Shown here: piece after piece, positions 1 to 63,552 of the stretch
Layout of the letters: every line of letters starts with the position of its first letter
How positions within the stretch are numbered: the stretch's first letter is position 1
Assembly (NCBI GenBank): GCA_015490895.1
Contig: WFWY01000159.1
Location: forward strand, 1 to 63,552
Source of the DNA: Thiotrichaceae bacterium
Lineage (GTDB): Bacteria > Pseudomonadota > Gammaproteobacteria > Thiotrichales > Thiotrichaceae
Direction: 5' to 3'
Length of the DNA stretch: 63,552 bases
Translations under genes and position numbers: made by a program
The notes under the pieces: generated by a model
What the model saw: only the letters and a program-made list of their open reading frames with translations
Database searches by the model: none
Told to the model about the DNA's origin: nothing

Positions 1-45
1 AAGATAAAGATAAAGGTAGACAGGTGATGTGTTGTAAAGAGGTTG

Positions 46-76
46 CAGGACAAGGCAATAATGCCGCCTTGCCCTG
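46..76 (-). terminator. Hairpin downstream of soxZ
   Basis: An inverted repeat pairs CAAGGC (51-56) with GCCTTG (66-71), extended by CAGG/CCTG across one mismatch. It lies about 27 bases past the soxZ stop. No clear T-run follows on the minus strand, so it may be a processing or stability hairpin rather than an intrinsic terminator. Confidence 0.3.
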
Positions 77-102
77 TATCTGTGTAACGTCTTGTCGGAG
101 GG

Positions 103-411
103 TTATTTAACCTCGACTTCGGCGCTATCGGTTTCACCTTTATTATCTGTCCAGGTCAATTTGACTTTGTCACCAGCTTTCCCCTTGTATGAGAAAGACA
201 GATAAGGGTTTTTGGAAATAGAAGTATTCCAGTCTGCACTCAGAACCTGTTTACCATTTGCTTCAACGATAACTTCCTGAATGAAGTGTGCCGGGATCTT
301 TTCTTTGGTTTTCTTGTCTTTACGAAGACCTGTTTCCATAGGGTGCTTGATCAAAGATTTCACTTCTACCAGATCACCTTTTACTTTAGTACGTAATTTA
401 ATACTAGACAT
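103..411 (-). CDS. soxZ: SoxZ, thiosulfate-oxidation carrier subunit
   Basis: This is a 102-residue protein of the size and sequence type of SoxZ, the partner of SoxY in the periplasmic SoxYZ complex that carries sulfur intermediates during thiosulfate oxidation. It has the SoxZ immunoglobulin-like beta pattern, with an HPMETG segment near residue 23 and an alternating polar C-terminal strand ending EVEVK. No signal peptide is visible, as expected because SoxZ is exported in complex with the Tat substrate SoxY. It sits 75 bp downstream of soxY, in the same direction. The start ATG at 411 is preceded by GGAGAA. SoxXA, SoxB and SoxCD are not in this window; any would lie beyond the left edge or elsewhere. 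Confidence 0.95.
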   Translation of the reverse strand: MSSIKLRTKVKGDLVEVKSLIKHPMETGLRKDKKTKEKIPAHFIQEVIVEANGKQVLSADWNTSISKNPYLSFSYKGKAGDKVKLTWTDNKGETDSAEVEVK

Positions 412-486
412 GATTGTTCTCCATTAATACCCGCTACAGTGTGGGCGTCATTGATTGTTGTAAGGCTATATAGTTAAGAGCAGGTA

Positions 487-936
487 TTAACCGCCACAAC
501 CACCTTTGGTTACTTTCACTGCAACATGGTTTTTATAAACCTTGTCTCCCGCTTTTACAACAGCAATGACATCACTGGATTTTCCCATTTTGACACGGCT
601 TTTTACAGCAGGTACGACACCTTCACCCAGGTGGTAAGTGGCGGTTAACGGGGTAGAGTTGTTGGAGACCAGAATGCTAATGGATTCAGTGCCGGCAATA
701 TCACTGGTTACAGTGATGGGAACGACACTGCCGTTTTCTGCAATTTCTGGTGCTTTGATCTTGATATCGGTAGATACTTCAGCAGCTTCCGCACCCATGG
801 CTTTCATGGTGTCTTCCAGGCCTTTTGACTCGAAAGTTTCTTTTGACCATTTGGCCAGCGCATTAGGGGCAATGATGGCAGCGCCGGTCGCGATACCTGT
901 TGCAAGAGTTCCTTTGATAAAGGCTCTACGTTTCAT
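487..936 (-). CDS. soxY: SoxY, sulfur-carrier protein with GGCGG arm
   Basis: SoxY carries sulfur intermediates covalently on a C-terminal cysteine. The 149-residue protein starts with a twin-arginine signal (RRAFIK at residues 3-8, then a hydrophobic stretch ending near ALA at 26-28) and ends exactly with the diagnostic GGCGG swinging arm. The start ATG at 936 has AAGGAG upstream (minus strand, about 947-952). It heads the soxY-soxZ pair. The 187-bp gap between it and the response-regulator gene must hold its promoter; an AT-rich imperfect palindrome around 1000-1016 and a GGGG/CCCC hairpin at 1032-1043 are seen there, but I cannot assign a binding protein. Regulation by the neighbouring two-component system is an inference from position. 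Confidence 0.96.
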   Translation of the reverse strand: MKRRAFIKGTLATGIATGAAIIAPNALAKWSKETFESKGLEDTMKAMGAEAAEVSTDIKIKAPEIAENGSVVPITVTSDIAGTESISILVSNNSTPLTATYHLGEGVVPAVKSRVKMGKSSDVIAVVKAGDKVYKNHVAVKVTKGGCGG

Positions 937-1123
937 AGTGTTACTCCTTAGGTTAATCTGTTCATCTGAACGGACATTATTATGAGGTAAAAGCCAACGG
1001 AATAATATTACCGTAAATGTGAAATCATATTGGGGTTTTCCCCTAAAAACAGTGTCTCTCCGGGTTTGAAGCTTCTGGCCGATTCATGAGCCGTCAGCAT
1101 TAACCGCGGGACCCTTGTTCGAT

Positions 1124-1735
1124 TTATTCCGGGTTGATTGAAATCATGATACGCATAAGTTCGGATAGGGACTTTGCTTCCAGTTTTTCCATTGCCCTGG
1201 CACGATGAGCCTCTACTGTTGACTGGGTGATAGATAGTTTTTTTGCAATACTTTTATTGCGTTCACCTTTTACAACCTGCTCTATGACCTGATGTTCGCG
1301 TCGGGTCAGTCGTTCCAGTCGTTCCTGGATTTCTGCTTTTTTCAAAGCTTTGCCCCGTTGTTTCGCATCGACATCCAGGGCACGGTGAATGCTATCTAGC
1401 AGGACTTGTTCATTGAAGGGCTTTTCAATGAAGTTAGCGGCTCCATTTTGTACGGCCTGTACCGCCATGGGAACATCACCGTGCCCGGTAATGATGATAA
1501 CCGGTGGGGCGAGAGGCAAGGTGTTCAGGTGTTCTTGCAGGGCTAACCCGCTCATGCCTTTCATGCGTACATCCAGTATCAGACAGCCTGGCAAGTCTGG
1601 ATTAAAGTGATCCAGGTAATCCTGTGCTGAGGCATAGGTTTTCGCACGCAAGCCGATTGAATGCATGAGTAGTTCAATCGCCTCCCGAACTTCTTTGTCA
1701 TCATCGATGATGAATACGGTTGCGTCTTTATCCAT
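1124..1735 (-). CDS. FixJ/TtrR-type response regulator
   Basis: A receiver domain (about residues 5-120, acidic pocket IIDDD, phospho-acceptor Asp in LILDVRMKG, conserved Lys in EKPF) is followed by a LuxR-type helix-turn-helix (about 140-200, LTRREHQVIEQVV and STVEAHRARAMEKL). This is the FixJ/NarL-like layout of TtrR, StyR and FixJ. The start chosen is ATG at 1735, which overlaps the kinase stop in the string TATGGATAA and has GGAAA upstream; two earlier in-frame ATGs are less well placed. Overlap implies translational coupling. With a TtrS-like kinase upstream and soxYZ downstream, a role in thiosulfate or tetrathionate sensing is plausible but inferred. Confidence 0.88.
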   Translation of the reverse strand: MDKDATVFIIDDDKEVREAIELLMHSIGLRAKTYASAQDYLDHFNPDLPGCLILDVRMKGMSGLALQEHLNTLPLAPPVIIITGHGDVPMAVQAVQNGAANFIEKPFNEQVLLDSIHRALDVDAKQRGKALKKAEIQERLERLTRREHQVIEQVVKGERNKSIAKKLSITQSTVEAHRARAMEKLEAKSLSELMRIMISINPE

Positions 1736-3932
1736 ACAGGTTTCCATTGCGAGTCGATGATTGTTGCTGTGCAGAATCAATGGGCAGAGAAAAATAAAAG
1801 CTGACGCCTTGTTGCAGGGTGTCTACATGGATTCTATCACCATGCGCTTCGATAATCCCCTGGCTAATGGAGAGTCCAAGGCCCATACCTTCCTGCTTGG
1901 TGGTGACGAAGGGATCAAACAGTTGTTCTTTAATAGCTGTGCTTAATCCGGGACCCTGGTCTGTTATTCGTATTTCCAGCTTGTTTTCAGCTTTGCGGGC
2001 AGTTGATATCTCCATGAGTCGTTGATGGGCAGGCTTGTGCTCAAGGGATTCAATGGCATTGCGAACCAGGTTAATCAGGACCTGTTCTATCTGGATTTCC
2101 TGTGCCAGTACCTGGATATTCGGATGAGAGATGTTGAGGCTCAGTTTGATATCGTGGCGTTGTAGTTCGTTATGTAACAGATCCAGTACCGCATCCAGAA
2201 GTGTTTGTATACTGATCGGTTTCATCTCGGGAGTATCTTTGGTGACAAAGCGCCGAATATGGCGAATCACTTCACCCGCACGTTCAGCCTGCCCGGCTAT
2301 TTTCTCCATAACATCGGCACAGGCTTCGATACGGGGATGCCGGGATTCCAGCATGCGAATACAGGCTTTTGAGTTTGTGGCAATGGCGGTGAGTGGCTGG
2401 TTAATTTCATGGGCGATGCCAGAAGCCATTTCACCCAACATACTGAGCCGGGCAACATGAGAGAGTTGCAGCTCATGTTGCTGAAGTTTTTCGCGAGCTT
2501 CCTTGCGCTCGGAAATATCACGAAAAACGACAACACCTCCGATAGTTTTCCCTGTTCGATCCTTTATGGGTGTGCTGCTGTATTCGACATCAATACAACG
2601 ACCGTCCTTTCTCCAGAAAATATCATCGCTTGAAAAATGAGGTTGATTGTCCCGGAAAGATTCATACATCGGGCATTCTTTCGTACTGGCAGGTGTGCCA
2701 TTCTTGCGGGTATGGTGCAGCATGGGTTGCAAGTCTTTACCTAGCAGATCCGTGGCCTGCCATCCCGTCATGTGCTGCATGGCTCGGTTAACAAAGGTGC
2801 ATTGCCCCTTTGTATTGACGCCATAAATACCATCTGTAACGGAATTAACGATAAGCTCATACTGGTACTCCAGTTTCTGTTTGGCAGCTTCCAGGCGGGT
2901 ATTACGGCGTCTGGCGATGGATACCATAGCCAGTAGTGCAAGCAGGGTGAGAAGGCCAATTAAAGGCCAGTACCAATAGCGTTTTAATGCATCACTTAAT
3001 GTAAATGTATCTGCAAAAGCATAGGGAGGTAGTTTGATTTCCTTAAACAGGGTATGTGCTTCTGAATAATTCCGGGGTAATGTCCATTTGGCATAACCTC
3101 CGGTAAAGCGTGAAGGAAAGTCACTGGGCATGCGTAACAGAGCAAGCGCTACCTTGTCGGCGAGAATCGTGTTGGTATGCTGCACCTTACTAAAAGGCCA
3201 CTCCGGATAAAGACGGGTACTATGTACCAGTGGAAAATCAGGCGATTGCATGGGGTTGATAATCTTGATGTCCTGTTGCTCAAGCTGGTGCTCGCGCAGT
3301 AGTTGTTCCAGGGTGCCGGTACGTACTATTCCAGCGAGTGCCTTGCTTTCCAGAACAGCAGACACAACCTTGCGGTGACTTTGAGTGAAAGTGAGTTGAA
3401 ACAGGTCGTTATAGGGGTCAATACCGAGGGCATGTAATTCACGCCATGCAGTCAGAAAACCACCAAAAGAGGCTTCATTCACTGCAGCCACACGTTTGCC
3501 TCTCAGGTCGGCAAGCGTCTGAATGCTGTCATTGTCGCTGCGTGTAAAAATAACACCACCATACTGGCTGTAAGATTCATCACCAATGACGTTATTCATG
3601 GTAGCCAAAGGAACGACCCAGTTACGCGCAGCAAGGCTGACAAAAATACCGGGGTTGGTCAGTATGAAATCAACCTTGCCTTGTCCCACTGCAGCTTCCA
3701 CTTCATAATAACCCAGAGGGATGATTTCAAAATCATAGCCAGGAAGTTTCATTGCGAGATAATCAGCAGTAGGCTCCCATAGACGAATAACTTCAGAATC
3801 TGGCATGCTCTGATTGTTTAATACACCGACCTTGATGAAGGTACCGTCTGCCAGGGTAATTTCGGGTATAAAAAGCAGAAGCACAAGGAGCAGGTGGAAG
3901 CAGGCGGCCAGGCGTGAAAAATGCGCTATAAT
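1728..3932 (-). CDS. TtrS-like sensor kinase with periplasmic binding domain
   Basis: Domains in order: signal-peptide-like hydrophobic stretch (residues 1-28), a PhnD/TtrS-type periplasmic substrate-binding domain (about 30-300), a transmembrane helix (about 318-339), a PAS domain (about 356-476), HisKA with phospho-acceptor His in AHEINQPL (about residue 508), and a HATPase domain (N box NLVRNAIE, G boxes DQGPGL and GMGLGLS). This is the TtrS architecture. The start is unresolved: the reading frame stays open to 4304, but that extension runs antisense through tRNA-Arg and is surely not coding. Between the tRNA and the signal peptide there is no ATG, GTG or TTG in frame; ATT at 3932 (preceded by AAGGGA), CTG at 3911 or GTG at 3884 remain. 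I list 3932 provisionally. Confidence 0.8.
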   Translation of the reverse strand: MIAHFSRLAACFHLLLVLLLFIPEITLADGTFIKVGVLNNQSMPDSEVIRLWEPTADYLAMKLPGYDFEIIPLGYYEVEAAVGQGKVDFILTNPGIFVSLAARNWVVPLATMNNVIGDESYSQYGGVIFTRSDNDSIQTLADLRGKRVAAVNEASFGGFLTAWRELHALGIDPYNDLFQLTFTQSHRKVVSAVLESKALAGIVRTGTLEQLLREHQLEQQDIKIINPMQSPDFPLVHSTRLYPEWPFSKVQHTNTILADKVALALLRMPSDFPSRFTGGYAKWTLPRNYSEAHTLFKEIKLPPYAFADTFTLSDALKRYWYWPLIGLLTLLALLAMVSIARRRNTRLEAAKQKLEYQYELIVNSVTDGIYGVNTKGQCTFVNRAMQHMTGWQATDLLGKDLQPMLHHTRKNGTPASTKECPMYESFRDNQPHFSSDDIFWRKDGRCIDVEYSSTPIKDRTGKTIGGVVVFRDISERKEAREKLQQHELQLSHVARLSMLGEMASGIAHEINQPLTAIATNSKACIRMLESRHPRIEACADVMEKIAGQAERAGEVIRHIRRFVTKDTPEMKPISIQTLLDAVLDLLHNELQRHDIKLSLNISHPNIQVLAQEIQIEQVLINLVRNAIESLEHKPAHQRLMEISTARKAENKLEIRITDQGPGLSTAIKEQLFDPFVTTKQEGMGLGLSISQGIIEAHGDRIHVDTLQQGVSFYFSLPIDSAQQQSSTRNGNLYG

Positions 3933-3936
3933 TCCC

Positions 3937-3964
3937 TTGACTTCATTGCTAAAACAAGGAAAAT
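3937..3964 (+). promoter_or_regulatory. Probable promoter of tRNA-Arg
   Basis: TTGACT (3937-3942) and GAAAAT (3959-3964) are 16 bp apart and are followed by a GC-rich discriminator (ACGCGACC), typical of growth-rate-controlled stable RNA promoters. A separate TATAAT at 3927-3932 lacks a good -35. Transcription would begin about 20 bases before the tRNA. Confidence 0.45.
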
Positions 3965-3994
3965 ACGCGACCTCAGCAACACCACCTGTACGAT

Positions 3995-4071
3995 GCGCTG
4001 GTAGCTCAGTTGGATAGAGTATCTGGCTACGAACCAGAGGGTCGGGGGTTCGAATCCTCCCCAGCGCGCCA
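3995..4071 (+). tRNA. tRNA-Arg (ACG)
   Basis: A 77-base cloverleaf: acceptor GCGCTGG pairs with CCAGCGC (4061-4067), discriminator G, encoded CCA at 4069-4071. The anticodon stem TCTGG/CCAGA encloses loop CTACGAA, anticodon ACG at 4029-4031, which is read as ICG after deamination. The T-loop TTCGAAT is standard. Confidence 0.97.
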
Positions 4072-4101
4072 TCTTTTATTTCACTTTCAATAGTGATCCC
4101 T

Positions 4102-4124
4102 GGATTGACAATCCCTTTCTTTTT
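4102..4124 (+). terminator. Possible terminator after tRNA-Arg
   Basis: GGATT (4102-4106) pairs with AATCC (4110-4114) around a three-base loop and is followed by CTTTCTTTTTT. The stem is short, so termination strength is uncertain. Confidence 0.4.
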
Positions 4125-4355
4125 TCTACTAAAAAAGTTCTGTTCTTCAGTGCCGTGTAATCGATGGCATGGCAGGTAGACCGGATTGCTGCGTACCTTA
4201 TACTGCTGCTGTGTAAAGTACTTTCGTTTTTGTAACAGCAGATGTTTTCTTATGTCATGGAAATCATCGAACAGTAGTCCCTGAATATTTTGCCAGCTTT
4301 TCATCTCTTAATTATGACACTATTGATCCGGTATCAAAATAGTTACTCAGTCCAC

Positions 4356-4375
4356 CTGGTCAGAGTCTCCTTGAA
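4356..4375. repeat. Solitary terminal repeat of the MITE-like family; intergenic 4072-4637
   Basis: The string GGTCAGAGTCTCCTTGA matches the right end of the ~160-bp elements described at 21617, 29193 and 38173, but no partner end is seen, so this is probably a decayed copy. The rest of the 4072-4637 gap is AT-rich and contains a palindrome GATTG-ATTAA-CAATC (4567-4581) but no gene I can support. Confidence 0.4.
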
Positions 4376-4637
4376 TAGAGTTCCCGTAAATCAACTGCAA
4401 AAACAGTCTCAGGAGTGATCTCCAGTATTTTTGGAGTAGTCATGTACAGGGGAAAATGGATTTCCTTACGATTCACCTCTTATTTAGATATTCCCCAGAA
4501 GTGATTTTATATTAACATAATATGAATAAAAAATAATCATTTACGTTTAAGAGATGAAGTGTTAGATTGATTAACAATCACGCAATTCTCAAGGTGAATG
4601 CCTATAGGCTGGTAGCAATGGGTATTGGAGTGCTGGT

Positions 4638-4775
4638 ATGTCAGAAGATCTTACAGAGGGAATATCTGGAACAAGTTCTACTGATGAGGCAGCGGTCTTA
4701 TCAGGTTGCGTGGCTACATCATCTGGGCTGCAGGTTTCATTGAGAGACTATGAAAATAACAAGAATACTTCTTAA
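4638..4775 (+). CDS. Short Ser/Thr-rich ORF upstream of the giant repeat protein
   Basis: A 45-codon reading frame begins at ATG 4638 with GGAG eight bases upstream and stops at 4775, 26 bases inside the next gene, whose own ATG at 4750 has only a weak ribosome-binding site. The peptide is rich in Ser and Thr and has no recognisable family. The good ribosome-binding site and overlap fit a leader peptide that couples translation of the downstream gene. It could also be chance; conservation would decide. Confidence 0.35.
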
Positions 4776-7700
4776 GAACTCCTTTCTGGCTTCCGTTTTT
4801 TCGGTAGTTTTTATGCCATTACCCGTTTGGGCTGTTGACTTTAGTATTACGCGGTTTAATCCGGTGAATGAGTTGACCAATGCGGACAATGTGACGTTTC
4901 AGGTTGCTTTCATAGGTGGTGGTCTTGTCTTAACAGCGGATGACTTGCGACTGATCCGGAAAGCAGGAGGCGATACGATTACATCCGTTCAGCCTGTCGG
5001 CGGGAGTCTGGAGCGTTACCTGGTGAGTGTTACAACCAGGACAGCGGGTTCCATTATTCTGGATCTCAAAGAAAGTTTTATTGCGGCTAATAATCTGGGA
5101 TCTGTCGGGGATCTGCCCAGTTACCTGGTTGATAAAATACCGCCTGCCATTCCATCAGCCTCCTCACAATCGATTACCATTAATGATCAGCCGCTGTTAG
5201 CGGGAACGGGAGAGAAAGGTAGCCTGATTCAGGTAAGAGTTATACCCGGTGGTAGTGGTTGTAGTACACAGGTTGCGGCTGATGGTAGCTGGAGTTGTAA
5301 TATTGCACCTGTAGTACCCGAAGGTACTTATTCAGTCGATATTACAGCACAAGATCTGGCAGGAAATCTCAGTGATCCTGCGACGGTTGATTTGCGAGTA
5401 CTGGATCCGAACAAGGATGATGATAGTGATGGTTTGACTAACTTCGTTGAGGTGACGAAGTTATTTACTAACCCGTTAAAGAAAGACACCGATGGGGATG
5501 GCGTTTCGGATCTTGTTGAGGTTGGAATAGATAGTAATAATCCGGTTAACAGCTCAGGGGGCGGCCCTATTGATGCACTTAACCCGCATGATGATTTTGA
5601 TCAGGATGGACTTAGCAGCCGACTGGAATTCCTACTGGGGCTTGATCCCAGAGATCCGGACTTTGACAATGACAGGATTCAGGACGATATAGAAGCTAGA
5701 GCAAGTGGTAAGGATACGGATGCGGATGGTATTGATGACAAATATGACGTTGATTTTACCGGGGGTGCTGATGCTGATAGCGATGGCATTGACGACAGCG
5801 TCAATGCTACGGCATTACCTGATGGGGATGCCGATGGTATTCCCGATGCGAAGGATCTGGATAGTGATGCAGACGGGATCCCGGATATTATTGAAGGCAC
5901 CGGTGATAGTGACAACGACCAGCTTTTAAACTATCTGGATCCAGATTCTGATAATGATGGAATCAACGATGGCAAGGCTTCAGGCTTGTCGGGTAAAGAT
6001 ACTGATGGTGATGGCATTGATGATGATTTCGATGTGGATCAGACCGGAGGTGTGGATGCGAATGGTGACGGGATTGATGACAATGCTGGCATTCCTGATG
6101 CTGACGGTGATGGCCTGGCAGATTTCCAGGACAGGGATGATGATAATGACGGGATTCCTGACTTTATCGAATCAGGTGCTACGGGCAGAGATAGCGATGG
6201 CGATGGTATTGATGATGCCTTCGATGTGGACCAGACCGGCGGTACGGATGCGGATGGTGATGGCATTGATGACAACGTCCCCAGGGATAGTGATGCGGAT
6301 GGCATCCCGGATAGTATTGACCCGGATTCAGATAATGACGGGATTCCTGACTTTATCGAGTCGGGAGCCAGTGGCAAGGATAGCGATGGTGATGGTATCG
6401 ACGATGCCTTTGATGTGGATCAGACCGGTGGTGTGGATGCCAATGGTGATGGTATCGATGATCAGGCAAATCTGGATACGGATGGTGATGGTATGCCCAA
6501 CAGCCTGGATCCAGACTCAGATGGTGATGGTACCCCTGATTTTGTTGAGTCAGGTGCCAGTGGCAAGGACACCGATGGTGATGGCATAGATGATGCCTTT
6601 GACGTGGATCAGACCGGTGGTGTGGATGCCAATGGTGATGGCATTGATGACAATGCGATGCGTGATAGTGATGCTGATGGTATTCCGGACAGTATTGATA
6701 CCGACTCGGATAATGATGGGGTTCCCGACATTATCGAATCGGGTGCCAGTGGCAAGGACACCGATGGTGATGGCATAGATGATGCCTTTGATGTGGATCA
6801 GACCGGTGGTACGGATGCCAATGGTGATGGCATGGATGATAGCGCTATTGCAGACTCTGACCAGGATGGTATCCCGGACAGTATTGACACTGACTCGGAT
6901 AATGACGGCACCCCCGATATCATCGAATTTGGTACCACGGGGAAAGATACGGACGGTGATGGTATCGACGATGCCTTTGATGTGGATCAGACCAGTGGTG
7001 TGGATGCCGATGGTGATGGCATGGATGATAGCGTACCTCCTGATAGTGATGGAGACGGTATTCCCGATAGCATAGATACCGATTCAGACAATGACGGTGT
7101 ACCTGACCGTATTGAAGCCGGTGTTAGTGGTAAAGATACGGACGGTGATGGTATCGACGATGCCTTTGATGTGGATCAGACCGGTGGTGTGGATGCCAAT
7201 GGTGATGGCATAGATGATAACGTGCCATTTGATACCGATGGTGATGGTATTCCCAATAGCCTGGACACAGATGCAGATAATGATGGTGTGCCAGACAGTG
7301 TTGAGGCAGGTGTTTCAGGTGTTGATACAGATAACGATGGTATAGACAACACCTTTGATGTGGATCAGACCGGCGGTGTCGATAATGATGGTGATGGTAT
7401 TGATGACATTTTCCAGGATCCGGCTCCTGATTTTCTGAACAACATGCACGATAGCGACGGCGATGGCATCCCCAATGCTGTTGAAGTCGCATTGGGTCTG
7501 GATCCTGCCGATGGTGACAGTAATGACAATGGGGTTCTGGATGGTGATGAGGATCGGGATAATGATGGTGTTCCCAATGCCGTTGAGGTAGCCCTGGGTC
7601 TGGATCCGGATGATGCTGATAGTGATGATGACGGTGTGAGTGATGGGAATGAAGACTCGGATAATGATGGCATCCCCAATGCGATTGAAGTTCAGGTAGG

Positions 7701-8883
7701 ACTGGATCCGGGCAAACTGGACTCGGATGGTGATGGCATCCCGGATACCACCATCACAGACTGGGATAATGACGGTATCCCGAATGATCAGGAGCTGGGC
7801 AGTAATCCCTTGCAAGATACCGACCACGATGGCGTTCCTGTCTATCTGGATGATGATGACAATGACGCAGCGGTACTCAATGCAGATGGGCGAATTGAAT
7901 TTCCCTATGATCTGGACAATGACGGTTTGTTGAATGTCTTTGATACCGATGATGATGGTGATGGTATTTCCACCCTTATCGAGGGGTCAGGTGACACGGA
8001 TGCGGATGGATTGCCGGATTATATAGAATCAAACCTGCTGGATATTGATGGAGATGGAATCAAGAATTACCGCGATAACGATGATGACAATGACGGTATT
8101 CCGACACTGACTGAAATCGGAGCCAGTAGCAATAACATACGGCTAGACACGGACGGTGACGGTATCCCGAACTATCTGGATGCCGATAGCTTTAATAGTG
8201 CCGGCGTGGCGGATGGTAGCGGTGATTCTGATGGTAATGGTATCAGTGACTTGCAAGAGTGCCCCCAGCGTGGATGGTGTCTGGATACAGACAGGGATGG
8301 TATTCCGGATTATCTGGATCAGGATAATGATGGGGACGGTACAACGGATGCTAATGAAATCGGTGATGCCTCAAGGCCGGAGGATCAGGATCGTGATGCT
8401 ATTCCTGATTACATGGAATCCAACCGTCTGGATTCAGATAGTGATGGCGTGTTTGATTTCCAGGATGACGACGACGATGGAGATGGCACACCTACTAAAG
8501 ATGAATTAAGTCTGGCGGCTATTAATATCTACAGGGACAGGGATAATGATGGTATTCCCGATTATCTGGATCCCGATACCAATGCCCAGTCATTATTGGG
8601 CGACCGGGATGGTGATGCCGATGGTGATGGTGTGATTGACCGGCTGGAATGTCCGACCGGGCCTCCCTGTGAAGATAAGGATAACGATGGTATTCCGGAT
8701 TACAGGGATTCCAATGTAGTCAATAATAACCCTGCTACAAACCCGTCTCCGGGTGTGGATACTGTCATTGGAGGGGGAGCCGGGGGGTTGAATCTGTTAT
8801 TGCTGGTATTTTTCTCGGTATTCGTCGGGATACGTCAGCTCTGGAGATCCAGGTTCGGGCAAAAAATAAGGATTCGTGGATAG
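4750..8883 (+). CDS. Giant exported TSP3-like calcium-binding repeat protein with GlyGly-CTERM-like tail
   Basis: This is a 1377-residue surface or secreted protein. Layout: signal peptide (1-29, ending VWA), a beta-rich region, a bacterial Ig-like domain (about 135-220), then over 1000 residues of thrombospondin type 3-like repeats full of DxDxDG loops ([18 protein letters not shown]), each expected to bind Ca2+. The C-terminus has a Gly-rich spacer (IGGGAGG), a hydrophobic helix and a basic tail (RQLWRSRF), the layout of GlyGly-CTERM rhombosortase substrates. No rhombosortase gene is in the window. The very acidic repeat region explains the many spurious frames around it. The gene precedes an OmpA-type porin; a structural or adhesive role at the cell surface is inferred, not shown. 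Confidence 0.88.
5995..7400 (+). repeat. 189-bp tandem repeat array inside the giant gene
   Basis: Eight units start at about 5995, 6184, 6373, 6562, 6751, 6940, 7129 and 7318, a strict 189-bp (63-residue) period. Each carries the block [13 protein letters not shown] followed by GDGIPDSID and [13 protein letters not shown]. High identity between units suggests recent amplification and possible copy-number variation. Confidence 0.9.
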
Positions 8884-9017
8884 GTCAGTGAAGCGGAGTT
8901 AGTTACCAGAGAATAATAAAAAATACAACCTGTATGAAAGTTATGACTTATTGAAGGCATGTTATCAACCGCGGTCATTTTTTCATAAAACAAAAGGTAA
9001 ATATAGGGACAGGAACA

Positions 9018-10079
9018 ATGGAAAAAAAATTAGTAACACTGGTATTCATGATGAGTACCAGTACGCCGCTTATTGCAGATCAACTTCAGCGACTGGAGGA
9101 TAGTTGGTACATAGGGGGAGCCGTCGGGATGAGCTCGCTGGAACCTTCTGCCCCTGTAGGGTCTCAGGTAACGGATGATAAATCACTTTCCATCAAAGGC
9201 TATGCCGGTGTTAATATTTCCAATCAGATTGGTATAGAAGCCTTCTGGTCACGTCTGGGAGATAGCAGTATTAGCGGTACAGCGGGTACAGGGACGGTAA
9301 AATATTCAGCGATTGGTGTTAATGGTATATATCATCTGCCAGTCTATGCAGGTCGGGTACACCCGTTTGGGAAAGTAGGCATTGCAAAAATCAATACGCG
9401 TTCCCCGGATGTGATTCTTAATCAAAAAAACAACTTTGCCCTGTTTGGTGCTCTGGGAGCGGAGTATGATGTCACCAGGCAGTTAAAAATCCGGGCTGAA
9501 TATGAATATTTCACGGAGGACATCAACCAGCTTTCTATAGGCTTAAACTGGTCACCTAATCCCAGAATTCATTATCTTGACAGGAAAAGGGCACCTGCCC
9601 GGAGTGCGACCAGTGCGCTACCTGCGGCTTTACCACTGGTTATGCCTCCTGCTCCCATAAAGCAAGCACCTCAACCGGTAAAAAGCAACCCGGTACAGGT
9701 GCGTACTTTAAACACATCATTGTCAGGTGCCTCATCATTCCCCAGTGGGAGTGCTACCTTGTCCAGGCAGGATACAGCCAGGCTGGACCAGCTTATTACC
9801 AAGGTAAAAGACCGTCGTTTCAGGCTGTATCATATTCGTATCAGTGGACATACCGATAACAGGGGGAGCCGTCGACAGAATATCCGCCTGTCCCGGAAGC
9901 GTGCAGAGGCGGTTGCTCATTATATCGTTTCCTGGGGAGTCCCAAGAGCAAAGATTTCAGTCGTAGGTTATGGCGAAAGTAAACCGGTTGCGACTAACCA
10001 CACGGCCGCTGGACGTGCCAAAAACCGGCGGGTAGAGATAGAAATTAAAGGTGCACAAACTATTGTGACCAGGCAGTGA
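9018..10079 (+). CDS. OmpA-family outer-membrane protein
   Basis: The 353-residue protein has a signal peptide (about 1-20, ending LIAD), an N-terminal OmpA-like eight-stranded beta-barrel (about 25-185, with DSWYIGGAVG at its start and aromatic-rich strands), a Pro/Ala-rich linker (about 195-235) and a C-terminal OmpA peptidoglycan-binding domain (about 240-350) with ISGHTDNRGS and the NRRVEIEI end. It should tether the outer membrane to peptidoglycan. It lies 134 bp downstream of the giant calcium-repeat gene in the same direction, so the two may be co-expressed and act together at the surface. ATG at 9018 has AGGA upstream. Confidence 0.9.
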   Translation: MEKKLVTLVFMMSTSTPLIADQLQRLEDSWYIGGAVGMSSLEPSAPVGSQVTDDKSLSIKGYAGVNISNQIGIEAFWSRLGDSSISGTAGTGTVKYSAIGVNGIYHLPVYAGRVHPFGKVGIAKINTRSPDVILNQKNNFALFGALGAEYDVTRQLKIRAEYEYFTEDINQLSIGLNWSPNPRIHYLDRKRAPARSATSALPAALPLVMPPAPIKQAPQPVKSNPVQVRTLNTSLSGASSFPSGSATLSRQDTARLDQLITKVKDRRFRLYHIRISGHTDNRGSRRQNIRLSRKRAEAVAHYIVSWGVPRAKISVVGYGESKPVATNHTAAGRAKNRRVEIEIKGAQTIVTRQ

Positions 10080-10290
10080 TATTTTGATGGTTTTGTGGTT
10101 CTTTGTATCGACATAAGCCTCTATTGGATTACGTGAAAACAGTGCTGGATAATAAGGCACATGTTTGGGGTGGTTTTTGCTCTGTAAAAAAGAAAAGAGA
10201 AATACTTCTGGACGAATGTAAAGACTTGGGTTAAAACCAGTCCTCGAAGAAGGGGAAAGAGAAAGTTACACAGCAGCCTGATTGAGTTTC

Positions 10291-11007
10291 ATGCACAGAG
10301 ATCTACAAGCAGAAATTAAACACCTTGTTGAGAATACGGCTAATGAGCAACAACTGCTCAATGCTGTAGGGCGTTATTGTGAGTCACTGGGTGTCAGGCA
10401 TTTCTCTTTTGTGTGTTCACTGTTTAACATGTCAAATACGATGCCAGATGTACATACGCTGAGTAATTATCCCCAGGAATGGCTGTATCGTTATCAGGAA
10501 GCAAATTACATAGCGTCAGACCTGACAATTCACCACTCACGTGTTAGCAGTTCCCCACTGATTTGGCTGGATAAAAAGATGGTGCTGGATGCAACTAACA
10601 AACGGTTGTTTGCAGAGGCATCAGACTACGGCATTATTTCAGGGATTACCTATCCGTTTCATGGCGTAGGCAGTGAGTTTGGCTCATTAAGCGCGACGGT
10701 TTCAGATAACTTTAGGCATTCGGCACTGGATTCCACTACTACCCAGTATTCACTCTATCTCATGGGAGCTGTCCTGTTTGACCACTATCGGCAGAAAAAA
10801 GACAATACGCTTGAGAACAAGCTGACTGTGCGTGAAAAAGAGTGCTTGCGCTGGGCGGCCGAAGGAAAAACGGCATGGGAAATTTCGGTGATACTGAGTA
10901 TTTCGGAACGAACAGCCTGTTTTCACCTGGATAACGCCAAAAGGAAATTAAACTCGGTAACGCGTACGGGTGCTGTTGGCAAGGCTTTACTGCATTCGTT
11001 GCTGTAG
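10291..11007 (+). CDS. LuxR-type regulator with AHL-binding domain
   Basis: An N-terminal autoinducer-binding domain (about residues 15-160) keeps several positions used by TraR/LuxR to bind acyl-homoserine lactones: W and Y in EWLYRYQEANY, D in SDLTIHH, W in PLIWLD, and G in GISGITYPFHG. The usual Pro after the conserved Asp is Leu here. A C-terminal LuxR helix-turn-helix (about 175-235, LTVREKECLRWAAEGKTAWEIS) follows. No luxI-like synthase is near, so it may be a LuxR solo. ATG 10291 is used; an in-frame TTG at 10282 is an alternative, and neither has a strong ribosome-binding site. Its targets may include the adjacent surface-protein genes, by position only. Confidence 0.85.
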   Translation: MHRDLQAEIKHLVENTANEQQLLNAVGRYCESLGVRHFSFVCSLFNMSNTMPDVHTLSNYPQEWLYRYQEANYIASDLTIHHSRVSSSPLIWLDKKMVLDATNKRLFAEASDYGIISGITYPFHGVGSEFGSLSATVSDNFRHSALDSTTTQYSLYLMGAVLFDHYRQKKDNTLENKLTVREKECLRWAAEGKTAWEISVILSISERTACFHLDNAKRKLNSVTRTGAVGKALLHSLL

Positions 11008-11038
11008 TGCTTACGTAAAAAACCGCTGGTTACATTTT

Positions 11039-11746
11039 TCAGGCAGACGTTTTCTCGATATGTATCCAGCGGCCATCATAGAAACCTTGTAGAGGCTGAA
11101 ACCTGGATTTGTAGTTCATTTTGTGACAATCCTTTATCCAGTAACCGGGATAAACATGGGATTTTCCCAGTTTTTTGGCGTATTCAATTTGCCACAGCAC
11201 GGCATAGGTTCCCAGGCTGCGTTTACTGCCTTTGTTTGTATCAAACAGGGTATAGACTGCAGAGAGTTCTGTGGGGAGCACATCGACGACAGCGACCCCT
11301 AGTAACTGCCCATTCTCATAAAACTCTATATAGTGTGTTTGGCACCAGCCGGACTCAAAAAACGCTTCGACAGCCTCAACATTATCACTGTTATGCCTCT
11401 CTTCAAGGTAGCGTTCATAAAGCGGCAAGTAGACATCCTTGAATCCGGATGGATTGATCGTCACCTGCAAATCACGATTCATCTTCAGGTTACGTCGCTG
11501 GCTACGGCTGGGGTGAAAGGCATCGACAGGGATCCTGGTTGAAATACACTCTTTACAAGGTAGACATTGTGGCCGGTATACCTGTGAACCACTGCGCCGG
11601 AAGCCAGACTTGATCAGGTCAGAATACACCGCAGTGTCCATCGGGAACTGAGGATCAATTACACAGTTTCTGGCAATTCGCCCTGGCAGATAAGAGCAGG
11701 GAAACTGTCCCGTGGAAAAGAACGGCAGTGATTGAGTGGATTTCAT
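11039..11746 (-). CDS. bpt: Aspartate/glutamate leucyltransferase (Bpt/ATE family)
   Basis: This 235-residue protein matches the bacterial arginyl/leucyl-tRNA-protein transferase family, which adds Leu to N-terminal Asp or Glu and so marks proteins for ClpS/ClpAP. Seen motifs: PCSYLPGRIAR near the start, a CLPCKEC cysteine pair (residues about 60-66), RNLKMNRDL, and YLEERHNS. It is 24 bp upstream of the ion-channel gene on the same strand and converges with the luxR-type gene. In many gammaproteobacteria it sits next to clpA and infA; that context is absent here. Confidence 0.92.
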   Translation of the reverse strand: MKSTQSLPFFSTGQFPCSYLPGRIARNCVIDPQFPMDTAVYSDLIKSGFRRSGSQVYRPQCLPCKECISTRIPVDAFHPSRSQRRNLKMNRDLQVTINPSGFKDVYLPLYERYLEERHNSDNVEAVEAFFESGWCQTHYIEFYENGQLLGVAVVDVLPTELSAVYTLFDTNKGSKRSLGTYAVLWQIEYAKKLGKSHVYPGYWIKDCHKMNYKSRFQPLQGFYDGRWIHIEKTSA

Positions 11747-11770
11747 TTTAGTGTGCGTGTTCTCTGGATG

Positions 11771-12592
11771 CTAATGATCTTTCTGGTGTGATGATGTGCG
11801 GTTACTATCCAACACTGTTTGCTTCAGGGACTTCAGTTGTGTTTCGAGCTGCTCAATGTTATTAAGCAGTGTTTTTTGCTCTCGCAGGGAATCGTAGGTA
11901 GATTCCCTTTTGGCAGTTTCCATATTATCCAGCACGATTGCAATAAATAAGTTAATAATGACAAACGTAGCAATTACAATAAAACTGACAAAATAAACCC
12001 ACGCCCAGGGAGTAACTTGCATACACTCTTTGAGGATATCTGCCCAGCCTTCCAATGTAGCGATTGTAAATAAGGTTAACAAGGTACGCGGTAATGTGCC
12101 CCAGTATTCAGGTAACTGCTCATGAAACAGGTGATAGCCGGTGATGCCATACATATAAAACAGAATGGCCAGTAGAATAATCACATTTCCCATGCTGGGG
12201 ATGGAACGTAACAGGGTGGCTACAATAAGGCGTAACTGGGGCAGGGTCGAGACAAGCCGCAATACACGGAGCAAGCGAAATAGTCGGGCGATCATCGCAT
12301 ACTCTGCAGATAAGGGGATGAGTGACAATACCACGATGCTAAAATCAAACAGGTTCCAGCCATTATAAAAATAGTTGCTGATTTTAGGGGCAACAGCAGT
12401 AATTTTCATAAACGCTTCGAGTATGAAGAATGCCAGTATTATGTTGTTTCCCAATAAAAACCAGTGCTCATAGTGGGCACGTAAATCCGGGCTGGTTTCC
12501 AGCCCCAGTAATAAGGCATTCAAAAGGATCAGAAAAACAATAAAGTATTCGAAATAATCTGATGTAACGAGGGCTTGAAATAGTTTTTTCAC
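11771..12592 (-). CDS. Prokaryotic voltage-gated cation channel, calcium-type filter
   Basis: The 273-residue protein has six membrane segments in the single-repeat Nav/Cav layout: S1-S3, an S4 with arginines every third residue (R103, R106, R109, R112), a pore loop and S6 (about 196-222), then a C-terminal helix (240-262) suited to tetramer coiled-coil assembly. The selectivity filter is TLEGWAD (179-185). NaChBac and NavAb have TLESW; a Gly in place of that Ser occurs in the calcium-selective CavMr (TLEGWVD) and in repeat I of animal Cav channels. Ca2+ permeation is therefore a reasoned prediction. It is downstream of bpt in direction of transcription order bpt last; the pair is 24 bp apart. 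Confidence 0.9.
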   Translation of the reverse strand: MKKLFQALVTSDYFEYFIVFLILLNALLLGLETSPDLRAHYEHWFLLGNNIILAFFILEAFMKITAVAPKISNYFYNGWNLFDFSIVVLSLIPLSAEYAMIARLFRLLRVLRLVSTLPQLRLIVATLLRSIPSMGNVIILLAILFYMYGITGYHLFHEQLPEYWGTLPRTLLTLFTIATLEGWADILKECMQVTPWAWVYFVSFIVIATFVIINLFIAIVLDNMETAKRESTYDSLREQKTLLNNIEQLETQLKSLKQTVLDSNRTSSHQKDH

Positions 12593-12798
12593 GTTATAAA
12601 TTAAGCAGGCTGAAACGGTTTTGGTTTATATATTTTCGGATAGCCTCCTGGAGCATTGGCGCTCTGAAAGGTCGTTTGTGTCTGTCTGCAACAGTTTTGT
12701 GCACTGGCAAGCCGTTAGTTCAGATTTAAGTTATACCACCGATATTCACTGTGAATGAATGTAGGAGCTTGAAAATATGCAACTAGCTGGCATAAGCA

Positions 12799-12874
12799 GT
12801 AACTGCTCAGATTGTATTCGTGTTGTTCGAGTTCAAGGCGAAAGCGCGGAGTTTATAAGTATAAATGAGCACTT
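12799..12874 (-). repeat. Dispersed repeat family B, copy 1 (in gap 12593-12986)
   Basis: Read on the minus strand, this begins AAAGTGCTCATTTAT, includes TTTCGCCTTG and ends near GAGCAGTTAC, closely matching 21901-21975. The rest of the 12593-12930 gap holds no gene I can support. Confidence 0.6.
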
Positions 12875-12930
12875 TAACGCAGAAATGGGGCAACATGAGT
12901 GCAATGTGAGTAGTGACGAAAATATAACAT

Positions 12931-12957
12931 AAAAAAGCCGCTGTGAGCGGCTTTTTT
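12931..12957 (-). terminator. Intrinsic terminator of the thioredoxin-like gene
   Basis: AAAAAAGCCGCT and AGCGGCTTTTTT form a perfect hairpin around GTG. It lies 30 bases past the stop of the minus-strand thioredoxin-like gene and is symmetrical, so it could work in both directions. Confidence 0.85.
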
Positions 12958-12986
12958 AGTAACAGGGCTTGCAGCAGTTTATGGGT

Positions 12987-13466
12987 TTACTGCAATTTCA
13001 TCAGAAAGTTCTGGAGTGTAGCAGGCGGTACACTGCCGGGTTGTAGTGCCTGCAACTTTCCCTTTGGGTCAAAAATAAGAAAAGTGGGTGTGCCTTTCAG
13101 GCCTTCGTCAGCAATTTTCAGTAAATAGTTATTAAATTCATTATTATTGGAAACCAGAGTGGGAAAGTTGACTTTATGTTTGTTGGCAAAGCGCCGTGCT
13201 GATGCAAGGTTTCCATCCAGGGAGACACCAATCAGGCGGGCATTGGGGAAGGAGTGCGAAGCTTTAACCAGAGCTGGCATCGTCTTGTTACAGATGCTGC
13301 ATTTTGATGACCAGGCCTGTACAATCAGCCATTGACCTTTTCCTATATAGGAGTCAATGCTATCTAGCTGGTTCTGGAAATTTGTCATGGCCATGCTGGC
13401 GCTACTGAGTGCCATTGAAAACAATAAGACGATGTAAGTGGATAGGCGTGAGAGTCGCAGCTTCAT
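12987..13466 (-). CDS. Periplasmic thioredoxin-fold protein (TlpA/DsbE-like)
   Basis: A signal peptide (about 1-26, ending SMA) precedes a thioredoxin fold with the active site CSIC (in SSKCSICNKTMP) and the cis-proline segment GTPTFLIF. The 159-residue length fits a small exported thiol-disulfide or peroxide-linked reductase. It is alone, bounded by a strong terminator downstream and a 326-bp gap upstream. The substrate is unknown; cytochrome c maturation or general periplasmic disulfide reduction are options for this family. Confidence 0.85.
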   Translation of the reverse strand: MKLRLSRLSTYIVLLFSMALSSASMAMTNFQNQLDSIDSYIGKGQWLIVQAWSSKCSICNKTMPALVKASHSFPNARLIGVSLDGNLASARRFANKHKVNFPTLVSNNNEFNNYLLKIADEGLKGTPTFLIFDPKGKLQALQPGSVPPATLQNFLMKLQ

Positions 13467-13736
13467 AAAAATAGTACCTCTTGGTAGTGGACGGACGTAA
13501 GCATATTAAACGATAATCAGGGCATCTACAGACGAAGTTCACTGGCTATTTAGCGTTATTATAGGAGTATATCGGCCAGCGCCCTGCTTAGACTTTGCAC
13601 AATAGTATCAAAAAACCGGATGAATGGGAATTGAAGATTGTATCAATTTTAGTAGATGGTAATAATCTGGTATTGGAGTTGAGAGAGTCTTGCGGTGCTT
13701 TTTTATTAAAATCTGAACCTGCGGTAAAATTATGGG

Positions 13737-13766
13737 TTCAGGCAAGAGGCACCCTCCTTGCCTGAA
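13737..13766. other. Long hairpin upstream of ligA (gap 13467-13792)
   Basis: TTCAGGCAAG (13737-13746) and CTTGCCTGAA (13757-13766) are perfect complements, and AGG/CCT inside extends the pairing. It ends 26 bases before the ligA start and could be an attenuator, a terminator-like element without a T-run, or an operator. The remainder of the gap has a TAAAAT at 13725-13730 without a clear -35. Confidence 0.5.
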
Positions 13767-13786
13767 AATATAAAGAAATAGAATAG

Positions 13787-15814
<2,028 letters not shown>

Positions 15815-15865
15815 CAAGCTTTTATCGATGTTGATCAGACGGTCATAAAAAACAGAAAAACAGTG

Positions 15866-15894
15866 TTGACACATCTTCTATGCAACTCTATTAT
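15866..15894 (+). promoter_or_regulatory. Strong promoter of tRNA-Gly
   Basis: A consensus TTGACA (15866-15871) is 17 bp from TATTAT (15889-15894), followed by a GC-rich discriminator (AGCGCCC). The predicted start is only about six bases before the tRNA. Confidence 0.85.
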
Positions 15895-15906
15895 AGCGCC
15901 CTTAAC

Positions 15907-15982
15907 GCGGGAATAGCTCAGCTGGTAGAGCACAACCTTGCCAAGGTTGGGGTCGCGAGTTCGAATCTCGTTTCCCGCTCCA
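15907..15982 (+). tRNA. tRNA-Gly (GCC)
   Basis: A 76-base cloverleaf: GCGGGAA pairs with TTCCCGC (15972-15978), discriminator T, encoded CCA at 15980-15982. Anticodon loop TTGCCAA gives anticodon GCC. The T-loop TTCGAAT is intact. Confidence 0.97.
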
Positions 15983-15987
15983 AACTC

Positions 15988-16016
15988 AAAGGCCTCGATA
16001 ATACGAGGCCTTTTTT
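15988..16016 (+). terminator. Intrinsic terminator after tRNA-Gly
   Basis: AAAGGCCTCG pairs with CGAGGCCTTT around ATAATA and runs into TTTTTT. It ends the single-gene tRNA unit. Confidence 0.9.
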
Positions 16017-16088
16017 GTGTAAGCGTTTCAGTCGCTACTCAGTGGACCCTCTTTTTTAGCAGAAAATTAGCAGAAATAGAGAATGGAG

Positions 16089-16196
16089 AAAGTGACACTC
16101 ATTTCTCACTCTTCACCCCCTTTGATGCAAAGGCTTCTAAATTGTGTGCGTTTGCTTTGCTCCTGAACAATACGAGGGCAATCTAAACAGTTACGT
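16089..16196 (+). repeat. Dispersed repeat family B, copy 2
   Basis: AAAGTGACACTCATT at the left and TTTGCTTTGCTCCTGAACAA followed by AACAGTTACG at the right match family B (see 21839-21994), with an internal difference. It fills most of the gap between the tRNA terminator and the LysR gene. Confidence 0.5.
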
Positions 16197-16233
16197 GTTT
16201 ATTCGTTTATTGCAAGGAACCATCAATGATCAG

Positions 16234-17115
16234 CTATCCTGCAGGCCTGACTTGTGAGTGTAAAGCCTCAAGAAATGCTTTGCTGGCGTTGGATAAGCTC
16301 CGGTTGGTATGCTGCACAATTCCTAGTGTTCGGTGCATATGCAGGTTGGGGATAGGGATTTCTACCAGGTCGTCATCAATCATGGTTCTGGGGAGAGCGC
16401 TCCAGCCGATACCGGTAGATACCATCGTGCGGATAGTTTCCAGGTAGTTGGTTTCCAGAATGACTTCCAGTTTTTTTTGCTTGTTTAAGATGGCGGCTTC
16501 AATGACTGTGCGGGTATAGGTGCCTGTTGAGGGTAAGATCGCAGGGTATTTCGCGAGTGTCTCCAGTGATATGTCTTTCTGGTTGCTGAGAGGGTGATCT
16601 GCCACGGCAGCAATTGTTAGTGGGTCATCCCATAGAGGTGTTAGTTTCAGGTTTTTCAGAGGTCTGAGGGGCAGGGTAACAACACCCAGTTCATAGTGTC
16701 CTTGTTCCAGCTTGTGACAGGCATTTTCTGAATCCATAAAGGCGAGATCCAGTCGAACTCTGGGGTATTTGCGTGCGAAAATTTTTAATAGCCTGGGTAG
16801 GCGGCGCAGGCCGATGTGGTGTGAAGTTACTAACGGCAGCCTGCCTGCTATTTCACCTCTAAGATTGTCAATCACCCGCTGGCTTTCCTTGATGTCCTGG
16901 GCGATACGCTGGGCGATGGGGAGTAGTGCATTACCGGCTTCATTGAGGCAGGCCTTTCTACCGATACGGTCAAATAGTTGACAGTTTAGTTGCTGCTCCA
17001 GGTGGGCGACTCGTTTACTAACCGCAGGTTGTGTGATGAACAGAGCCTCGGCAGCTTTTGAGAAAGAGCCGTGTCTGGCAACTTCGATAAAGGCAAGATA
17101 AGCGGGAATATCCAT
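16234..17115 (-). CDS. LysR-family transcriptional regulator divergent from leuC
   Basis: The 293-residue protein has an N-terminal winged helix-turn-helix (residues 1-60, SFSKAAEALFITQPAVSKRVAHLEQ) and a two-lobed LysR substrate-binding domain (about 90-290). It is transcribed away from leuC with a 148-bp shared region containing two inverted repeats (17125-17139, 17156-17174). The divergent LysR-leuC arrangement is common in gammaproteobacteria and points to control of leucine synthesis. It is not next to cbbL and lacks the usual CbbR N-terminal signature, so I do not call it CbbR. Confidence 0.9.
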   Translation of the reverse strand: MDIPAYLAFIEVARHGSFSKAAEALFITQPAVSKRVAHLEQQLNCQLFDRIGRKACLNEAGNALLPIAQRIAQDIKESQRVIDNLRGEIAGRLPLVTSHHIGLRRLPRLLKIFARKYPRVRLDLAFMDSENACHKLEQGHYELGVVTLPLRPLKNLKLTPLWDDPLTIAAVADHPLSNQKDISLETLAKYPAILPSTGTYTRTVIEAAILNKQKKLEVILETNYLETIRTMVSTGIGWSALPRTMIDDDLVEIPIPNLHMHRTLGIVQHTNRSLSNASKAFLEALHSQVRPAG

Positions 17116-17124
17116 GTTTAACTC

Positions 17125-17174
17125 ATTCCGTTTTGGAATAGAAATAATGAAAAACTACAATTAGTGTTATTGTA
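17125..17174. promoter_or_regulatory. Two palindromes between lysR-type gene and leuC
   Basis: ATTCC-GTTTT-GGAAT (17125-17139) and TACAAT-N7-ATTGTA (17156-17174) are perfect inverted repeats, the first of the 15-bp size typical of LysR boxes. They sit where a LysR regulator would bind to control itself and leuC. The leader to leuC also holds a five-codon frame ATGAAGTTACAGTGA at 17219, too short to call. Confidence 0.5.
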
Positions 17175-17263
17175 GGTGAAAGCTTAGACTATTAACCAGC
17201 TTTTTAGGGGGTGTCTCTATGAAGTTACAGTGATGTCTACTAATAGAAACCGGGAGTAAACAG

Positions 17264-18694
17264 GTGGCTAGAACCTTATACGATAAAATTTGGGATGCAC
17301 ATGTTGTCCGGGAAGAAGAGGACGGCACGGCATTGTTATATATAGACCGGCATTTGGTGCATGAGGTGACTTCACCCCAGGCCTTTGAAGGCTTGCGTCT
17401 GGCAGGGCGTGATTTGTGGCGCAAGGAATCGATATTGGCAGTGCCGGATCACAATGTACCCACGACCCAGGCTGATCGGGGCAATGGCACACAGGGGATT
17501 AGTGATCCGGTGGCGAAAATCCAGATTGAGACACTCAATAATAATTGTGAGTCATTTCAGATCAATGAGTTTGATATGGATGATGTGAGGCAGGGGATTG
17601 TGCATGTCATTGGGCCAGAGCAGGGAGCCACCTTGCCAGGCATGACGGTAGTGTGTGGTGATTCTCATACCTCGACACATGGTGCGTTTGGTGCGTTGGC
17701 ACATGGTATCGGTACTTCTGAAGTAGAGCATGTGATGGCGACGCAGTGCCTGATCCAGAAAAAGATGAAAAATATGTTGGTATCGGTAGATGGTCGTGTC
17801 GGGGGTGGGGTCACTGCCAAGGACATTGTGCTGGCAATCATTGGTGAAATTGGAACCGCGGGTGGTACCGGTTACGCGATAGAATTTTCGGGTGAGGCGA
17901 TACAGGCTTTGTCGATGGAAGGACGTATGACAGTCTGCAACATGGCGATTGAAGCAGGTGCTCGCGCCGGTTTGATTGCGGTGGATGATACGACCATCGA
18001 GTATATTAAAGGCAGACCGTTTGCGCCACAGAATGAGCTTTGGGATAAAGCTATTGCTGCCTGGCGGGATCTAAAGTCGGATGAGGATGCGGTATTTGAC
18101 CAGGTGGTGCGTCTGGATGCAGCTAAAATTGAGCCACAAGTGACCTGGGGCACTTCGCCCGAAATGGTAGTGTCTGTCAATGCAACGGTGCCTGATCCTG
18201 CACGGGAAGTGGATGGGGTTAAAAGTAATAGCATGCAAGTAGCACTGGAGTATATGGGGTTGCAGGCAGGTCAGCCAGTGGATGAAATTTCGGTAGACAA
18301 AGTGTTTATCGGCTCGTGTACCAATTCCCGGATCGAGGATATACGTGAGGCAGCAGCTATAGCCAGAGGGGGTAAGGTAGCTGATTCGGTGAAGCTTGCC
18401 ATGGTGGTTCCTGGTTCGGGACTGGTCAAGCAGCAGGCTGAGGCGGAAGGTCTGGACAGGGTGTTTCTTGATGCCGGTTTTGAATGGCGTGAGCCGGGCT
18501 GTTCGATGTGTTTGGCGATGAATGCGGACAGGCTGGAGCCCGGCGAGCGTTGTGCCTCGACTTCAAACCGTAATTTTGAAGGTCGCCAGGGGCAGGGTGG
18601 ACGTACCCACCTGGTGAGTCCTGCGATGGCGGCGGCGGCGGCGATTACTGGTCACTTTATAGATGTTAGAAAGCTGGGAGAGCAGCATGGATAA
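17264..18694 (+). CDS. leuC: 3-isopropylmalate dehydratase large subunit
   Basis: LeuC with LeuD isomerises 2-isopropylmalate to 3-isopropylmalate in leucine synthesis. The 476-residue protein shows the aconitase-family 4Fe-4S ligands (Cys in FIGSCTNSR and the pair in GCSMCLAMN) and [13 protein letters not shown]. It starts with GTG at 17264, with GGGAG eight bases upstream. leuD begins inside its last codons. First gene of leuC-leuD-leuB-asd. Confidence 0.98.
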
Positions 18695-19331
18695 ATTTAC
18701 CGTTCATCAAGGTTTGGTGGTGCCACTGGATCGTTCCAATGTGGACACCGATGCGATTATTCCCAAGCAATATCTTAAATCTATTAGCCGGAGTGGTTTT
18801 GGTCCGACGCTGTTTGATGACTGGCGCTATCTGGAGTCAGGCGAGCCGGGAATGGATCATAGCAAACGCCCATTGAACACAGACTTTGTCCTGAATCAAC
18901 CACGTTATCAGGGTGCTTCTATTTTGTTGGCGCGAGAGAATTTTGGCTGTGGCTCTTCTCGCGAACATGCGGTATGGGCGTTAACGGACTATGGTATCCG
19001 TGCAGTGATTGCACCATCCTATGCCGATATATTCTTTAATAACAGCTTTAAGAATGGATTGCTTCCTATTGTTTTATCAGAAGATACAGTTGACAGTCTG
19101 TTTAAGGCTGTGAGCTCGCGGGAGGGTTATCAACTGACGATTGATCTGGAGCGGCAGCAGGTGACAACTCCGTCGGGGGAAATCTATGGCTTTGAGGTGG
19201 ATGAGTTTCGCAAGTATTGTTTGTTAAAAGGGCTGGATGATATTGGCTTGACCTTGCAACATGCGGATGCCATACATCGCTATGAGGAAAGGCGTAAACA
19301 GGAAGCTCCCTGGTTGTTTGCATCCGGGTAA
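18687..19331 (+). CDS. leuD: 3-isopropylmalate dehydratase small subunit
   Basis: The 214-residue LeuD carries the swivel-domain motifs [18 protein letters not shown] and [15 protein letters not shown]. The start chosen is ATG 18687, which overlaps the leuC end by eight bases (CATGGATAA) with GGGAG upstream; an earlier in-frame start at 18663 would add unconserved residues. Translational coupling with leuC keeps the two subunits in balance. Confidence 0.97.
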
Positions 19332-19420
19332 GTTGACTGTATGCACAAGCGTTGCATTCTTTTTCTCTCGCCCTCCTGCCGTGTAACAGTCTCAAGTGAA
19401 TGAAAAATTAAGGTAAAAAA

Positions 19421-20515
19421 ATGACACGAAAAATATTGGTTTTACCCGGTGATGGAATCGGAAAGGAAATCGTTGCCGAGGCTATCAAGGTGGTCAATAT
19501 ACTACAGGCCAACTTTGGACTTGATGTGGATATGATGGAAGGGGTGATCGGTGGTGCTGCCTATGATGCTGAAGGTCACCCATACCCTGATGTCACGCAA
19601 CAGCAGGCACGCCAGGCGGATGCCATCTTGCTGGGTGCTGTGGGGGGTTATGAATACGATAGTCTGCCGCGTGACTTACGACCAGAGCGAGGCTTGCTGG
19701 GTATTCGTGCCGATCTGGAGTTATTCTCCAATTTACGTCCTGCCATCTTAAATGCTGAGCTTGCGGATGCTTCTTCGCTAAAGCCGGAAGTGGTGGCTGA
19801 TCTGGATATTATGATTGTGCGTGAGTTGACCGGTGGCATTTATTTTGGCGAGCCACGGGGTATTCGTCAACTCGATAATGGTGAAAGACAAGGTTATAAC
19901 ACACTGGTTTATAAAGAATCAGAGATTGAGCGTATCGCCCACTCTGCTTTTCAAATTGCCATGAAACGTGATAAGCGCCTGTGTTCTGTTGACAAGGCAA
20001 ATGTACTGGAAGTGATGGAGTTATGGCACGAAGTTGTTGAGCGGGTTGGCAAGGAATACCCAGAAGTCGAGCTGAGTCATATGTATGTGGATAATGCAGC
20101 CATGCAACTGGTGAAAGATCCCAAGCAGTTTGATGTGATGGTAACGGGTAATATGTTTGGTGATATTTTATCGGATGCAGCTGCCATGCTAACCGGTTCT
20201 ATTGGTATGCTACCTTCGGCATCGCTGGATGCCAATGGCAAGGGTATGTATGAGCCCATTCACGGTTCGGCACCAGATATCGCCGGGCAAGGGTTGGCGA
20301 ATCCACTGGCGACGATTATGTCTGTGGGTATGATGTTGCGTTATTCACTGGATCAACCCGAGTTGGCCAACAAGGTAGATGCGGCAGTAGAAAGTGTGCT
20401 TAAAGCAGGTTTGCGGACGCAGGATATTTATGTTGAAGGTGCAACGAAAGTGAGTACCAGCGAGATGGGTGATGCGGTTGTCATGGCTCTGAAAGCCAGT
20501 AATAAAAAGGATTAA
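19421..20515 (+). CDS. leuB: 3-isopropylmalate dehydrogenase
   Basis: LeuB oxidatively decarboxylates 3-isopropylmalate with NAD+. The 364-residue protein has the isocitrate/isopropylmalate dehydrogenase motifs: [10 protein letters not shown] at the N-terminus, [23 protein letters not shown], and the metal-binding [17 protein letters not shown], with [10 protein letters not shown] later. It lies 89 bp after leuD and three bases before asd. Confidence 0.98.
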
Positions 20516-20518
20516 AAA

Positions 20519-21544
20519 ATGTCAGAACGGTATGATATTGCAGTAGTCGGTGCCACAGGTGCAGTGGGTGAAACCATGTTGTCCATTTTGGCGGAGCGTG
20601 AGTTTCCGGTGGGTAAGGTTTATGCTCTGGCGAGTGAACGCTCAGTAGGCAAGCCGGTGCAGTTTGGTAACAAAACATTGCGCGTGGAAGATCTGGCAAC
20701 ATTTGATTTTTCCAGGGTGCAGATAGGCCTGTTTTCTCCCGGTGGTGCGGTTTCCGCCAAGTATGCCCCGAAAGCCGCCGCAGCAGGCTGTATTGTCATT
20801 GATAATACAGCACATTTTCGCTACGACGATGATATTCCGCTGGTTGTGCCAGAGGTCAATCCTCATGCCATTGCTGGCTATAAAAATCGCGGTATTATCG
20901 CTAACCCAAACTGTTCCACCATTCAAATGCTGGTGGCACTAAAACCCATTCATGATGCTGCCAAAATTACACGTATCAATGTGGCGACTTACCAGGCTGT
21001 TTCTGGTACAGGTAAACCCGCGATTGAAGAGTTGGCAGCACAGACTGCTAAATTACTAAACGGACAGCCGACTGATGCACCCAGGGTTTACCCTCACCAA
21101 ATCGCTTTTAATGCGATTCCACAGATAGATGTGTTTATGGATAACGGCTATACCAGGGAAGAAATGAAGATGGTCTGGGAAACCCATAAAATCCTGGAAG
21201 ATGAAGATATTCAGGTGAATCCGACAGCGGTTCGTATTCCTGTGTTCTATGGTCACTCTGAAGCGGTGCATATTGAAACCAGAGAAAAATTGACGGCAGA
21301 TCAGGTGAAGGAATTGTTGAGTCGGCAGGAAGGTATTGTGGTTGTTGATGAGCGTAAGGATGGTGGCTATCCGTCTGCGATTGCTAATGGTGCCAATTCT
21401 GATCCCGTTTATGTGGGTAGAATTCGTGAGGATATCTCTCACCCTACGGGTATTGATATGTGGGTGGTCGCTGATAATGTCCGTAAGGGCGCGGCCTTAA
21501 ACAGTATTCAAATTGCTGAGTACCTGATTAAGAATTACATGTAA
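20519..21544 (+). CDS. asd: Aspartate-semialdehyde dehydrogenase
   Basis: Asd reduces aspartyl phosphate to aspartate semialdehyde for lysine, threonine, methionine and diaminopimelate. The 341-residue protein has the NADP-binding VGATGAVGETM, the catalytic Cys in IANPNCSTIQM (about residue 131) and the substrate-binding His in VPVFYGHSEAVH-like IPVFYGHSEAV. It directly follows leuB, an association common in gammaproteobacteria (leuB-asd). dapA, further down the same pathway, is at 59974. A GGTTG/CAACC hairpin at 21558-21585 lies just after the stop. Confidence 0.98.
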   Translation: MSERYDIAVVGATGAVGETMLSILAEREFPVGKVYALASERSVGKPVQFGNKTLRVEDLATFDFSRVQIGLFSPGGAVSAKYAPKAAAAGCIVIDNTAHFRYDDDIPLVVPEVNPHAIAGYKNRGIIANPNCSTIQMLVALKPIHDAAKITRINVATYQAVSGTGKPAIEELAAQTAKLLNGQPTDAPRVYPHQIAFNAIPQIDVFMDNGYTREEMKMVWETHKILEDEDIQVNPTAVRIPVFYGHSEAVHIETREKLTADQVKELLSRQEGIVVVDERKDGGYPSAIANGANSDPVYVGRIREDISHPTGIDMWVVADNVRKGAALNSIQIAEYLIKNYM

Positions 21545-21616
21545 TATAAGCAGGTAGGTTGGTGCTCCGTGCTTCAGCGTCAACCGGCGAGATTGTCTTC
21601 TCACTATGCTCTTTTA

Positions 21617-21777
21617 AGGAGCCTCTGATCAAGTCCCAATCGTTTTTCTGAGGCTGAAACATCGCCATTTTTTCGCTATAAAAGTGACCAATAGAATGAC
21701 TATTGCTAACTTTTCTATCAAAAAACTGACGAATTTCATCTCACAGAAAATTCGACCGGACTTAATCAGAGGCTCCT
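21617..21777 (+). mobile_element. MITE-like element, copy 1
   Basis: A 161-bp element with terminal inverted repeats AGGAGCCTCTGATCAAGTC and GACTTAATCAGAGGCTCCT, flanked on both sides by TA (21615-21616, 21778-21779). The centre is an imperfect hairpin around AAAGTGACCAATAG/CTATTGCTAACTTT. It encodes no protein. The TA flanks fit transposition by an IS630/Tc1-type enzyme in trans. Copies at 29193 and 38173 are in the opposite orientation. Confidence 0.8.
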
Positions 21778-21838
21778 TATACAAATGTATGGCAAATTTT
21801 AGTGAACAAAGGGAAACTACCTGGTTTACCCTCGCATT

Positions 21839-21994
21839 GCCCGATAGCTGCGTCACCTACAGGGATGCAGGCGGGGAGAGAGCAGGAAGTGGTAGTTTTG
21901 AAAGTGCTCATTTATGTTTTATAAACTGTGATTTCGCCTTGCTCTTGAACAAAATAGAGAGCAGTCTGAACAATTACAGGTTATGCTGAATTGT
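21839..21994 (+). repeat. Dispersed repeat family B, copy 3
   Basis: The segment runs from GCCCGATAGCTGCGTC through CTACAGGGATGCAGG, AAAGTGCTCATTTAT and GCTCTTGAAC to ATGCTGAATTGTTG. It is the longest copy and overlaps the matches of all others (12799, 16089, 43929). It lies 60 bp after the MITE-like element. The rest of the gap up to cbbL is the cbb promoter region. Confidence 0.65.
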
Positions 21995-22060
21995 TGCAAC
22001 AAGGCAACTAACCCTACATTTGCACCATAGATAAAGCAACAACTTGCATAACTATAATTT

Positions 22061-22154
22061 TTGCTTATGTTAAACCATGATTTATTTTAGTGTTACTTAT
22101 GTGTTAACTGGTGCAAACTACGCCGACTTGCCAGAGGTCGTATACGGCCTCTGG
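22061..22154 (+). promoter_or_regulatory. cbbL promoter and leader palindrome (tentative)
   Basis: TTGCTT (22061-22066) and TATTTT (22083-22088), 16 bp apart, are the best -35/-10 pair I see. Downstream, CCAGAGG (22131-22137) and CCTCTGG (22148-22154) flank a self-complementary CGTATACG, making an almost perfect 24-bp palindrome that could be a leader hairpin or a binding site. A CbbR site (T-N11-A) is expected here, but several AT-rich matches exist and I cannot choose. Confidence 0.35.
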
Positions 22155-22205
22155 TATGTCAACAGACATTTTTAACTTACTCCACTTTATAAAGAGGATA
22201 GATAT

Positions 22206-23627
22206 ATGGCAGTTAAGCAATATGATGCGGGTGTAAAAGAATACCGCGAAACATATTGGATGCCTGAATACACTCCAAAAGAGACTGATATTCTGGCATG
22301 TTTTAAAGTAACCCCACAGGATGGTGTGCCTCGTGAAGAAGTTGCAGCGGCAGTTGCGGCAGAATCTTCAACAGGTACCTGGACTACAGTATGGACGGAT
22401 CTGTTAACGGATCTTGATTACTATAAAGGTCGTGCATACGCTATCGAAGATGTGCCTGGAGACGATACCTGTTTCTATGCATTCATTGCATACCCGATTG
22501 ACCTTTTTGAAGAAGGTTCTGTGGTTAATGTTATGACGTCACTGGTGGGTAATGTATTTGGATTTAAGGCATTGCGTGCATTGCGCCTTGAAGATATTCG
22601 ATTCCCCATCGCATACGTATTGACGTGTAATGGGCCACCACAAGGTATCCAGGTTGAGCGTGATCTGTTAAATAAATACGGCCGTCCTCTGCTTGGTTGT
22701 ACGATCAAACCCAAGCTGGGCCTTTCTGCCAAGAACTACGGACGTGCTTGTTATGAAGGTCTGCGTGGCGGACTTGACTTCACCAAAGATGATGAAAATG
22801 TAAACTCTCAGCCATTTATGCGTTGGAGACATCGTTTTGATTTTGTTATGGAAGCTATCCATAAAGCAGAAGCAGAAACAGGTGAGCGTAAAGGTCACTA
22901 TCTGAATGTGACTGCCCCAACTTCTGATGAAATGATGAAGCGTGCGGAGTATGCAAAAGAGATTGGTGCTCCCATCATCATGCATGACTACATCACTGGT
23001 GGCTGGGCGGCAAATACGCAATTAGCACAATGGTGTCAGGACAACGGTATGTTGTTACACATTCACCGTGCCATGCACGCAGTACTTGATCGTAACCCGC
23101 ACCACGGTATCCATTTCCGTGTTTTGACCAAGATCTTGCGTCTGTCAGGTGGTGACCATCTGCACTCAGGTACCGTTGTTGGTAAACTGGAAGGTGACCG
23201 TGAAGCAACACTGGGCTGGATTGACACCATGCGTGATTCCTATATCAAAGAAGATCGTTCACGCGGTCTCTTCTTTGATCAGGATTGGGGTTCAATGCCA
23301 GGCGTATTACCCGTAGCCTCTGGTGGTATCCATGTATGGCACATGCCTGCACTGGTTAATATTTTTGGTGATGATTCTGTTCTACAGTTTGGTGGTGGCA
23401 CCTTGGGTCACCCATGGGGCAACGCAGCAGGTGCTGCGGCTAACCGGGTTGCGGTCGAGGCTTGTGTTGAAGCTCGCAATATGGGTCGTGAGCTTGAAAA
23501 AGAAGGTAAGGATATTCTTACTGCAGCTGCAAAGCATAGCCCTGAGTTGGCGGCAGCGATGGAAACCTGGAAAGAAATCAAGTTCGAATTCGATACTGTT
23601 GACAAGCTGGACGTAGCACACAAGTAA
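22206..23627 (+). CDS. cbbL: RuBisCO large subunit, form IA
   Basis: The 473-residue large subunit fixes CO2 onto ribulose 1,5-bisphosphate. Active-site elements: TIKPK (Lys168), [10 protein letters not shown] with the carbamylated Lys194 and the metal ligands Asp196/Glu197, HIHRAMHA, and [10 protein letters not shown]. Length and the N-terminal [19 protein letters not shown] type are those of form IA enzymes of sulfur-oxidising proteobacteria. AAAGAGGAT lies upstream of ATG 22206. There are no carboxysome shell genes next to it, so this is a non-carboxysomal operon with cbbQ and cbbO as activase partners. Confidence 0.99.
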
Positions 23628-23651
23628 CTATATAGATCTATCTGTCCCGGT

Positions 23652-23674
23652 TGTGGTGACCTGGTGTCACCACA
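23652..23674 (+). other. Intercistronic hairpin between cbbL and cbbS
   Basis: TGTGGTGAC and GTCACCACA are perfect complements around CTGGT. No T-run follows. It could protect the cbbL 3' end after processing or tune the cbbL:cbbS ratio. Confidence 0.6.
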
Positions 23675-23739
23675 GCTTGCGTACGGGTAGGCTCATAATT
23701 TACTGTACCGAATATATATTTTTTATTGGAGAAAACACT

Positions 23740-24096
23740 ATGAGTGACGTGCAAGATTATGCATCAAGCTTAAGTAACGCAGCGAGCCGTAAATTTGAGA
23801 CATTCTCTTATTTGCCATCACTGTCAGAAGAACAAACGCGCACCCAGATCCAGTATATCCTGGACAAGGGCTGGAATCCTGTGATTGAACACACAGAGCC
23901 TGAGAATGCGAATAGTCACTATTGGTACATGTGGAAGCTTCCCATGTTTGGTGAGACAGATGTTGACAATGTTCTTAAAGAAATTGAAGCATGCAAGGCT
24001 GCTCACCCTAAAAACCATATTCGCCTGTTAGGTCTTGACAACTTTGCACAGTGTGCAGGTGCGGCAATGGTTATCTATAGAGGTGAGACTGTATAA
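23740..24096 (+). CDS. cbbS: RuBisCO small subunit
   Basis: The 118-residue small subunit caps the L8 core. It contains the conserved [13 protein letters not shown] segment, [26 protein letters not shown] and a C-terminal strand VIYRGE. ATG 23740 has TTGGAG nine bases upstream; an upstream in-frame start at 23653 would run through the intercistronic hairpin and is rejected. Confidence 0.98.
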
Positions 24097-24113
24097 CTTA
24101 CGGTTAAGCCTGT

Positions 24114-24151
24114 AAGCCCTGTTCTTCTGATATTGAGGTTCAGGGCTTTTT
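24114..24151 (+). terminator. Terminator-like hairpin after cbbS
   Basis: AAGCCCTG (24114-24121) pairs with CAGGGCTT (24141-24148) and is followed by TTT, with a 19-base loop. It probably lets most transcripts end after cbbLS while some read on into the activase genes. Confidence 0.7.
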
Positions 24152-24190
24152 CAAACTTCTCGAACCCTGTCCTTATTTAGACTAACGACT

Positions 24191-24508
24191 ATGTCAAAAT
24201 CAAAACCAGATCGCTATGTTGGAATAGACAAGGATATTAACGGTGGTATGACAACTATCGGTAAAATTATCCGTGATGCATGGGTATTTGAGCTTATTCC
24301 TGATACAGAAACCTGCGAAGGCTGGAATTTGGCGGGTATTGATGCATTGTTGCAGAAAGTCAATGATGAATGGGATAAGTATGGCTGTCTGGTTAGCAAC
24401 CTCCCCGAACCTTTGTTCGAGCGTCACCGTCGCATTCATGGTGAAGCATTTGAGCAGGCCAGGGCTGCGGGATGGTCAGGAGATGATGAGACCTATGGGG
24501 AGGAGTAA
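24191..24508 (+). CDS. Unknown small protein between cbbS and cbbQ
   Basis: I do not recognise this 105-residue protein as a named family. It is acidic at the C-terminus (DDETYGEE), has no signal peptide or membrane segment, and carries a compact core with two Trp-centred segments (RDAWVFELIPDTETCEGWNL, NDEWDKYGCLVSNLP) and a basic helix (RHRRIHGEAFEQARAAGW). Codon use resembles its neighbours. Position in a cbbLS-x-cbbQO operon suggests a role in RuBisCO assembly, activation or regulation, by context alone. It follows a terminator-like hairpin and precedes a 183-bp AT-rich gap that includes the palindrome AGATATTTAAATATCT at 24531. Confidence 0.75.
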   Translation: MSKSKPDRYVGIDKDINGGMTTIGKIIRDAWVFELIPDTETCEGWNLAGIDALLQKVNDEWDKYGCLVSNLPEPLFERHRRIHGEAFEQARAAGWSGDDETYGEE

Positions 24509-24691
24509 GTAATAATAAGGAATAATGGTGAGATATTTAAATATCTAATAGTAAATAGTATAAGCTATAAAAAAACAGCTATTGATATTCTTTATAAAAG
24601 TTTGGGTTCCAAAAAGTAAAATCGTAACTTGCCCGAGCACTTATCAAGACTATCTAAATCATAACCATCATGCAAAATATGGAATTACACT

Positions 24692-25507
24692 ATGTCTGAT
24701 TTAACAGTAGATCCACAACAGTACGTCATCAATAAAGAGCCTTATTACGAAGAGGTGAATACCGAAATATCCCTTTATGAAGCCGCTTATGGTGTGCGTA
24801 TGCCCATGATGCTCAAGGGGCCAACGGGCTGTGGTAAATCCCGTTTTGTGGAATACATGGCCTGGAAATTAAAAAAGCCACTCATTACGGTAGCCTGTAA
24901 TGAAGATATGACCGCGTCCGATCTGGTGGGCCGATTCCTGCTGGATAAAGATGGCACGAAATGGCAAGACGGCCCGTTAACTACGGCGGCACGCATCGGC
25001 GCGATCTGTTATCTGGATGAAGTTGTTGAAGCGCGTCAGGATACCACGGTTGTGATTCACCCCTTAACCGATCATCGCCGCACATTGCCTCTGGATAAAA
25101 AAGGTGAATTAGTTGAAGCACATCCTGATTTTCAGCTAGTTATATCCTACAACCCTGGCTATCAAAGCTTGATGAAAGATCTCAAGCAATCCACGAAGCA
25201 GCGCTTTGGTGGTTTGGACTTTGATTACCCGGAAGAAGAGCTTGAGGTTTCGATTGTTTCAAAAGAAGCAGGTATTGACGTTGAAACGGCTGGCAAGCTG
25301 GTGCAAATTGCTCACCGTGCCCGTAACCTGAAAGGCCATGGCCTGGACGAAGGTATTTCTACCCGTCTGCTGGTTTATGCAGCACAGCTTATTGGCAGTG
25401 GAGTAGATGCTGAAGTTGCCTGTAGTATGACAATGGTTACACCATTGACTGATGACCCTGATATGCGTGATACCTTGAATGCAGCGGTACAAACGTTCTT
25501 TGGCTAA
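24692..25507 (+). CDS. cbbQ: CbbQ, MoxR-type AAA+ RuBisCO activase subunit
   Basis: CbbQ is a hexameric AAA+ ATPase that, with CbbO, remodels inhibited RuBisCO. The 271-residue protein has Walker A GPTGCGKS (43-50), Walker B ICYLDEVVEAR and the sensor region ISYNPGYQ, all as in the CbbQ/NirQ/NorQ group of MoxR ATPases. The link to cbbL settles CbbQ over NorQ. It is 62 bp before cbbO. Confidence 0.96.
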   Translation: MSDLTVDPQQYVINKEPYYEEVNTEISLYEAAYGVRMPMMLKGPTGCGKSRFVEYMAWKLKKPLITVACNEDMTASDLVGRFLLDKDGTKWQDGPLTTAARIGAICYLDEVVEARQDTTVVIHPLTDHRRTLPLDKKGELVEAHPDFQLVISYNPGYQSLMKDLKQSTKQRFGGLDFDYPEEELEVSIVSKEAGIDVETAGKLVQIAHRARNLKGHGLDEGISTRLLVYAAQLIGSGVDAEVACSMTMVTPLTDDPDMRDTLNAAVQTFFG

Positions 25508-25568
25508 TTTGGCTGCTGCTGACGTAAAAACCGCAAATTAAAGAATCATTAAGCGACGGAAATTATAG

Positions 25569-27926
25569 ATGCCCTCTATTCAGCTAGAAGATTACGCAGA
25601 ATTTCTGGAGAAAGCCGCACCTGAGGTGAAAGATGTACTGGAAGGTACTTTCCATGATGCGGCTCGTATCATGTCACCATCAGGTCTTGAAGACTATATG
25701 GATGGTGGCAAGGCTCTGTGTCAACTGGGTCGAGGACACGATCTGGTGGTGACGTATCTGGAAGAAATGCCACTGGTCGTCAAGGAATGTGGCGAAGATA
25801 TCATTCCGGATGTGATATCGGCAGCCATGAAACTGTCCTCTATGACATCTGGCGAAGTGATTTCCTTATTGATGGCCAGCCTGCCAACAGCATCACGGCG
25901 CCTGGGTGATGCCTCTCTGGTGCGTGGCTACCTGACACTGATTCATCAGCTTGCATCTACCGCAGCACGTGGTTTACGACCCATGCTGAATCATATTGAT
26001 GAGTTGCTTTCCAAGCTGACTTTGAGTGGCTTGCGTCGTTGGGCAAACTTTGGTGCCCAGGCCTATCGCCGGGATTTTAATAATCTAACCGCATACTTTA
26101 ATCTGGAGTCCCAGGACAGCCGCGCCATGCTTGAAAAAGAGCGTAGAGGCGTGCTGTTTGTTAAGGTACAACGCAAGCTTAACTTCTATTTGCGTGCTTT
26201 GTGGGGTCGGGATTTCTTCTTGCGTCCCACCGGGGCTGATTTTGCAGACTTTCGCCCATATGTAGAAAATCATATTTTATATCTGCCTGATGCCGTCGAT
26301 GCTGTCGGTGCGAAAGATAACCGTATTGCAGGACTGGAGCTTTATCGTGCGACTGCTGCACATATGGCCTCTCATTTATGCTATTCCACGAGTTCTATTT
26401 CAGGTGAGGAACTGAGTCCTGCACAGATGTTCTTTATTGGTATGCTGGAAGATGCGCGTGTGGAATATAAAGCGGCTAATGCATTTCCAGGTCTGAAAAC
26501 ACTGTGGCGTTCACTCATGGAAATTGAGTATGAGGAGCCTATAGAGCATGAAAGTGTCGCAGTACTGGAGCATCTGGCGCTTATGTTGCTGGATAGTAGT
26601 GTGACCTCCGGTGATACAGAATTGAATGCTTTCGCCAAAAAATTCCATGATGAGATTGAAGCCAACCAGGACGATAACCATTTTTCCTGGTTGCTAGGTA
26701 TGGAGCTATTCAACTTGTTTAGCGCTCGTAAAGCAGTACCTAGTCTGAGGATTCTTGAGCGTCATCGTATTCCTTACAGGGATGATAATCGTATTGTCTG
26801 GCACTTTGCTGAATTTGACTGGGATGTTGGCTTTGAGTATGTGGCTGCCAGTCAGCGTCAGGTGCGTAAGTATGTCAGCGCCATTGAAATGGCCAATGAA
26901 GTGGATTGTGAACTGGCAGGTGATGATGCCCAGGAAATATGGGTTTGTGAAACCAACCTTCGCCCCTATGAAGATGATTTGACGGATGAGCAGGTCAGTT
27001 TTAATGATATGTGGGGTAAAGAGCCTATTTCGGATCCTTTCCATTACCAGGAATGGGATTACCAGATACAGCTGCACCGACCTGACTGGGTAACAGTCTT
27101 TGAGCGTAGACAGCCAAAGGGTGACCCTGAGCAGATTGATACTATTCTCACGGAATACAAGCCAGTTGCACATCGTATCAAGCAGATCATCGACCTGTTG
27201 ACACCCGCAGGTGTGCAGCGGCAACGGGGTCTCGAAGATGGAGATGAAATTGACATTAATGCCGCTGTTGATGCCATGATTTCCATTCGTATGGGTGAGC
27301 AGCCGAATCCGCGTATTACTATGCGTAATGTACTGAAAACGCGTGACCTGTGTGTGGCTGTATTGCTTGATCTGTCTGAGTCAACTAATGAGAAAATGGC
27401 AGGTTCTGAAAAGACCGTGCTGGAGCTGACCCGTGAAGCAGCCACGTTGGTGGCAACTGCTATTGAAGGCATTGGTGATCCCTTTGCTGTACATGGCTTT
27501 GCTTCTGATGGTCGCCACGATGTACAGTATTACCGATTCAAGGACTTTAATCAGCACTTTGATGATGAGGCCAAGTCACGCCTTGCCGGTATGAGGGGTG
27601 GCCTTTCTACCCGTATGGGAGGGGCTTTGCGCCATGCAGGCCATCATTTGTTAAAACAACAGGAGAAACGCAAGTTAATTCTGCTGGTCACCGATGGCGA
27701 GCCTGCGGATATTGATGAGCGTGATCCACAGCATTTGCGCCACGACACCAAAAAGGCCGTTGAAGAGTTATATACCAGTGGTGTGCTGACCTATTGCTTA
27801 ACGCTGGATCCGAATGCAGATAGCTATGTCAAGCGTATTTTTGGCGAGAACAATTATACGGTCATTGATCATGTTGATCGTTTGCCTGAGCAGCTACCCT
27901 TGCTCTTTGCTAATTTGACCAAATAA
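25569..27926 (+). CDS. cbbO: CbbO, VWA-domain RuBisCO activase adaptor
   Basis: CbbO couples the CbbQ ring to RuBisCO. The 785-residue protein has a long alpha-helical N-terminal region and a C-terminal von Willebrand A domain (about 590-780) with a MIDAS motif DLSES (in VLLDLSESTNE, near residue 600), a conserved Thr in the STRMGGALRHAG segment and LVTDGEP. Full length for the family. Last gene of the cbb operon. Confidence 0.95.
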   Translation: MPSIQLEDYAEFLEKAAPEVKDVLEGTFHDAARIMSPSGLEDYMDGGKALCQLGRGHDLVVTYLEEMPLVVKECGEDIIPDVISAAMKLSSMTSGEVISLLMASLPTASRRLGDASLVRGYLTLIHQLASTAARGLRPMLNHIDELLSKLTLSGLRRWANFGAQAYRRDFNNLTAYFNLESQDSRAMLEKERRGVLFVKVQRKLNFYLRALWGRDFFLRPTGADFADFRPYVENHILYLPDAVDAVGAKDNRIAGLELYRATAAHMASHLCYSTSSISGEELSPAQMFFIGMLEDARVEYKAANAFPGLKTLWRSLMEIEYEEPIEHESVAVLEHLALMLLDSSVTSGDTELNAFAKKFHDEIEANQDDNHFSWLLGMELFNLFSARKAVPSLRILERHRIPYRDDNRIVWHFAEFDWDVGFEYVAASQRQVRKYVSAIEMANEVDCELAGDDAQEIWVCETNLRPYEDDLTDEQVSFNDMWGKEPISDPFHYQEWDYQIQLHRPDWVTVFERRQPKGDPEQIDTILTEYKPVAHRIKQIIDLLTPAGVQRQRGLEDGDEIDINAAVDAMISIRMGEQPNPRITMRNVLKTRDLCVAVLLDLSESTNEKMAGSEKTVLELTREAATLVATAIEGIGDPFAVHGFASDGRHDVQYYRFKDFNQHFDDEAKSRLAGMRGGLSTRMGGALRHAGHHLLKQQEKRKLILLVTDGEPADIDERDPQHLRHDTKKAVEELYTSGVLTYCLTLDPNADSYVKRIFGENNYTVIDHVDRLPEQLPLLFANLTK

Positions 27927-28024
27927 ATTTTAAAGGCTTGTATCATAGCGTTGCTTTCTGCTAGTATTCCCGCTCTTAAAATTTGTCAAACAGAACATTA
28001 AACAGAACTATAGAGGATCTTCCC

Positions 28025-28273
28025 ATGAAGGCCGGCATTCATCCAAATTACAGAGAAGTTGTGTTTCAGGACTTGAACGCAGATTTTTCTATCCTGACGC
28101 GCTCAACGATTGAGACCAAAGATACCATTCAATGGGAAGATGGCAATGAGTACCCACTGGTTAAAGTGGAAACATCCAGTCATTCACACCCATTTTATAC
28201 GGGCAAGCAGAGTCTTAACTCGTCTGCGGGTCAAGTTGACAAGTTCAACCAGCGTTACGGTAAGAAGAAGTAA
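28025..28273 (+). CDS. rpmE2: Ribosomal protein L31 type B
   Basis: The 82-residue protein begins [16 protein letters not shown] and ends [11 protein letters not shown], typical of type B L31. It has no cysteines, so it is the zinc-free paralogue that many bacteria use when zinc is scarce. ATG 28025 is chosen over an upstream in-frame start. TTGTAT (27951 region) and TAGTAT about 18 bp apart could be its promoter; I do not see a convincing Zur box. Confidence 0.94.
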
Positions 28274-28288
28274 GTGGTATAGTATGTC

Positions 28289-29092
28289 ATGCGTTTTATA
28301 ACGTATGTTGTCTTGCTAAAAAAGGTGCTCCTGTTGAGCACCTTTTTTATTGGTGCATGGGTCAATGCGATAGCGAGTGTCGATAGTGCCTGCATAAAAC
28401 CGGATAGAGGACGAGAGTCGGTACAGGTAAAATGGGTCTATGATGGCGATACGGTAAAACTCACGGATCAGCGAAAATTGCGTATTATCGGTATTGATGC
28501 GCCAGAAACGGCACACCAGCGGCAGAAAGCGGAGCCTTATGCCGGGCAGGCAACCGAAGCGCTGCGTGAGTTGCTGCTCAGAGATGAATATCGTCTTTTC
28601 ATCCAGCCGGGAAGGCAGCCAAAAGATAAATATGGCCGCCTGCTGGCTCATGCATTTACCCCGCAAGGTGTCAATGTGTCGCAGTGGTTGTTGCAACAGG
28701 GGCTGGCTACCAGCCTTGTTATTCCGCCGAATACGGATTATGTTGACTGTTATCGTCAGGCAGAGCAGCAGGCACAGGCAAGGCAGCTAAAACTCTGGAG
28801 GTTAAAACCCTACCAGCTACAAAATACCGCAAACCTTGACAGAAAATTCACAGGTTATGTGCGCTTGCGTGGAACGGTCAAGCGTGTCAGGCGTCGAAAA
28901 AACAGGATCAGTATAACGCTAGATCATCACGTTTATATTACAATTAAGCGTCCGGACTTGAAGTTATTTCATAACCTGGATAGTGAACACCTCAAAGGGC
29001 GAGCTATTCAGGTCACGGGTATTTTGTATCGACATGGAAAAAAAGCCTATATTCGTGTGCGCCACCCGGTGTATCTGGAGATTATAGAGTGA
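28289..29092 (+). CDS. Exported thermonuclease-like (SNase-fold) protein
   Basis: A staphylococcal-nuclease domain (about residues 45-170) keeps the metal and catalytic signatures DGDTVKL, RIIGIDAPET, and KDKYGRLLAHAF. A hydrophobic N-terminus (ending ASVDSA) predicts export. The C-terminal 80 residues (GYVRLRGTVKRVRRRKNR onwards) look like a basic OB-fold add-on of unknown job. The start is awkward: codons 10-20 coincide with the rpmE2 terminator hairpin (28318-28348). ATG 28289 or GTG 28325 are candidates. It would need read-through or an own promoter. Confidence 0.83.
   Translation: MRFITYVVLLKKVLLLSTFFIGAWVNAIASVDSACIKPDRGRESVQVKWVYDGDTVKLTDQRKLRIIGIDAPETAHQRQKAEPYAGQATEALRELLLRDEYRLFIQPGRQPKDKYGRLLAHAFTPQGVNVSQWLLQQGLATSLVIPPNTDYVDCYRQAEQQAQARQLKLWRLKPYQLQNTANLDRKFTGYVRLRGTVKRVRRRKNRISITLDHHVYITIKRPDLKLFHNLDSEHLKGRAIQVTGILYRHGKKAYIRVRHPVYLEIIE
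28318..28348 (+). terminator. rpmE2 terminator embedded in the nuclease 5' end
   Basis: AAAAAAGGTGCTC and GAGCACCTTTTTT are perfect complements around CTGTT, a textbook terminator 45 bases after the rpmE2 stop. It lies within the signal-peptide codons of the nuclease frame. Confidence 0.85.
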
Positions 29093-29192
29093 GAGCCCGG
29101 TCTTTTGCATCGGAATGTGACTTTATTTCATACAGTACAGTGGAGCCAGGGTTCAGGTTGTGATAATAAGTTTATACTGCTTGTCATGCTCA

Positions 29193-29354
29193 AGGAGGCT
29201 CTGATTAAGTCTGAGTGGAATTTCTCGAATGATAGAATTGTTCAGTTTTTGCTTAAAAATGGCGCTAATCGTCACTCTATTAGGGAGATTTTTAAGCAAA
29301 AAATGGGCGATTCTAGCTTCGAGAAAACCGCTCACGACTTATTCAGAGTCTCCT
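29193..29354 (-). mobile_element. MITE-like element, copy 2
   Basis: A 162-bp copy of the 21617 element in the opposite orientation. Terminal repeats are AGGAGGCTCTGATTAAGTC and GACTTATTCAGAGTCTCCT, flanked by CA on both sides (29191-29192, 29355-29356). The centre can fold into a long hairpin (TTTTTGCTTAAAAAT with ATTTTTAAGCAAAAA). It lies just before the M48 protease gene and creates a spurious N-terminal extension of that frame. Confidence 0.78.
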
Positions 29355-29404
29355 CAAGCAGCATGGACGTTCCGGATACTAAACTAACAAGCTGGAGATT
29401 ATTC

Positions 29405-30418
29405 ATGAATATGCTAAAGAAAAGTCTAAATCTGCTCGTAGTGGGGTTGCTGGCAGGGGTTGTGACGGGTTGCTCGGTAAACCCGGTCAGCGGTGAAAAA
29501 GAGCTTGTCCTGATGTCTGAACAGCAGGAAGTGTCTCTGGGAGCCAGTCTCAACAAAAAGGTATTAAGCCAGTATAAACCCTATAACAACCCCGCATTAC
29601 AGGCTTATGTTAACCAGATAGGGCAGTCATTGGCCCAACATAGCCACAGAAACAATATCCGTTATTATTTTACCGTGGTTGATGATCCGGGCATCAATGC
29701 CTTTGCATTGCCAGGTGGTTATATTTACATCACCAGGGGGCTGATGGCCTATCTTAACTCAGAAGCACAACTGGCGGGCGTACTGGCGCATGAGATCGGG
29801 CATGTGACAGCTCGGCACAGTGCCCGACAATATACGCGCAGTACCTTAACGAACGTATTGGCAAGCGTGATTGTGAACAAGTATGGTAATGCACAGGCAG
29901 TGAATACGTTGGCACTGGCCTCTGTTCGTGGTTTTGGGCGCAAGCATGAGTTACAGGCTGACAAGCTGGGCGCTGAGTATCTGGCCAGGGTCGGTTATGA
30001 TCCGCGTAATATGATCAAGGTGATTGAAGTCCTGAAAGCCCAGGAGGAATTCAGCAAGTTTCTGGCACGCTCTGAAGGTCGGCAGCCACCCAGTTATCAC
30101 GGAACCTTTGCGACACACCCCAGCAATGATAAACGCCTGCATGAGGTGGTAGGGCTGGCTGACAGGTTTCGGTCAGCACGTACCCGTCCGGACAATCGCC
30201 GGGGCTATCTCAATCGTATTTCTGGCTTGAAGTTTAACAAGACCAGGAAGCGTATCGGGCAGATTCGTCTGATGACAGCCCGACCGGGTGATACCTTCGC
30301 ATCACTTGCTAGAAGAACAGGCATTCCCAAGTATGCGGAACAGAAGTTGCGCTTGCTCAATGGGCTATTCCCCAAAGGTGAGCCACGTCCCGGACAGTTA
30401 ATTAAAATCGTGCAGTAG
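29405..30418 (+). CDS. M48 metalloprotease lipoprotein with LysM-like tail
   Basis: The 337-residue protein is a BepA/YfgC-like M48 peptidase. It has a lipoprotein signal (VVTGC lipobox), the zinc motif HEIGH in LAHEIGHVTARH and the third ligand region ELQADKLGAEYL. The last 50 residues (ARPGDTFASLARRTGIPKYAEQKLRLLNG onwards in part) look like a LysM-type wall-binding module. It likely works in the periplasm on misfolded outer-membrane proteins. Start ATG 29405 has GGAG at 29394-29397; the frame upstream is MITE sequence. Confidence 0.92.
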   Translation: MNMLKKSLNLLVVGLLAGVVTGCSVNPVSGEKELVLMSEQQEVSLGASLNKKVLSQYKPYNNPALQAYVNQIGQSLAQHSHRNNIRYYFTVVDDPGINAFALPGGYIYITRGLMAYLNSEAQLAGVLAHEIGHVTARHSARQYTRSTLTNVLASVIVNKYGNAQAVNTLALASVRGFGRKHELQADKLGAEYLARVGYDPRNMIKVIEVLKAQEEFSKFLARSEGRQPPSYHGTFATHPSNDKRLHEVVGLADRFRSARTRPDNRRGYLNRISGLKFNKTRKRIGQIRLMTARPGDTFASLARRTGIPKYAEQKLRLLNGLFPKGEPRPGQLIKIVQ

Positions 30419-30494
30419 CCATACAGGGTGAGAGGCTGTCTCTCGCCCGGTAGTGACTGATATTTACCCTCTTAGAGCAACACACCGAGCCCCT

Positions 30495-31724
30495 ATGACT
30501 TATACATATAAAGAAGATGCTTTAAAGTATCATGCAGAGCCACGCCCTGGAAAAATTGCAACCCAGATCACAAAACCAACCCAAACCCAGCATGATTTGT
30601 CCCTTGCCTATACGCCGGGGGTAGCAGAACCTGTGATGGAGATTCATCATGATCCCGCAACGGCTTACCTTTACACGGCTAAAAGTAACCTGGTGGGTGT
30701 TATCACCAATGGGACGGCAGTGTTGGGGTTAGGTAATGTAGGGGCATTAGCGGGTAAGCCGGTGATGGAAGGGAAAGGTGTCCTGTTTAAGAAATTTGCT
30801 GATATTGATGTTTTCGATATTGAAGTTGCAACGACAAATACGGATGAATTTATTGAAACAGTAGAGCGCATCGCGTGTACCTTTGGCGGGATTAACCTGG
30901 AGGATATTGCCGCTCCTGCCTGTTTTGAAATTGAACGCCGGTTACAGGAATCACTGGATATACCGGTCTTCCATGATGATCAACACGGGACGGCGATTAT
31001 TATTGCAGCGGGCTTGCTAAATGCCTTGAAAATACAGGAAAAGCAACTGGAAAATGCCAAAATTGTCTGTCTGGGGGCAGGCGCTGCGGGTATTGCCTCG
31101 ATGAACCTGCTGATAGCACTTGGTGCATCGCCTGAAAACCTGTATATGGTCGACCGAAATGGCGTCATTCAAGATGAGCGTGATGACCTGAATGAATACA
31201 AACAGGCCTTTGCTATCAAGACCGGCAAACGTACGCTGGAAGATGCCTGTACCGGGGCGGATGTCTTTATCGGGGTCTCGGGGCCTGACTTGCTCAGCGA
31301 AGAGACCTTAAAGAAAATGGCGGAAAGTCCTATTGTTTTTGCACTCTCTAATCCTGATCCTGAGATTGCTCCACGCCTGGCACATGAAGCCAGACCGGAT
31401 ATGATCATGGCAACGGGGCGCAGTGATTACCCGAATCAGGTGAACAATGTTCTGGGGTTTCCGTTTATCTTTCGGGGAGCGCTGGATGTCCACGCAACAA
31501 CGATTAATCAGGCGATGCAAATGGCGGCTGTGCATGCGCTGGCAGAGCTGGCACATAAACCTGTGCCAGAAAGTGTACTGGAAGCCTACAACCTGGAATC
31601 ACTGGAGTTTGGCAAGGACTATATTATCCCCAAACCGCTGGATCCCCGGCTTAAGGATACCATTCCGGCGGCTATCTCGCAGGCAGCTATAGATTCCAAT
31701 GTTGCCCGCAAGCCATTGATTTAA
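30495..31724 (+). CDS. NAD(P)-dependent malic enzyme, short form
   Basis: Malic enzyme decarboxylates malate to pyruvate. Seen: [48 protein letters not shown] and the nucleotide-binding [14 protein letters not shown]. The 409-residue protein ends after the catalytic part and lacks the phosphotransacetylase-like domain of long MaeB. ATG 30495 fits the family N-terminus (KEDALKYH); GTG 30453 would add 14 residues. It lies between the M48 and cysE genes. Confidence 0.93.
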
Positions 31725-31830
31725 GCTATTGTAGATGGAAGTTGTTAGCACTCGCCTTACTCGTGATCTATATCCCGGGTTTAATCGTTTCATGTTAGCC
31801 TTATTGCGTTAGTCCCATCAGGAAATACCT

Positions 31831-32616
31831 ATGTTTGAGCATATTCGTGAAGACGTAAATTGCGTTTTTGACCGTGATCCTGCGGCACGGAATATTTTTG
31901 AAGTATTAACCACCTATCCGGGGCTACATGCCATCGTCATGCATCGCCTTGCACATGCTTTATGGTCACGCAGGCTCAAGTGGTTAGCACGTATGGTTTC
32001 AACGTTATCCCGTTTTTTGACAGGCATAGAGATTCATCCGGGAGCTGTTATTGGCAGGCGCTTTTTTATTGATCATGGCATGGGGGTGGTGATCGGTGAG
32101 ACCGCAGAGATCGGTGAAGATGTTACCCTGTATCATGGCGTAACACTCGGGGGAACATCCTGGAAAGAAGGCAAGCGTCACCCTACGCTGGAGAATAATG
32201 TTGTAGTAGGAGCCGGAGCAAAGATACTGGGGCCAATCATAGTGCGGGAAAATGCCCGCATTGGTTCCAATGCAGTTGTCGTCAAGGATGTACACAGGGA
32301 TACGACCGTCATCGGAGTGCCTGGCAGGGAAGTGGTCAGGCGCACCCGGCAAGAAGCCAAACGGCATAAGATTGCACAAAAAATGGGTTTTGATGCCTAT
32401 GGTGCGACCGAAGACATGCCAGATCCCGTTGCCAACAGCTTGAACCGCATACTGGATCATATTCATTTGATGGACGAACGGATTGAGAATCTTTGTGCAC
32501 AGGTAAGAAGCCTGGGTGGAGAGCTGGAAGAGGAGCCGTTACCCACGTTGGAAACAGAGTGTTTTGGCGATCAGGAAAAGCCGGAAAAAGAAGCAGAGCA
32601 GGGTAGGCTCAAATAG
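31831..32616 (+). CDS. cysE: Serine O-acetyltransferase
   Basis: CysE makes O-acetylserine for cysteine synthesis. The 261-residue protein has an N-terminal helical part and a left-handed beta-helix of hexapeptide repeats ([50 protein letters not shown]). It precedes iscR, as in many gammaproteobacteria where cysteine supply sits next to the Isc system. The C-terminus is Glu-rich and longer than the catalytic core. Confidence 0.96.
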
Positions 32617-32703
32617 TTATAAGAGTTATATAGTCCCTTGATTTTTTGTGTGGAATGAACGCCTGTAAGTAGAATCTGGATAAATCCCACTATCTAAAAG
32701 TGA

Positions 32704-32736
32704 ATACTTGATCATTTTAGTCAAGTATTCTAGTAT
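32704..32736 (+). promoter_or_regulatory. IscR type 1 site overlapping the isc promoter
   Basis: A 25-bp palindrome at 32704-32728 (ATACTTGA, nine-base centre, TCAAGTAT) matches the type 1 IscR consensus ATAsyyGACT...AGTCrrsTAT at most positions. It covers TTGATC (32708-32713), which is 17 bp from TAGTAT (32731-32736). Binding by 2Fe-2S IscR there would block the promoter, giving the known autorepression. Confidence 0.8.
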
Positions 32737-32767
32737 GCAACGCACATTAAGAAGCAATGGGTGTGTT

Positions 32768-33253
32768 ATGAAGTTGACCACAAAAGGTCGTTATGCAGTG
32801 ACTGCCATGCTGGATTTGTCATTGCATAGTAACGGTGATCCGGTTTCTTTGGCTGAAATGTCGGAGCGGCAAGATATTTCACTTTCTTACCTGGAGCAAC
32901 TATTTTCCAAACTGAGAAAAAGCAACCTGGTGGAAAGCATGCGAGGGCCTGGTGGCGGGTATCGCTTGGGTCGTGCCCCGAAGGATGTAACGATTTCAGA
33001 CATTATCGCCGCAGTGGACGAAAATGTGGATGTGACCCGCTGCGGTGGTTCCAAGAACTGTGATCATGGGAATAAGCGCTGCCTGACACATGATTTGTGG
33101 ATGGATCTGAGTAAACAGATCAATGATTTTTTATCGGATATTTCACTACAGGACATGAAAGAACGTGGTGATGTATTGGCAGTGGCCATGATGCAGGAAA
33201 AGAAAAAAACTGCCCAGCCACTGGAGCAACCTGTGGTTGCCGGAAAAAAGTAA
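32768..33253 (+). CDS. iscR: IscR, Fe-S cluster-sensing Rrf2 regulator
   Basis: A 161-residue Rrf2-family repressor with N-terminal winged helix ([20 protein letters not shown]) and the three cluster Cys in RCGGSKNC and RCLTHDLW. Start ATG 32768 is conserved; the frame upstream extends into the operator. First gene of the isc operon. Confidence 0.97.
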
Positions 33254-33281
33254 GCCTATCACTATTTGACAAGAGAAAATA

Positions 33282-34502
33282 ATGAGTATTAAAACCCCGA
33301 TTTATTTTGACTATGCTGCAACTACGCCTGTTGATGAGCGCGTGGCTGAAGTAATGTGTCAGTTCCTGACAAAGGATGGTACCTTCGGCAACCCGGCTTC
33401 TTCAAGTCACGAGTTTGGCTGGAAAGCGGACGATGCCGTAAAAAAAGCACGTCAACAGGTGGCGGATCTGATCAATGCGGACTCACGCGAGATTGTCTGG
33501 ACGAGTGGCGCAACCGAGTCAGACAACCTGGCTATCAAGGGAGCAGCTCATTTTAACCAGCGACGTGGTAAACATATTATCACCATGAAAACGGAGCATA
33601 AGGCTGTGCTTGACACGTGTCGCCAGCTGGAGCGTGAAGGCTTCGACGTGACCTATCTGGATCCGGAAAGTAATGGATTACTGGATATTGCCAAACTGGA
33701 AGACGCGATTCGTGATGACACAACCGTCATTTCTGTGATGCATGTGAATAACGAAATAGGTGTGATCCAGGACATTGCCGCAATAGGGGAGCTGTGCCGT
33801 AGCAAAAAAATTACTTTCCATGTCGATGCTGCTCAAAGTGCAGGCAAGGTACCGCTGGATATGGCTGAGTTGAAAGTTGATCTGATGAGCCTTTCAGCAC
33901 ATAAAATGTATGGCCCCAAAGGTATTGGCGTCCTGTATGTGCGCCGTAAGCCACGCGTGAGAATTGAGGCGCAAATGCATGGTGGCGGCCATGAGCGAGG
34001 CATGCGTTCCGGCACATTGGCGACGCATCAAATTGTTGGTATGGGGGAAGCCTGTCGCATAGCAAAAGAGGAAATGGTAGCGGAAAATGCCCGTTTGCTG
34101 ACATTGCGTACACGGCTCTATGAAGGTTTCAAGGATATGGAAGAAGTCTATATCAATGGGGATCTGGAGCAGCGCGTCGCGGGTAATCTGAATATTAGCT
34201 TTAACTATGTGGAAGGTGAGAGCCTGATGATGGCCATTAAAGAACTGGCACTGTCTTCTGGTTCAGCCTGTACCAGTGCGAGTCTGGAGCCCAGCTATGT
34301 ACTGCGTGCTCTGGGTCGAAACGATGAATTGGCACATAGTTCCCTGCGTTTTACAGTCGGTCGCTTTAGCACTGCGGAAGAAGTCGAATATGCGATTGAA
34401 AAGACCCGCAGTGCAGTAGAAAAATTACGTGAACTATCCCCGTTATGGGATATGTTTAAAGAAGGTATTGATTTGAGTCAGGTCGAATGGGCTGCTCACT
34501 AA
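33282..34502 (+). CDS. iscS: Cysteine desulfurase IscS
   Basis: A PLP enzyme giving sulfur for Fe-S clusters and tRNA thiolation. The 406-residue protein has [14 protein letters not shown], the PLP Lys in [18 protein letters not shown] and the mobile-loop catalytic Cys in [21 protein letters not shown]-terminal end [10 protein letters not shown] is typical for IscU docking. Confidence 0.98.
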
Positions 34503-34518
34503 CAGAGGAATAGGAACA

Positions 34519-34896
34519 ATGGCATATAGTGATAAAGTAGTCGATCATTATGAACACCCGCGGAACGTGGGCACGATGGAAAAAGAGGCAAAAAATGTGG
34601 GTACCGGTATGGTTGGTGCGCCTGCCTGTGGCGATGTGATGCGTTTGCAAATCAAGGTGAGTGACGAGGGTGTAATAGAAGATGCCAAGTTTAAAACCTA
34701 TGGTTGTGGTTCTGCGATTGCATCCTCCAGCCTGCTGACGGAGTGGGTAAAAGGCAAAACCCTGGAAGAGGCGGCTGAAATCAAAAATACCGATATCGCT
34801 GAAGAGCTGGAGTTGCCTCCCGTCAAGGTGCATTGTTCCGTGTTGGCCGAAGATGCCATTCGCTCCGCGATTGATGATTTCAAAAACAAACAGTAA
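34519..34896 (+). CDS. iscU: Fe-S scaffold IscU
   Basis: The 125-residue scaffold has its three cluster Cys in [19 protein letters not shown] and [10 protein letters not shown], and the HscA-binding LPPVK. It lies 16 bp after iscS. Confidence 0.98.
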
Positions 34897-34928
34897 TCAA
34901 ACAGTGCTGCAAGAAGAGTAATAGCATT

Positions 34929-35252
34929 ATGGCAATTACAATGACAGAAACGGCTGCTGAACGCGTAAAAAAATTTCTGGATCAACGCGGCAAAGGCGTG
35001 GGCTTACGCCTGGGCGTGAAAACCATGGGGTGTTCAGGAATGGGTTATGTGATTGAGTTTGCCGATGATATTGAAGAGACTGATGAGGTGTTTGAGGCAC
35101 ATGATGTCAAAGTCATTATTGACAAAAAAAGCCTTGTTTACCTGGATGGTACAGAAGTGGATTATACCAGAGAAGGATTAAACGAAGGCTTCAAGTTCAA
35201 TAATCCCAATGAAAAGGATTCTTGCGGGTGTGGTGAAAGCTTCACGGTATAA
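34929..35252 (+). CDS. iscA: A-type Fe-S carrier IscA
   Basis: The 107-residue protein has the A-type Cys positions: [11 protein letters not shown] (Cys35) and the C-terminal SCGCGESF pair. It acts as an Fe or cluster carrier after IscU. Confidence 0.97.
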
Positions 35253-35282
35253 CCATGACACTCATCTCTCTATCTATCGATT

Positions 35283-35819
35283 ATGTCTGTTGATCTCACG
35301 CAAAACTACTTTAATGTTTTTGGCTTGCCCGTTCAGTATGAGATTGACAGGGACGCGCTTGACTCGCGCTTCCGGGAGTTGCAGGCACTGGTACACCCCG
35401 ATAAGTTTGTTAATGGCACGGATGAAGAAAGGCGTATTGCTATCCAAAGTACCGGTTTTCTGAATGAAGCCTACGATACGCTAAAAACCCCACGCCTACG
35501 CGCGCGCTATCTGCTTTCCTTAAAGGGCGTGGCATTCAGTGAAGAAAATGATACAACCAATGATATAGACTATCTCATGCAACAAATGGAGATACGTGAA
35601 TCCATTGAAGATGCAGAAAATGCGGAAGATCCTTTTGCGGAACTGGATCAGCTCCGCACAATCATCAAGTCGCGACAGCAGGATGTTGAAAATGACTTTC
35701 GCCGAAGCTATGAAGCAGATGATCTGGAGCAAGCCAGGCAGGCCGTCCTGAAGCTACGTTTTTGTGAGCGCATCTTTAGTGAAATTCGGCGTATCGAAGA
35801 GCGCCTGGACGATTTCTAG
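35283..35819 (+). CDS. hscB: Co-chaperone HscB
   Basis: A 178-residue J-domain protein: residues 1-75 with the HPD motif (VHPDKF), then a C-terminal helical IscU-binding domain. It starts NYFNVFGLP, typical of HscB, and delivers IscU to HscA. It is 30 bp after iscA. Confidence 0.97.
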
Positions 35820-35865
35820 CCGCAGCAAAACTTCTCCTACTACAACCCCCAAACCTGATATTACT

Positions 35866-37725
35866 ATGGCACTTCTGCAAATTTCCGAACCCGGTATGAG
35901 TACTGCACCCCATCAGCACAGGTTTGCAGCAGGTATTGACCTGGGAACGACAAATTCATTGATCGCTACTGTCCGTAGTGGGGTAGCTGAAACATTACCG
36001 GATGAGCACGGAGAACACCTGTTGCCCTCGGTTGTACATTACAATGCAGAAGGCGGGGTAGTGGTTGGTCAGAAAGCCAGAATGAAAGCAAGCCAGGATC
36101 CACAGAATACACTGGCATCAGTGAAACGTCTGATGGGGAGAGGCAAGGAAGATTTAACCTTGCTGGCGGGACACCTCCCCTATACCTTTGCAGAAACAGA
36201 TTCTTCTGTTCCCCGTATAAAAACAGTTGCCGGTGAAGTGACCGCCATTGAAGCATCGGCAAAAATTTTGAGTGTACTGAAACGTCGTGCTGAAGAAACC
36301 CTGGGTGGTGAATTATCAGGCGTCGTCATTACGGTGCCTGCCTATTTTGATGAAGCACAACGGGAAGCGACTCGTGATGCAGCCAAACTGGCAGACTTGA
36401 ATGTTTACCGGTTAATTAATGAACCCACCGCCGCCGCAATTGCCTATGGGCTGGATAAAAAAGCAGAAGGGATTATTGCCGTATATGACCTGGGTGGTGG
36501 AACTTTTGATATTTCCATTTTGCGGCTCAGCAAAGGGGTTTTTGAAGTACTGGCAACGGGTGGAAATTCTGCCCTGGGTGGTGATGACTTTGACCATGCG
36601 ATTGCACAGTGGCTATTGGAACAGGCCGAGCTGGAACAGACGCATGACCCGTCCATATTGCGTCAGGCATTAATGGTGGCACGCGATGCTAAAGAAGCCT
36701 TGAGCCAGCAAGCTGCCGTTGACGTTCAGCTGGGTGAGTGGCAGGGCCGTCTGGATAATACGGTATACCGGCAATTAATCGAACCATTGGTGAAAAAAAC
36801 CCTGATGGCCTGTCGGCGTGCATTGCGGGATGCTGAACTTGATAAAGACCAGGTGGTTGATATTGTGATGGTTGGTGGATCAACCCGTGTACCACTGGTG
36901 AGGGAACAAGTGGCCGCGTTCTTTGAAAAAGAGCCACTGGTAGATATCGACCCCGACCGGGTAGTAGCAATAGGTGCAGCGCAGCAAGCAGACGTTCTTG
37001 CCGGAAATAAACCGGACGAGGAAATGCTATTGCTGGATGTGATTCCGCTTTCTCTGGGGCTGGAAATGATGGGAGGGTTGGTAGAGAAAGTTATTGCCCG
37101 TAACACCACCATTCCCATTACACGGGCACAGGAGTTCACCACGTTTAAAGATGGACAGACAGCATTATCCATCCATGTACTGCAAGGTGAACGTGAAACC
37201 GTTGAGCATAACCGCTCCCTGGGGAAATTTGTACTGCGTGGTATACCGCCAATGGTTGCAGGTGCCGCCCGTATCAAGGTGACATTTCAGGTAGATGCAG
37301 ATGGCCTGCTCAGTGTCTATGCAGAAGAAACCACGACAGGCACCAGAGCAAGCATTGAAATCAAGCCATCCTACGGTTTGACGGATAGTGAAATTGAAAC
37401 GATGTTAAAAGACTCCATCGCCCATGCTGGGGATGATATGGCATTGCGGAGCTTGCGAGAGCAACAAGTAGAAGCCGACAGATCACTGCAAGCACTGGAT
37501 GCGGCCATGCAATCCGATGGTGAACAGCTACTAAATGAATCCGAACGCAAACAGTTATTGGCTGCCCGTGACAAACTGGCCCGGGAGCGGGAAAACCAGA
37601 ATGATAGTGAAGCGCTAAAAGCGGCTATTAAGGTACTGGAAAAAGCGGCGGAGTTTTATGTGGAACGGCGCATGAATCGAAGCGTACGCGATGCCATGGC
37701 AGGTCACCGGGTAGACGAGTTCTGA
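35866..37725 (+). CDS. hscA: Chaperone HscA
   Basis: The 619-residue Hsp70 homologue for cluster release from IscU. Seen: [52 protein letters not shown] and the substrate-domain region starting [16 protein letters not shown] 35866 is chosen; the frame upstream overlaps the hscB end. Confidence 0.98.
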
Positions 37726-37806
37726 TAGGTGCAGGTGCTGAAGGACAAGCTCCAGGAAAGCAGGTATTTTTTTGATCCACAGGATCACCCAAATCAGGAG
37801 GGCTAC

Positions 37807-38145
37807 ATGCCTCAAATTATTATTCTTCCCCATGAGGAACTATGCCCGGAAGGTGCTGCATTTGAAGTCGAGCCGGGAGTAAGTATCTGTGACGCAGCTT
37901 TACAGCATCATGTTGACATCGAACATGCCTGCGAAAAATCCTGCGCCTGTACGACGTGTCATGTATATGTGCGAGAGGGGTTTGACTCACTGGAAGAAGC
38001 TACGGATACAGAAGAAGACTATCTGGATAAGGCCTGGGGAGTAGATCCAGATTCTCGCCTGAGTTGTCAGGCTATTGTTGCTGATGAGGATCTGGTTATT
38101 GAGATTCCCAAATACACCATTAATATGGTATCCGAAAATCATTAG
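37807..38145 (+). CDS. fdx: 2Fe-2S ferredoxin of the Isc system
   Basis: The 112-residue adrenodoxin-type ferredoxin has Cys ligands in HACEKSCACTTCHVY and LSCQAIV. It supplies electrons during cluster assembly. ATG 37807 has AGGAGGG just upstream. Confidence 0.97.
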   Translation: MPQIIILPHEELCPEGAAFEVEPGVSICDAALQHHVDIEHACEKSCACTTCHVYVREGFDSLEEATDTEEDYLDKAWGVDPDSRLSCQAIVADEDLVIEIPKYTINMVSENH

Positions 38146-38172
38146 CTATAATCCATAAACCTATAACTATTA

Positions 38173-38328
38173 AAGAGCTTGATCAAGCCATAAGCGGTTT
38201 TCTTGAAACTGGAGTTACCTGTTTTTTGATAGAAAGTGACCAATAGTCATTCTATTGGTCACTTTTATAGCGAAAGATAGCGATATTTCAGCCTCAGGAA
38301 AACGCTTGGGACTTGATCGGAGTCTCCT
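38173..38328 (-). mobile_element. MITE-like element, copy 3, between fdx and iscX
   Basis: A 156-bp copy, minus orientation, flanked by TA on both sides (38171-38172, 38329-38330). Read on the minus strand it matches the first ~100 bp of the 21617 copy almost base for base (TCGCTATAAAAGTGACCAAT). It contains a perfect hairpin AAGTGACCAATAG/CTATTGGTCACTT. Its left end on the plus strand is decayed. It separates iscX from the rest of the operon. Confidence 0.8.
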
Positions 38329-38388
38329 TAAAATAGCCTGGCTACACGAGCAGAGTAAGCCAATCCGTCCTGACAAGAGGAGAATACA

Positions 38389-38589
38389 ATGGACCTAAGG
38401 TGGACTGATACACTGGATATCGCAATCGAGCTGGATGAACAACATCCCGACGTAGACCCCCAATATGTGCGCTTTACTGACTTGCACCAATGGGTGTGTG
38501 AGCTGGAAGGCTTCTCGGATGAGCCCGAAAAATCCAATGAAAAAATACTGGAAGCTATCCAGATGGCCTGGATAGAAGAAAAAGACTAA
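38389..38589 (+). CDS. iscX: IscX, small acidic Isc protein
   Basis: The 66-residue acidic protein has the IscX layout: LRWTDTLDIAIELDEQHPDVDPQYVRFTDLH in part, WVCELEGF and C-terminal AIQMAWIEEKD. It binds IscS and iron and tunes cluster assembly. AGAGGAG is upstream. The inserted MITE lies between it and fdx. Confidence 0.95.
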   Translation: MDLRWTDTLDIAIELDEQHPDVDPQYVRFTDLHQWVCELEGFSDEPEKSNEKILEAIQMAWIEEKD

Positions 38590-38753
38590 AAAAGATTGTG
38601 AATAGATGTGAACTTAACTAGAATAGTTAAAGTGCTTTCTAGAGCGAGGGGTTTCCCTTCAACGGAATGGCTGTAGAAGATGGTTCCTGGTCTGTTATTT
38701 TTGGTATCACCTTGATTGAATCAATGATACTTTTAGCTTAGCTGGCAAGAATT

Positions 38754-38778
38754 AAAAAATCCCCACCCGAAGGCGGGG
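38754..38778 (-). terminator. UUCG-capped terminator, unit 2
   Basis: On the minus strand a 7-bp stem with a G-U pair and the stable cUUCGg loop is followed by A and six T. On the plus strand the stem has an A-C mismatch and no T-run, so direction is clear. Confidence 0.8.
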
Positions 38779-38896
38779 AAAGTACTAAGTCGAGGTACGT
38801 CAGAGGTCATATTTTTATTATTATCTACTTCTGATCGCTGTCCTCTAGGGGCTTGCTGGTAAAACGGGTTTAATCATTCTTTGTATGATTAGGCTT
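38754..38896 (-). ncRNA. Candidate small RNA, second unit
   Basis: Read on the minus strand this unit has an A-rich (ARN)n tract at 38825-38811 (GATAATAATAAAAAT), about 40 bases of variable sequence and a hairpin CCCCGCC-TTCG-GGTGGGG (38778-38761) running into ATTTTTT. The motif order and spacing copy the first unit upstream, including GATCAG before the tract, so the two look like a tandem duplication. An inverted repeat TAATCAT-N7-ATGATTA (38871-38891) lies at its 5' end. It may be a separate RNA or a read-through part of the first. Confidence 0.45.
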
Positions 38897-38924
38897 AAAT
38901 AAATCCCCTACCCGAAGGCAGGGG
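38897..38924 (-). terminator. UUCG-capped terminator, unit 1
   Basis: An 8-bp stem with a UUCG loop on the minus strand, followed by ATTTATTT. The T-run is interrupted, so some read-through into the second unit is possible. Confidence 0.7.
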
Positions 38925-39100
38925 AAGCGTTGTGTAAGAGCCAAGCCTTTTATTGTTATTATGTGCCTGATCTCTCGGTCGGTTTATAACTGTTCCTTCA
39001 GCCCATTTCTTATCATTTTATTATTATTGTTATTTTCTGTCCCTGTTGTTTACCTGGCATCGAATGCGCCACTCTTGTCGGTGTTTGTCATTCGCTGCTG
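38897..39100 (-). ncRNA. Candidate sigma-54-dependent Hfq/Crc-binding small RNA
   Basis: Predicted start near 39100, 12 bases after the -12 element of a near-consensus sigma-54 promoter. Two (ARN)n tracts follow: 39035-39013 (AATAACAATAATAATAAAA) and 38964-38948 (CATAATAACAATAAAAG), the type of sequence held by the Hfq distal face and by Crc. The end is a hairpin CCCCTGCC-TTCG-GGTAGGGG (38924-38905) followed by ATTTATTT. No ORF of note is present. Promoter class, A-rich repeats and absence of coding match the CrcZ family in layout; sequence homology to CrcZ is not claimed. Confidence 0.55.
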
Positions 39101-39110
39101 CCATAGTTAA

Positions 39111-39127
39111 TGCAATGGCTGTGCCAA
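39111..39127 (-). promoter_or_regulatory. Sigma-54 (-24/-12) promoter
   Basis: Minus strand TTGGCACAGCCATTGCA matches TGGCAC-N5-TTGCA exactly, with GG (39125-39124) and GC (39113-39112) ten bases apart. Two imperfect palindromes upstream (TGTCCG/CGGAACA near 39285-39300 and GTGACAC/GAGTGT near 39230-39240) lie at distances usual for enhancer-binding proteins. It points away from purF. Confidence 0.75.
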
Positions 39128-39430
39128 TGTGTAGTGAAAAACAGAATAATATTAAAAATCAATCAAATATGTAAAATACGGAGTGGTTAAAGGAATTCAC
39201 GGACGGTATAGAAATGTCAAATTTTTACACTCTGTGTCACAACAGGGCGACTTTTTGACAAAAGTGGTCAGCTGGCAGATGGACTGTTCCGGATCGGACA
39301 AATGGCTGCAAAGCGGTACTGGGCAGTATGACAAGGAGACGCTTGCAAGGGCAAATAATTCAATGGCTGATTGATGATTTACGAGATATGATATGCACAC
39401 CCCCTTTTCAGGAATGTTTTCAGGTTAGAT

Positions 39431-40936
39431 ATGTGTGGAATAGTAGGCGCAGTAAGTCACGAGCCGGTTAATCAATCTATCTATGATGCGCTGTCAGTGC
39501 TGCAACATCGCGGACAGGATGCGGCAGGAATTATCACCAGTGATGGAAAAAGACTCTACATCCGGCGTGGCAATGGTCTTGTTCGGGATGTTTTTCATAC
39601 CAGGCACATGCAACGGTTGAAAGGCTATATGGGGGTGGGTCACGTTCGGTACCCGACAGCGGGAACATCATCGGTATCGGAAGCACAGCCTTTTTATGTG
39701 AACTCGCCCTATGGTATTTCACTGGCGCATAATGGCAATCTGACGAACGCGAGGCAGCTCAAGCATGAGCTGTATGCACAGGATAGAAGGCATATTAATA
39801 CGGACTCGGATTCTGAAATTTTGCTCAACATTCTGGCGCAGGAGCTTTCCCGGCAAGACTCTTACAAGGTAACGCCTGAAGATATTTTCACGGCCGTTTC
39901 CGGCGTGCACAAACGCTGTACAGGTGCGTATGCGGTTGTCCTGATGATCACCAGAGATGGTCTGGTGGGTTTCAGGGATCCTAACGGAATTCGCCCGCTG
40001 TGTTACGGGGCAAGAGAAACAGCGCAAGGGGTCGATTACATGCTGGCTTCCGAGAGTGTTGCACTGGCGACTCAAGGCTATCAGCTTGTCAGGGATATAG
40101 AACCAGGTGAGGCTATTTATATCACCCATGATGGCGTAGTCCATACCCAGCAGTGTGCAGAGACGCCACGCTATAACACCTGTATTTTTGAGTACGTATA
40201 TTTTTCCCGGCCTGACTCCATCATTGATGACGTTTTTGTGCATAAGGCACGTATGCGTATGGGCCATAAAATGGCTGAACGCATTCAGCGGGAATGGCCG
40301 GATCACGATATTGATGTGGTTATTGCCATTCCGGATACCAGCCGGACATCAGCCGCTGAGATTGCCGACGTTCTGGATGTAAAATACCGTGAAGGATTTA
40401 TTAAAAACCGCTATATCGGGCGTACCTTTATTATGCCCGGCCAGATGCAGCGAAAAAAATCGGTTCGCATGAAACTCAATCCGATAGATCTTGAGTTTGA
40501 AGACAAGAATGTTTTGCTGGTTGATGACTCTATTGTAAGGGGTACAACCTCCAGGGAAATCGTGCAAATGGCCAGAAATTCGGGTGCCAAAAAAGTTTAT
40601 TTTGCTTCTGCATCACCTGCCATTCGCTACCCAAATATTTATGGGATTGATATGCCTGCTGCACATGAGCTTATTGCCCATAATAAAACAGAGGCAGAGG
40701 TCGCAGAAGCGATAGGCGCCGACAAGATGATTTACCAAACACTGGATGATCTGGTGGCTTCTGTGCGTGAGGGTAATCCGAGTCTGGAGCATTTTGATAC
40801 CTCGGTTTTTACCGGTGACTATATCACTGGAGAAGGTGATGCCTACTTTAGCTTGCTAGAACAGGAAAGAAACGACCAGGCTAAAATCAACCGGGAAAAT
40901 GAATCAGCGATTGACCTGTCCAATACAGGAACATGA
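39431..40936 (+). CDS. purF: Amidophosphoribosyltransferase
   Basis: PurF makes phosphoribosylamine, the first step of purine synthesis. The 501-residue protein begins MCGIVGAV, with Cys2 as the glutaminase nucleophile and no propeptide, and has the PRPP loop [18 protein letters not shown]. The usual neighbour cvpA is missing; the gene overlaps the next one by ATGA. Its promoter must lie in 39128-39430, where I see no PurR box. Confidence 0.97.
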
Positions 40937-41484
40937 CAACCGGATTAACTGCATTGCAGTCGATTGAACAACAACTCTCAGCATACGCTGATTCCTTTCT
41001 TGTTAGCCCTTACCTGGTCATTAAATTGTCAACGCAACAGCTACTGCTGGCAGAGCAGGGTCGGGTGCTTGCCTGCTATCCTGTTTCTACTGCCGTCAAT
41101 GGTGCGGGCTGCGAACAGGATAGTGGCAAAACGCCTCTGGGCGTGCATTGCATTGCAGAAAAAATTGGCGGGGAAGCCGATAGCGGAACCTTGTTCAGGG
41201 CACGGAAAAATACCAGGGAAATTGTTCCCGTACTCCCGCCAGGCGTATACAGTGATAGAGATGCCATTACCTCCCGTATATTATGGCTCAAGGGGTTGGA
41301 AGCCGGGAAAAACCAGGGTGGCAACGTCGATTCATACCGGCGCTATATCTATATTCATGGGACCGACGAAGAGTGGAGGCTTGGAAAACCAGCCTCTCAT
41401 GGATGTATTCGTCTATCGAACCACTCTGTCATCGAATTATATGATAAAGTGTCTGTTAACACCTTGCTTGTGATTCTTGCCTGA
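40933..41484 (+). CDS. L,D-transpeptidase (YkuD fold)
   Basis: The 183-residue protein has the YkuD catalytic signature [12 protein letters not shown] and SHGCIRLSN with the active Cys. The start overlaps the purF stop (ATGA). No signal peptide is visible, which is unusual for an enzyme acting on peptidoglycan; the first hydrophobic residues occur only around 25. It may be a member of the cytoplasmic-looking ErfK-like group, or export may use another route. The last codons are part of a 61-bp inverted repeat. Confidence 0.9.
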
Positions 41485-41518
41485 GCCAATGTCCAGGCAA
41501 AATCACAAGCAAGGTGTT
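41458..41518. repeat. Long inverted repeat across the L,D-transpeptidase stop
   Basis: The left arm (41458-41483, AACACCTTGC...TTGCCTG) and right arm (41494-41518, CAGGCAA...GCAAGGTGTT) pair over 25 bp with one bulged base (41476) and a 10-base loop. The left arm is coding; the stop codon is at 41482-41484. It is much longer than a normal terminator and lacks a T-run. Confidence 0.85.
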
Positions 41519-41597
41519 ATGTGAACAGTCCTGGTGATTACAGGTTAACTTTGTGTGACCCAAACCGGGTTACGTCTGACGATTGACGGGTTTCAAA

Positions 41598-42266
41598 ATG
41601 AAAATGATTAATGATTTTAGCATATTGCTCCTCTCACTAGGGGTAATAGCGCCCGTATCGGTGAGTTCGGCTCCTTTCTCTGGTATGTTTCCACCGCTAC
41701 AGGGCAGCAACAACATGCCAACAGGACAGTTTCCACCACTCACCCGGCCACCTGCCCAACCTGCTTATCCGGCGTACCCTGCTCCTTCGGCATATCCGTA
41801 TCGCCATTATCAGTATCCGTATCAGTCATACCCGCAGCCAGGGCGTTCAATGAACTACCGCTCTCCCAATTACCAGTTCTCCAATATGACACCTTTCGGG
41901 AACAGCTTCTCCCCCAACTCATTCTTTAACAACAATAGCTTTCCGACACCCTGGAGTAATGCCTCAATGTGGAATCCCTGGCAAAATGGTAATAACAACA
42001 CCATGCCTTTTTTCCCACAGCAAAAGACAAACAAGAAAAAAGCCTGGGGTGACACAAGACATATCTGGCCAGACTTTTATACTGATTTCACGGAAGAAAT
42101 CTGGGATCAGGGTGTAAACGCCCCCTATGATGTAGGGCGTATGCCAGGCGGCTGGAGGGCACCATCGTTAAGCTCCCCAGATCCGGTGACAGTAGGGGAT
42201 GCGGTGATGAACCAGTTTCCGCCTATGATGGAAGAAATGGGTAACATGATGGATTTCTCCAATTAG
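41598..42266 (+). CDS. Exported low-complexity Pro/Tyr/Asn-rich protein
   Basis: I do not recognise a named domain. A signal peptide (about 1-25, ending VSSA) is followed by a low-complexity region rich in Pro, Tyr, Asn, Phe, Trp (AYPAYPAPSAYPY, NSFFNNNSFPTPWSN) and then an ordered-looking C-terminal third (WPDFYTDFTEEIWDQGVN, YDVGRMPGGWRAP). Exported proteins with this composition include sulfur-globule envelope proteins of sulfur bacteria; given soxYZ in the window that is a possible role, but it rests on composition only. ATG 41598 is used rather than TTG 41583. Confidence 0.75.
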   Translation: MKMINDFSILLLSLGVIAPVSVSSAPFSGMFPPLQGSNNMPTGQFPPLTRPPAQPAYPAYPAPSAYPYRHYQYPYQSYPQPGRSMNYRSPNYQFSNMTPFGNSFSPNSFFNNNSFPTPWSNASMWNPWQNGNNNTMPFFPQQKTNKKKAWGDTRHIWPDFYTDFTEEIWDQGVNAPYDVGRMPGGWRAPSLSSPDPVTVGDAVMNQFPPMMEEMGNMMDFSN

Positions 42267-42390
42267 TTAGTAGCCGGAAACAGGCTGTTACAGTGTAATT
42301 ATCGCGATAGTTTTTAGTCCTCTTGCTGTTTTGAAAGAGGCGCTAGCTGGTCAAATGACCGATCCATTTCATCACACAAAGGGGGTGTAT

Positions 42391-43671
42391 ATGAAAAAAC
42401 CATTATTGATAACCACTTTTTCAGTGGTAATGTTGTCGCTGCAACTCAGCGGATGTACGTCACAGCCTGCGCGGAAAGTACCGACCGTAGAACCGGGATC
42501 CATGTCAAAGCCTGATCGTGTTGTGCCGGTAGCGAGCAAAATACAAAAACAGCCAGATGTTGCCGCCACACCTGCGATAGACAAAAAAGACAAGCAAGAC
42601 AAAAAGAAAACAAACAGGGGGAGAGGGGCGAGTAAACCTGAAGCAGTCAGGCTACCCCAGCGCCATGTCCAGAGGCCTTACCGGGCAAATGGCTATGCCG
42701 CACGATTAACAGGAGACTTTGCGAGCAACCCCCAGACTCTCGCGTTTATCGAGCAGATGGTCAGGCGACACGGTTTTGACCGACGCTACCTGAACTATAT
42801 TTTTTCAAATACCAGGGCAACCCCCTTCTTGCAAAAAATGGCTTATCGTGATGCCTTTCCGGTAAAAAAGAACAGGAAGTCCCGCAAGGGAAACTGGACA
42901 CGTTACCGTAACCTGTTTCTGACTGAAGACACCATTCGCCGTGGCGTGCAGTTCTGGAGGCAAAACAGGGTCGCCCTGCAACGTGCGGAACAGCGCTATG
43001 GCGTACCCCAGGAATATATACTCGGTATTATTGGTGTAGAAACACGCTATGGCGGTAATGTGGGCAAAAACCGTGCTATAGATGCTCTGGCAACCATGGG
43101 CTTTAATAATCCAAGACGGGGCAGATACTTCCAGAAAGAACTGGAAAGCTTTCTGCTCATGACACGTCGAACCGGGATGAATCCCCTGCAGCCTATGTCT
43201 TCTTATGCCGGTGCTTTGGGGTTATGTCAGTTTATGCCAAGTAATATTAAACGCTATGGAGTTGATCATGATAGCAATGGCGTGTGCAATTTATGGCACC
43301 CTGCTGATGCGATTGGCAGTGTAGCGAATTACCTGAGGCAGCACGGCTGGCGTCCAGGCACACCTGTTGCTGTCCTGGCATCAACACAGGGGAGCAAACA
43401 CCGTAACTTCAAATCCAGCTACAAAAAAACACACAGCTTATCAACAATGCAGCGCCACGGCATCTATCCGCTGGAGCCGATTGGCCAGAAAGTGAGATTG
43501 CTACGTATGAGTACCTACAATGGCGATGAAGTCTGGTTGGCAGGTTATAATTTTTACGTGATTACGCGCTATAACCATAGCAGCAAGTATGCCATGGCTG
43601 TACACCAGCTGGCACAAGCGATCAGGCAGCGCATCAAGCCGGGCACAATCCGCATGGCGAGTGCCAGGTAA
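42391..43671 (+). CDS. mltB: Membrane-bound lytic murein transglycosylase B
   Basis: A lipoprotein (LQLSGC lipobox) of 426 residues. The basic, low-complexity linker (about 25-80) leads to the MltB catalytic domain with the active Glu in ILGIIGVETRYGG, then ATMGFN, and SYAGALGLCQFMPSN. It cleaves peptidoglycan with formation of 1,6-anhydro ends. ATG 42391 has GGGGGTG upstream. Neighbouring L,D-transpeptidase gives a cell-wall theme. Confidence 0.93.
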   Translation: MKKPLLITTFSVVMLSLQLSGCTSQPARKVPTVEPGSMSKPDRVVPVASKIQKQPDVAATPAIDKKDKQDKKKTNRGRGASKPEAVRLPQRHVQRPYRANGYAARLTGDFASNPQTLAFIEQMVRRHGFDRRYLNYIFSNTRATPFLQKMAYRDAFPVKKNRKSRKGNWTRYRNLFLTEDTIRRGVQFWRQNRVALQRAEQRYGVPQEYILGIIGVETRYGGNVGKNRAIDALATMGFNNPRRGRYFQKELESFLLMTRRTGMNPLQPMSSYAGALGLCQFMPSNIKRYGVDHDSNGVCNLWHPADAIGSVANYLRQHGWRPGTPVAVLASTQGSKHRNFKSSYKKTHSLSTMQRHGIYPLEPIGQKVRLLRMSTYNGDEVWLAGYNFYVITRYNHSSKYAMAVHQLAQAIRQRIKPGTIRMASAR

Positions 43672-43756
43672 CAGCGTTTGTATGCGGAGCAGGGCAAGCG
43701 TATTAAAATAAACTTGTTATTTATGTCTGACAATGACTGATGTAATCTATGAAAGA

Positions 43757-43815
43757 ACGTGCGACTAAAGTCGCACGTCCGAATTAACCTCCTCCTCACA
43801 CCCAGGGGTGTGAGG
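43757..43815. repeat. Two REP-like hairpins
   Basis: ACGTGCGACT/AGTCGCACGT (43757-43778) and CCTCACACC/GGTGTGAGG (43794-43815) are two adjacent perfect hairpins 86-144 bases after mltB. They may be REP-type elements or a double terminator without T-runs. Confidence 0.5.
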
Positions 43816-43928
43816 CTTCAGCCGCGCCAGCACAATTCACCAAAAACCGCGTTCCAACTATACAATAAAGAGTTAAGCAGATTGATTATTAAGTTTGTCA
43901 CTGTACTCAGCTTACTACCCTCTGTTTT

Positions 43929-44039
43929 GCCCAATAGCTGTGTTGTCTACAGGGATGCAGGTGGGCTACGAGAGCGGACGCGGTAGTCTTGAATAAGACA
44001 GAGGGCAATCTGCGAAGTGACGGACAATGCTGAATAGTC
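43929..44039 (+). repeat. Dispersed repeat family B, copy 4
   Basis: GCCCAATAGCTGTGTTG, CTACAGGGATGCAGG and the end GGACAATGCTGAATAGT match 21839-21994 with small gaps. It fills the space before the hisC stop. Confidence 0.6.
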
Positions 44040-44059
44040 ACTATTTTTTGCTATCAGTA

Positions 44060-45133
44060 TCAGTCTGCCAGGATGAGCCTTAACGTTTCAAGCAGGGTAT
44101 CCATTTCATCATCCGTACCCATGGTTATTCGCAGGTATTGCTCAATCCGTGGTGCATTGAAATAGCGTACCAGGATGTTTTGCTGTTTTAGTTGCTGGTA
44201 GAGCTGTTCGGCAGTGTGTCCGGCGGGTGGTTTGGCAAAGACGAAGTTGGCGCTGGAGGGGATGACTGAAAAGCCCAACTGTTCCAGCAGGGGGGTGATT
44301 CTTTCCCGGGTGTTGATGATTTTTTGGCGGTTGTTTTCAAAGGACTTCGCGTCCTTGATGGATGCGGTTGCGCCGGCGATGGCTTCGCGGGAGAGGGCGT
44401 AGGGGTGGAAGGAGTTTTTGACGCGCTCCATCCCGGCGATCAGTTCGGCATCAGCGATGGCAAAACCGACGCGCAAGCCCGCCAGTGAGCGGGATTTGGA
44501 GAAGGTTTGCGTGACCAGCAGGTTTTTATACTGCCTGACCAGTGCGATGGCGGTATCTGCACCGAAGTCTACATAGGCTTCGTCGATAACAATCACGGAG
44601 TCGGGGTGTTGTGTGAGAAAGGTTTCTATGGTTTGCAGGCTGAGTGCTTTTCCTGTGGGGGCATTGGGGTTGGGGAAGATAATGCCACCGTTTGTTCTGC
44701 TGTAATCTTCAGGTTGAATATCAAAGTGATCGCTCAGCGGAATCATCTGATAGTTAATACCGAACAGGCGGCAGTAGACGGGATAAAAGCTATAACTGAT
44801 ATCCGGGAAGAGCAGGGGCTGGTCGTGTTTGAGCAGGGCGACAAAGGTATGCGCCAGCACTTCATCGGAGCTATTGCCAACAAACACATTGTTTTTTTCT
44901 ACCGCATATTTGGCATAGTAATCCGCAATCGCCTGCTTGAGTTCATCCGCATTGGGGTCGCTATACAGGCGCAAGTCGCCACTGCTGGCATCGTGTATGG
45001 ACTGTAACACTTGTGCCGAGGGCGGGTAGGGGTTTTCATTGGTGTTGAGCTTGATATATTGAGTGTTTTTGGGCTGCTCGCCGGGGACATACGGATCAAG
45101 CTCATGTGTGCGTTTGCTCCAGAATTTGCTCAT
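44060..45133 (-). CDS. hisC: Histidinol-phosphate aminotransferase
   Basis: A class I/II PLP aminotransferase of histidine synthesis, 357 residues. Seen: LNTNENPYPPS, GNSSDEVL, IIFPNPNAPTG, the PLP-binding TFSKSRSLAGLRVGF and the Arg of YLRITMG. It is nine bases after panD, so the two are co-transcribed. No other his genes are near. Confidence 0.95.
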   Translation of the reverse strand: MSKFWSKRTHELDPYVPGEQPKNTQYIKLNTNENPYPPSAQVLQSIHDASSGDLRLYSDPNADELKQAIADYYAKYAVEKNNVFVGNSSDEVLAHTFVALLKHDQPLLFPDISYSFYPVYCRLFGINYQMIPLSDHFDIQPEDYSRTNGGIIFPNPNAPTGKALSLQTIETFLTQHPDSVIVIDEAYVDFGADTAIALVRQYKNLLVTQTFSKSRSLAGLRVGFAIADAELIAGMERVKNSFHPYALSREAIAGATASIKDAKSFENNRQKIINTRERITPLLEQLGFSVIPSSANFVFAKPPAGHTAEQLYQQLKQQNILVRYFNAPRIEQYLRITMGTDDEMDTLLETLRLILAD

Positions 45134-45142
45134 GTTTCCCCT

Positions 45143-45550
45143 TTAGCCAGTATTGCGGGTGTTGTGGGTATCGCGGGCTTGTAGCGGGATGAGTTGTGAG
45201 GTGTGTGTGACCTTGTTATCTTCATCAACATACACCAGTTGCGGCTTAAAGTGGCTTGCCTCGGCTTCGCTCATGTGGGCATAGGTACAAATAATCAGCT
45301 TGTCTCCTGGTCTGGCTTTATGGGCAGCTGCGCCGTTGACGGAGATAATGCCGGAGCCGGCCTCACCAAGAATGGCATAGGTGGTAAAGCGTTCGCCATT
45401 GTCCACGTTGTAGATCTGGATTTGTTCGTATTCACGAATATTGGCCATGTCCAGCAGGTGTTGGTCTATCGCGCAGGAGCCCTCGTAATCAAGCTCGGCG
45501 TGGGTGACATGAACACGGTGCAGTTTGGACTTTAGTAAGGTCAGTTCCAT
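45143..45550 (-). CDS. panD: Aspartate 1-decarboxylase
   Basis: PanD makes beta-alanine for pantothenate and is a self-cleaving pyruvoyl enzyme. The cleavage site YEGSCAID places Gly24-Ser25 at the canonical position when the second of two adjacent ATGs (45550) is used; AGGA is five bases upstream of it. The 135-residue protein has the usual C-terminal IICTYA and a variable tail. panB and panC lie 9 kb away on the same strand. Confidence 0.96.
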
Positions 45551-45553
45551 CAT

Positions 45554-46277
45554 CTTCCTGTGCCTATGGAGGCTTTATCAGTATTTTCTTAATTATGGGG
45601 CTTATGGGGGAAATATTCAAATATCCCCGCTACCGGTTAACCCTTTATCACGTGCTTGTGATCTGATCAGAGGTTTCTTATGATGGCTGCCCCCCTTAGA
45701 TAGGGGGTGGAGAAGGTGACAATTTTGTTTAAACTAACAGACAGAAGAATATGACCTAAACCAGCGAGGGAGAAGGTGAAGGATCAGGTTCAGGGGATGT
45801 CCGGGAACAGGAAGTGTAGCGAAAATTACAAGAGTGCCATTAGCCTCCCAGGTTTGGGGGTTCATGGGTCGCAGCAGCTCCTCTATTCTCAGACACCCCC
45901 TGGCCGGGTCTCTTTCATCTTGTTGGTGGAGGTTCGGGCAGATTCAATTCAAAGGTTATCGGTCGGGCTGTACGCCTGAAGATGTAATACCTGTCGGGTT
46001 TATGCATGTTGTAACATACTCAGAATCTTGCTCCAGAAGCGGATGCTTTGTACCAGAAGGCTTCCGGGGATATAGAAACGTGGCGAAAGGCATGGCCTTT
46101 TTAAGTCGCTTTTCTGTTCCCGGGCAGCCTTCCGGCTAAAATGTCGTGTTGACTTTTTACAGATATAACCTTTTATGGGTTACTGTACCAGAGTGCTTTC
46201 GCAAATTAACGGGCTACATATGGCCCGTCTCTCCTTCCTTATAGATTACCACCCGTCACTTAAATGAAGGATACGTT
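45554..46277. other. 724-bp gap between panD and the PKD-repeat gene
   Basis: No gene can be supported. It holds a solitary MITE end CTGATCAGAGGTTTCTTA (45663-45680), a CCCCC/GGGGG hairpin (45691-45707), and a plus-strand promoter candidate TTGACT-16-TTTTAT (46149-46176) followed by hairpin ACGGGC/GCCCGT (46209-46228) in the leader of the next gene. The 45770-46130 part is open in one frame, but composition does not look coding. Confidence 0.5.
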
Positions 46278-49200
46278 ATGTCACGTTTATGCCATACAAA
46301 CCCAAACCACTGTTCCCCTCGACAGACTGACCTATCGTTGGTCTGGAGATTTTTTATGGTTTTTCTGATCACCCTGTCACTGGCTGCCTGCGGCGGTGGT
46401 GGCTCGGGAGGTACTCCAGATGTTGGGGTCACGACAACACTGAGCGGGTCAGGTATTAAGGGGATGTTTGCCCAGGGCTCCCGTGTGACAGTTTATCAGC
46501 TCGATGCACAAGCGAATCGCACGGGTACCAAAGTCGAGGGCAGTATCCAGGATGTATTGGGTAATTATACCCTGCAAGCCCCCTGGAGTGGCTGGACGGA
46601 AGTGGAAATCACAGGGGTGTTTTATAATGAGTATCGGGGAGAAACAACACAAACTCCATTGACACTCCAGGGTGTGGTCAACCTTTCAGGTAATACGGTT
46701 AGCAGTAATGTCAACCTGTTTACACACTTGCTGACAGCTCGCACAAAAAAACTTGTGGGCGAGGGGAAGTCGCTTGATGAGGCTTATACAACGGCTGCAC
46801 AAGCCTTAAAAACGCTCTTTAGTCTTAGTAGTGAAGCCGTTATTGATGAGTTGAATCCATTACAGACAGAGGGTGATTTTGCTCGTGATAATACCTATTT
46901 GCTGCTGCTGTCCGGTGCTTTTATGGCGGCGGCAGAGACTGCTCCGGCGGCTAGAAGCCTGGCAGAAACCAATGCCAGCCCGTTTGAAAGTGTCTTGCAG
47001 AATCTTGCCAGTGACTTCGCCGATAATGCCTTTATTGATGGCTCGGTAGCAGGGGCAGCGGGTGCAGAAGACTTGTCCCGGATGACGGATGCGGCGCAAC
47101 AGCAGAATTTTGCAGACACGCTCTACACTAATCTTTCTACGCAAACCCGACAGACGATTACTAAACCCGATTTTGTTGATAGCAGTTTTATTGGCAGTAT
47201 TCCCTGGACGAACCATCCTCCTGTCGCAGATGCCGGGGCGGATCAAACAGTGGATGAACAAACCACCGTGCTGCTGGATGCCTCTGCCAGTGGTGATCCG
47301 GAGGGTGTGAGTACGATTGCCAGTTATCAGTGGCAAATCACCAATATCCAGGGAGATAATAGCTTACAGACCAGTAGCATGCCGATTACAGTGGATAGCC
47401 AGGATCCGCGCAAGGCAAGTTTTGATGCACCTGTCGTTGCTATTAATCGGTCACCAGTCACCTTGACACTTACCCTGACTGTCACCGACCAGGATGGCCT
47501 GTCATCGACAGATACACTCACGGTGACAGTAAACGCCAAAAACCAGCCACCGGTTGCCAATGCCGGGCCGGATGACTCGGTGCTTACACAGACTCTGGTG
47601 ACTCTGGATGGCAGTGCCAGTACCGATCCTGATGGCTATATTGCCCAGTACGCCTGGCGGCCAGTTGGTGCTGGTAACACCATCCAGTTGACCGGTGCGG
47701 ATACGAAAACTCCCAGTTTTACGGCACCTGTTATTTCGCAGAGTGTTGGTTCAACGGATTTTATTTTTGAGCTTACCGTGACTGATAATGAAGGTGCTAC
47801 AGATACCAGCCAGGTCATTATTACGGTTGCCTATGGTAATCGCCAGCCAGTTGCGGTTGCCGAAGTGAATGCGCCTCTGATCAGTGGTGCGGGTGGCAAT
47901 AACTATCAGGTAATATTGCTAAATCAACCAGTACAGCTCGATGGCTCAAATAGTTTTGACCCGGATGGTACGATTGTCAGTTACTCCTGGAGGGAGCAGA
48001 CGAATTACGGCGTGCAGCTATCGAATCCCAATATCAAGAACCCTGGCTTTGTGGCGCCGCCACCCCAGGGCGGTAATAGACGTATTGCGTTTATTCTGGT
48101 GGTGACCGATAACGATGGAGCCCAGCAAGAAGACATTGTTGAGATGTTTATCAACATCCCACCCGGAGCTAATGCCGGTACGGATCTGACGGTGGATGAA
48201 CAGACGGCATTTACCCTGAACGGTCGTGGTAGCGACCCGGATGGCACGGTTGCCAGCTACCAGTGGCTGGCTGTAGCGGCTGACGGTAGCAAAACTGTGG
48301 TAGCACAGACGGCTACTGCAACCCTGACGGCACCCGCGGTGAAAGGCCAGAACAAGGTGCTCACCTATGAGTTAAAAGTGATTGATAATGAAGGTGGAGA
48401 GGCAACGGATACAGTGCTGGTTACGGTTAAACCCGTGAATCAGTCGCCAACTGCCAATGCCGGCACCGATGCATCAATCAAGGAACAGAAAAGTACCACC
48501 TTGCAAGGTTCTGGCACAGATGCTGATGGCACGATTGCAGGCTATCAGTGGCAAATCAGCCAGGTGAAGGAAACAGTCAATGGCACACTGGTACCGCTGA
48601 ATAGCACGGATGCCGCTGTGATTGGCAGTCTAAGCGGGCAGAATACGGCCAGCCCTACCTATACGGCACCTGCGGTACATAAGGATAAAAGCCCACTGCT
48701 AGTCACCCTGACGTTGACCGTCACCGATGATGAAGGTGCAACCGCCAGTGATACAGTACTTGTGACAGTATCCTTTGAAAATACACCACCGGTAGCCAAT
48801 GCCGGGCAGGGTCAAGTGATCGAAGAGCAAAAGACCCTGGTGCTGGATGGTAGACAGAGCACAGATGATCGCCAGATCGCCAGCTATGCCTGGACCATTC
48901 TTAATACGAATCTGACGGATCCAGGTACGCTCAACAATGCCAATACTGCAACACCGACTTATACAGCACCTGTGGTAAAGAAAGCGAATAGCCCAATTCA
49001 GGTTACAGTCAGGCTCACGGTTACCGATGATGAAGGTCAGACTGCGACGGATGATGTAGTTATTGGTGTTGTCGCTGTCAATAACCCGCCTGTTGCCAGG
49101 ATTATCCAGGTCTCACCAACCACTACCCGGGTACAGGGCGGTGTGGAGATCACTCTGGAAGGTAATGGCAGTACGGATTCAGATGGTAGTATTGTCCGGC

Positions 49201-50783
49201 ATGACTGGGTTGTAACGGATGCTCAGGGGAACGCTTTAAGCAATAGTCTCCCCACTGTAACAGGTACAGCTTTCTTTGCACCGGCTACTACAGCCCAACC
49301 TCAAATCATTAATGTCGATTTAACCGTGACGGATGATGAGGGTGCCACGGATCAGGCTAATCTTGCACTTGAGGTCAATGCCAGGCCAACAGCCGTTATT
49401 GCTGCACAACCTGTTGAAGCAACCGAGGGGGACAAGGCAGTCACGCTCGATGGTAGCCTGAGTACGGATGATGTTGATACACAGAAGCTGACTTATCAAT
49501 GGACGGTCAACTCGGCGGTTTCCCTGACATTGAACAATGCCACCACTTCCAGCCCCAGTTTTGATGTACCGGCATTGACAAAAGATGAGACTGCTGTCTT
49601 TACCCTGACCGTGACGGATACCGAAGGTGCCTCGCATTCAACCACACATACCATGACGCTGAAAAATCTTCCAGGAGCGGCAACACAGCTAACGGCAACG
49701 GGAAGAAATCAGCAGGTTGTGCTTGACTGGAATGCAGCCAGTGGTGCTACTCGCTATGATATCTGCCAGGCCACTGAAACCATTACGGCACCTGATAGTT
49801 GTTCAGCACATCAGGATGGGTATTTGTATCTCAATGTCAGTACACAAATAGTAAACAACAAGCTGGAGTTTGTTGCTACCAATAATATTGTCAATGGCAC
49901 TACCTACTACTTTGTTGTCATTCCGGCGAATAATGCGGGTGACGGAACTCCCAGTAATGTAGCCAGTGCCACACCAACCGGCCCGGTTTCACCCAACCCA
50001 ACGGGAAAACTCAATGATACCGGTGTGACAACGTGTATGGATAATACGGCAAGCGCTAACAGGGTGAGCTGTTATGACCAGAATAGTGTGGTTTCAAGCA
50101 ATGTCACACCCTGGCAGGATGGTCATCTGGGACGGGATGTGACAAATAATGATGATACCGATGGTCTGGCAGGTTTCCGTTTTAGAAAGCTTGATAAAGA
50201 TGGCTTTATTCTCCAGGATCAGACTTCGACAAACTTCGATTGTGTCAAGGATGAAGTTACCGGCCTGATCTGGGAGGTAAAAACACCCGTTGTGCTATCC
50301 ACCAGTGATCCCTTTTTGACACAGGCTGAAGTGGATGATCGCAAACGTCGGAATCTGCACTTCAAGGATGATCGCTATTACTGGTACAACACGGATGCAC
50401 AAAGCAATGGTGGTAATAGTGGTACGGAAACGACGGTAAATGGAAATATTTGCCAGGGCTATGACAGCACGGACTCAGCGACCTTCTGTAATACCGAGGC
50501 CTATGTGAATCGGGTTAATCAAACGGGCTGGTGCGGTGCTAATACCTGGCGCTTGCCAACCACTGATGAGTTGCTGGCACTGGTGAACTACCAGCGTATT
50601 ACCCCCGCGAATGATGCAAGGTACTTCCCTTATATCAATACCAACCTGATAACCTCGGAAACGGTTCCTTTTTCTGTAACCAGTTTCTTCACGGTAGATT
50701 TTGGTGTAGGTCTAGTTAATTATGATGGCCCTAAAACTGGAAATGTGAATGGTGCAGCAGTGCGTCTGGTACGGGACAGGTAG
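46278..50783 (+). CDS. Giant PKD-repeat lipoprotein with DUF1566 C-terminus
   Basis: A 1501-residue surface lipoprotein. The signal ends in LSLAAC followed by GGGGSGG. After an N-terminal domain (about 50-310) come eight PKD/REJ-like beta domains, each starting near PPVANAG and ending with LTVTDDEGATDTV-type strands (about 312-1130), then a fibronectin III-like domain (about 1135-1240) and a C-terminal DUF1566/Lcl-like domain (about 1320-1501: VTGLIWEVK, WRLPTTDELLALV). Such proteins are usually adhesive or structural. AAGGA lies upstream of ATG 46278. It pairs with the next gene, which has the same C-terminal domain. Confidence 0.88.
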   Translation: MSRLCHTNPNHCSPRQTDLSLVWRFFMVFLITLSLAACGGGGSGGTPDVGVTTTLSGSGIKGMFAQGSRVTVYQLDAQANRTGTKVEGSIQDVLGNYTLQAPWSGWTEVEITGVFYNEYRGETTQTPLTLQGVVNLSGNTVSSNVNLFTHLLTARTKKLVGEGKSLDEAYTTAAQALKTLFSLSSEAVIDELNPLQTEGDFARDNTYLLLLSGAFMAAAETAPAARSLAETNASPFESVLQNLASDFADNAFIDGSVAGAAGAEDLSRMTDAAQQQNFADTLYTNLSTQTRQTITKPDFVDSSFIGSIPWTNHPPVADAGADQTVDEQTTVLLDASASGDPEGVSTIASYQWQITNIQGDNSLQTSSMPITVDSQDPRKASFDAPVVAINRSPVTLTLTLTVTDQDGLSSTDTLTVTVNAKNQPPVANAGPDDSVLTQTLVTLDGSASTDPDGYIAQYAWRPVGAGNTIQLTGADTKTPSFTAPVISQSVGSTDFIFELTVTDNEGATDTSQVIITVAYGNRQPVAVAEVNAPLISGAGGNNYQVILLNQPVQLDGSNSFDPDGTIVSYSWREQTNYGVQLSNPNIKNPGFVAPPPQGGNRRIAFILVVTDNDGAQQEDIVEMFINIPPGANAGTDLTVDEQTAFTLNGRGSDPDGTVASYQWLAVAADGSKTVVAQTATATLTAPAVKGQNKVLTYELKVIDNEGGEATDTVLVTVKPVNQSPTANAGTDASIKEQKSTTLQGSGTDADGTIAGYQWQISQVKETVNGTLVPLNSTDAAVIGSLSGQNTASPTYTAPAVHKDKSPLLVTLTLTVTDDEGATASDTVLVTVSFENTPPVANAGQGQVIEEQKTLVLDGRQSTDDRQIASYAWTILNTNLTDPGTLNNANTATPTYTAPVVKKANSPIQVTVRLTVTDDEGQTATDDVVIGVVAVNNPPVARIIQVSPTTTRVQGGVEITLEGNGSTDSDGSIVRHDWVVTDAQGNALSNSLPTVTGTAFFAPATTAQPQIINVDLTVTDDEGATDQANLALEVNARPTAVIAAQPVEATEGDKAVTLDGSLSTDDVDTQKLTYQWTVNSAVSLTLNNATTSSPSFDVPALTKDETAVFTLTVTDTEGASHSTTHTMTLKNLPGAATQLTATGRNQQVVLDWNAASGATRYDICQATETITAPDSCSAHQDGYLYLNVSTQIVNNKLEFVATNNIVNGTTYYFVVIPANNAGDGTPSNVASATPTGPVSPNPTGKLNDTGVTTCMDNTASANRVSCYDQNSVVSSNVTPWQDGHLGRDVTNNDDTDGLAGFRFRKLDKDGFILQDQTSTNFDCVKDEVTGLIWEVKTPVVLSTSDPFLTQAEVDDRKRRNLHFKDDRYYWYNTDAQSNGGNSGTETTVNGNICQGYDSTDSATFCNTEAYVNRVNQTGWCGANTWRLPTTDELLALVNYQRITPANDARYFPYINTNLITSETVPFSVTSFFTVDFGVGLVNYDGPKTGNVNGAAVRLVRDR

Positions 50784-50895
50784 CCCAGCCACAATCAGCT
50801 GAAACAGGCGGGCAGGACGATTATATTCCTGCCTCGCCTGGCACTGGTGACTCCCCTGATCTCTCTAAAAACTGAATAAACCGAAAGGAAGAAAG

Positions 50896-51474
50896 ATGGA
50901 TAAAGCAAAATTGACAATCACCTTATGGATCGCTCTGGCCGTGAGTCCGGTTGTGCAGGCAGCGTGCCGGACAGATATACCCCCCAGTGCGCCTAGCACC
51001 CGTTTCACGTCTAATAAAGATGGTACAGTACTGGATAAAAAAACCGGGCTGACCTGGAAGGTTTGCCATGAAGGCGAAACCTGGGTAGCTGCGACCACAA
51101 CAACCCCGGAAAGCTGCACAGGCACACCTACTGCCTTTGACTGGAAGAGTGCATTAAGCTATATCAACACCGATGTGAATGTGGCAGGGTCGCCTGCGAA
51201 CACAGGCGGCTGGAGAATGCCCAATATCAAGGAGTTATCATCCATACTGGAGCGGCGTTGCTATGGGCCAATGCTAGATCCTGATACTTTCCCAAAATCA
51301 TCAGGCTTTGGTTCAGAGTGGAGGTTCTGGACATCGACGCCCTGGAACGGTTATACACCGTCGAATGGTAATGGAAGCCCTGCCAATGTGTGGTATGTGG
51401 ATATCTATAATGGTAGAACCAGTACCATTGCTAATACCTTTTCTCAACTAAGGCTGCATTTGGTAAAGGGGTAA
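50896..51474 (+). CDS. Exported DUF1566 (Lcl-type) protein
   Basis: The 192-residue protein has a signal peptide (about 1-22, ending VQA) and a single DUF1566 domain: DKKTGLTWKVC, GGWRMPNIKELSSIL, and WFWTSTPW-like WRFWTSTPWNG. It shares the domain with the C-terminus of the PKD lipoprotein 112 bp upstream. Four or more Cys suggest disulfides. Function unknown; a ligand-binding or adhesive partner is likely. Confidence 0.85.
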   Translation: MDKAKLTITLWIALAVSPVVQAACRTDIPPSAPSTRFTSNKDGTVLDKKTGLTWKVCHEGETWVAATTTTPESCTGTPTAFDWKSALSYINTDVNVAGSPANTGGWRMPNIKELSSILERRCYGPMLDPDTFPKSSGFGSEWRFWTSTPWNGYTPSNGNGSPANVWYVDIYNGRTSTIANTFSQLRLHLVKG

Positions 51475-51532
51475 TAGCGTATGTTATTGATGTGCCCTGC
51501 CCATCCTGGCCTGTGCCAGCAGGGCAGGGTGG

Positions 51533-52444
51533 CTATATCTTCAATTTGTCGGTTTCTTGTGCCTTGTTCATGAACAACAGAATATCTTTCAGTACGGTTG
51601 ATCGATGCTGTAACGGGCGAGAAAGTGCCAGCAAAATACCAACATGATTATGCTCTGGATACAGGCGTAATGATAATTTCCCTCCCAGTGCTTGTGACTT
51701 GCGAACAAGGTTGATGGCGTTGTGCTTCCCCACTGTAGTATCTTTTTCACCATGCAAGATTAATGCAGGTGGTGATTGTGCCGTTACAAAATTAATGGGT
51801 TGTGAATCCCGATAACGCTCAGGAGGAGCAAATAATTTTCTTTGGTACGCTTCATCAAAAGGGAGAAAATCATAAGGCCCGGCCAGGCCGACAAAACTCC
51901 GTATTTTAGGGTGGCTATTGGCTCCCAGGTAGCGAGGGCTTAAAGCCAGCATTGAGGCAATATGCGCGCCTGATGAGTGTCCCATTAAAATGATACGATC
52001 AGGATCCCCTCCATAATGTGTAATATTTTGCGTTACCCAGTGAACAGCTTTAGCTGCATCATCCATAATCGAGGAAAACTTCACCTTTGGATATTCCCTG
52101 AAACGGGGGATAACGGTGACATAACCCTGTTCAACAAAGGGTTGCGCTACAAACAGGTAGTCCGCTTTCCCGATGGAATTACATTCCCCCCAACATCCAC
52201 CGTAGAAGAATATAAGGACAGGTTTTTTCATTGCCTGATCGACTGATGGTTTCTTCGCCGGGTGATAAACATCCAGAGTGTTGGCTTCATGTTCACCGTA
52301 TCTGAGATCAGTCTCACGCACATAATGATTGTTTTTTGCTAAAGCATTAAGTAGCGCAGCACCTGTTTGAGTACAAGCAGCGGTGATTGACAGGGTAAGC
52401 AGTGTAAGAATAAGAACGGGTATTTTGTTAAGGTTCATATTCAT
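51533..52444 (-). CDS. Alpha/beta-hydrolase lipoprotein (esterase-like)
   Basis: The 303-residue protein has a lipoprotein signal (SITAAC), an oxyanion-loop variant FYGGCWGE in place of the usual HGGG, the nucleophile elbow GHSSGAH, an Asp in GEKDTTV and a His in EHNHVGI. It belongs with the BD-FAE/kynurenine formamidase-like esterases. Its start overlaps the end of the preceding thioredoxin-domain gene by 17 bases, so the two are coupled. Confidence 0.88.
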   Translation of the reverse strand: MNMNLNKIPVLILTLLTLSITAACTQTGAALLNALAKNNHYVRETDLRYGEHEANTLDVYHPAKKPSVDQAMKKPVLIFFYGGCWGECNSIGKADYLFVAQPFVEQGYVTVIPRFREYPKVKFSSIMDDAAKAVHWVTQNITHYGGDPDRIILMGHSSGAHIASMLALSPRYLGANSHPKIRSFVGLAGPYDFLPFDEAYQRKLFAPPERYRDSQPINFVTAQSPPALILHGEKDTTVGKHNAINLVRKSQALGGKLSLRLYPEHNHVGILLALSRPLQHRSTVLKDILLFMNKAQETDKLKI

Positions 52445-54029
52445 TCATCACCAATAAGATGCCAGCCTCTGTTAAGCGAGAAGTGGCAATCTCCCTGGTA
52501 GCTAGCAATTTCATTGTATGTTCGGCCAGGGCACGATGTTCGGCTTTTTTACTGTATTGGTATAAATGAAGTAAAAACCTTGCCGCATCAATGTTTTGGT
52601 CTAATTGGGGCAGGGGTTGAGCAGGCGTGCCATTATCAACCGCACTAAGTAAACCGCCCTGAGTTGATTTGAAGTGGTGATCTATAAAACGCGCTGCCTG
52701 GGCAGCCTGAGCGAGATAATGAGCTTTTTTCGTGACTTCGTAGAGCTTTAGAAATGCCCTCCCCATATATAAGGTATCTGCCAGATAGGGGCCGGAATCA
52801 TCCACCTGATCATGTCTAAAACCACCTCCATAATAACGGCGATTCTCCACTATCCATGTTGTTGCCTGTACCGCCAGATCCAGATAAGGCTTTTTACCAC
52901 TGGCTTGATAAAACGCGGTTAAACCTTCAATCGCCCTGCCGTTATGTGCTGCATAATGATGCTTGTCGATACGGGGTAAGCCTGAAGCCAAACGTTGTTT
53001 TCTATTCAGTGCAAAATAACGATGACCTTTCTCACCCTGCTTAAGATCTGCGTCCTGGCTGGCATAAAATGCTCCTGTTTTCGGTGACCGCAAGAAACTC
53101 ACCAGATAATCAGCTACCTGTTTGGCGACAATACAATATTCATTATTTTGTAACTGCTGGCAGGCTTGCGAATAAACACGCAAGTATTTGTGCTGGGTTA
53201 GCATAATTTTTTCAAAATGTGGATGCTGCCAGTCACCATGGGTCGAATATTGATAAGCACCACCAAATGCAGGGTCAACCAGGGTCGCTGCGGCTTTGAG
53301 TGTTTGTTGCGCTCTTTTTTTCGCTGTGATATCCCCCTGCTTTGCCAGCCGCAAATCCCATTCTACGGAATCTGCATCGAGAAATTTCTGATCGAGTTTA
53401 AGCCCGCCTTTTTCCTGGTCATAAGCCTGCAGGTGATATTTCTTGAGTATCGACAACAGGGCAGGAGATGCCCTGGCTGTGGTAGACAGGTTCTCAGGTA
53501 AAGAAAGTGTTGCAGCTTCTGGTGATGGATCATCAACAATTGCCTGTAATAAACGCACCATGTCTTGTGGGTTGATATATCCAGCACGTTTTACAATTTC
53601 CCGGCCATCTGGCGTCAGAATAATCGTCGCTGGCCACCCCCATTCCCGGTAGCGCTCTGCGAGATCAGGGCGTCGGTCATGATCAGCTTGTACAGGGATA
53701 AAGTGCTTATTAACAAGTCGCTGAACATCAGGATTCAGATAGGTCTCTTCTTCCATGACATGACACCAATGGCACCACACAGCAACCAGATCGAGCAAGA
53801 TATATTTATCTTGTTGTTTAGCCTTTTGGAAACTTGCAGCATCAAAGCTCTGCCACTGAAGTGGTTCGAGCTTTTCTTGTGTACTTGTTGTGCTCCAGGC
53901 TGGAGGAATTGCACCCAGTACCAACAGTATAGAACCCAGTACCAACAGTATAGAACTCACAATGACTAGCCAGTGCGGATAAAATTTTAAGGTGTTGCAA
54001 GACAGCATATCAAAGCACATTTTTCTCAA
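52428..54029 (-). CDS. Thioredoxin-domain (DUF255) protein with helical-barrel region
   Basis: The 533-residue protein has an N-terminal hydrophobic segment (about 18-45), a thioredoxin-7/DUF255 domain with WCHWCHVM (about residue 87) and a C-terminal (alpha/alpha) toroid like YyaL/SSP411 (about 230-520). The membrane segment contains an exact seven-residue duplication (SILLVLG twice). Function of the family is not settled. It is the first gene of a two-gene unit with the esterase. Confidence 0.85.
   Translation of the reverse strand: MRKMCFDMLSCNTLKFYPHWLVIVSSILLVLGSILLVLGAIPPAWSTTSTQEKLEPLQWQSFDAASFQKAKQQDKYILLDLVAVWCHWCHVMEEETYLNPDVQRLVNKHFIPVQADHDRRPDLAERYREWGWPATIILTPDGREIVKRAGYINPQDMVRLLQAIVDDPSPEAATLSLPENLSTTARASPALLSILKKYHLQAYDQEKGGLKLDQKFLDADSVEWDLRLAKQGDITAKKRAQQTLKAAATLVDPAFGGAYQYSTHGDWQHPHFEKIMLTQHKYLRVYSQACQQLQNNEYCIVAKQVADYLVSFLRSPKTGAFYASQDADLKQGEKGHRYFALNRKQRLASGLPRIDKHHYAAHNGRAIEGLTAFYQASGKKPYLDLAVQATTWIVENRRYYGGGFRHDQVDDSGPYLADTLYMGRAFLKLYEVTKKAHYLAQAAQAARFIDHHFKSTQGGLLSAVDNGTPAQPLPQLDQNIDAARFLLHLYQYSKKAEHRALAEHTMKLLATREIATSRLTEAGILLVMNEYEP
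53914..53955 (-). repeat. 21-bp tandem duplication in a membrane-segment coding region
   Basis: CCCAGTACCAACAGTATAGA plus one A occurs twice in direct tandem (53914-53934, 53935-53955), in frame, adding seven hydrophobic residues. The exact identity suggests a recent event. Confidence 0.95.
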
Positions 54030-54214
54030 CTATTACCTCATAGTCTCCTTGACCATGTTCCCTGAAAGATACGCAGAGATTGAAGGGCCTGGATTCACTT
54101 TCTTGAACATTCGTACAGTAATCAGCAATGACGACTCATAATCTGACGCTCTAAATCCTTGATGACGGCGTTGTCATTCCTCCTTCTGGCATCAGCCCAC
54201 TTGTCTGGCTTTTT

Positions 54215-55072
54215 TCAATCGAGGTCTCCAGTTTGAAACGCCAGATTGTCAATGAGGCGTGCTTTTCCCAGCCAGGCTGAGGCAAGGATGATCAGCTTCT
54301 GGTCATTATTGTTCGGGTGTTGCAGGTCTTTCTGGCGGCGAATTTCAATATAGTCCGGTTTAAAGCCATGTTCGGCAAGTCGGTTTTTAGCTTGTGTCAG
54401 CAGTTCAGAGTGGTTATTGTTGCCCTGTCTTAGTTGCTGTTTTAGCCATTGTAGTGTGCTGTAGAGCATGGGGGCAGCGAGACGTTCTTCTGTCGTCAGA
54501 TATCCATTACGGGAGCTCATCGCCAGGCCATCCGCTTCCCGTACTGTGGGGTGACCAATAATTTGTATGTCATAGTTCAGGTCTTCGACCAGTTGTCGGA
54601 TGACCAGGAGCTGCTGGTAGTCTTTTTCACCAAAAATGGCCATATCCGGTGTGGTGAGGTTAAAGAGTTTGCTGACAATCGTTGCAACGCCGGAGAAGTG
54701 CCCGGGGCGTGATTCGCCTTCCAGCTGTGTACTGATGGCACCCGCTTCAACTCGGGTAGGGGAGGGTTTGTCACCGTACATGACCTGGGTGTCGGGTGCA
54801 AAGAGCAGGTCACAGTCGCGTTCCTGTAGTTGCCTGGCATCGCTATCCAGAGTACGGGGGTAGGCGTTGAGATCGTCGGGGTTGTCAAACTGGGCAGGGT
54901 TGACAAACACGGTGGCGACAGTGATATCTGCCAGTTGGTGTGCCCGGTCAACCAGTGCCAGATGGCCTTTGTGCAGATTGCCCATGGTGGGAACAAGGGC
55001 AATGGATTTTCCCTGTTGCTTCCATTGCTGTATGTGTGTCCTGAGTGTTCGAATATTGCTGCTGTGGATCAT
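54215..55072 (-). CDS. panC: Pantothenate synthetase
   Basis: PanC joins pantoate and beta-alanine using ATP. The 285-residue protein has VPTMGNLHKGHLALVDRA, FVNPAQF, the ATP-binding GEKDYQQL and SSRNGYLT. It follows panB by 25 bp. Confidence 0.97.
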   Translation of the reverse strand: MIHSSNIRTLRTHIQQWKQQGKSIALVPTMGNLHKGHLALVDRAHQLADITVATVFVNPAQFDNPDDLNAYPRTLDSDARQLQERDCDLLFAPDTQVMYGDKPSPTRVEAGAISTQLEGESRPGHFSGVATIVSKLFNLTTPDMAIFGEKDYQQLLVIRQLVEDLNYDIQIIGHPTVREADGLAMSSRNGYLTTEERLAAPMLYSTLQWLKQQLRQGNNNHSELLTQAKNRLAEHGFKPDYIEIRRQKDLQHPNNNDQKLIILASAWLGKARLIDNLAFQTGDLD

Positions 55073-55097
55073 GGAAACAAACTTGATACGGTTGATA

Positions 55098-55901
55098 CTA
55101 AAGAAAACAATGCTGCTCTGCGGGGAACTCGCCTGATTTTACATCTTTGATATAACGGTTGACGGCATCGGCAATGCTGTTACTGTCTGCCATAAAGTTT
55201 TTACTGAACCTGGGGGCGTTGGGGGTGATGCCAAGTAGATCCTGTAGCACCAGCACCTGGCCATCACAGCTGCCTCCTGCTCCTATTCCAATTGTCGGTA
55301 CATCCAGGTTCATGGTAATTTCACTGGCGAGGGTAACAGGTACGCACTCCAGCAGTACCGCATCCGCACCGGCATCCTGTAGTGCGACAGCATCTTCCAG
55401 CATTTGTAGCCCAACTTGTGCTTCTCTGCCTTGTACGCGGTAGCCACCGAGTTTATGGACATATTGTGGCGTTAGCCCCAAATGTGCACAAACTGGCACG
55501 CCATGCAGGGCAAGCTGGCGGACGGTTTCAATTTGCTGTGAACCTCCTTCCAGTTTGACCATCTGTGCACCACCTTCCTGCATGAGTCGGGCAGCGTTAT
55601 GTAGTGCCTTGTCAGGTGAGGTGTAGCTCATAAAGGGCAGGTCGGCCATGAGTAATGCCGACTGGCTGGCTTTGGCAACGGCTTTGCAGTGGTAGACCAG
55701 ATCATCAACAGAGACAGGGATGGTGGTTTCATGCCCCTGAATGACCATGCCCAGAGAGTCACCGATCAGAATGATATCGATACCTTCGCCATCCAGTATG
55801 CGTGCGAAGCTGGCGTCGTAGGCGGTGAGTGCCACAATTTTGTCACTTGTTTGTTTCATTTTTTTTAGCTGGGTAATGGTGGTCTTGTGTTTTTTACTCA
55901 T
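55098..55901 (-). CDS. panB: 3-methyl-2-oxobutanoate hydroxymethyltransferase
   Basis: PanB makes ketopantoate. The 267-residue protein has VALTAYDASFARI, DSLGMVIQGHETT, LADLPFMSY, KLEGG and HLGLTPQ. The start ATG overlaps the folK stop by four bases. Confidence 0.97.
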   Translation of the reverse strand: MSKKHKTTITQLKKMKQTSDKIVALTAYDASFARILDGEGIDIILIGDSLGMVIQGHETTIPVSVDDLVYHCKAVAKASQSALLMADLPFMSYTSPDKALHNAARLMQEGGAQMVKLEGGSQQIETVRQLALHGVPVCAHLGLTPQYVHKLGGYRVQGREAQVGLQMLEDAVALQDAGADAVLLECVPVTLASEITMNLDVPTIGIGAGGSCDGQVLVLQDLLGITPNAPRFSKNFMADSNSIADAVNRYIKDVKSGEFPAEQHCFL

Positions 55902-56383
55902 GGGCTGTCCAGTTTGATTAAGTCGTCATCTGCGACATGAGAAAGGTGTGCTGATAACGTGCTGCCGTCAGGAAATATAATGTTCCGGCTAATTTCCGCT
56001 AAAGGGTAAAGTACAAAATTGCGTTTACCTATCTGTGGGTGAGGAACGGTCAATCTCGAGGACTGAATAGAGCTGTCTCCATATAATAATAGGTCAAGAT
56101 CCAGTGTTCGTGGTCCCCAGCGCTCGCCGTCTCGTTGTCGGTGGTGGTGTTGTTCTATCGCTTGTAAGGCATCCAGCAGATCATGTGGGTTGAGTGTTGT
56201 TTCTATTTCAGCTACGGCATTGATGTAATCTGGTTGGTCTGCTGGCCCATGCGGTTTGCTCTGATAAAAACTGGAGGTGTTGGTCAGATGGATTCCAGGG
56301 TGGTGTTGCAGGGCTGCAAGCGCCGATTTTAAGGTGTTGACAGAATCTCCCAGATTGCTGCCCAGACCAATATAACACTTCAT
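55898..56383 (-). CDS. folK: Hydroxymethyldihydropterin pyrophosphokinase
   Basis: FolK of folate synthesis, 161 residues: YIGLGSNLGDS, TSSFYQSKP, and the signature RWGPRTLDLDLLLYGD. ATGA overlap with pcnB upstream and with panB downstream. Confidence 0.97.
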   Translation of the reverse strand: MKCYIGLGSNLGDSVNTLKSALAALQHHPGIHLTNTSSFYQSKPHGPADQPDYINAVAEIETTLNPHDLLDALQAIEQHHHRQRDGERWGPRTLDLDLLLYGDSSIQSSRLTVPHPQIGKRNFVLYPLAEISRNIIFPDGSTLSAHLSHVADDDLIKLDSP

Positions 56384-57651
56384 TTTTTACGTTTGCGGTG
56401 ACGGCGCCGTTTTTTGGGGCGTTTGAAGGGTTCACACATCGCTTCCTGATCTTCTGGTGAGGCAAACTGGAAGCGTGTCCACCAGTCGCATTCTTCTGCC
56501 GGAAGCTGTCCGGCACTGGCGCGCAGACAGTAAAAGTCATAGGCTGCGCGAAAGCGTCGATGTTCAATAAAGGCAAGTGCGGAACGACAGTCTTTATGGG
56601 TAAAACGTGCCTGTAGCATCCAGATGTCGCGTGAGACATTGCTGAAGCGCCTGGGTACGGCGATTGATCGTACCTGCTCGGAAAATACGTCGTTGGTAGC
56701 CTTATGCATGGCCTGGTAAGCGGGCTGGCCTTCTTCACGGTGGTATTCGAAGTGGGCATTTAGCTTGTCCCATAACATGACCGCAAAAAGAAAAGCAGGT
56801 GTTGTACTTTTACCGGAGTTAATACGTTTGTCGGTATTGCTCAGTGCGGTTTCGATAAAGTCCAGAAAGGTGTCATCTTCATCCAGCAGAAGGCTGTGTT
56901 CGGTTAAGGGAAACAGGTATTGGAACAGGTCATACTGGCGTAGCAGGTGAAAAGTCTTAAGCGCTTGTCCTCCATGGAAGAGTTTTAGTGTTTCGTCGAA
57001 TAAACGTGCTGGAGCGATATCTTTTAGTAAATGCCCGAGTGCATAGATTGGCCGTTCGGTGTCCGGATGAATAGTGAATCCCAGCTTGGCCACAAACCGG
57101 ATGGCTCGTAACATGCGGACGGGATCTTCCCGGTAGCGTGTTTCCGGGTCGCCAATGAGGCGGAGCTGGCGCTTGTGGATATCATCCATGCCATTCACAT
57201 GGTCTAAAACATCACCTGTTTGCAGATCATAAAAAAGTGCATTAACAGTAAAGTCGCGGCGTAGTGCGTCTTCTTCCAGTGTGCCATAAACATTGTCATG
57301 TGTAATTCGACCGTCTTCGGTTGTTTTGCCACCGCTATGGTCGTTTTTATGGTGAGGTGCCCTGAAGGTTGCGACTTCAAGGTATTCCCGTCCAAAGTGG
57401 ACGTGAGCCAGGCGAAATCGCCGACCAATAAGGCGACAGCTTGAAAAAACCCGGTTGACTTCTTCGGGGTGTGCGCTGGTGGCAATATCAAAGTCTTTGG
57501 GTGATTTGTCAAGCAAGAGATCGCGCACAGCACCACCGACCAGATAAGCCTCGTAATTTGCCTTGTTTAGGCTATTGAGGATTTTTTTGGCTTTTATGTA
57601 AATATCTTGTTCGGTAATGTGATGTGTGTTGGGTGAGTGGCGTACGACCAA
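56380..57651 (-). CDS. pcnB: Poly(A) polymerase I
   Basis: PcnB adds 3' poly(A) tails that promote RNA decay. The 423-residue protein has the nucleotidyltransferase motif LVGGAVRDLLL and DFDIAT, RRDFTVNAL, the RRFRLAHV region and a very basic C-terminus (RPKKRRRHRKRKK). There is no ATG until about residue 120; the start must be TTG 57651, preceded by GAGGGAAGGGAA. E. coli pcnB is also known for a weak non-AUG start. First gene of pcnB-folK-panB-panC. Confidence 0.95.
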   Translation of the reverse strand: MVVRHSPNTHHITEQDIYIKAKKILNSLNKANYEAYLVGGAVRDLLLDKSPKDFDIATSAHPEEVNRVFSSCRLIGRRFRLAHVHFGREYLEVATFRAPHHKNDHSGGKTTEDGRITHDNVYGTLEEDALRRDFTVNALFYDLQTGDVLDHVNGMDDIHKRQLRLIGDPETRYREDPVRMLRAIRFVAKLGFTIHPDTERPIYALGHLLKDIAPARLFDETLKLFHGGQALKTFHLLRQYDLFQYLFPLTEHSLLLDEDDTFLDFIETALSNTDKRINSGKSTTPAFLFAVMLWDKLNAHFEYHREEGQPAYQAMHKATNDVFSEQVRSIAVPRRFSNVSRDIWMLQARFTHKDCRSALAFIEHRRFRAAYDFYCLRASAGQLPAEECDWWTRFQFASPEDQEAMCEPFKRPKKRRRHRKRKK

Positions 57652-57863
57652 AACGGGTTCCCTTCCCTCTGCAATGATGTTATATGCGTGATGCGCGCGA
57701 TAGTATCATTTTTTGATAATTAATGGTGAATAAATGGTACATTGATTCACTCTTTTCATGTAGCCTGGATAAGCGCTAACGTTACTGGGTGTATTATGGT
57801 GCAGCATATAACAGCTGTTTTGTGTTGAATAACGAGTTGGCATGTTTGGATTTAGGGGGGGCT

Positions 57864-57881
57864 TTATCAGAGGCTCCTTAA
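57864..57881. repeat. Solitary MITE end next to the phoH stop
   Basis: TTTATCAGAGGCTCCTTA matches the terminal repeat of the 21617 family and ends three bases from the phoH stop codon. No partner end is visible in 57652-57860. Confidence 0.5.
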
Positions 57882-57883
57882 GG

Positions 57884-59296
57884 CTATAGTACTTCTTCTG
57901 CATAGCCTGCCAGGCGGGAACGTTCACCTGTTTTCAGGGTAACATGACCACCATGCTGCCAGCCTTTAAATCGGTCAACAACGTATGTGAGTCCTGAAGA
58001 GGTTTCAGTCAAATAGGGGGTGTCGATTTGAGCGATATTCCCCAGGCAAACAACTTTGGTGTCTGGCCCCGCACGGGTAACAAGGGTTTTCATCTGTTTG
58101 GGAGTCAGGTTCTGGGCTTCATCAATAATGATAAAGCGCCCTAGAAAGGTTCTGCCGCGCATGAAGTTCAGGGAGCGTAGCTTAATCTTGTTCATTAAAA
58201 ACTCATCAGTGGCACCGCGCCCCCAGCTTCCCCCACTGCTGGGCTGGGTTAGTACTTCCAGGTTGTCCATTAAGGCACCCATCCAGGGAGCCATTTTTTC
58301 TTCTTCTGTACCTGGTAAAAAACCAATATCTTCGCCGACGGGAATAGTTGCCCGTGTCATAATGATTTCCTTGTAGCGATTGCCTTCCAGGGTTTGCGAT
58401 AGTCCGGCAGCGAGAGATAGCAGGGTTTTGCCCGTTCCTGCAGCTCCTAGTAATGATACAAAATCAATTTCAGGGTCTGTCAGCAGGTTCAGTGCCAGGT
58501 TCTGCTCGGTATTGAGTGCGTTAATACCCCATACGGCATGGTGTTCTTCGGTGTAGTCCTTAATAGTTTCAATAAGTACAGTATCATTATCGATATCACG
58601 GTTGATGTCACGAATAATGGCCTGAAAGGGTTGTTCACCTTCCAGAATGATGAACTCTCCTGGCATCCATTCGGAGGTGAGCGGTCCCGTCAGGCGGTAG
58701 AAGGTTTTGCCATCTTCTTGCCAGGAGTCCATATTTTTGCTGTGAGTATCCCAGAAGTTGCCGGGGAGCATATGAAATCCAGTAGGAAGCAGGTCGGTAT
58801 CATCCAGTACCTGATCACTAAAATAGTCTTCGGAATGAAGGTTGAGGACGCTGGCCTTGATACGCAGATTGATATCTTTGGATACCAGGGTGATCTTGCG
58901 CTTCGGGTATTGCTCATGCAGGGAAAGGGCAATAGCGAGGATAGTATTGTCAGGAGTGTCGCCGGGCAGATTTCTGGGGAGTTTGCCTTCAAAGGCCTGT
59001 GTTTGGAAAAAAAGTCGCCCACTGGCTTCTGTGGCATGGTCTATCATACCTTTCATGTGTATGGGGACACCTTTGTCAATGCCATTGTCATACTGTTCTA
59101 TCATGGCATCAATGAAACGACTAACCTGGCGTACATTGCGGGCAACTTCTGACAGACCTTTTTTGCCATGGTCAAGTTCTTCAAGAACAATCATGGGAAG
59201 AAAAATATCATGTTCCTGGAACCGGAACAGGGCAGTAGGGTCGTGCATCAGAACATTGGTGTCTAACACGAACAGGCGACGGTTAGTATTGGTCAT
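57884..59296 (-). CDS. PhoH-family PIN-ATPase
   Basis: The 470-residue protein has an N-terminal PIN RNase domain (FVLDTNVLMHDP, LEELDHGKKG) and a C-terminal PhoH helicase-like ATPase with Walker A GAAGTGKTLLSL and Walker B IIIDEAQNLTP. The PIN-PhoH fusion (PhoH2/YlaK type) is linked to RNA unwinding and cleavage. It is 45 bp after bcp on the same strand. Confidence 0.94.
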   Translation of the reverse strand: MTNTNRRLFVLDTNVLMHDPTALFRFQEHDIFLPMIVLEELDHGKKGLSEVARNVRQVSRFIDAMIEQYDNGIDKGVPIHMKGMIDHATEASGRLFFQTQAFEGKLPRNLPGDTPDNTILAIALSLHEQYPKRKITLVSKDINLRIKASVLNLHSEDYFSDQVLDDTDLLPTGFHMLPGNFWDTHSKNMDSWQEDGKTFYRLTGPLTSEWMPGEFIILEGEQPFQAIIRDINRDIDNDTVLIETIKDYTEEHHAVWGINALNTEQNLALNLLTDPEIDFVSLLGAAGTGKTLLSLAAGLSQTLEGNRYKEIIMTRATIPVGEDIGFLPGTEEEKMAPWMGALMDNLEVLTQPSSGGSWGRGATDEFLMNKIKLRSLNFMRGRTFLGRFIIIDEAQNLTPKQMKTLVTRAGPDTKVVCLGNIAQIDTPYLTETSSGLTYVVDRFKGWQHGGHVTLKTGERSRLAGYAEEVL

Positions 59297-59341
59297 AGGC
59301 TTGGTTTGTGGTTTCGTTGGTTGGGTGCAATCTGCCCGATC

Positions 59342-59812
59342 TTAGAGTGATTTGACAGCCTCCAGCACTTCGTCCGCATGTCCCTTCACTTTTACACCTC
59401 GCCACTCCTTACGCAAGACACCTTCTTTGTCGATAAGGAAGGTGCTTCTCACTATACCCATATATTCTTTCCCATAGAGCTTTTTCAGTTGAATGACATC
59501 AAAAAGCTTGCAAACGGTTTCATCTTCATCAGCAATCAGTTCGAAGGGGAATGCCTGTTTGGCCTTGAAGTTTTCGTGGCGTTTCATGCTGTCTCTGGAA
59601 ACCCCGAAGATTTCAGTATCCTGTTTTTTGAATGCATCATACAGGTCGCGGAAGTTTTGCCCTTCAGTCGTACAGCCGGGGGTGCTGTCTTTGGGGTAAA
59701 AATAGATAACCAGGTTGGACTTGCCTTTGTAGTCTGCCAGATGAAAAGTGCTATCAGAGGTGGCGGGTGCAGTGAAATCGGGAACAGTTTGGCCTTCTTT
59801 AACAGTACTCAT
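59342..59812 (-). CDS. bcp: Thioredoxin-dependent peroxiredoxin (Bcp/PrxQ)
   Basis: The 156-residue protein has the peroxidatic Cys in KDSTPGCTTEGQNF. The resolving Cys five residues later, seen in E. coli Bcp, is absent here; a Cys in ETVCKLFD is further off, so the mechanism is either 1-Cys or atypical. It reduces peroxides with thioredoxin. Divergent from dapA. Confidence 0.95.
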   Translation of the reverse strand: MSTVKEGQTVPDFTAPATSDSTFHLADYKGKSNLVIYFYPKDSTPGCTTEGQNFRDLYDAFKKQDTEIFGVSRDSMKRHENFKAKQAFPFELIADEDETVCKLFDVIQLKKLYGKEYMGIVRSTFLIDKEGVLRKEWRGVKVKGHADEVLEAVKSL

Positions 59813-59973
59813 TGATATCCTTTAATGATGGTTTGGGGATATCGGAGTATAGTGTTTTTCCGTATGGATTCAATTTTCTTTGATGGGTTCTGTTTGTCAG
59901 ATGATTGAACTTGTTTTTTTTCAGGTGCGTCAGTAGTATCCACCTCTAATTTAAATAGCATTTGGAGAAGCCG

Positions 59974-60855
59974 ATGTTTCGCGGCAGTATCGTAGCTTTA
60001 ATTACCCCCATGCTGGGCGAGGGGGAAGTCGATGAGGCTGCACTGGAAAAATTAGTGGCCTTTCATATAGAAAGTGGTACAGATGCCATTGTTGCAATGG
60101 GTACAACGGGTGAGTCTGCAACGTTCTCACATAAAGAGCATACGTCGGTGGTAAGGCGTATTGTACAAATGGTGGATGGAAAGCTCCCCGTTATCGCCGG
60201 AACGGGTTCTAACAGTACCCAGGAAGCTGTGGAGCTTACCGCGCAGGCAATGCATGATGGTGCCGATGCTGCGTTGCTGGTAACTCCTTACTACAATAAG
60301 CCCACACAAGAAGGCCTGTACCAGCACTATCGTTATATTGCTGAAAAAGTACCCTTGCCACAAATTTTATATAACGTCCCGGGACGAACAGCAGTTGATA
60401 TGCTTCCTGAAACGGTAGAGCGACTGGCTGCGATTTCCAATATCATCGGGATAAAAGAAGCGACGGGCGACCTGGATAGGGCCAAACAACTTATTGAAAG
60501 CTGCTCGGGTAAGCTCGACATCTACAGTGGGGATGATGGTACCGCGATGGAGTTGATGTTGATGGGAGGTAAAGGTGATATTTCGGTGACAGCCAATGTT
60601 GCCCCTGCAGCGATGCATGTGATGTGCGAGGCAGCAATAGCAGGTGACAGGCAAAGAGCTGAAGAAATTAATGTGCACCTGGAAGCCTTGCATGAACGTC
60701 TATTTCTGGAAGCTAATCCTATTCCGGTAAAATGGGCCATGCATAAAATGGGTTATGGTGAAGATGTGAATCGCTTGCCATTAACTTCTTTCTCAGAGCA
60801 ATATCATGCAGTACTGCTTGAAGCCATGCATGAAGCGGGAGTCGATATCGAATGA
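59974..60855 (+). CDS. dapA: 4-hydroxy-tetrahydrodipicolinate synthase
   Basis: DapA condenses aspartate semialdehyde with pyruvate. The 293-residue protein has GSIVALITPM, MGTTGESATF, PYYNKPTQEGLYQHY, YNVPGRT and the Schiff-base Lys in GIKEATGDL. ATG 59974 has GGAG upstream. It uses the product of Asd (20519). It overlaps bamC by ATGA, an arrangement conserved in gammaproteobacteria. Confidence 0.98.
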   Translation: MFRGSIVALITPMLGEGEVDEAALEKLVAFHIESGTDAIVAMGTTGESATFSHKEHTSVVRRIVQMVDGKLPVIAGTGSNSTQEAVELTAQAMHDGADAALLVTPYYNKPTQEGLYQHYRYIAEKVPLPQILYNVPGRTAVDMLPETVERLAAISNIIGIKEATGDLDRAKQLIESCSGKLDIYSGDDGTAMELMLMGGKGDISVTANVAPAAMHVMCEAAIAGDRQRAEEINVHLEALHERLFLEANPIPVKWAMHKMGYGEDVNRLPLTSFSEQYHAVLLEAMHEAGVDIE

Positions 60856-61964
60856 GTGTGAAAAGTACAGGTCTTTGGGTCAATATATTGGGGTTGTCAC
60901 TGTTGGCAACAGGTTGTTCGCAAATTAACAAGGTCTTCAATGGTGATGAAGATGTTGTTGGTTACAAGGAAGCTGGCAGTGTGACCTCGCTGGAAGTGCC
61001 TCCCGATCTCACTGCGCCACAGTATGATTCTACTTTTACAGTCAATACGGCTAAACGCAGTGTAAGTGCAAATAACATTAGCCGGGGTGAGCCAGGTAAA
61101 GGGGTTGAAGTATTGCCTGATAGCAGTACAGTGAAATTGAAAGGCTCAGGTTCGATCAGATGGCTGGAGGTCAATGCCCCCGCTGGTGTGTTGTGGACAA
61201 AGGTACAAGGGTTCTGGACTACGCTTGGCGTGGGTCTTCGGCGGAATGAGCCAGCGATTGGCATTATGGAAACCGACTGGATAGAAACACATGGTCACTT
61301 GCCTCAGGGCGCTATCCAGAAAGTATTGGGAAGTATACTGAAAAATGCAACGGACTCGGGTATTCGTGATCGCTATACGGTTCGCTTTGAGAAAAAAAAT
61401 ACCAGCCTGACCCGTATTTATGTGACACACCGTGGCGCTGAACTGGTCGTAACAGATTTGGGTAATAAGTGGGAGATGAGACCACGGAGAGCTGCTGCTG
61501 AGGCAGAAATGCTTAACCGGTTGAAAGCGTACCTTCAGGGAGTGGATCCAAAAGCAGTGACGGGTAATGGTGTTGCTGAAGAGGAAGTTTCTGGTGGCAG
61601 CGCTATATTGTCAAAGGATGCCAGTGGTACCCCGCTGCTGAAAATTCAGGATGAATACGACAGGGCGTGGGTCAGGACAGGCTCTGCACTTACGCAGGCT
61701 GGATTTACCCTTGAAGGGCAGGATGCTGAAAAGGGGCGCTATGTTGTGTCATGGCAAGCTGAAGAAGAGAAAAAAGGTTTTTTCCGGCGTTTGTTGTCCT
61801 CAAACAAGCGTTTTTTGCCTCAGGGGAGCCAGTACTTCGTAAACCTTGGTAAAAAATCAAAGGGTGCAGCGATACTGACAGTGAGTGACAAAACAGGCGG
61901 TGCAGTTGCAGCGCAAACAGCGAATAAGATTCTGGAGCGACTCAAGTCTGAATTGAATCGCTAA
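60852..61964 (+). CDS. bamC: BamC, outer-membrane assembly lipoprotein
   Basis: The 370-residue lipoprotein has the lipobox LLATGC, the unstructured BamD-binding stretch with EVPPDLTAP, and two helix-grip domains (about 95-215 and 245-365). Part of the BAM complex. Translationally coupled to dapA. Confidence 0.95.
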   Translation: MSVKSTGLWVNILGLSLLATGCSQINKVFNGDEDVVGYKEAGSVTSLEVPPDLTAPQYDSTFTVNTAKRSVSANNISRGEPGKGVEVLPDSSTVKLKGSGSIRWLEVNAPAGVLWTKVQGFWTTLGVGLRRNEPAIGIMETDWIETHGHLPQGAIQKVLGSILKNATDSGIRDRYTVRFEKKNTSLTRIYVTHRGAELVVTDLGNKWEMRPRRAAAEAEMLNRLKAYLQGVDPKAVTGNGVAEEEVSGGSAILSKDASGTPLLKIQDEYDRAWVRTGSALTQAGFTLEGQDAEKGRYVVSWQAEEEKKGFFRRLLSSNKRFLPQGSQYFVNLGKKSKGAAILTVSDKTGGAVAAQTANKILERLKSELNR

Positions 61965-61978
61965 CCCTGGAGGTGGCC

Positions 61979-62740
61979 TTGAGATTTGCATCACTAGGCA
62001 GTGGTAGCAAAGGTAATGCAACACTGATAGAGGTCGATGAGACTTGCGTGCTACTGGATTGTGGGTTCACGCTCGCTGAGACTGAACGACGCTTGTCTTT
62101 GCTGGAATGTCCTCCAGAGTCCATCAGTGCGATATTGGTGACCCACGAACATGGTGATCACTCTGCAGGAGTTGGTAGGCTATCCCGTAAATACCGGCTG
62201 CCTGTCTGGTTAACAGTGGGGACGTATCATGCTTGTAAAGATAATGACTTTGCGGCAACACATTTCATAGACACACTCACCGCATTCGAGATACCCCCGC
62301 TTCATGTACAACCCTTCCCGGTTCCGCATGATGCGCGTGAACCCTGTCAGTTTGTATTCAGTAATGGAACACATCGCCTGGGTGTGCTAACAGATGTGGG
62401 CAGTATAACGCCGTGTATAATTGAGCACCTCAATGGCGTCGATGCGTTATTGCTGGAGTGCAACTATGATGATGCTCAGCTGAAAAGTGGCTCGTATCCC
62501 TATGGGTTAAAAAAGAGAGTTGCCGGGAACTACGGACACCTTGATAATCAACAATCCAGACATATCCTCGACAGGATAGATACGCAAAACCTACAACATT
62601 TGGTCGGTATGCATGTCAGTGAAAAAAATAACCAAACTGACCAGGTCATGAAGGTATTATCGAGTGTAAACTCGGCGCGGAGCATAGATATCAGAATAGC
62701 CACTCAGGAAAGTGGATTTTTTTGGAAAAAAATACTATAA
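61979..62740 (+). CDS. MBL-fold metallo-hydrolase (YycJ/WalJ-like)
   Basis: The protein begins RFASLGSGSKGNATLIE, has the metal motif THEHGDH and later PHDAREP and GNYGHLDNQQS, all typical of the YycJ/WalJ subgroup of metallo-beta-lactamase hydrolases, probably nucleases. TTG 61979 is preferred because GGAGG (61969-61973) is five bases upstream; GTG 61973 would overlap that site. It ends the dapA-bamC unit just before the rRNA operon. Confidence 0.92.
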   Translation: MRFASLGSGSKGNATLIEVDETCVLLDCGFTLAETERRLSLLECPPESISAILVTHEHGDHSAGVGRLSRKYRLPVWLTVGTYHACKDNDFAATHFIDTLTAFEIPPLHVQPFPVPHDAREPCQFVFSNGTHRLGVLTDVGSITPCIIEHLNGVDALLLECNYDDAQLKSGSYPYGLKKRVAGNYGHLDNQQSRHILDRIDTQNLQHLVGMHVSEKNNQTDQVMKVLSSVNSARSIDIRIATQESGFFWKKIL

Positions 62741-62746
62741 AAGTAG

Positions 62747-62774
62747 TTGACCGACAAAATTAAAGCTCTATAAT
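62747..62774 (+). promoter_or_regulatory. rRNA operon promoter
   Basis: TTGACC (62747-62752) and TATAAT (62769-62774), 16 bp apart, are followed by a GC-rich discriminator (GCGCTGC). A leader of about 225 bases leads to 16S. No canonical boxA is seen; GATTTAACAAG near 62837 is the nearest. Confidence 0.85.
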
Positions 62775-63005
62775 GCGCTGCTCCTGACGACACTAACGAG
62801 CCGACAGGAGACACAATCCGTAGAGGTTGTGAGAAAGATTTAACAAGAAGAGCAGATAAGTTTGTGTGGAGGTTTGTGCTATTGCCTGGCGGTAAAGAAG
62901 CAGACCTTAACTAACGAACTGTTAATTTCAAACGTAATAGTAAGCATAGTTAGGAAAACGCTTCGCTTTAGAGATAGGTAGCTACTTAGGTAGTTACAGA
63001 AATAT

Positions 63006-63552
<547 letters not shown>

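Follow-up and report, generated by a model that had tools for sequence, protein, structure and literature searches.

The locus lies between iscX and purF on contig WFWY01000159.1 of a Thiotrichaceae bacterium, within a stretch of 63,552 nucleotides that was analysed as a whole and is referred to here as the window. On its minus strand, a sigma-54 promoter is followed by three A-rich tracts and two UUCG-capped stems with T-runs after them, all of which had been described in an earlier note and are present in the DNA (Table 1). The region was also described there as gene-free, and no minus-strand open reading frame of at least 50 amino acids was found inside 38754-39127 or overlapping these features. 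The ends of the predicted RNA were set from the promoter and terminator positions, and the resulting 347-nt sequence has a better fold than any of 100 dinucleotide shuffles (z -3.6). The first terminator carries a weak U-tract (UUUAUUUAA), and an intrinsic terminator with a U-tail, as expected of Hfq-associated small RNAs, is found at the locus. The conserved leader element AGAAATGGGCTGAAGGAACAG comes after the first A-rich tract and before hairpin 1; a related sequence, GAAAGGGTTAAGGAAAG, is present in two Thiothrix copies of the RNA (L008 and L016).

Table 1. Features of the predicted small-RNA locus and its upstream region, in window coordinates
Feature	Positions	Strand	Basis or remark
Activator half-site TGTCA (putative)	39256..39260		Precedes the TGG of the -24 element by 134 bp; position class recurs in 70 distinct family promoters
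Activator half-site TGACA (putative)	39235..39239		At -113; the pilA promoter of the same genome also has TGACA at -113
Activator half-site TGACA (putative)	39215..39219		At -93
Sigma-54 (-24/-12) promoter TTGGCACAGCCATTGCA	39111..39127	minus	Predicted RNA start near 39100
Predicted small RNA	38754..39100	minus	Promoter and terminator positions; readthrough of both units gives about 347 nt
Leader A-rich tract, (AAN)n	39013..39035	minus	Conserved in four congeners
Conserved leader element AGAAATGGGCTGAAGGAACAG	38990..39010	minus	Identical or near-identical in G005 and G004
Hairpin of unit 1, A-rich loop at 38964-38948	38936..38976	minus	Folding and congener alignment
Leaky terminator 1: UUCG-capped stem, weak U-tract	38904..38925	minus	Predicted; weakly conserved in G001 and G002
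Near-invariant unpaired element ACCAGCAAGCCCC	38848..38860	minus	Candidate pairing seed or protein site
Unit 2 module: element and two-part stem, the family-defining part	38791..38860	minus	Covariance model R1, 71.2 bits; covariation
Unit 2 A-rich apical loop	38811..38825	minus	AAN enrichment in family loops
UUCG-capped intrinsic terminator 2, T6 tail	38754..38779	minus	Stem 38779-38760; sequence and folding

The promoter sequence differs by one base from the TTGGCACG-N4-TTGCA consensus. A relaxed -24/-12 motif occurs 32 times in the window's genome versus once for the reversed control and is therefore not chance sequence. Additionally, the element lies upstream of 72 of the 78 transcripts of the RNA family described below, against 0 of 78 for the reversed motif, so that the sigma-54 promoter proposed earlier belongs to a class that recurs across the family. 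When the locus was compared by BLAST with its relatives, matches were found in four of five congeners, all four of which keep the -24/-12 element and three of which retain iscX downstream. Promoter, tracts, hairpins and 3' terminator are all conserved in G005 and G004, while G002 and G001 retain the promoter, the tracts and unit 2, with weaker stems; in the congener alignment, the promoter, tracts and unit-2 module are retained and the spacers have diverged. The earlier note had made its case depend on such conservation of tracts and promoter, and this conservation is supported, as is the small-RNA locus that it proposed. By contrast, the isc neighbourhood, to which the note had attached meaning, is incidental, because in other genera several copies lie at other genomic places. 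The idea that one unit is a duplicate of the other fared only partly better. Unit 2 is indeed a duplicating module, three near-identical tandem copies of it being present in G001, but unit 1 does not have the ACCAGCAAGCCCC element and is not detected by the unit-2 covariance model, so duplication of one from the other is unproven and the model does not support an origin of unit 1 from unit 2.

A covariance search across related genomes, as had been suggested, was performed with model R1, which is based on unit 2 (38860-38791) and was built from 27 diverse modules. Of 63 Thiotrichaceae genomes, 56 were positive, among them 43 of the 46 of good quality and members of each of the 8 genera; the modules total 136, and a single genome has up to six. 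The seven Thiotrichaceae genomes without a match comprise G003, from the window's genus, and six others. In a class-wide gammaproteobacterial sample, R1 matched in 0 of 366 genomes outside Thiotrichaceae, the three positives all being Thiotrichaceae, and Rfam returned no significant family match at either gathering or permissive thresholds. In the module, a two-part stem and an AAN-rich loop of about 23 nt come after the near-invariant ACCAGCAAGCCCC, which is unpaired. Across 106 aligned matches, 92.4% of the cells are paired, 215 cells are changed on both sides and none of 500 shuffles does as well, in an alignment that was fitted to the structure (an unfitted alignment, A1, gives a similar picture), whereas structures slid along the same alignment are paired in 31-50% of cells.

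Although their stems vary, 97 of 105 modules retain the core of the element, CAAGCCC, an invariance that is somewhat overstated because the R1 training sequences were picked partly by the element. However, the first BLAST matches in other genera, chosen independently of it, carry the element too. The short matches in those genera all fall on TTTAYCAGCAAGCCCC and a hairpin after it whose loop is A-rich, and most are preceded by a -24/-12 promoter of their own. In most single-sequence folds, ACCAGCAAGCCCC is unpaired. When 84,980 genomes were scanned for the element, 51 stretches were recovered. On inspection, L038, L050, L052, L057, L063, L064 and L068 have no A-rich hairpin and look like chance occurrences; of the others, a few copies are shortened and have no A-rich loop, and the rest bear the A-rich hairpin. 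Their labels read Thiothrix, Leucothrix, Cocleimonas, Thiotrichaceae or Gammaproteobacteria/Proteobacteria, with the exception of two contigs of a single metagenome-assembled genome labelled Aquificaceae. These two contigs, L021 (QOAQ01000052.1) and L049 (QOAQ01000080.1), bear typical modules and sigma-54 promoters and are probably mis-binned Thiotrichaceae DNA. The shortened copies, in L034, L042, L046 (176), L047 (1400) and L053 (125), retain TTTACCAGCAAGCCCC and a GC-rich stem; in L046, L047 and L053, the shortened copy comes after a full module, in tandem. On this sequence evidence, the locus is a member of a real, previously unlisted, Thiotrichaceae-specific small RNA family, whose promoter class is well supported.

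Upstream of the family promoters, putative TGTCA/TGACA half-sites occupy a zone about 90-135 bp from the -24 element. At least two of them lie between -145 and -70 in 68 of 70 distinct promoters, versus three promoters for the reversed 5-mer, and the mean number per promoter is 3.4, compared with 0.43 for the reversed 5-mer and 0.14 for shuffles. Their positions peak at -95, -105, -114 and -125, a spacing of about one helical turn. Among 30 strict sigma-54 sites examined in the window's genome, only that of the RNA locus has at least two half-sites. When promoter and half-sites were sought as a combined pattern, the window's genome gave exactly two occurrences, one at pilA and the other at the RNA locus, and G005 likewise gave exactly these two, the reversed control giving 0 in each case. 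The pattern also picks out pilA in G011 and G029, and the pilA promoters of the window's genome and its relatives have their half-sites arranged as at the RNA locus. Two tandem pilin genes are found on contig C103 of the window's genome (L115), and the sigma-54 promoter with TGACA sites is on the first only.

The full sigma-54 activators found in the window's genome are only four, namely NtrC, NtrX, an orthologue of PilR and an unassigned response regulator. The gene of the last (G000:C51:7827-8318, L075) adjoins that of a TPR-repeat protein, and its receiver domain fits known models poorly. PilS/PilR is a regulator of pilin and motility genes. No PilR model in NCBIfam names the protein considered here; in G006, G007 and G009, a pilR-like gene lies directly upstream of pilA, with a product 58-59% identical to PilR of the window's genome and 35-41% identical to its NtrC. 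The marks of a PilR regulon were found at the locus, that is, a -24/-12 element with tandem TGTC-type sites common to pilA, in a genome that encodes PilR, and GTCT elements have been described as hallmarks of PilR sites (PMC6058289). Since the pattern occurs only at pilA and the RNA locus, and pilR lies upstream of pilA in relatives, PilR is the best candidate and very probably the activator, rather than a regulator of the CbrB or nitrogen type. Control by another bEBP, either NtrC or the response regulator of contig C51, appears improbable: both are encoded in the genome and bEBP sites can resemble each other, but no third place in the window's genome has the site geometry shared by pilA and the RNA locus, and pilR adjoins pilA in relatives.

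The carbon- or nitrogen-state control that the earlier note had envisaged, by analogy with CrcZ, is not supported by these observations. The sigma-54 promoter and the Hfq-type AAN tracts on which the analogy was built stand, whereas the proposed control finds no support, given that CbrB is absent among the sigma-54 activators found and the upstream sites are shared with pilA. A genuine homologue of CrcZ/CrcY/CrcX under CbrAB is largely refuted and has only a very slight chance of being correct. It would agree with the sigma-54 promoter and the several (ARN)n tracts, with n of at least 4, that characterize CrcZ-type RNAs, and the TGTCA upstream sites resemble the CbrB site TGTTAC (PMC6296734). 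However, the Rfam CrcZ model scores 9.4 bits at the locus against a cut-off of 95 bits; over the window's genome it gave no match, nor did it in the control genomes, which makes that genome-wide negative weak by itself. Membership further fails on the CbrB sites themselves, the upstream sites being not TGTTAC/GTAACA (PMC6296734) but the TGTCA/TGACA common to pilA, and on the lack of a non-catalytic Crc, and CbrAB has been described as exclusive to Pseudomonads (PMC6296734). A crc homologue, for which a search had been proposed, is present, but the Crc homologues keep the exonuclease III motifs GDWNIAH and SDHxP, which are lost in P. aeruginosa Crc. These proteins (G000:C87:7624-8484, L260, and L253-L259) are 40-49% identical to P. 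aeruginosa Crc, with an insert of about 30 residues in those of G000 and G001. The RNA may still work partly like CrcZ.

Association with Hfq is likely, as indicated by loop sequence and gene content. At least four consecutive AAN triplets are found in 71% of 77 distinct loops, compared with 6% of shuffles, which provides ARN/AAN docking sites at the sequence level. The search for hfq recommended earlier was positive, the window's genome encoding an Hfq that keeps the usual distal-face residues Y25, I30 and K31 (E. coli Hfq numbering). As for what the RNA does, the retention of CAAGCCC while the stems change points to sequence-specific recognition, most simply base-pairing, and by analogy with the Vibrio Qrr RNAs there is about an even chance that its output would be pairing with target mRNAs. 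Exact 10-nt complements of the element are more numerous than those of the reversed control in ten genomes. In six of these genomes (G007, G008 and G009 lie outside this set) their contexts were inspected; they fall mostly inside coding sequence and contain no recurrent start-codon target. Nor is pilA a convincing partner, pairing with the seed no better than with shuffled seeds.

The main rival to base-pairing is Hfq titration, in which the AAN loops would act as a CrcZ-like sponge and free A-rich ribosome-binding sites, perhaps including that of pilA, in a feed-forward loop with PilR. This reading is tentative and rather unlikely. It draws on the several AAN tracts per transcript, the tandem amplification in G001 and the presence of up to six modules per genome, as well as on the precedent of CrcZ, in which six ARN repeats titrate Hfq (PMC4063720). 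The three pilA leaders of the window's genus, which could be its target, carry ARN runs of at least 4, compared with 2 of 51 background leaders; however, pilA leaders outside the genus have runs of only 3, many Thiothrix copies of the RNA have a single loop tract, and a near-invariant CAAGCCC is not needed for simple titration. A PilR-controlled RNA that binds a protein other than Hfq through CAAGCCCC and the hairpin is decidedly unlikely, even though a near-invariant element whose position next to the conserved hairpin is constant, and the lack of an mRNA target in the complement contexts inspected, would be compatible with it, since the AAN periodicity of the loops goes beyond base composition and suits the distal face of Hfq.

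The best explanation is that the family RNA would be transcribed by sigma-54 RNA polymerase under the PilS/PilR two-component system, with PilR predicted to bind, as at pilA, the tandem TGTCA/TGACA sites that precede the -24 element by about 90-135 bp. Because the sites at the RNA promoter would be those that PilR uses at pilA, co-induction of the RNA with the major pilin is proposed. One or more exposed AAN-rich loops would bind Hfq at its distal face, and the unpaired, near-invariant ACCAGCAAGCCCC beside them would most likely serve as the seed that pairs with target mRNAs in a Qrr-like manner. PilR control and Hfq association of the family, taken together, are reasonably likely. With somewhat less assurance, slightly on the favourable side of even, these tandem, amplifiable, Hfq-binding RNAs co-induced with pilin may form a family-wide RNA arm of PilS/PilR, through which attachment or gliding would reprogram post-transcriptional control in filamentous sulfur bacteria. 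If this is true, PilS/PilR driving up to six RNA modules per genome would tie pilus sensing to Hfq-level control across the family. No report of a PilR-activated small RNA, and none on regulatory RNAs of Thiothrix or Leucothrix, was found in the literature. The occurrence of the pattern at pilA and the RNA locus alone, in two genomes, leads to directly testable predictions, and cultured hosts of the RNA family include T. lacustris, T. caldifontis and L. arctica.

Among known systems, CrcZ/CrcY/CrcX of Pseudomonas (CrcZ, RF01675) share with the Thiotrichaceae RNA activator sites ahead of a sigma-54 promoter, several ARN tracts and more than one copy per genome. The Thiotrichaceae RNA differs in giving no sequence or covariance match, in its PilR-type sites, in the absence of CbrB and the catalytic look of the Crc homologue, and in its compact module with near-invariant ACCAGCAAGCCCC and covarying stem. 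NsiR1, a cyanobacterial nitrogen-stress RNA, is likewise a short multi-copy hairpin RNA with weak Rfam similarity (20 bits against a cut-off of 39), but it falls below threshold and belongs to another phylum, and the resemblance is probably chance. Qrr1-5 of Vibrio are also multi-copy, depend on sigma-54 and a response regulator, and have a conserved unpaired core and intrinsic terminators; on the other hand, their activator is LuxO rather than PilR, their sequence is unrelated and no quorum-sensing link is seen for the Thiotrichaceae RNA, no activator of the window's genome reaching the cut-off of the LuxO model. The PilR regulon of Pseudomonas and Geobacter (pilA and others) likewise has tandem TGTC-type sites that precede -24/-12 elements by about 90-135 bp, with the difference that in Thiotrichaceae its targets would include non-coding RNAs.
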